NCBI GenBank assembly: GCA_016932615.1 | Contig: JAFGCN010000022.1 | Location: 1-19,024, forward strand | Direction of reading: 5' to 3' | Length of the DNA: 19,024 nt | Source: Candidatus Aenigmatarchaeota archaeon | GTDB taxonomy: Archaea > Aenigmatarchaeota > Aenigmatarchaeia > QMZS01 | Notes under the pieces: model-generated | The model's input: only the letters and a program-made list of their open reading frames with translations | Database searches by the model: none | What the model was told of the DNA's origin: nothing | Shown here: piece by piece, positions 1 to 19,024 of the stretch | How the letters are laid out: each line of letters opens with the position of its first letter | Position numbering within the stretch: the stretch's first letter is position 1 | Position numbers and translations under genes: made by a program

Positions 1-122
1 CAGTAAAAAAGAAGCCCGTGGCAAAGAAAGTGGCGGCAGTCAGGTCAAAGGTTGCTAAGAAAACTTCCGCAGCAAAAAAAACAGTTAAGAAAGTTGTTAA
101 AAAAGCAGTTAAAAGAAAGTAA
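1..122 (+). CDS. C-terminal end of a lysine/alanine-rich protein (partial)
   Basis: An open frame enters from the left edge (first whole codon at 3) and stops at TAA 120-122. The 39 visible residues are almost only Lys, Ala and Val with a few Arg/Ser/Thr, ending in KKVVKKAVKRK. This is a disordered, strongly basic tail of the kind found on nucleic-acid-binding proteins (histone H1-like, HU with a tail, some ribosomal proteins). The globular part lies outside the window, so the protein cannot be named. A similar tail ends the gene at 17984-18451. Basic composition and the T-rich tract right after the stop support a real gene end. Confidence 0.6.
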   Translation, partial: VKKKPVAKKVAAVRSKVAKKTSAAKKTVKKVVKKAVKRK

Positions 123-124
123 AT

Positions 125-150
125 CGTTTTCTTTTTTTGAGATTTTTATT
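125..150 (+). terminator. T-rich terminator of the upstream lysine-rich gene
   Basis: Directly after the TAA at 122 the plus strand has several T runs (TTTT, TTTTTTT, TTTTT) within about 25 bases, with no strong hairpin. Archaeal RNA polymerase terminates at such U-tracts, so this is a plausible terminator. It lies in the gap between two convergent genes. Confidence 0.45.
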
Positions 151-227
151 TCATTCTTGTTTACCATAAGGCATGCAAGCCCGTATCGAAAGTGCAGATG
201 GATGGCCATTGCTAAAGAGGTGAAAAA

Positions 228-264
228 TCAATTACAAAAACAAAATCCTGCTACTAAGAGCAGG
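228..264 (-). terminator. Hairpin plus T-tract terminator of the pilin-like gene
   Basis: On the minus strand a 6-bp stem CCTGCT/AGCAGG (247-252 with 259-264, six-base loop) overlaps the stop codon of the pilin-like gene. It is followed by ATTTTGTTTTTG and further T-rich sequence. The arrangement looks like an intrinsic terminator at the exact end of the gene. Confidence 0.5.
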
Positions 265-679
265 AACAAGTGCCTTCAGCAGTGACCGTACAACTCTTTG
301 TTGAATCAAAGCAGGTGCATGTAGCAGAAGTGCCCGTGCCCCGGATTGTGCAGTCAAAACTGCTGCTGCTCTGGCAAACCGCACAAACCTTAACGCAAGC
401 GTTATTATCAAGCGGGCTTATCCCCATCTGGTTGCATATATCCCTAAGAGACACCTGCTGGTTTCCAACTCTTGCCGTAGCATCTCCTACCTTGCTGGAA
501 TCGCAGTTATAAACTGTGCTTAGTATGGAACAGGCCTCACTGGATGCAGTCTGAAGCTGCGTCTTGTCTATATTCTTTCCGGCGCCTGAAAAGAAGGCCG
601 CCATCATAAGGAGGACAAAGATCGCAAGCGCTATCACTATTACAGAATTCACTGGCAATTCAACACCCTTGAACTTCAT
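254..679 (-). CDS. Cys-rich secreted protein with class III (type IV pilin-like) signal peptide
   Basis: 141 residues. The N-terminus (MKFKG then VELPVNS) followed by a hydrophobic helix at about residues 8-30 has the form of an archaeal class III signal peptide: short basic leader, cleavage after Gly by a prepilin peptidase, then the assembly helix. The remaining ~110 residues are polar, rich in Ser/Thr, and contain 12 cysteines, none in the leader or helix. The C-terminal part has CTCF, SC and CSC spacings that suggest a disulphide-stapled extracellular domain. It is therefore probably a minor pilin or surface-anchored protein; no specific family was recognised. It starts 27 bp from the divergent gatD, with a TATA-like AAATATAAAT (minus strand, about 691-700) roughly 18 bases upstream of its ATG. 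A structured terminator follows its stop. Confidence 0.7.
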   Translation of the reverse strand: MKFKGVELPVNSVIVIALAIFVLLMMAAFFSGAGKNIDKTQLQTASSEACSILSTVYNCDSSKVGDATARVGNQQVSLRDICNQMGISPLDNNACVKVCAVCQSSSSFDCTIRGTGTSATCTCFDSTKSCTVTAEGTCSCS

Positions 680-706
680 AATTAAACCAACTATTTATAT
701 TTACTA

Positions 707-1993
707 ATGGAAAGGCCAAAAGAAGGGGATTTAGTCATAATCGAGAAAAATGGCCAGAAATGGGAAGGCCAGGTACTGCCTGGGCAAGGCCCAGCCATAA
801 CGCTGAAGCTTAAAAGCGGCTACAACGTGGGCCTTGAGCTGGACAAGGGCACAAAAGTCACTAAAACCGGGGAAGTCGAAACGGTAAGACACAAACCCGT
901 CGGATTCAAGCAGGAGTTTGACAAAAATAAGCCCCTCGTCTCCATTCTTTCGGCAGGAGGGACTATTGCCTCCTCAATTGACTATTCTACCGGCGCAATA
1001 TCCGCCACATACTCTGCCGATGACCTTGTAAGGTCAGTCCCGGAAATCTCAAACTTTGCAAACATCCGGACAGGAAAAATCTTTGACGAAATGAGCGAAA
1101 ACCTGTCCCCCAGCGACTGGAGAACCATTGCCCGGTCCGTTTTCGAAGAAATACGCCAGAAGGAAATCGCCGGCGCAATCGTCACTCACGGAACGGACAC
1201 ACTCTCGTTTACCTCATCAGCCCTCTCATTTATGCTAAGAAACCTCAATAAGCCAGTAATTCTGACCTATGCCCAAAAAAGCTCAGACCGGGGCTCAACT
1301 GACTCCGCAATGAACCTTATATGCTCAGCAGTTGCAGCAACTACCGACATCGCAGAAGTGGTCACCGTCGGCCACGGCACAATAAGCGACGATTTCTGCC
1401 TCATAAACCGGGGAAACAAGGTCCGAAAGATGCATTCATCCCAGAGAAACACGTTCAGGCCGATAAATACCCTTCCTATTGCAAAGGCCTGGCCTGACGG
1501 AAAAGTTGAATTCGTGGGAAATTACAAAAAGAAAAGCATGGCTGAAGGAGAGCCCTACCTTGCAGACAAACTGGAAGAAAAGGTGGCAATCATCAAATTC
1601 TACCCCGGGCTTGACCCTGCAATTATCGACTGGTACATAGACCGGAAGTACAAAGGGATTATCATCGAGGGAACCGGCCTGGGCCACGTGGCAATGGAGA
1701 AAAGGGGAAGTCTGCTTCCTTCAATCGAAAGGGCGCTTGAATCAAAAATAATCGTCGGAATGACCACCCAGACCATATACGGGAGCGTAAACGCTTACGT
1801 TTACTCTAACCTCAGGCGCCTGTCTGAACGTGGAGTAGTCTATCTCATGGATATGACAACAGAAGCGGCATATGCAAAACTTATGTGGGTTTTGGGCCAG
1901 ACTCAAAATGAAAAGGAGGCAAAAGAGATGATGCTTAAAAATATTGCCGGAGAATTCAACCCGCGCCTGCAGCCGGAGCTTTTCCTCTACTAA
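707..1993 (+). CDS. gatD: Glutamyl-tRNA(Gln) amidotransferase subunit D
   Basis: 428 residues, the usual GatD size. Residues 1-75 form the small beta-barrel N-terminal domain of GatD; residues 76-420 form an L-asparaginase-type domain. Visible active-site elements are GGTIAS (84-89, nucleophile Thr86), THGTDT (160-165) and YAQKSSDRGSTD (188-199). GatD releases ammonia from glutamine (or asparagine), and its partner GatE uses it to convert Glu-tRNA(Gln) to Gln-tRNA(Gln) in the cytoplasm. The N-terminal domain separates GatD from plain asparaginases. The partner gatE, which is adjacent in some archaea, is not in this window. The ATG has no Shine-Dalgarno; a TAATTAAA box about 24 bases upstream, lying in the start of the divergent pilin-like gene, could serve a leaderless transcript. 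The hydrolase gene follows after 20 bp. Confidence 0.95.
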   Translation: MERPKEGDLVIIEKNGQKWEGQVLPGQGPAITLKLKSGYNVGLELDKGTKVTKTGEVETVRHKPVGFKQEFDKNKPLVSILSAGGTIASSIDYSTGAISATYSADDLVRSVPEISNFANIRTGKIFDEMSENLSPSDWRTIARSVFEEIRQKEIAGAIVTHGTDTLSFTSSALSFMLRNLNKPVILTYAQKSSDRGSTDSAMNLICSAVAATTDIAEVVTVGHGTISDDFCLINRGNKVRKMHSSQRNTFRPINTLPIAKAWPDGKVEFVGNYKKKSMAEGEPYLADKLEEKVAIIKFYPGLDPAIIDWYIDRKYKGIIIEGTGLGHVAMEKRGSLLPSIERALESKIIVGMTTQTIYGSVNAYVYSNLRRLSERGVVYLMDMTTEAAYAKLMWVLGQTQNEKEAKEMMLKNIAGEFNPRLQPELFLY

Positions 1994-2013
1994 GGGCATA
2001 CCTGAATAAGTTT

Positions 2014-2943
2014 ATGAAAAGCCAAAAATACACCCTAAACCTAACCGAATTCCGATGTTCTGACGGAGTCATCCTCCCAGGGCTTTTGTATGAGCCAAAG
2101 AGGAAAACCAAAAAGGCAGCAATATATCTTCACGGAAACGGCAGTTCCTCAGTTTTTTACTCGGTAGCAAGAATGAATATTCTTGCTGAAGAACTTGCTA
2201 AAATAAACATTGCTTTCTTTCCCTTCAACAACCGGGGCGCCCAGTACCTCCATAAAAACACTGTCAAAGGAAATCCTGAAATGAAAGAAATAAAATCAGG
2301 CACCGCTTACGAGCTGATAGATGATTGCATAAAAGATATTGAGGGGGCAATAAAAAAACTCATCGGACGGGGCTACACGGAAATTTATCTGATTGGGCTC
2401 TCAACAGGGGCAAACAAAATTGTAGTCTACAACCTGCATCGGCCAAAAAACAAAGTGAAGGGCTACATTCTCCTGAGCGGAGGTGATGATACGGGAATCT
2501 ACTATTCACAGCTAGGAAGAAAAAAATTCTGCGCGCTTCTCGAAAAATGCAAAAAGAAAATCGGGGAAGGCAGAGGAGAAAGGTTGATTGGCACGGGCCT
2601 GAGCGAGATTCCCATGTCCTACAATTCAATCTTTGACACGATCAACCCAGACGGAAATTACAACACATTCCCCTTCTATGAGCAGATGAGTGGGCTAAAA
2701 CTCTCCAAGAAACAACTGTTTGTGGAATTTGGGGCGATAAAAAAGCCAATGCTTATTGTATACGGAGAAAAGGACGAGTACTGCTACGGAAACGCAACTC
2801 TGTGCGCCGGCATTCTGCTTGAAAAATCAGGAAACCCAAAAAAACACACGCTCAATATCATAAGAAACGCTGACCACGGCTTTCGGGGAAAAGAAAAAGA
2901 GCTCTCAAACATAATCTGCAGATGGCTTAGCGCTCAAAAATAA
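2014..2943 (+). CDS. Alpha/beta hydrolase (DUF1749-like)
   Basis: 309 residues with a complete alpha/beta-hydrolase layout. The oxyanion strand is YLHGNGSSS (about 39-46), the nucleophile elbow is GLSTG with Ser130, the likely acid is Asp254 in YGEKDEYC, and the likely catalytic base is His288 in NADHGF. It should hydrolyse an ester, thioester or amide; the substrate cannot be read from the sequence. The overall pattern (NNRG after strand 3, then a long insertion before the last strands) resembles DUF1749-type serine hydrolases, but this is from memory. No signal peptide or membrane segment is seen, so it is cytoplasmic. The 20-bp gap to gatD suggests cotranscription, although nothing links the functions. 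It converges on the MscS gene with a 41-bp gap. Confidence 0.8.
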   Translation: MKSQKYTLNLTEFRCSDGVILPGLLYEPKRKTKKAAIYLHGNGSSSVFYSVARMNILAEELAKINIAFFPFNNRGAQYLHKNTVKGNPEMKEIKSGTAYELIDDCIKDIEGAIKKLIGRGYTEIYLIGLSTGANKIVVYNLHRPKNKVKGYILLSGGDDTGIYYSQLGRKKFCALLEKCKKKIGEGRGERLIGTGLSEIPMSYNSIFDTINPDGNYNTFPFYEQMSGLKLSKKQLFVEFGAIKKPMLIVYGEKDEYCYGNATLCAGILLEKSGNPKKHTLNIIRNADHGFRGKEKELSNIICRWLSAQK

Positions 2944-2984
2944 GCTTAAGCTCAAAAAGAGGAACGAAAAAAACCTGGCCAAAA

Positions 2985-4100
2985 TCAGGCAAGCCCAATT
3001 TTCCTCTTGTCGAGTTCCCTTTTGATTGAAAGGTTAATCTCGTGCTGAACCGCCGTAAAGTCCTTGAATTTCGGGGACTTTATGAGGTAAGAGACTTCAA
3101 AGGTGGCAGAAACGCCCTTTATTGCCTTCAGGTAAGCCCTCTCGAACTCCACAAGCTTCATCTTCTCCATAAGCGCCTCAAGAATCTTTGGAAAATCAGC
3201 GAGCTGTTTTTCTGAGGTCTTGTAGGCAACCGAAAGGTCGAATATCACCCTTCGGCTTTCCATCTTCTTGTAATTTCTCACACGGCTATTTGTAAGGTCC
3301 CTGTTCGAGACGATAAGCTCATCACCCTGGAGAGTTTCTATCCTTGTCGATTTTAGCCCAATCCTTTTCACAATGCCCATGTCATTTCCAATCGCTATAT
3401 GGTCACCAACACGGAAGGGCTTGTCAAAAGATATCGTAAAGAAGGCAAATATGTCCGCCAAGATGTTCTGCATGGCAAAGGCAATCGCAATTCCGCCGAT
3501 TCCAAGACCGGCAAGTACTGCCGAAACCTCATAGCCCCTGTTTTGAAGAAACAACAAAACAGCGATTATCCAGATAAAGACTTTAATAATCCGCCCAAAA
3601 AGGTCCGCAATCGAGGAGTCAAAGTCCTTGTCCTCTGCCATCTCCCGCCGGACATATTTCTGCAAGCTGTAGTCAATTACCTTGCTCACGCTCTGGACAG
3701 CGTAGTAGATTACAACCAGAGCAACCAGATAGCCAAAAATAGTGTCGGCAATCTCCGGAAGAGCCACAAATTGAAATGCAACGTAAAGGGAAAGCATCAA
3801 GTAAAACGGCCAGCCAAGAGATTCAAGGATGCTGACTGCAAAATCATCAATGTCTGTTCGTGTCCTCTTAGAAAGCCCCTTGAGCCGCCTGACGATAACC
3901 AGCTCAAAAAACTTCAGAAACAGCCAGGTAAAGAGAAATGCCAGGATGGCAAGGCCATACTCTGCATAAATCTCCCCTGCGCCCAAGCTATATGCCCAAA
4001 CCGAAAGGTAGTCCTCCATAAGTGTAGCTAAGAAGAGGTAAAAATAGGCAAATATGGGTAAATTAGCCGCAAAAAGGCAAATTCGCCAAAAATAGCTCAT
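2985..4100 (-). CDS. MscS-family small-conductance mechanosensitive channel
   Basis: 371 residues. Hydrophobic segments lie near residues 10-27, 49-71, 97-114, 120-142 and 171-189. They are followed by the pore helix AVLAGLGIGGIAIAFAMQN (about 194-212), rich in Gly and Ala as in the MscS TM3. After it come the beta domain (FDKPFRVGDHIAI, GIVKRIGLKSTRIET, SNRDLTNSRVRNY) and a mixed alpha/beta C-terminal domain. MscS channels open under membrane tension and release solutes after hypo-osmotic shock. The start at 4100 is supported by a TATA-like TTTAAAA (minus strand, about 4125-4133) some 28 bases upstream. An internal ATG at 4019 would remove the first hydrophobic segment and is the alternative. 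The gene is divergent from the tRNA-Arg gene. Confidence 0.92.
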   Translation of the reverse strand: MSYFWRICLFAANLPIFAYFYLFLATLMEDYLSVWAYSLGAGEIYAEYGLAILAFLFTWLFLKFFELVIVRRLKGLSKRTRTDIDDFAVSILESLGWPFYLMLSLYVAFQFVALPEIADTIFGYLVALVVIYYAVQSVSKVIDYSLQKYVRREMAEDKDFDSSIADLFGRIIKVFIWIIAVLLFLQNRGYEVSAVLAGLGIGGIAIAFAMQNILADIFAFFTISFDKPFRVGDHIAIGNDMGIVKRIGLKSTRIETLQGDELIVSNRDLTNSRVRNYKKMESRRVIFDLSVAYKTSEKQLADFPKILEALMEKMKLVEFERAYLKAIKGVSATFEVSYLIKSPKFKDFTAVQHEINLSIKRELDKRKIGLA

Positions 4101-4124
4101 TTTACGCAGCGTTCGGCTTTTCTT

Positions 4125-4133
4125 TTTTTAAAG
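4125..4133. promoter_or_regulatory. Shared TATA-like box between MscS gene and tRNA-Arg
   Basis: TTTTTAAAG lies about 18 bases upstream of the tRNA 5' end (4147) on the plus strand and, read on the minus strand, about 28 bases upstream of the MscS ATG (4100). It is the only AT-rich box in the 46-bp divergent gap, so it probably serves one or both genes. Confidence 0.4.
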
Positions 4134-4146
4134 AGACCCTTCTTAT

Positions 4147-4310
4147 GGACCCGTAGCTCAGGTTGGATAGAGCGTTTGCCTCCTATGAAGCTTTTCTTTG
4201 CAAAAGAAAAGCTTCAGGACCAAAAGAAAGCAGATTCCGCTTCGCGAATAAGCTTTTGGAGGGTTTTTGGAGCAAGCAAAAGGTCGGCGGTTCAAATCCG
4301 CTCGGGTCCG
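4147..4310 (+). tRNA. tRNA-Arg (anticodon CCT), intron-containing
   Basis: All arms can be paired by eye. The acceptor stem GGACCCG (4147-4153) pairs perfectly with CGGGTCC (4303-4309), with discriminator G4310. The D stem is GCTC/GAGC (4156-4159 with 4170-4173) with the invariant GG in the loop. The anticodon stem is TTTGC (4175-4179) with GCAAA (4276-4280). The T stem is 4286-4290 with 4298-4302 and loop TTCAAAT. The anticodon loop, once the intron is removed, reads C-T-CCT-A-A, giving anticodon CCT, which decodes AGG. An 89-nt intron interrupts the gene between positions 37 and 38. The 3' CCA is not encoded. The GNAT gene starts 29 bp downstream. Confidence 0.93.
4186..4274 (+). other. tRNA intron with canonical bulge-helix-bulge and a 13-bp hairpin
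   Basis: The splice-site structure is canonical. A 4-bp central helix, CTCC (4180-4183) with GGAG (4269-4272), is flanked by three-base bulges TAT (4184-4186) and CAA (4273-4275). Cleavage at the usual bulge position gives exon ends at 4185 and 4275, the standard 37/38 site. Inside the intron is a perfect 13-bp hairpin (4187-4199 with 4203-4215, loop GCA). A second stem, CCAAAAG/CTTTTGG (4220-4226 with 4253-4259), encloses a smaller stem around CGC-TTC-GCG. The sequence TTTTGGAG occurs twice near the 3' splice site. Confidence 0.85.
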
Positions 4311-4339
4311 CAGTTTAATTATAGCTCTCCAAGAAAGTT

Positions 4340-4771
4340 ATGGTGCCCCGTCTACCCAAAACGAGACCTGCCAAGACCTCAGATTATGATTTCATACGTA
4401 CTCTGACCAAGGAGACACTATTTCCCTACATCTCAAAATACCACAAGATTGACAAAAAAGTGTTTGACAAAGGATTCAGAGAACGACTGAAGAGCCTTCA
4501 GATTCTGCTTGAAGAAGAAACGCCCATTGGAACGCTTCAGCTTTCAGAAAATGGAAGCGACCTGGAAGTGGTTGAGATTCTGATAAGCCCAATGTACCAG
4601 AAGAAGGGCCTTGGAAAGCAGATAATGTCCTACCTTGAAACGCTCGGCTACGAAAAGATATGCCTTGAAGTCTGGGACAACAACCCAGCAATTGATTTTT
4701 ACAGGACGTTGGGCTACAAGGAGGTCGGCAGCAAGAAGCACAAAATCTTTATGGAAAAGAGAATAGACTAA
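4340..4771 (+). CDS. GNAT-family N-acetyltransferase
   Basis: 143 residues, typical for a single GNAT domain. Motif A, the acetyl-CoA pyrophosphate loop, is seen as QKKGLG (87-92) after the strand VVEILISP. The C-terminal part NNPAIDFYRTLGY is the usual motif B helix with the conserved Asn and Tyr. The acceptor substrate (amine, peptide N-terminus or small molecule) cannot be deduced. The protein is cytoplasmic. A TTTAATTATAG box at 4314-4324 lies about 21 bases upstream of the ATG, immediately after the tRNA, so the gene may have its own leaderless promoter or be cotranscribed with the tRNA. The DUF6879-like gene follows after 62 bp. Confidence 0.88.
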   Translation: MVPRLPKTRPAKTSDYDFIRTLTKETLFPYISKYHKIDKKVFDKGFRERLKSLQILLEEETPIGTLQLSENGSDLEVVEILISPMYQKKGLGKQIMSYLETLGYEKICLEVWDNNPAIDFYRTLGYKEVGSKKHKIFMEKRID

Positions 4772-4810
4772 GTATGAAATACCCAACCGCAGCAAGCTAC
4801 GGGGCCTAAC

Positions 4811-4823
4811 TATTAACTTTAAA
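4811..4823 (+). promoter_or_regulatory. TATA-like box of the DUF6879-like gene
   Basis: TATTAACTTTAAA is centred about 18-20 bases upstream of the ATG at 4834, and no Shine-Dalgarno is present. This fits a leaderless or very short-leader transcript. Confidence 0.35.
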
Positions 4824-4833
4824 CCCACCAATT

Positions 4834-5385
4834 ATGGCTGAAAAAGCAAGCTTCGAGGAACTCTGGAATTCTGCCAGAAAGTCCATCTTCCGGCTCGAAA
4901 AGCTCCCCGCCTATAGCATACCTGAAGAAAAGCCCTCGATAGAATCCTGGAGGGCAGGAAAGCCCCAGGAAGATTCCGAAGATGAAAAATGGCTTGGCTT
5001 GCTGGACGCTGCAAAGCAAAAGGGCGTAAAAGTCCAGAGGGTGCGGCTATTCTCCTTACCGCTTTCCGAATACCTGAGGTATGAAATTGCCATCTGGCAG
5101 CTATCCTCCAAGCGGCGCGAGGAAATACATTTTCTAAGCCAGGAAGAGTACCAAAAAATCTCCCGGATTGCGGGAATCAGCCCTGGCGACTTCTGGCTGT
5201 TCGACGATACCCTTCTGTGGGTGATTGAGTACAACGGAGAGGGAGGATTCCTTGGAGGCACGCCTGTAACAGAAACCGAAACTGCCAGAAGATGCGCAGC
5301 ACTCAAATCAAAGTGCTTGGAAAAGTCTATTCCTATAAATGCCTTTTTGAAAACCCTACCGGCACATTGCCTGCCGGGGAATTGA
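4834..5385 (+). CDS. DUF6879-like protein
   Basis: 183 residues, soluble, no signal peptide. The order of conserved pieces matches what I recall of DUF6879: an N-terminal FEELWNSA....FRLE segment (7-22), a Trp-containing middle, RVRLFSLPLSEYLRYE (70-85), a helix ending in EEIHFLS, and DFWLFDD (119-125) followed by YNGEGGF. That family is familiar mainly from actinobacteria, often next to helix-turn-helix regulators, and its function is unknown. Here it stands alone, with a TATA-like box and its own start. Its last 53 bases overlap the 3' end of the convergent inositol-monophosphatase-like gene. The extra ~35 residues after the conserved part (two Cys, FLKTLPAH) may be non-conserved. Acquisition by horizontal transfer is possible but not demonstrated. 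Confidence 0.65.
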   Translation: MAEKASFEELWNSARKSIFRLEKLPAYSIPEEKPSIESWRAGKPQEDSEDEKWLGLLDAAKQKGVKVQRVRLFSLPLSEYLRYEIAIWQLSSKRREEIHFLSQEEYQKISRIAGISPGDFWLFDDTLLWVIEYNGEGGFLGGTPVTETETARRCAALKSKCLEKSIPINAFLKTLPAHCLPGN

Positions 5386-6163
5386 ATATCTCCAGCAACT
5401 CCTCGTGAAGAGATGCGCTTCTCGAAACAAGCATTGTCTGTTTAATGCCTTCCTCCCAGACAATCGGCTTTCCTTCAAGAGTCGAAAGCTTTGCTCCCGC
5501 CCTTTGGGCGATAATTGCACCGGCAAACTCGGAAAGCCGGGAAGGCAGTATCTCAAAGCAGGCATCATACTGCCCTAAAGAAATCTTTGCAGACTGAAGC
5601 ATCTGCCCATAATTGAACATCCTATACTTCGTGGGCAGGTTTCGCATTTTGTCAAGAAAGGCCTCAAGGCGGGGACCGCCTGCAGCCCACCCTGCAACAA
5701 CATACCTGCCCTCAATCATCTCAGGAAGCGCCATTTTCTCCCCATTCACATACGCATATTTCTCGTCGCAATGGTAAATGTCGCCTGTCGCAAGGTCGCC
5801 TACAAAGGAATAGCGCGGCACTCCGCCACTAGCTACAAACAGTCCAACCGCGCAAAAAGAAAGGTCCCCTCTCATGAAATTAATCGTGCCGTCAAGCGGA
5901 TCAGTAAAAACCTTGTCAGGACCTCCGCCGTTTATCCTAATGGCCCCGTCTGCCTCCTCAGAAATCAGGTCACTGGAAATTCCAGAGGTCTGTAGGGTGT
6001 TCAGAATAACCCCATGTGACACCAAATCCGCATCTGTATGAGGATTGAAACCGGTATCGAGGGTCTTTACCTGCTTAAGCTTTCTCAAAGCATCCATCGC
6101 CTGCCCGACACAGCGAAGCCCAATTTCGGTCCAGTCCGCCTTCAAAACAATAGCCCTAGGCAT
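5333..6163 (-). CDS. Inositol monophosphatase-family phosphatase
   Basis: 276 residues from the ATG at 6163; a TTG at 6178 would add five residues. The family's metal-binding signatures are present: HTDAD (42-46), ISEE (67-70) and TDPLDGTINF (87-96). The family dephosphorylates inositol phosphates, fructose-1,6-bisphosphate, PAP or similar substrates with Mg2+. The third metal-ligand site, normally a WDxAAG motif, reads RLSEFAGAIIAQRAG here (209-223), so the Asp is Ser211 with a Glu one residue later. Activity may be altered, or the Glu may substitute. The protein is cytoplasmic. Its 3' end overlaps the DUF6879-like gene by 53 bp tail to tail. A strong TTTATATA element (6280-6289 region, minus strand) lies about 120 bases upstream. 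Confidence 0.82.
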   Translation of the reverse strand: MPRAIVLKADWTEIGLRCVGQAMDALRKLKQVKTLDTGFNPHTDADLVSHGVILNTLQTSGISSDLISEEADGAIRINGGGPDKVFTDPLDGTINFMRGDLSFCAVGLFVASGGVPRYSFVGDLATGDIYHCDEKYAYVNGEKMALPEMIEGRYVVAGWAAGGPRLEAFLDKMRNLPTKYRMFNYGQMLQSAKISLGQYDACFEILPSRLSEFAGAIIAQRAGAKLSTLEGKPIVWEEGIKQTMLVSRSASLHEELLEIFNSPAGNVPVGFSKRHL

Positions 6164-6224
6164 GGTACCCAACACCAATTAATCTGCAGCTAACATGAAA
6201 AAGACCTGCCAAAATACTCAGAAA

Positions 6225-6244
6225 ATCAGATGCAAACATCTGAT
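6225..6244. repeat. Perfect 8-bp inverted repeat (hairpin) upstream of the phosphatase gene
   Basis: ATCAGATG (6225-6232), loop CAAA, CATCTGAT (6237-6244). It lies between the TATA element at about 6280 and the phosphatase start at 6163, so it could be in the phosphatase 5' leader or act as an operator. No T-tract follows on either strand, so it is not a typical terminator. Confidence 0.5.
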
Positions 6245-6277
6245 CCCTACTAAACACCATAACCATAAACGCATCCT

Positions 6278-6290
6278 CCAATATATAAAG
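6278..6290. promoter_or_regulatory. Strong TATA element between phosphatase and Pelota genes
   Basis: CCAATATATAAAG on the plus strand reads CTTTATATATTGG on the minus strand, containing TTTATATA, the archaeal TATA consensus. It could start the minus-strand phosphatase transcript (leader about 95 bases, including the hairpin at 6225-6244). It could also start the plus-strand Pelota transcript (leader about 40 bases). Orientation cannot be settled from sequence. Confidence 0.45.
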
Positions 6291-6352
6291 AATGACTTGC
6301 ACAAGATTCAGGTCAACAATCCGCTACTTCTCAATAAGTCCAGTGCAATATT

Positions 6353-7270
6353 ATGAGAATCATCGAAAAAGATAAAGAGGGCGTGTCGCTTGTGCCTGAA
6401 ACGCTTAATGACTTGTGGTACCTCTACACCGTGCTTGAAAAAAGGGTTGTCTGGACCAAGACAATGAGAACCAAAACGGTATGCAAAGGCGGGGAGGTCC
6501 TAAAGGGCAGCAAGAAGCCATGCTACCTGGGAATATTGGTGGAAAAACTTCGCTGGGAGGAAACAAAGCTCCGGGCTACAGGGACAATCACTGAAGGAGA
6601 AGAAAGAAACAAGCACCACTCTATAGATATAGAGCTTAACGAAAAGCTAAAAGTCATCGGAGAGCTTGAAAAAATACCGGGAAAGGAAAAGCGGGAGATT
6701 ACCGCCTGCGTGGTAGACAAAAAAATTGCGGTTTTTGGGGCAATATCGGGAAGGCACGCAAATGCAATAGATGAAATCCGTTCAGGAGGGAGGGAAGAAG
6801 AGTTTTATAAGGAGGTTGCAGGAAAGCTGCGCCGCATGAATCCAAATTACCTGATTGTCGCAGGGCCTGATAAGTCCAAGGACAGAGTCCTGCAGCTTTT
6901 GGACAGAAAAGACAGCATTTTTCATGACCAGACTTCATCCAGAGGGATTGAGGGGATTGAGGAGCTTGCAAGAAGAGAACTTGTAAAGAGGATTTTCAAC
7001 CTGATGAGAGAGGAAGCGGAGAGGAAAAAAGTCTTGGAGATCTTAGCAGAAGTCAAGAAAAATCCGGAAAAGGCAAAGTATGGCCATGATACAGAAAAGG
7101 AAACCGAAAGAATAAAGGAAATCATAGTGGTAAGTTCCTTGGTCGAAAAATATGAAAACGCGATGAATGAGATGGAAAAAAATGGCGCAAAAGTCACGAT
7201 TATCGATGCGGAAAAAGATTATGCAAGTGAGCTAAGAAAATTCGAGGCGGTGGGATTGCTTTACTGGTGA
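6353..7270 (+). CDS. pelA: Pelota/Dom34 homologue, ribosome rescue factor
   Basis: 305 residues. The N-terminus (MRIIEKDKEG, LVPETLNDLWYLY) is the typical Pelota Sm-like domain opening, covering about 1-120. The central eRF1_2-like domain follows (ITACVVDKKIAVFGAISG, NYLIVAGPDKSKDRV, HDQTSSRGIEGIEEL). The C-terminal eRF1_3-like domain ends with AKVTIIDAEK and the closing AVGLLYW. It lacks the GGQ motif of release factors, as Pelota does. With the aEF1A GTPase and ABCE1, Pelota recognises stalled ribosomes with an empty A site and splits them. It is somewhat shorter than the usual 340-360 residues, mainly in the last domain. The ATG lies in AATATTATG with no Shine-Dalgarno. Its TGA abuts the stop of the convergent dihydrouridine synthase gene. 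Confidence 0.88.
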   Translation: MRIIEKDKEGVSLVPETLNDLWYLYTVLEKRVVWTKTMRTKTVCKGGEVLKGSKKPCYLGILVEKLRWEETKLRATGTITEGEERNKHHSIDIELNEKLKVIGELEKIPGKEKREITACVVDKKIAVFGAISGRHANAIDEIRSGGREEEFYKEVAGKLRRMNPNYLIVAGPDKSKDRVLQLLDRKDSIFHDQTSSRGIEGIEELARRELVKRIFNLMREEAERKKVLEILAEVKKNPEKAKYGHDTEKETERIKEIIVVSSLVEKYENAMNEMEKNGAKVTIIDAEKDYASELRKFEAVGLLYW

Positions 7271-8206
7271 TTAAAAATTCTCCACATGATCCAGAACTTC
7301 AGATAAACTCTCCGAAGACAATATTTTTACCCTAAGATCCTTTGATCCATTGAAACCCCTGAAAAACCAGGTGGCCTGAAGCCGGAGCCGCACAAGATCG
7401 CCAAGGATTTCTGTGCCTTTCAGCTTATCCAGGTATTTGGCAAATAATTTTTTTTGGTATTCTTTTCCCTCCCTCTCAAGCAGTTCCCCTGTCCGAAAAT
7501 AATGGCAAAAGCTCTTGAATATTGCCGGGTTTCCCATCGCAGCCCGCCCAACCATAAGCCCATCAGCGTAAGTTCCAAGATACCTGTCGATATCCTCTTC
7601 GGACTTTATATCTCCATTTCCAATAATCAAAATGCCTGACTGCTCATAAAGAGCCTTTATGGCCTGCCAGTCCGCCCTCCCAGAATACTTCTGCTCAGCA
7701 GTCCTTGCATGCAGGGTTATTGCTTCGGCTCCTGCCTGCTCGATTTCCCTTGCTATATCCAGGTAGTTCTTCTGCTTGTACCCAAGGCGAATCTTCGCAG
7801 TCACAGGAGCCCCAGACATTTTGACGGCAGCAGACACTATTTTGCCAACACTTCCCGGGTCTTTTAGAAGCACGGAGCCGCAGTTCCTGCTTGTCAGTGT
7901 ATAAGCAGGGCAGCCAAAGTTTATGTCAATTATATCTGCTTCGTCCCGTATGGCTTCTACTGCCTTTGAAAAGCTTTCCGAAACCGAGCCAAAGAGCTGG
8001 ATGCAGTTTATCCTGAGGTTCCTTCTTTCATAAAGAGATCTTGGCACCTTCCCCCTCGCCAATCCCTCAACTGGCATAAGCTCCGAGCAGGTGTACGAGG
8101 CGCCCATCTCCTCGCAAAGTTCCCTGAATGCGATATCGGTAACTCCCGCCATTGGGGCAAGAATGAAGGGGTTCTTCCGGAGTTGCTTTTTCAAGTTCAG
8201 CGCCAT
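7271..8206 (-). CDS. dus: tRNA-dihydrouridine synthase
   Basis: 311 residues from the ATG at 8206. An upstream TTG at 8293 would add 29 unconserved residues and is less likely, because the conserved barrel begins right after NLKKQLRKNPFILAPMAG. Signatures are APMAGVTD (FMN-binding first strand), ELMPVEGL, INCIQLFGS, INFGCP (the Cys in this motif is the family's catalytic proton donor), LTSRNCGSVLLKDP, TAKIRLG, TLHARTAEQKYSG, IGNGDI and LMVGRAAMGNP. Dus enzymes reduce uridines in the tRNA D loop with FMN and NADPH. The specific target position cannot be told. The gene converges on pelA without any gap. Its 5' region is antisense to the open frame preceding the SemiSWEET remnant. Confidence 0.93.
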   Translation of the reverse strand: MALNLKKQLRKNPFILAPMAGVTDIAFRELCEEMGASYTCSELMPVEGLARGKVPRSLYERRNLRINCIQLFGSVSESFSKAVEAIRDEADIIDINFGCPAYTLTSRNCGSVLLKDPGSVGKIVSAAVKMSGAPVTAKIRLGYKQKNYLDIAREIEQAGAEAITLHARTAEQKYSGRADWQAIKALYEQSGILIIGNGDIKSEEDIDRYLGTYADGLMVGRAAMGNPAIFKSFCHYFRTGELLEREGKEYQKKLFAKYLDKLKGTEILGDLVRLRLQATWFFRGFNGSKDLRVKILSSESLSEVLDHVENF

Positions 8207-8301
8207 AACAACTATTGGCAGATTATACGCCCTTAAGCTTTCTAAATACCCTTCTAGCTTCCTCTGGAAGCTTAACCGTAAAGACCAATGCAAGGTTATA
8301 T

Positions 8302-8611
8302 ATGGTCTGGAAATTATCGGCTACCTCGGCGGATTTCTCATTGCAATAGCATTAGCCCCTCAGCTGATAAAAACCTGGAAAACTAAGTCTGCAAGGGACA
8401 TTTCTCTCCTCTGGACGAGCATCTCACTCACTGGGCTTATCCTGTACGGCGTATATGCCGCGCTAAACGGAGTTTATCCCCTTCTAACCTTTGCTGTGAT
8501 AGAGGCAGCATGATTCTGGTGCTGATTGCGCTAAAGATAAGATACGATTCGGCAAAAAGCCACACCACAAGCAAGGAGAGCGCTCACGCTGAAAAAGAAC
8601 AAAAAAAGTAA
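8302..8611 (+). pseudogene. SemiSWEET / PQ-loop membrane transporter, frame-disrupted at both ends
   Basis: The frame at 8307-8513 encodes LEIIGYLGGFLIAIALAP, then QLIKTWKTKSARDISLLW, then a second helix and the start of a third (YPLLTFAVIEAA), ending at TGA 8511. This is a clear SemiSWEET layout with the PQ motif (sugar transport, three helices, works as a dimer). That frame has no ATG, GTG or TTG at its expected start. An ATG at 8302 is one base out of frame and would give M-x-L-E-I-I-G if one base were restored. At the 3' end an ATG at 8510-8512, in the -1 frame, continues MILVLIALKIRYDSA to TAA 8609-8611, exactly completing the third helix. So two single-base losses, assembly errors, or a CTG start plus -1 frameshifting are the options. 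The ends are otherwise conserved in length and hydrophobicity, which argues for a recent or technical lesion. Confidence 0.65.
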
Positions 8612-8627
8612 AACCAAAAAAAGAAAA

Positions 8628-9809
8628 TTATCTGAAAACCTCTATGCCTAAGCTGGCGGATGACTCGGTCTGCACTTCTCCGGGCTTTCTCTGTTCCATT
8701 GGGCCAAGGATGTATGGAGACTTAACACCTGTGACTATGGTGATTACCTGGATTTTGCCTTCCATCTCATCCAGGATCCTTGCTCCCCAAATGGTCTGCG
8801 CTTCCTGAGACATGTGCTTTGTGACCGTCTGTCCGACTTCGTTTACTTCCTCCAGCTTCAAGTCAGGGCCGCCGATGATTTGTATCAGGGCGCCTGTTGC
8901 TCCGGCATAGTCGACATTTAGCAATGGATGGCTTAGTGCCTGTTTTACTGCTTCCTTTGCCTTGTCTGAAGAGTTTGCGAGGCCGATTCCAATAGTGGAA
9001 ACGCCTCCAGACCTCATGATGGTCCTTACATCTGCGTAGTCCAGGTTAACAAGAGACGGCTGGGATATTGTTTCGGTAACTCCCTTTACCATCTGCGATA
9101 TTACCTGGTCGCACAGCTTGAAGGATTCCCTCAAAGGCCTGTTTCCGGCAAACTCCAAAAGCCGCTGGTTCTCTATGACGATTACGGTGTCCGATGCCTG
9201 CCTGAGATTGTAGAGCGCGTCCTCTGCCTTCCCCATCCTTGCGCCTTCTATCTGGAAAGGAAGTGTCGCTGTCGCGATGACGACTGCTCCCTGCTCTTTG
9301 GCAATTTTTGCTACAACTGGCGCGGAGCCGCTTCCTGTACCGCCGCCAAGGCCAGTAACTATGAAGACGAGGTTTGCCCCTTTGAGCAGTTCCCTCACTT
9401 CATTTTTGCTTTCCTCGGCTGCTTTTGCGCCAACGTTCGGCTCTCCTCCAGCGCCAAGCCCTTTTGTAAGGTCTTTCCCGATAAGGATTTTCTTGTGCGC
9501 CTTTGTCATGACGAGGTGAGCGGCATCTGTGTTCAATGCCACGGTTTGAGCCCCTAGGATTCCCAGTTCGGTCAAACTGCTGATGACATTTGAGCCCATG
9601 CCGCCACAGCCAACGACATATATCTTCGGTGTGTAGCTTTCGATTCCAAATTCGCTCTTCATCTCTGCTGCCAGGTCCTTGATGTTGACGCTTTCCTTAT
9701 TGTAGATTTTCTTTTCGTCGCTCGTTATTGCCCCGGCTCTCTCTTCGCTTTTCTTCTGTGCCTTATTGTCCACCGCAAACGCGGATTCGAATAGATCTTG
9801 TATGGTCAT
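8628..9809 (-). CDS. ftsZ: Cell-division GTPase FtsZ
   Basis: 393 residues. After a polar ~60-residue N-terminal extension comes the GTPase core: VVGCGGMGSN (65-74), NTDAAHL, the tubulin/FtsZ signature GGGTGSG (155-161), ARMGKAEDAL, and the T7-loop region NLDYADVRTIM that completes the GTPase site of the next subunit. The C-terminal domain includes ALIQIIGGPDLKLEE and VTGVKSPYILG. The short tail ends LGIEVFR, with no obvious bacterial-type FtsA/ZipA peptide. FtsZ polymerises into the division ring. Whether it is the FtsZ1 or FtsZ2 paralogue is not certain. The ATG has no Shine-Dalgarno; a TATTATATAC box (minus strand, 9830-9839) is centred about 25 bases upstream, fitting a leaderless mRNA. 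A large structured intergenic region lies upstream. Confidence 0.96.
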   Translation of the reverse strand: MTIQDLFESAFAVDNKAQKKSEERAGAITSDEKKIYNKESVNIKDLAAEMKSEFGIESYTPKIYVVGCGGMGSNVISSLTELGILGAQTVALNTDAAHLVMTKAHKKILIGKDLTKGLGAGGEPNVGAKAAEESKNEVRELLKGANLVFIVTGLGGGTGSGSAPVVAKIAKEQGAVVIATATLPFQIEGARMGKAEDALYNLRQASDTVIVIENQRLLEFAGNRPLRESFKLCDQVISQMVKGVTETISQPSLVNLDYADVRTIMRSGGVSTIGIGLANSSDKAKEAVKQALSHPLLNVDYAGATGALIQIIGGPDLKLEEVNEVGQTVTKHMSQEAQTIWGARILDEMEGKIQVITIVTGVKSPYILGPMEQRKPGEVQTESSASLGIEVFR

Positions 9810-9829
9810 TTTGTCTTACCTATAGCTTG

Positions 9830-9839
9830 TATATAATAG
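9830..9839 (-). promoter_or_regulatory. Proximal TATA box of ftsZ
   Basis: Minus strand CTATTATATA, centred 25 bases upstream of the ftsZ ATG, the distance expected when transcription starts at the start codon. Additional TATA-like words further upstream (CTATATAG 9848-9855, AATATATAG 9873-9881) could be alternative promoters that would give short leaders. Confidence 0.5.
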
Positions 9840-9911
9840 CCACTCAACTATATAGATTCCTCTACCGAAAAGAATATATAGTTTTATGACACTATATACT
9901 TATTGAACTTA

Positions 9912-9929
9912 CGAAATTCCCCAATTTCG
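9912..9929. repeat. Hairpin 1 with CCCC loop
   Basis: CGAAATT, CCCC, AATTTCG: a perfect 7-bp inverted repeat. It lies about 100-120 bases upstream of ftsZ and 11 bases from a second hairpin with the same loop. Confidence 0.7.
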
Positions 9930-9940
9930 ACACTAAAATC

Positions 9941-9966
9941 AAAAAGCAGTTCCCCAACTGCTTTTT
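9941..9966. repeat. Hairpin 2 with CCCC loop (terminator-like on both strands)
   Basis: AAAAAGCAGTT, CCCC, AACTGCTTTTT: a perfect 11-bp inverted repeat ending in five T on either strand. It could terminate transcription from either side, but no gene ends nearby. It shares the core TTCCCCAA with hairpin 1. Confidence 0.7.
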
Positions 9967-10115
9967 AACACCCTAAACTAAACTTGTATTTTGTACTATA
10001 AATTTATTTGTGGAATCTGACAAATACTTAGAAAGGCATACTTTTCATAATATACTTACCGAGACAACTATTCCCCGCATAAACCCTAGAGAAAACAAAT
10101 AAAGGCAAATAGATT

Positions 10116-10481
10116 ATGCTGGAGCTGGTAAAATTGAAGAGCGCGCTATTCTTTATAGCGGTTACTTTCTCGAATCCCTTCGTCCCGGACTTTGGAACCC
10201 AGTTTGTGCTGGCACTCATAATCGGGCTCGTCCTGCCCTGCTACATTGTAAAGCCCCTCTATGATTTTATAGTATCTATTCCCCCCGTAAAAGATTTCGA
10301 GAAGAAACTTGCCGGGCACAGGCACGTAAGAAAGCTCCTTAAATCAAAACATAGCCGCCTGAAGTATGTAATTCCGCGCATCCTTGCCGGGTACATCGTG
10401 ACTTACATAATAGCCCTCCTCTGCGGAATACTGTGGCTCATACTTGAGTTTGGAGGCCAGGTGTACCCTGCAATCGCCTGA
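10116..10481 (+). CDS. Small integral membrane protein, unknown
   Basis: 121 residues, not recognised. Hydrophobic segments are seen near residues 8-20 (short), 28-48 (FVLALIIGLVLPCYIVKPLY) and 88-110 (ILAGYIVTYIIALLCGILWL). They are separated by a basic cytoplasmic-looking loop rich in Lys, Arg and His (KKLAGHRHVRKLLKSKHSR). Two or three membrane passes are likely. The start ATG lies in the context GATTATG common to other starts in this window. It is divergent from ftsZ across the 306-bp intergenic region and ends 10 bp before the convergent metallopeptidase gene. No function can be proposed. Confidence 0.65.
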   Translation: MLELVKLKSALFFIAVTFSNPFVPDFGTQFVLALIIGLVLPCYIVKPLYDFIVSIPPVKDFEKKLAGHRHVRKLLKSKHSRLKYVIPRILAGYIVTYIIALLCGILWLILEFGGQVYPAIA

Positions 10482-10491
10482 AAAACAAGTG

Positions 10492-10857
10492 CTAACTGAA
10501 ATATTTCCGGTAGAGTTTCTCAACATTTGCCTCGCAGACAAAATCATGGTGGCGAAAGCCGCCGCCAAAGCACTTGGGGATATGCATAAGCTCGTGTATC
10601 ACAGTCTTTATCTTCTCCTCCTCGCTTAAGCGGTCAAAGCGCTCAGACACAACCTCAACAACATAGTGGGACTTCAGCTTGAAGGCCTTCTGCCAAACCT
10701 TGGAAAGGCCATAGCAGCGCGCAATCGCGCGCGAAGTCGAGCCGTATGACCTCAGAAATCCGATTCTTTTGAAGTCCAGGTGGCTCATGCCGATTCTTTC
10801 CGCAACAAACCTTGCGGTCTTTTCTATGTCTGGAGCAGTCTCGTACCTAATGCCCAT
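10492..10857 (-). CDS. Small putative zinc metallopeptidase (HExxH)
   Basis: 121 residues, cytoplasmic. The motif HELMH (88-92) is followed by IPKCFGGGFRHHDF (93-106), where one of the His residues at 103-104 may be the third zinc ligand. The N-terminal half carries an arginine-rich stretch (RIGFLRSYGSTSRAIARCYG). The size and motif resemble the short 'putative metallopeptidase' proteins found in phages and archaea, distantly related to SprT-like proteases, but the substrate is unknown. The gene starts 26 bp from the divergent HAD gene and converges on the membrane protein at 10481. A second, unrelated metallopeptidase lies 600 bp downstream in the window. Confidence 0.75.
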   Translation of the reverse strand: MGIRYETAPDIEKTARFVAERIGMSHLDFKRIGFLRSYGSTSRAIARCYGLSKVWQKAFKLKSHYVVEVVSERFDRLSEEEKIKTVIHELMHIPKCFGGGFRHHDFVCEANVEKLYRKYFS

Positions 10858-10883
10858 ACCTATAGAGGGTTATAAATAGGATT

Positions 10884-11477
10884 ATGATAAAAGGCGTCTT
10901 CTTCGATGTTGGGGGAGTTCTCCAGAAAGGGGAAATCGAAATCTTCTACAAGGCGCTTTGCGAAAAGCTGGGCCTGCACTATGAGAGGTTCATGGACTTG
11001 CACAGCCGGCACAAAAAAGACCTGATGGCGGGGAAAATGCAGGTAAGCGGTTTTGCCAAAGAAGCTGAAAAAGAGTTTGGCATTGACTGCCAGTACCCTT
11101 GCCTATGGAAAGAGGTCTTTCTGGAGGCGCTTCCAATAAACGCAGACACTCTGGAAATCGCAAGGCGCCTTTCCAAAAAGTTCATTGTCGGAATCATATC
11201 GAACGCGATGGACGAGTATGAAATGATAAACTCAGAAAGAGAGCTCTATAAGGGATTCAATCCAGTGATTCTCTCCTGCAGATGCGGCTTCTTCAAGCCC
11301 CAAAAGGAAATTTTCGAGCTTGCGCTGAAAGCAGCGGGCCTGAATGCCGAAGAGTGCGTTTTCATCGATGACAGGGAAAAGCTTCTGGAGACTCCAAAAG
11401 AAATGGGCTTTAAGACGATATTATTTAAGGATTCGACCCAACTGGAAAGTGAGCTGAAAGACCTAAACCTTATCTAA
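10884..11477 (+). CDS. HAD-superfamily hydrolase
   Basis: 197 residues. Motif I is FFDVGGVL with nucleophile Asp8; the residue two later is Gly10 rather than the Asp acid/base of classic phosphatases, as in the DxGGV subgroup of HADs. Motif II is SNA (106-108), motif III Lys138 in FFKPQ, and motif IV the IDDRE acidic pair (162-163). An alpha-helical cap lies between motifs I and II (about 15-90). It should act on a small phosphorylated or halogenated metabolite; the substrate is unknown. The start at GGATTATG follows a TTATAAATA stretch only 10 bases away and a CCTATAGAG box about 22 bases away. Its last 15 bases overlap the convergent peptidase gene. Confidence 0.85.
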   Translation: MIKGVFFDVGGVLQKGEIEIFYKALCEKLGLHYERFMDLHSRHKKDLMAGKMQVSGFAKEAEKEFGIDCQYPCLWKEVFLEALPINADTLEIARRLSKKFIVGIISNAMDEYEMINSERELYKGFNPVILSCRCGFFKPQKEIFELALKAAGLNAEECVFIDDREKLLETPKEMGFKTILFKDSTQLESELKDLNLI

Positions 11478-12101
11478 CAACCCATTGAATTGGCCATATG
11501 TTGGCCTGAACCCATAAATCTTTGCAAAAAGCTCTTCAAAAGTCTTTGGAGAAGCCACTCCACTAAGGCCCTTGAGTAACTGAAGTATCTTCCTTCGGCC
11601 ATACTTCTTGAGCAGTAGTTCAACGGCGAAACCCGATTCTGCATATACCTCCTCGTTGTGAAGCGTATAATATTTAAGGAAAGACTTGAATTTTAAAGGC
11701 CTTGGCCTTGTGATATTCTGCCCTGCAAGATACATGGCAAGCCCCTCACTTAGCCAAAACGGATAAAGCATTTCTTTTCCGGATACTACCCGACAGAACA
11801 CATGAGTCAACTCGTGTTTAACTAGAGCGCGATAGTGCTCTTTGGAGTATTCGTGCGTACTATTCTTCGCATAGTTTTCGTGATCCAAAACATAGATATC
11901 TCTTCCAGGAGCAAGGCCAACAGACCAACCGGGGGTCTTCCTGCCAAAGATTAGATCAAATCCCCTTCTGTCAGGAACAACCAAAACATTTGGGCGGTTC
12001 TTTGTCCACTTAATTCCAAAGAATAACTCAAGCTCCTTCATCGAAGACTCAAAACTCCCTTCCAAAAACTTATCCCTTCTTGGTTTTATGTCAAAGAGCA
12101 T
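11463..12101 (-). CDS. Gluzincin-type metallopeptidase (peptidase MA-like)
   Basis: 212 residues. The zinc motif is HELTH (96-100) with the downstream glutamate in FWLSEGLAMYLAG (Glu119), the HExxH...E layout of gluzincins and of peptidase-MA-like domains. The N-terminal ~90 residues form a mixed alpha/beta domain (NVLVVPDRRGFDLIFG, APGRDIYVLDH). The C-terminal part (FAVELLLKKYGRRKILQLL) resembles the helices that follow the third ligand in the family. No signal peptide is seen, so the target is probably intracellular. It starts 3 bp after the UPF0316 gene stop and is probably cotranscribed with it. It overlaps the HAD gene by 15 bp tail to tail. Confidence 0.82.
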   Translation of the reverse strand: MLFDIKPRRDKFLEGSFESSMKELELFFGIKWTKNRPNVLVVPDRRGFDLIFGRKTPGWSVGLAPGRDIYVLDHENYAKNSTHEYSKEHYRALVKHELTHVFCRVVSGKEMLYPFWLSEGLAMYLAGQNITRPRPLKFKSFLKYYTLHNEEVYAESGFAVELLLKKYGRRKILQLLKGLSGVASPKTFEELFAKIYGFRPTYGQFNGLLDKV

Positions 12102-12104
12102 AAC

Positions 12105-12701
12105 TTACTTACCTTTCCGATAAAACCCAAACCTGAGATACCTCCTCCGGTGGTGCTTTAATGGCTTTGCCTTCTCTTCCTTTGCAAACCTGACTTCCTC
12201 TATCGAATAGAAGGCATCGGGATTGTGCTTCTTTACGATGGATATAACTTTTCCGACCTGGGAGCGCTCCAGAACCATAAAGATGGACTTGACTTTCCCG
12301 TCGCGCCCTTCGGCATCGTTTGAAGTAAAAAGCATCCCCGCGTCATCGAACTCATTCATGATTTTATTAACGTTCCTCTTTGCGACGATATTGAGCCGCA
12401 CCTTCCCTATGGAAACCCTCTCCTCGATTACCATGCCCGCGTAAGTTCCCGCGGCAAAGCCCGCCCCATAAGCGAGGTAGCAGAGAGGGTTTGCCAGGTT
12501 GTCCATTATCTTGGTTATGGCAAGAAGCCAGATTATGACCTCAAAAAAACCGATAAGGGGCGCGATGTATTTATAGCCCTTGGAGATAAATATCACACGG
12601 ACGGTGCCCATGCTGACATCAACAATCCTTGCAAGAAATATCAGGATGGGAAGCACAATATAGCTGAAGAAGTCCGGGCTGGCCACAAACCCCCATGCCA
12701 T
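12105..12701 (-). CDS. UPF0316 membrane protein with DUF2179-type C-terminal domain
   Basis: 198 residues. Three membrane segments are seen (about 12-35, 44-62, 70-90), with the family stretch ARIVDVSMGTVRVIFISKG and FFEVIIWLLAITKIM. A soluble DUF2179-like alpha/beta domain follows (LNIVAKRNVNKIMNEFDDAG, then SIFMVLERSQVGKVISIVKK). The tail is very basic (KPLKHHRRRYLRFGFYRKGK). UPF0316/DUF5698 proteins (B. subtilis YebE type) have no established function. The small soluble domain resembles ligand-binding or oligomerisation domains. The gene is upstream of, and 3 bp from, the peptidase gene, and divergent from the PspC operon. Confidence 0.88.
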   Translation of the reverse strand: MAWGFVASPDFFSYIVLPILIFLARIVDVSMGTVRVIFISKGYKYIAPLIGFFEVIIWLLAITKIMDNLANPLCYLAYGAGFAAGTYAGMVIEERVSIGKVRLNIVAKRNVNKIMNEFDDAGMLFTSNDAEGRDGKVKSIFMVLERSQVGKVISIVKKHNPDAFYSIEEVRFAKEEKAKPLKHHRRRYLRFGFYRKGK

Positions 12702-12733
12702 AAAATACCAATAAAAATTAGAATATGATTCTT

Positions 12734-12946
12734 ATGGCAAAAGACATAAAGCGGCTTTACAGGTCAGGAAACGAAAGGATACTCTTCGGAGTGTGCGGAG
12801 GGATTGCAGAATACCTTGACGTAGACCCGGTAATAATACGGCTTCTCCTGGTCCTTTTGACCCTTGCTTCCTTTGGGGCAGGGCTTGTGTTCTACCTTAT
12901 TGCGGCGCTCATAATACCAAGAAACCCCAAGCACAAGTGGAAGTAG
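12734..12946 (+). CDS. PspC-domain membrane protein
   Basis: 70 residues from ATG 12734 (MAKDIKRLYRS...). An ATG at 12725 would add three residues; the downstream one sits in the common TTATGGC context and is preferred. The PspC signature is clear: LYRSGNERILFGVCGGIAEYLDVDPVIIRLLLVLL, followed by a hydrophobic helix (FGAGLVFYLIAALIIP). PspC proteins sit in the cell membrane; in bacteria they are part of the phage-shock envelope-stress response, while in archaea the role is unclear. It is the first gene of a compact operon, with one base between its stop and the deaminase start. Confidence 0.9.
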   Translation: MAKDIKRLYRSGNERILFGVCGGIAEYLDVDPVIIRLLLVLLTLASFGAGLVFYLIAALIIPRNPKHKWK

Positions 12947-12947
12947 A

Positions 12948-14249
12948 ATGCTTCTCAAAAACTGCTCGGCAGTGCTTACCCAGGATGAACGGAGGACCGT
13001 ACTGAAAGGCGCAGATATTCTTATAAGGGACAGCAGAATTGAGAAAGTTTCCAAAAACATCGACTCCTCAGAAAGCGAGTGCGAGAAAATTGACTGCAGG
13101 GGCAAGATTGTCATGCCTTCGTTTGTAAATGCCCACACCCACCTGCCGATGGTGCTCCTCCGTGGGTACAGGGATGACCTCACGCTAAACGAGTGGCTTT
13201 CTGAAGTCTGGAAAGCTGAGGCAAAAATGAAGGAGGAAGACTATTACGCGGGGGCAAAGTTCGGTCTCCTCGAAATGATTCGCTCCGGAACTTCAGCGTA
13301 CCTTGACATGTACTTTGGAAGCGAGCAGATACTGAAGGCAAGCGAAAAAGCCGGGCTGAGAGGATACCTGGGCCACCCCCTGATGGATTTTGGAGACTCT
13401 GAAAAGAAGGAGGGAACCCTGAAAGAAGCCAAAAAATCCGTCAAAAAAATCCTTGAATCCAATGGGCTCTGCCGACCGGTGATTTCGCCGCACTCAGTCT
13501 ACACCTGCTCAAAAGAGCTGCTTCTGGAAGCAAAAAAATTCGCGGAAAGCAAAAACCTTCTCTATACAACTCACCTGTCGGAAACCCGAAAGGAAGTGTA
13601 CGATTGCCACAGGAAATATGGAAAAAGGCCGGCAGAATTTCTCGAAGAGCTTGGCGTCATAGACAATACATTCGTGGGCTTTCACTCCGCCTGGCTGACC
13701 AAAGGTGAAATTTCGATGCTTGCGGGGAAAAAAGCGTCTGTTGTCAGTTGCCCTGCTTCGAACATGAAGCTTGCAACCGGAGGGGCTTTCCCTTACAGGG
13801 AGTTCAGGGAGGCGGGAGTCACAGTAGGAATCGGAACTGACGGGGCCTGCTCGAACAACTCTCTCAATATGCTGGGGGAAATGAAAGCCATGTGCCTCAT
13901 GCAGAAGTGGCTGCGCTGGAACGCATCCGAAATGGCGGCCCAAAGCGCCCTTGACATGGCAACCCTTGGCGGGGCAAAAATCCTGGGGCTTAACTCCGGC
14001 AGCATTGGGGCAGGAAAAAACGCAGACCTGCTCCTGCTCGATAAAAGCCACTACTCCCTGCTGCCCGGAACAGACCTTGTTTCAAACATCGTGTACTCCG
14101 CTTCAAGGGAAGCAATATCCGGCCTTATTGTAAACGGCCAATTCCTTATGCAGGAAAAGCAGATTCTTACGCTTGATGAGGAAGCTATCAAGGAGGGCTT
14201 CATGAAATCATCAGAGCGGCTCCTGCAGGGCGGGGCACTAAAAGAATGA
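12948..14249 (+). CDS. MTA/SAH/5'-deoxyadenosine deaminase-type amidohydrolase
   Basis: 433 residues, full length for the MtaD/DadD group. The N-terminal and C-terminal small beta domain frames a TIM barrel with metal ligands in NAHTHLPM (His63, His65), ISPHSVYTCS (His182), TTHLSET (His209, Glu212), GFHSAWL (His246) and GTDGACSNNSLNM (Asp298). These enzymes deaminate adenosine derivatives such as S-adenosylhomocysteine, 5'-methylthioadenosine or 5'-deoxyadenosine to inosine derivatives, recycling radical-SAM and methylation by-products. The exact substrate cannot be told, and guanine- or cytosine-type deaminases are less likely given the motif set. It is in the cytoplasm. It shares an ATGA stop/start with the following gene and sits one base after the PspC gene. 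Confidence 0.9.
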   Translation: MLLKNCSAVLTQDERRTVLKGADILIRDSRIEKVSKNIDSSESECEKIDCRGKIVMPSFVNAHTHLPMVLLRGYRDDLTLNEWLSEVWKAEAKMKEEDYYAGAKFGLLEMIRSGTSAYLDMYFGSEQILKASEKAGLRGYLGHPLMDFGDSEKKEGTLKEAKKSVKKILESNGLCRPVISPHSVYTCSKELLLEAKKFAESKNLLYTTHLSETRKEVYDCHRKYGKRPAEFLEELGVIDNTFVGFHSAWLTKGEISMLAGKKASVVSCPASNMKLATGGAFPYREFREAGVTVGIGTDGACSNNSLNMLGEMKAMCLMQKWLRWNASEMAAQSALDMATLGGAKILGLNSGSIGAGKNADLLLLDKSHYSLLPGTDLVSNIVYSASREAISGLIVNGQFLMQEKQILTLDEEAIKEGFMKSSERLLQGGALKE

Positions 14250-14959
14250 TTGAGAATGAAGTTTACTGGCATTTGTCTATTTTCGTGATTGGCATAGTGC
14301 TGGCATACCTATTCTACCTGAAGGAAAAGAAGAGAAGCGCTGACTTGGAAAAGGCCTCTTCCATGCTTGGGCTTTCCTATAAGCGATATCTTCCCAACCG
14401 GGGATTTGGACCATTTTCAGGAATATTGCAAAACTATGCGCCGGTAAAAGCAGAAGTTCTCCTTCCGGAAACGCAAATTGCAAAAGCCGGAAAGTGGAAA
14501 AGGGTCACAAACCTCCTGGAGGGGGAAAGAAATGGAAGGCACTGGCAGATTTTTGACTACGCTTATACACTGGCCTTCGGGAAAAAGGTGCACCGGCAAA
14601 CTACATATGTTTCAAGACTGCATAAATCAATCCCTGCCTTCAGTGTCAGGCCGGAAGGGATTTTCGACAAAATTGGGGACGCTTTTAAGAAAAATGATAT
14701 AGACCTTCCCGACAGTCCGGGTTTTTCCAAAAAATATTACCTGCAGGGAGAAAACAAGGAAGAAGTAAAAAAACTCTTCAGCCCGGAACTTACCAGCATC
14801 CTTGAAAAATCAAAAGAAAAGTTCGTAATAGAGTCTGACGGAAAAAAGATTGTTCTGTTCGTCCCGGAAAAGCTTACCCGCCCCAATGAACTGTTATCGG
14901 AATTTGAAAGGGCTTCGAGAATTTTCAACATTTTCGACCCCAAAAGAACAGATTTTTAG
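14246..14959 (+). CDS. Membrane-anchored protein of unknown function
   Basis: 237 residues: a single N-terminal membrane helix (about 8-25, HLSIFVIGIVLAYLFYL) then a soluble, probably cytoplasmic domain. The pattern PAFSVRPEGIFDKIGD, then DIDLPDSPGFSKKYYLQGEN, then VKKLFSPELTSILE is one I recall from many uncharacterised bacterial and archaeal proteins with one or two N-terminal helices. No catalytic motif is visible. The last residues (FERASRIFNIFDPKRTDF) are polar. It overlaps the deaminase gene by four bases (ATGA), so translation is probably coupled, and it ends with a four-base overlap with the convergent geranylgeranyl reductase gene. Confidence 0.75.
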   Translation: MIENEVYWHLSIFVIGIVLAYLFYLKEKKRSADLEKASSMLGLSYKRYLPNRGFGPFSGILQNYAPVKAEVLLPETQIAKAGKWKRVTNLLEGERNGRHWQIFDYAYTLAFGKKVHRQTTYVSRLHKSIPAFSVRPEGIFDKIGDAFKKNDIDLPDSPGFSKKYYLQGENKEEVKKLFSPELTSILEKSKEKFVIESDGKKIVLFVPEKLTRPNELLSEFERASRIFNIFDPKRTDF

Positions 14960-16167
14960 GAAAAAAGAAGCTTAAGGTAGAAAAGCGGCGACATTGCCTG
15001 GTTTTTCGCGCTGTCACTTACCATCATGTCCGCAAGAACCTTTCTAAGCTCCTTATTTGAGGATGCCTTGGAAAGGAAAAGATTCAGCAAAAACTTGTGG
15101 CTTGACACCTTCTGAATCAAATACAGGGACTTAAACTCCTCATCCATAATCTCAGCGATTTTTTTCTCGTAAGCCGAAAGGAATTCCTCACTTGTGTCGC
15201 CCGCCTTTAGGGCAGCGTCTATGACTTCTGCTGCAGCTTTCCCCGAACGCATGGCATTTCCAAATCCCTCACCGCTGAAAGGGTCGGCAAGGGACGCAGC
15301 ATCTCCGACCAGAATCCAGCCAGGGCCATGGTTCTTGACTCTCTTTGATCCCTGGGGAATTATCCAGCCCTCGGTCTTTCCCACCTGCTTTGCATTCTTA
15401 AAGCGCTTCCTAATGCCTTCGGACGCGATTGCCTTTTCCATCATCTGGTTCAAGGAAAGCCCTCTCTTTGAAATCTCCGAGGAAACAAGCCCCAGGCCCA
15501 CGTTAGCAAGCCCGCCAGGCATTGGAAATATCCAGAAATACCCGGGAAACACGCCGTCAATAAAATAAATCTCTATCGTGTCAGACAGGCCGGTGACTCC
15601 CTTGAAATAGCCCCTTATGGAGCCGCACCTGTGCTTAGGGTCAAGCTGAAGCGAACCGACGCTTCTTGCGACAACCGAGTTTGCCCCATCAGCCCCGACA
15701 ACTACCTTTGCCCGGAATTCCTTTTTGCGCCCCTTAGCGTCCCTGCCTTTTACGCCAACAACAGAGCCATTATCATAGATTAACTCCTCGACACCAAAGC
15801 CCTCGATGACAGTTGCCTCTTTTTTGGCTGCAGAAAACAGCACCCCGTCATTTTTTTTACGCTTTATGACGTACCCTGCGCAGCCAATCTTCTCGTCTTT
15901 TGCGTAAGGCATAATTATCCTCTTTCCGTTAGGCGCCGAAAGAAGCAGGCGATTTACTACAACATGCGGCTGGCGCTTTGTCTTTGAAAGCAGCCCCAAC
16001 TCATCGATAACCACAAGACCCCTTGCGCTGCAGGCATCACCGCAAACCTTATCCCGTGGAAACTTCGCCTTGTCTAAAAGAAGAACTTTATGCCCTTTGC
16101 GGGACAGCATAAGTGAAACAGTCGATCCGGAAGGCCCTCCTCCGACAACAATTGCATCAAAGGCCAT
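14956..16167 (-). CDS. Geranylgeranyl reductase-family flavoprotein
   Basis: 403 residues. The FAD Rossmann motif is VGGGPSGS (8-15); DKVCGDACS (39-47), VVGADGAN (156-163), PGYFWIFP (208-215) and GDAASLADPFSGEG (288-301) are the family landmarks. The PxxYxWxFP motif is the one associated with isoprenoid-chain binding in geranylgeranyl reductases. The enzyme saturates double bonds in the geranylgeranyl chains of archaeal membrane ether lipids, using reduced FAD. Saturation of other isoprenoids such as quinone side chains is possible. The C-terminal ~75 residues are helical and may contact the membrane. A TTTAAAT box (minus strand, 16189-16195) centred 25 bases upstream of the ATG suggests a leaderless mRNA. 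It is divergent from the lipocalin/CrtC-like gene across 65 bp. Confidence 0.92.
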   Translation of the reverse strand: MAFDAIVVGGGPSGSTVSLMLSRKGHKVLLLDKAKFPRDKVCGDACSARGLVVIDELGLLSKTKRQPHVVVNRLLLSAPNGKRIIMPYAKDEKIGCAGYVIKRKKNDGVLFSAAKKEATVIEGFGVEELIYDNGSVVGVKGRDAKGRKKEFRAKVVVGADGANSVVARSVGSLQLDPKHRCGSIRGYFKGVTGLSDTIEIYFIDGVFPGYFWIFPMPGGLANVGLGLVSSEISKRGLSLNQMMEKAIASEGIRKRFKNAKQVGKTEGWIIPQGSKRVKNHGPGWILVGDAASLADPFSGEGFGNAMRSGKAAAEVIDAALKAGDTSEEFLSAYEKKIAEIMDEEFKSLYLIQKVSSHKFLLNLFLSKASSNKELRKVLADMMVSDSAKNQAMSPLFYLKLLFS

Positions 16168-16188
16168 ACTAAACTTAATTCAAAACCA

Positions 16189-16195
16189 ATTTAAA
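16189..16195 (-). promoter_or_regulatory. TATA box of the geranylgeranyl reductase gene
   Basis: TTTAAAT on the minus strand, centred 25 bases upstream of the ATG at 16167. It is the ideal distance for a leaderless transcript. Confidence 0.5.
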
Positions 16196-16206
16196 CCCCA
16201 AAACCC

Positions 16207-16216
16207 TTTTTAAAAA
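16207..16216 (+). promoter_or_regulatory. TATA box of the lipocalin/CrtC-like gene
   Basis: TTTTTAAAAA, centred about 21-22 bases upstream of the ATG at 16233. It lies beside the opposite-strand TATA box at 16189-16195, so the two genes have back-to-back promoters. Confidence 0.45.
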
Positions 16217-16232
16217 CGAGCCAGATAAGATT

Positions 16233-17300
16233 ATGCAACCCAGTGCCATCAAGAAAATCTGGAAGCTTAACACAAGGATTATAAACCCGGGGGGCTGGTT
16301 TTGGTGGTTCTGGCTGTTTTTTATTGATAACCCCAAAAACCCGGAAAAGCCCGGGCAACTGATGATTCTCTGGTCCATAAAAAAGGATAAGCTTATCTAC
16401 TGCAATAACCTCCCAATCACCTATGACACAAGCCACCAGGACAAAAAGAAGAGGAGTTTTTGCGGAACTGTGGCTGCCTGGTATTTTGATGGAAATAAGA
16501 TGCATGACGACTACCTTCTTGAAAACTGCCCCTTCACACTTGACGAAGGCAAGCTTGTGCTAAAGGCAGAAGGAAAGACCAATTCTTCCTTTCTGTTCAA
16601 GGACGGAAAATTCATAGTGGATATAGAGCGGGGAGGAAAGAAAATGCACTTTGTAGCAAAAGAATCAAAGAAAGCCCCGCTTCTTGTCGGCGACAACGTA
16701 GCAAACTTTTTCGGTGGAAGCATGAGCGTTCACTCTATGTATATGAACCACCTGTCCCTTGGGGGGAGCATAGGGGGTAGAAAAATAAGCGGAAGCGCCT
16801 ATTTCCAGAAGATTCTTGTAAATGCGCCTCCTCCCTGCTGGTACTGGGGAATCTTCCAATACAAGGACGGAAGCCACCTCAAATACTTCAACACTTACGC
16901 AGGCCGGGCTATTCTAAAGGACAACCTCATAGACCCCCAGCTAAAAACGCCTTCTGCATCGATAACACAGGACCTAAATTTCTTTGACGCAAAAAGGGGC
17001 TTAAGCGAGCACTTCAAAAATCTGACGATTGTACCTAAAAGATCGGGAAAAAACTGGGTGCATGAAATAATCGGGGAAAATGAAGAATATACAATTGAAG
17101 TTCTTGCAAAGACCTACTCCCACTCCTGCTGGCACTTCAGGAAAAATGTGTCCTTTTTGCCGTTAATGTCTAACTTCAAGTATAATGAATATCCCGCAAT
17201 GATTCAGAAGGTGAAGCTGAAAAACAAGAAAACGAGGGAGGAATTACTGTACGGGAAAGCCGTAGGAAACATAGAGCAGGCATGGGGGCTTTTGCTATAA
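16233..17300 (+). CDS. Lipocalin/CrtC-like beta-barrel protein of unknown function
   Basis: 355 residues. An aromatic-rich opening (INPGGWFWWFWLFFIDNP, about 17-34) is followed by alternating strands (QLMILWS, GTVAAWYFDG). A central block SGSAYFQKILVNAPPPCWYW, then GIFQYKDGSHLKYFNTYAG (187-224), resembles the hallmark of AttH/carotenoid 1,2-hydratase-type double lipocalins (a sharp W-x-W and an aromatic/acidic G-turn). This family call is tentative. I recall related uncharacterised proteins from other DPANN archaea. There is no signal peptide or typical membrane helix; the first aromatic stretch is better read as a beta strand. Its divergent neighbour, the geranylgeranyl reductase, suggests a role with isoprenoid lipids or pigments, but this is inference. 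It is followed 45 bp later by Dph6. Confidence 0.6.
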   Translation: MQPSAIKKIWKLNTRIINPGGWFWWFWLFFIDNPKNPEKPGQLMILWSIKKDKLIYCNNLPITYDTSHQDKKKRSFCGTVAAWYFDGNKMHDDYLLENCPFTLDEGKLVLKAEGKTNSSFLFKDGKFIVDIERGGKKMHFVAKESKKAPLLVGDNVANFFGGSMSVHSMYMNHLSLGGSIGGRKISGSAYFQKILVNAPPPCWYWGIFQYKDGSHLKYFNTYAGRAILKDNLIDPQLKTPSASITQDLNFFDAKRGLSEHFKNLTIVPKRSGKNWVHEIIGENEEYTIEVLAKTYSHSCWHFRKNVSFLPLMSNFKYNEYPAMIQKVKLKNKKTREELLYGKAVGNIEQAWGLLL

Positions 17301-17345
17301 GCCAGTGCTTTTGGGGATTAAAGGCAAATTTCGCTTATTAAGATT

Positions 17346-17960
17346 ATGAAACTCCTTTCCCTTATTTCCAGCGGAAAAGACTCCTGGTACGCCTACTACC
17401 TTATGCTCCAGCAGGGCTTTGACATACCTGTAGCCGTGACATTTATCCCCAAAAACCCGGAGAGCTATATGCTCCAGCACCCTTTTGCGGAGAAAACTCC
17501 TCTCCAAATCAAGAATATGAAAAGCCCGCCCCGGCATGTCTTATTTAACGTTTCTGGCGTCAAAGAAAAGGAAGTAGAAGAGATGAAAAGCCACCTGGAG
17601 AAACTAGTCAAAGCCGAAAAAATCGAAGGGATTATATCCGGAGCCCTTGCAAGCGAGTACCAGAAGCAAAGACTGGACTTAATCTGCGAGGAGCTTGGAG
17701 TGGTTTCCTATGCGCCCCTCTGGCACAAGGATCAGGAACGCTACCTCCAGGAAGTTGTGCTGGAAGCGGGCTTTGAATTCCTCATTGCAGACACCTGCGC
17801 CGAAGGAATTGAAAAATGGAAGGGCCGGATGATAAACCCGGAAAACCTGGGCCACTTCATAAAAGACCTCAGAAAGGCACGTGCAAACATCAGTGGGGAA
17901 GGCGGAGAGTACGAAACATTTGTCACAAAATCTCCTTTTTTTGAGATGTCCAAAGTATAG
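17346..17960 (+). CDS. dph6: Diphthine--ammonia ligase (Dph6-type)
   Basis: 204 residues, one ATP-pyrophosphatase (adenine-nucleotide alpha-hydrolase) domain. The P-loop is LISSGKDSWYA (6-16), matching SGGKDS of the family. GIISGALASEYQKQR, then LDLICEELGVVSYAPLWHKD (about 97-129), and the closing GEGGEYETFV are the Dph6 signatures. The enzyme amidates diphthine to diphthamide on elongation factor aEF2 with ATP and ammonia. It is slightly shorter than usual (about 220-230) but complete. A GATTAAAG box about 26 bases upstream of the ATG supports a leaderless start at GATTATG. A 23-bp gap leads to the lysine-rich gene. Confidence 0.9.
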   Translation: MKLLSLISSGKDSWYAYYLMLQQGFDIPVAVTFIPKNPESYMLQHPFAEKTPLQIKNMKSPPRHVLFNVSGVKEKEVEEMKSHLEKLVKAEKIEGIISGALASEYQKQRLDLICEELGVVSYAPLWHKDQERYLQEVVLEAGFEFLIADTCAEGIEKWKGRMINPENLGHFIKDLRKARANISGEGGEYETFVTKSPFFEMSKV

Positions 17961-17969
17961 TAAATATAG
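17961..17969 (+). promoter_or_regulatory. TATA-like box of the lysine-tailed protein gene
   Basis: TAAATATAG is centred about 19 bases upstream of the ATG at 17984, immediately after the Dph6 stop codon. Cotranscription with dph6 is equally possible. Confidence 0.3.
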
Positions 17970-17983
17970 CTAAGGATATTATT

Positions 17984-18451
17984 ATGGACTTAAAGGACAT
18001 CAAGCCAATTCCAATCGACAAGGTTGCAAAAGGGCTTTCGCTGAGCGACCGGCTGAGGTACGGGCTCATCTATGTGCGGCTTTCAGGCGAAAATGTAAGG
18101 GAGATGAAGATCATCCTGAAGACCGAGGCAAGAAAGATAATGAATGAGCTTGGAGAGCCAAAATTGAGCATATTCCGGGACATGGAGGCCTATCTTGACA
18201 AGTACATCGACGGGCTTTCGAAAAAAGACACCTTCAAAATCTATATGGCCTACCTTGAGGCAAAAGAGGCGATAGGTGTAGCGCAGGAAAACTATGCAAA
18301 GTTCGAATTCATCATAAAGCTCTATCAAACCTACCGCAAAAAAGGATGGCCAAAGCTTCCAAGGAAAGTCGAAGCCATCAAGAAAAAAGCCGTAAAGCAG
18401 ACAAAGAAGATAAAGAAAGTTGTCAAGAAAGCCAGGAAGAAAAAAAGATAA
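17984..18451 (+). CDS. Helical protein with lysine-rich C-terminal tail, unknown
   Basis: 155 residues. Residues 1-125 look all-helical and mixed-charge (KGLSLSDRLRYGLIYVRLSG, then MNELGEPKLSIFRDMEAYLD and LEAKEAIGVAQENYAKFEF), with no known domain recognised. Residues about 126-155 form a basic tail (KVEAIKKKAVKQTKKIKKVV, then KKARKKKR), very similar in style to the tail at window position 1-122. Such tails usually hold DNA or RNA, so a chromatin- or ribosome-associated role is possible but not shown. It has no signal peptide. The stop is followed by T-rich tracts that may terminate it. Confidence 0.7.
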   Translation: MDLKDIKPIPIDKVAKGLSLSDRLRYGLIYVRLSGENVREMKIILKTEARKIMNELGEPKLSIFRDMEAYLDKYIDGLSKKDTFKIYMAYLEAKEAIGVAQENYAKFEFIIKLYQTYRKKGWPKLPRKVEAIKKKAVKQTKKIKKVVKKARKKKR

Positions 18452-18453
18452 TC

Positions 18454-18471
18454 CATTTTTTACATTTTTAG
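18454..18471 (+). terminator. T-rich terminator after the lysine-tailed gene
   Basis: Two T runs (TTTTTT, TTTTT) begin three bases after the TAA at 18449-18451. This is a plausible archaeal U-tract terminator before the next gene's promoter. Confidence 0.4.
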
Positions 18472-18549
18472 GTGTTGTTTGCTGGCTTAGCGTAAGCAAT
18501 AGCGGCTTTAGAAACAGACCCGCCACTATCAAAGAAGTCCCTAAAACGC

Positions 18550-18558
18550 TTAATTATA
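18550..18558 (+). promoter_or_regulatory. TATA box of the oxidoreductase gene
   Basis: TTAATTATA, centred about 21 bases upstream of the ATG at 18575. No Shine-Dalgarno is present, so a leaderless transcript is likely. Confidence 0.4.
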
Positions 18559-18574
18559 TTCTCCTGCTTATTTT

Positions 18575-19024
18575 ATGCCTGAACCGTCCAGGATTGTCGA
18601 AATCTACATGATTGGCTATGGGGTTAACGGCAAATGGGCATTTCAGGAGATTGTAAAGCTTTGCAAAACCAATGATTTTATCATATTCCGGGGGCTTGCC
18701 GAGATAAATCCCGACACAAGAAGGCAGGCAGCAGCCGAAGCTGAAGCCCATGGAATTAACCTCCAGATTTTTGACCACACGCTCGATATGTACCAGAGCG
18801 CGTCACTTTCGAAAAATCTCATAATGGTATATGACTGCGGCCCCTCCCAGCTCCACTATTCCCACCTGATAAAATCAGCCCACTTCGGCTTCTGGCATTT
18901 TACTGAAAAGCCGCCTGCGATAAAGAGGCATGACTTCGAAAAGGAAGCGGAGTACACAAAGTGGTACTGTGATGTGCTTGAAGAGGAAAACGAAGCGGTC
19001 CTTACGGCCATGGAGTACCTGGTC
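18575..19024 (+). CDS. Gfo/Idh/MocA-type NAD(P)-dependent oxidoreductase (partial, 5' end)
   Basis: 150 residues from ATG 18575 to the window edge with no stop. The N-terminus IVEIYMIGYGVNGKWAFQEI is a Rossmann NAD-binding start (GxGxxG-like GYGVNG, about 14-19). The middle has GLAEINPDTRRQAAAEAEAH (typical of the second strand, cofactor ribose recognition). LIMVYDCGPSQLHYSHLIKS then GFWHFTEKPP contains the EKP motif in which the Lys acts in catalysis in Gfo/Idh/MocA enzymes. The family oxidises or reduces sugars, inositols and related compounds; the substrate-binding C-terminal domain is outside the window. The start is preceded by a TATA box at 18550-18558. Confidence 0.75.
   Translation, partial: MPEPSRIVEIYMIGYGVNGKWAFQEIVKLCKTNDFIIFRGLAEINPDTRRQAAAEAEAHGINLQIFDHTLDMYQSASLSKNLIMVYDCGPSQLHYSHLIKSAHFGFWHFTEKPPAIKRHDFEKEAEYTKWYCDVLEEENEAVLTAMEYLV

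Follow-up and report, generated by a model that had tools for sequence, protein, structure and literature searches.

Twin hairpins with identical loops lie upstream of ftsZ in an archaeon of Candidatus Aenigmatarchaeota, and relatives carry arrays of hairpins and repeated short words upstream of the same gene. We tentatively favor, at slightly less than even confidence, the interpretation that in Aenigmatarchaeota the array controls ftsZ in cis and would do so as an RNA platform encoded on the opposite strand to ftsZ. The array would most likely serve as a landing site for a putative, fast-changing regulator of ftsZ. The analyzed DNA (the window, 19,024 nucleotides) corresponds to contig C22 in an archaeal MAG of 1.26 Mb; nearly all relatives of its FtsZ that carry a name belong to Candidatus Aenigmatarchaeota. 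The gene linked to the array is an FtsZ1-type ftsZ at positions 8628..9809 on the minus strand (Pfam PF00091, Tubulin, E = 3.6e-42; PF12327, FtsZ_C, E = 7.1e-31). It was compared with a set from the GTDB class, later enlarged, that comprises 155 distinct ftsZ leaders; all genomes compared are MAGs, and start codons were set by rule.

The two hairpins are located ~100 to 160 nt upstream of ftsZ. Hairpin 1, the first copy in the direction of ftsZ (9941..9966, minus strand), has an 11-bp perfect stem, AAAAAGCAGTT-GGGG-AACTGCTTTTT, and is separated by a gap of 11 nt from hairpin 2 (9912..9929, minus strand), which has a 7-bp perfect stem, CGAAATT-GGGG-AATTTCG. The plus strand reads CGAAATT-CCCC-AATTTCG from 9912 to 9929 and AAAAAGCAGTT-CCCC-AACTGCTTTTT from 9941 to 9966. 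Both hairpins share the core TTCCCCAA, which is TTGGGGAA on the ftsZ strand. The sequence and the shuffles described below confirm the initial annotation of two perfect inverted repeats with stems of 7 and 11 bp, 11 bases apart and with the same loop. The 306-bp intergenic region has no other hairpins with 4-nt loops and stems of at least 6 bp. When folded as RNA, hairpin 1 has an energy of -11.8 kcal/mol on the ftsZ strand and -10.4 kcal/mol on the opposite strand, and hairpin 2 has energies of -4.5 and -3.1 kcal/mol, respectively. The sequence ATTCCCC, which reads GGGGAAT on the ftsZ strand, occurs a third time at window positions 10070 to 10076, near the divergent gene; there it is not part of a hairpin and is possibly another copy of the word.

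The twin same-loop hairpins are real and beyond chance. Among 5000 dinucleotide-preserving shuffles, one hairpin of at least 7 bp appeared in 209, an 11-bp stem was reached in 2, two hairpins of at least 7 bp appeared in 5, and two with the same loop appeared in none. Neither a second same-loop pair nor a GGGG or CCCC tetraloop hairpin of at least 7 bp was found in 400 kb of the host genome. The core TTCCCCAA occurs at 81 places genome-wide versus 53 for a reversed control, a count that is uninformative by itself. A covariance-model search of the host genome returned hairpin 1 as the top match and hairpin 2 as the second, both of which were in the training set. Rfam reported only tRNA, both in the window at the gathering threshold and in ten related loci at a permissive E-value, and there was no match in the phage collection that was compared. 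A probable tRNA in the window (4147-4310, plus strand; Rfam 48.4 bits; apparent anticodon CCU) was missed by ARAGORN and has a 91-nt insert in its anticodon region that holds a perfect 14-bp hairpin (4186-4216).

The hairpins are conserved in relatives, with different stems presenting a fixed loop. Arrays of 2 to 7 copies upstream of ftsZ have unrelated stems that close the loop CTGGACA (twin copies in L018, L025, L040, L042, L050, L053, and L126), TTGGGCA (L015, L021, L026, L033, L047, and L051 to L056), or TTGGGGA (L009, L045, and L119). Within the same family, at 67 to 69% FtsZ identity, a GCAGTT..AACTGC hairpin homologous to hairpin 1 is recognizable (family relatives L011, L015, and L017), with loops of GGGG, TTGGGCAA, or TGGCAG, and the first hairpin is lost in four family members (L012 to L014 and L016). 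The loop 4-mers GGGC, GGAC, and TGGA lead among hairpins upstream of ftsZ but do not rank among the top loop words elsewhere. The same words emerged when all hexamers were counted in 95 ftsZ leaders, hairpins not being required: the four top enriched hexamers were TTGGGC (44 occurrences versus 5.3 expected), TGGGCA, TGGACA, and TTGGAC. By simple criteria, a TGGRS-loop hairpin is present in 55 of the 155 ftsZ leaders, and a hairpin or array is present in 80. An array was not seen by the same criteria in the other 75, including those of the same-family loci L012 to L014 and L016. The element is thus widespread but not universal, because the remaining leaders show none.

Stem complementarity was also evaluated in copies that were selected for their loop alone. 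In the earlier alignments A4 and A5, pairing was in part a selection criterion, and they serve only as support, whereas the class-wide pattern CTGGACA-N6..36-CTGGACA makes no use of the stems. This search yielded nine array loci that had not been used to train the covariance models, and its remaining matches were mostly single chance pairs. Eight of the nine are upstream of an FtsZ gene; the ninth, in genome G024, is at a contig end, and the ftsZ contig of G024 begins 32 nt upstream of the gene. The exact seven-base loop is closed on stems of at least 4 bp by 18 of the 19 distinct copies in these loci, versus none of ~150 CTGGACA copies elsewhere in the fetched DNA. All CTGGACA copies in that DNA with stems of at least 4 bp belong to ftsZ leaders. 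The stems covary: in the loop-selected copies 87.5% of the cells are paired, versus 45% when shuffled and 27 to 43% when slid by 1 to 3 columns, there are two-sided changes at all eight stem pairs, and the covariation score is 0.99 versus 0.20 for shuffled copies. These results bear out the earlier proposal that the motif is functional, with a constant loop, stems that covary, and a specific link to ftsZ. The examination of relatives' ftsZ upstream regions for loops and compensatory stem changes, which the initial annotation had suggested, found both conserved. The two outcomes that it considered contrary, a lack of conservation in relatives and a scatter of CCCC-loop hairpins with no link to ftsZ, were both looked for, and neither was found.

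Many leaders have 3 to 7 copies of a word on the ftsZ strand (140 sense versus 21 antisense relative to ftsZ), irregularly spaced and only in part within hairpins. Stems of at least 6 bp carry 30 of the 140 sense words, versus 1.1 expected from shuffled flanks. For copies of TGGAC, TGGGC, and TGGGG, 51 of 96 are on stems of at least 5 bp versus ~2.5 expected; for other array words hairpin display is weak or absent. Words within a leader are homogeneous, with the same word in 91 of 126 within-leader pairs versus a mean of 46.6 and a maximum of 71 in 5000 permutations. Each genome uses mainly one word, and the spelling is swapped between lineages, others of which have GGGACT, GGAACT, CGGGCT, GGGCAC, GGGTTT, or CTCGT at the same place. 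The lineages with GGGACT, GGAACT, or CTCGT have their words outside hairpins, which indicates that some versions of the array can do without the hairpin. Reverse-complement words that could provide the loops with a pairing partner in the same leader are rare. A genome of the same family also contains interspersed hairpin repeats, GGAACTTTTAGAAAAAGTTCC, with poly-A spacers (G002:C22:27772-27847 and G002:C53:28729-28808).

The array is linked to ftsZ. Hairpins of ftsZ leaders were the best covariance-model matches in most genomes, a ranking that is partly circular because these hairpins built the models. When 13 matches away from ftsZ were inspected, most were inside open reading frames; L190 is intergenic, in a cassette repeated in its genome, and three others (L186, L187, and L194) are ambiguous. 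The cassette, AAACTTT..GGACAAAGTTTTGCCTAAGGCAAAACGTGCATAGGAAACTGAAGTTTCC, is present at two intergenic sites of genome G014 (L040 and L190), one of them upstream of ftsZ. At 34 loci, the genes closest upstream form 27 different clusters, indicating that the array travels with ftsZ. Triple TKGGGC arrays were found only at ftsZ in 12 genomes, and by tblastn the 3-kb flanks of a few further TTGGGC triples, found class-wide, contained no FtsZ gene. The array is absent from the leader of the host genome's ftsZ2. In f2 genomes with two FtsZ1-like genes it was present at one copy and not found at the other. The array also marks off one ftsZ paralogue from the other. Several f2 genomes have two such genes (L214, L215, L221, and L225, in G098, G030, G051, and G041, respectively), and an FtsZ1-like copy in G041 has an in-frame TAG. 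Hairpins with four-base loops do arise randomly in AT-rich DNA, as the single hairpins in 209 of 5000 shuffles illustrate. However, the shuffles, the genome sample, the specificity for ftsZ, and the conservation together effectively exclude chance repeats, a terminator, or a mobile hairpin scattered independently of ftsZ.

Promoter-like sequences, all of them consensus matches only, are present on both sides of the array. A distal TATA-like sequence, AATTTATAGTA (P1; 9994..10004, minus strand), faces the array in the direction of ftsZ, and across the class archaeal-type BRE+TATA matches peak 20 to 80 nt upstream of the first copy in this direction. On the ftsZ side, the BRE+TATA-like sequence CGAAAAGAATATATAG (P2a; 9866..9881, plus strand) faces the array and points away from ftsZ, with a predicted start at ~9900 to 9908; the corresponding class-wide peak on the opposite strand is 20 to 60 nt on the ftsZ side of arrays and also faces the array. 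A conserved block, TWWAAAA-N3-TTTCG-N7-AAAATATAT, separates the array from ftsZ (9866-9883 in the window); it was aligned in 70 of the 155 leaders, these 70 having been chosen for TATA plus TTTCG. The BRE determines the polarity of archaeal promoters, and TTTCG is the archaeal BRE, CGAAA, in reverse complement. Therefore, the block is read as a promoter-like sequence pointing away from ftsZ. A sense reading of the same proximal TATA is possible, and the block may possibly represent back-to-back divergent promoters or the site of a TATA-proximal regulator. The initial annotation had recognized a proximal TATA but placed it at 9830-9839, which is within an insertion specific to the host genome in the f1 alignment; the conserved proximal TATA is at ~9872-9881. 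Predicted promoters of the archaeal type would thus face each other across the array.

Mismatches within the stems provide information on which strand might fold. Internal stem mismatches on the ftsZ strand comprised 8 G-U and 21 A-C (two-sided p = 0.024 versus 1:1; one-sided p ~ 2e-9 versus a 4:1 G-U excess), and the loop-selected set had 0 G-U and 5 A-C, but these counts are modest, they come from related, nonindependent sequences, and a mutational bias could mimic the pattern. An A-C mismatch on one strand is a G-U pair on the other, and thus a simple sense ftsZ leader RNA is disfavored. The pattern fits the opposite strand, DNA, or folding on both strands better than it fits a sense leader. 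The idea that G-U pairs prove a sense RNA was rejected: a first count of 6 versus 4 was undecided, and the larger counts went in the opposite direction. The structured ftsZ leader RNA that had been suggested initially is therefore weakened by the mismatches, as it is by the promoter-like block between the array and ftsZ, and it is retained below as one of the alternatives.

In the favored RNA platform, copies of one short recognition word would be presented in the loops of hairpins with free stem sequence, or single-stranded between hairpins, and would be read by a putative trans-acting factor that prefers a different word from one lineage to another. The recurrence of the same word in loops and linkers, the free stems, mostly one spelling per genome, and the swaps between lineages all point to a sequence-specific trans-acting reader. 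We infer that the array functions as nucleic-acid hairpins, most likely in RNA directed away from ftsZ from the ftsZ-adjacent BRE+TATA promoter. In RNA from a promoter with this orientation, the loops would read UGUCCAG, UGCCCAA, or UUCCCCAA. The output of ftsZ could then be set by the reader binding the array RNA, or by transcription starting at this promoter rather than at the neighboring ftsZ promoter. The transcription, the strand, the reader, and the effect on ftsZ are all proposed from sequence, and a shallow partner search found no protein or RNA that might read the array words.

It is somewhat unlikely that the array is instead a DNA operator, with a regulator reading the words as double-stranded DNA beside the ftsZ promoter, much as bacterial MraZ does with its direct repeats, and the arms forming cruciforms or being incidental. 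The arms differ at every copy yet are complementary, for which a double-strand reader has no need, the spacing of copies is irregular, and MraZ is absent from the host genome and its family. Nevertheless, an operator would be consistent with a G-rich word repeated on one strand beside the promoter of a division gene, with a word and reader able to drift together, with the lineages that have words but no hairpins, and with the rarity of both A-C and G-U in stems, which would be expected if both strands mattered. A 5' leader RNA in the sense orientation, in which the distal promoter would produce a long ftsZ mRNA with 5' hairpins and a CsrA-like protein or ligand on the GGR loops would control translation, is quite unlikely. 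The canonical sense BRE+TATA peak that precedes the first copy in many leaders, the orientation of the words, and the similarity of the YUGG loop to GGA-in-loop sites and the YUNR U-turn motif are in its favor, but the excess of A-C over G-U on the ftsZ strand (21:8, and 5:0 in the loop-selected set), the intervening promoter-like block, and the absence of CsrA are not.

Facing promoters might also yield overlapping sense and antisense RNAs with complementary loops that kiss, as in hok/Sok or CopA/CopT. Such a cis-antisense pair would make use of the promoter-like sequences that face each other across the array, its CUGG or UUGG loop fits YUNR (PMC6562991), and stems restricted to Watson-Crick pairs would suit a requirement for folding on both strands. 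However, it leaves unexplained why one word is shared within a leader and why some lineages lack hairpins, and it is considered very unlikely. An intrinsic terminator, one of the suggestions of the initial annotation, was rejected: the only T-run is inside the window's own 11-bp stem, and relatives keep the loop and the stem pairing with no conserved T-run. The suggested G-tetrads failed in the same comparison, with relatives' loops being CTGGACA, TTGGGCA, and others; a G-quadruplex needs four G-tracts, the window has two GGGG tracts, and the loop cores in relatives are GGAC or GGGC.

It is possible, although at distinctly less than even confidence, that the favored RNA platform represents a previously undescribed cis-regulatory class for an essential cell-division gene, a divergent RNA hairpin-loop array that is respelled between families, with a putative archaeal reader co-evolving with the word of the lineage. 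The loop of the Guanidine-II riboswitch is ACGR, unlike those of the array (GGGG, TTGGGCA, or CTGGACA), which also has 2 to 7 copies, lineage-specific word swaps, and no Rfam match. The likeness is in the tandem small stem loops, of which the riboswitch (mini-ykkC) has two of similar sequence (PMC5486947). The bacterial CsrA/RsmA sites and CsrB/RsmZ RNAs are similar to the array in that a single RNA has copies of a GG word both in its hairpin loops and in the single-stranded stretches that join them (PMC7652899). The array differs in having words without GGA (GGGC, GGGG, and CTCGT), in its linkage to ftsZ, and probably in its strand; in terms of GGA in the loop, GGAC is present in some lineages and GGGC, GGGG, and others elsewhere. 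In a profile search of 40 genomes, CsrA (PF02599) was absent from the host genome and 38 of 39 relatives. The strong match in a 1.9-Mb archaeal MAG (G037:C76:2645-2785; E = 4.9e-21) is probably on a bacterial contig in the bin.

In bacteria, the dcw/ftsZ cluster is preceded by MraZ boxes, which are direct repeats of one short word (PMC8475190). The array likewise has direct repeats of a short word before a cell-division gene and is tied to that locus, but its spacing is irregular and complementary arms surround its words. MraZ (PF02381) was absent from the host genome and all f1 genomes, with weak partial matches in nine others. CsrA and MraZ were rejected as readers of the array because their genes are absent from the host genome, which places the array outside the CsrB/RsmZ and MraZ-box systems.

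Literature searches returned almost nothing on the control of ftsZ levels in archaea apart from CdrS in haloarchaea, and nothing on ftsZ control in DPANN archaea. The array offers a testable regulatory element before ftsZ in at least half of the class (80 of 155 leaders). Because the word changes by lineage, the specificity of its reader must change along with it, which provides a handle for finding the reader. Regulation of an ftsZ gene in archaea is already known from CdrS, a ribbon-helix-helix DNA-binding protein that targets ftsZ2 in haloarchaea (PMC7439475, PMC8406309); no hairpin array is named in the passages searched.
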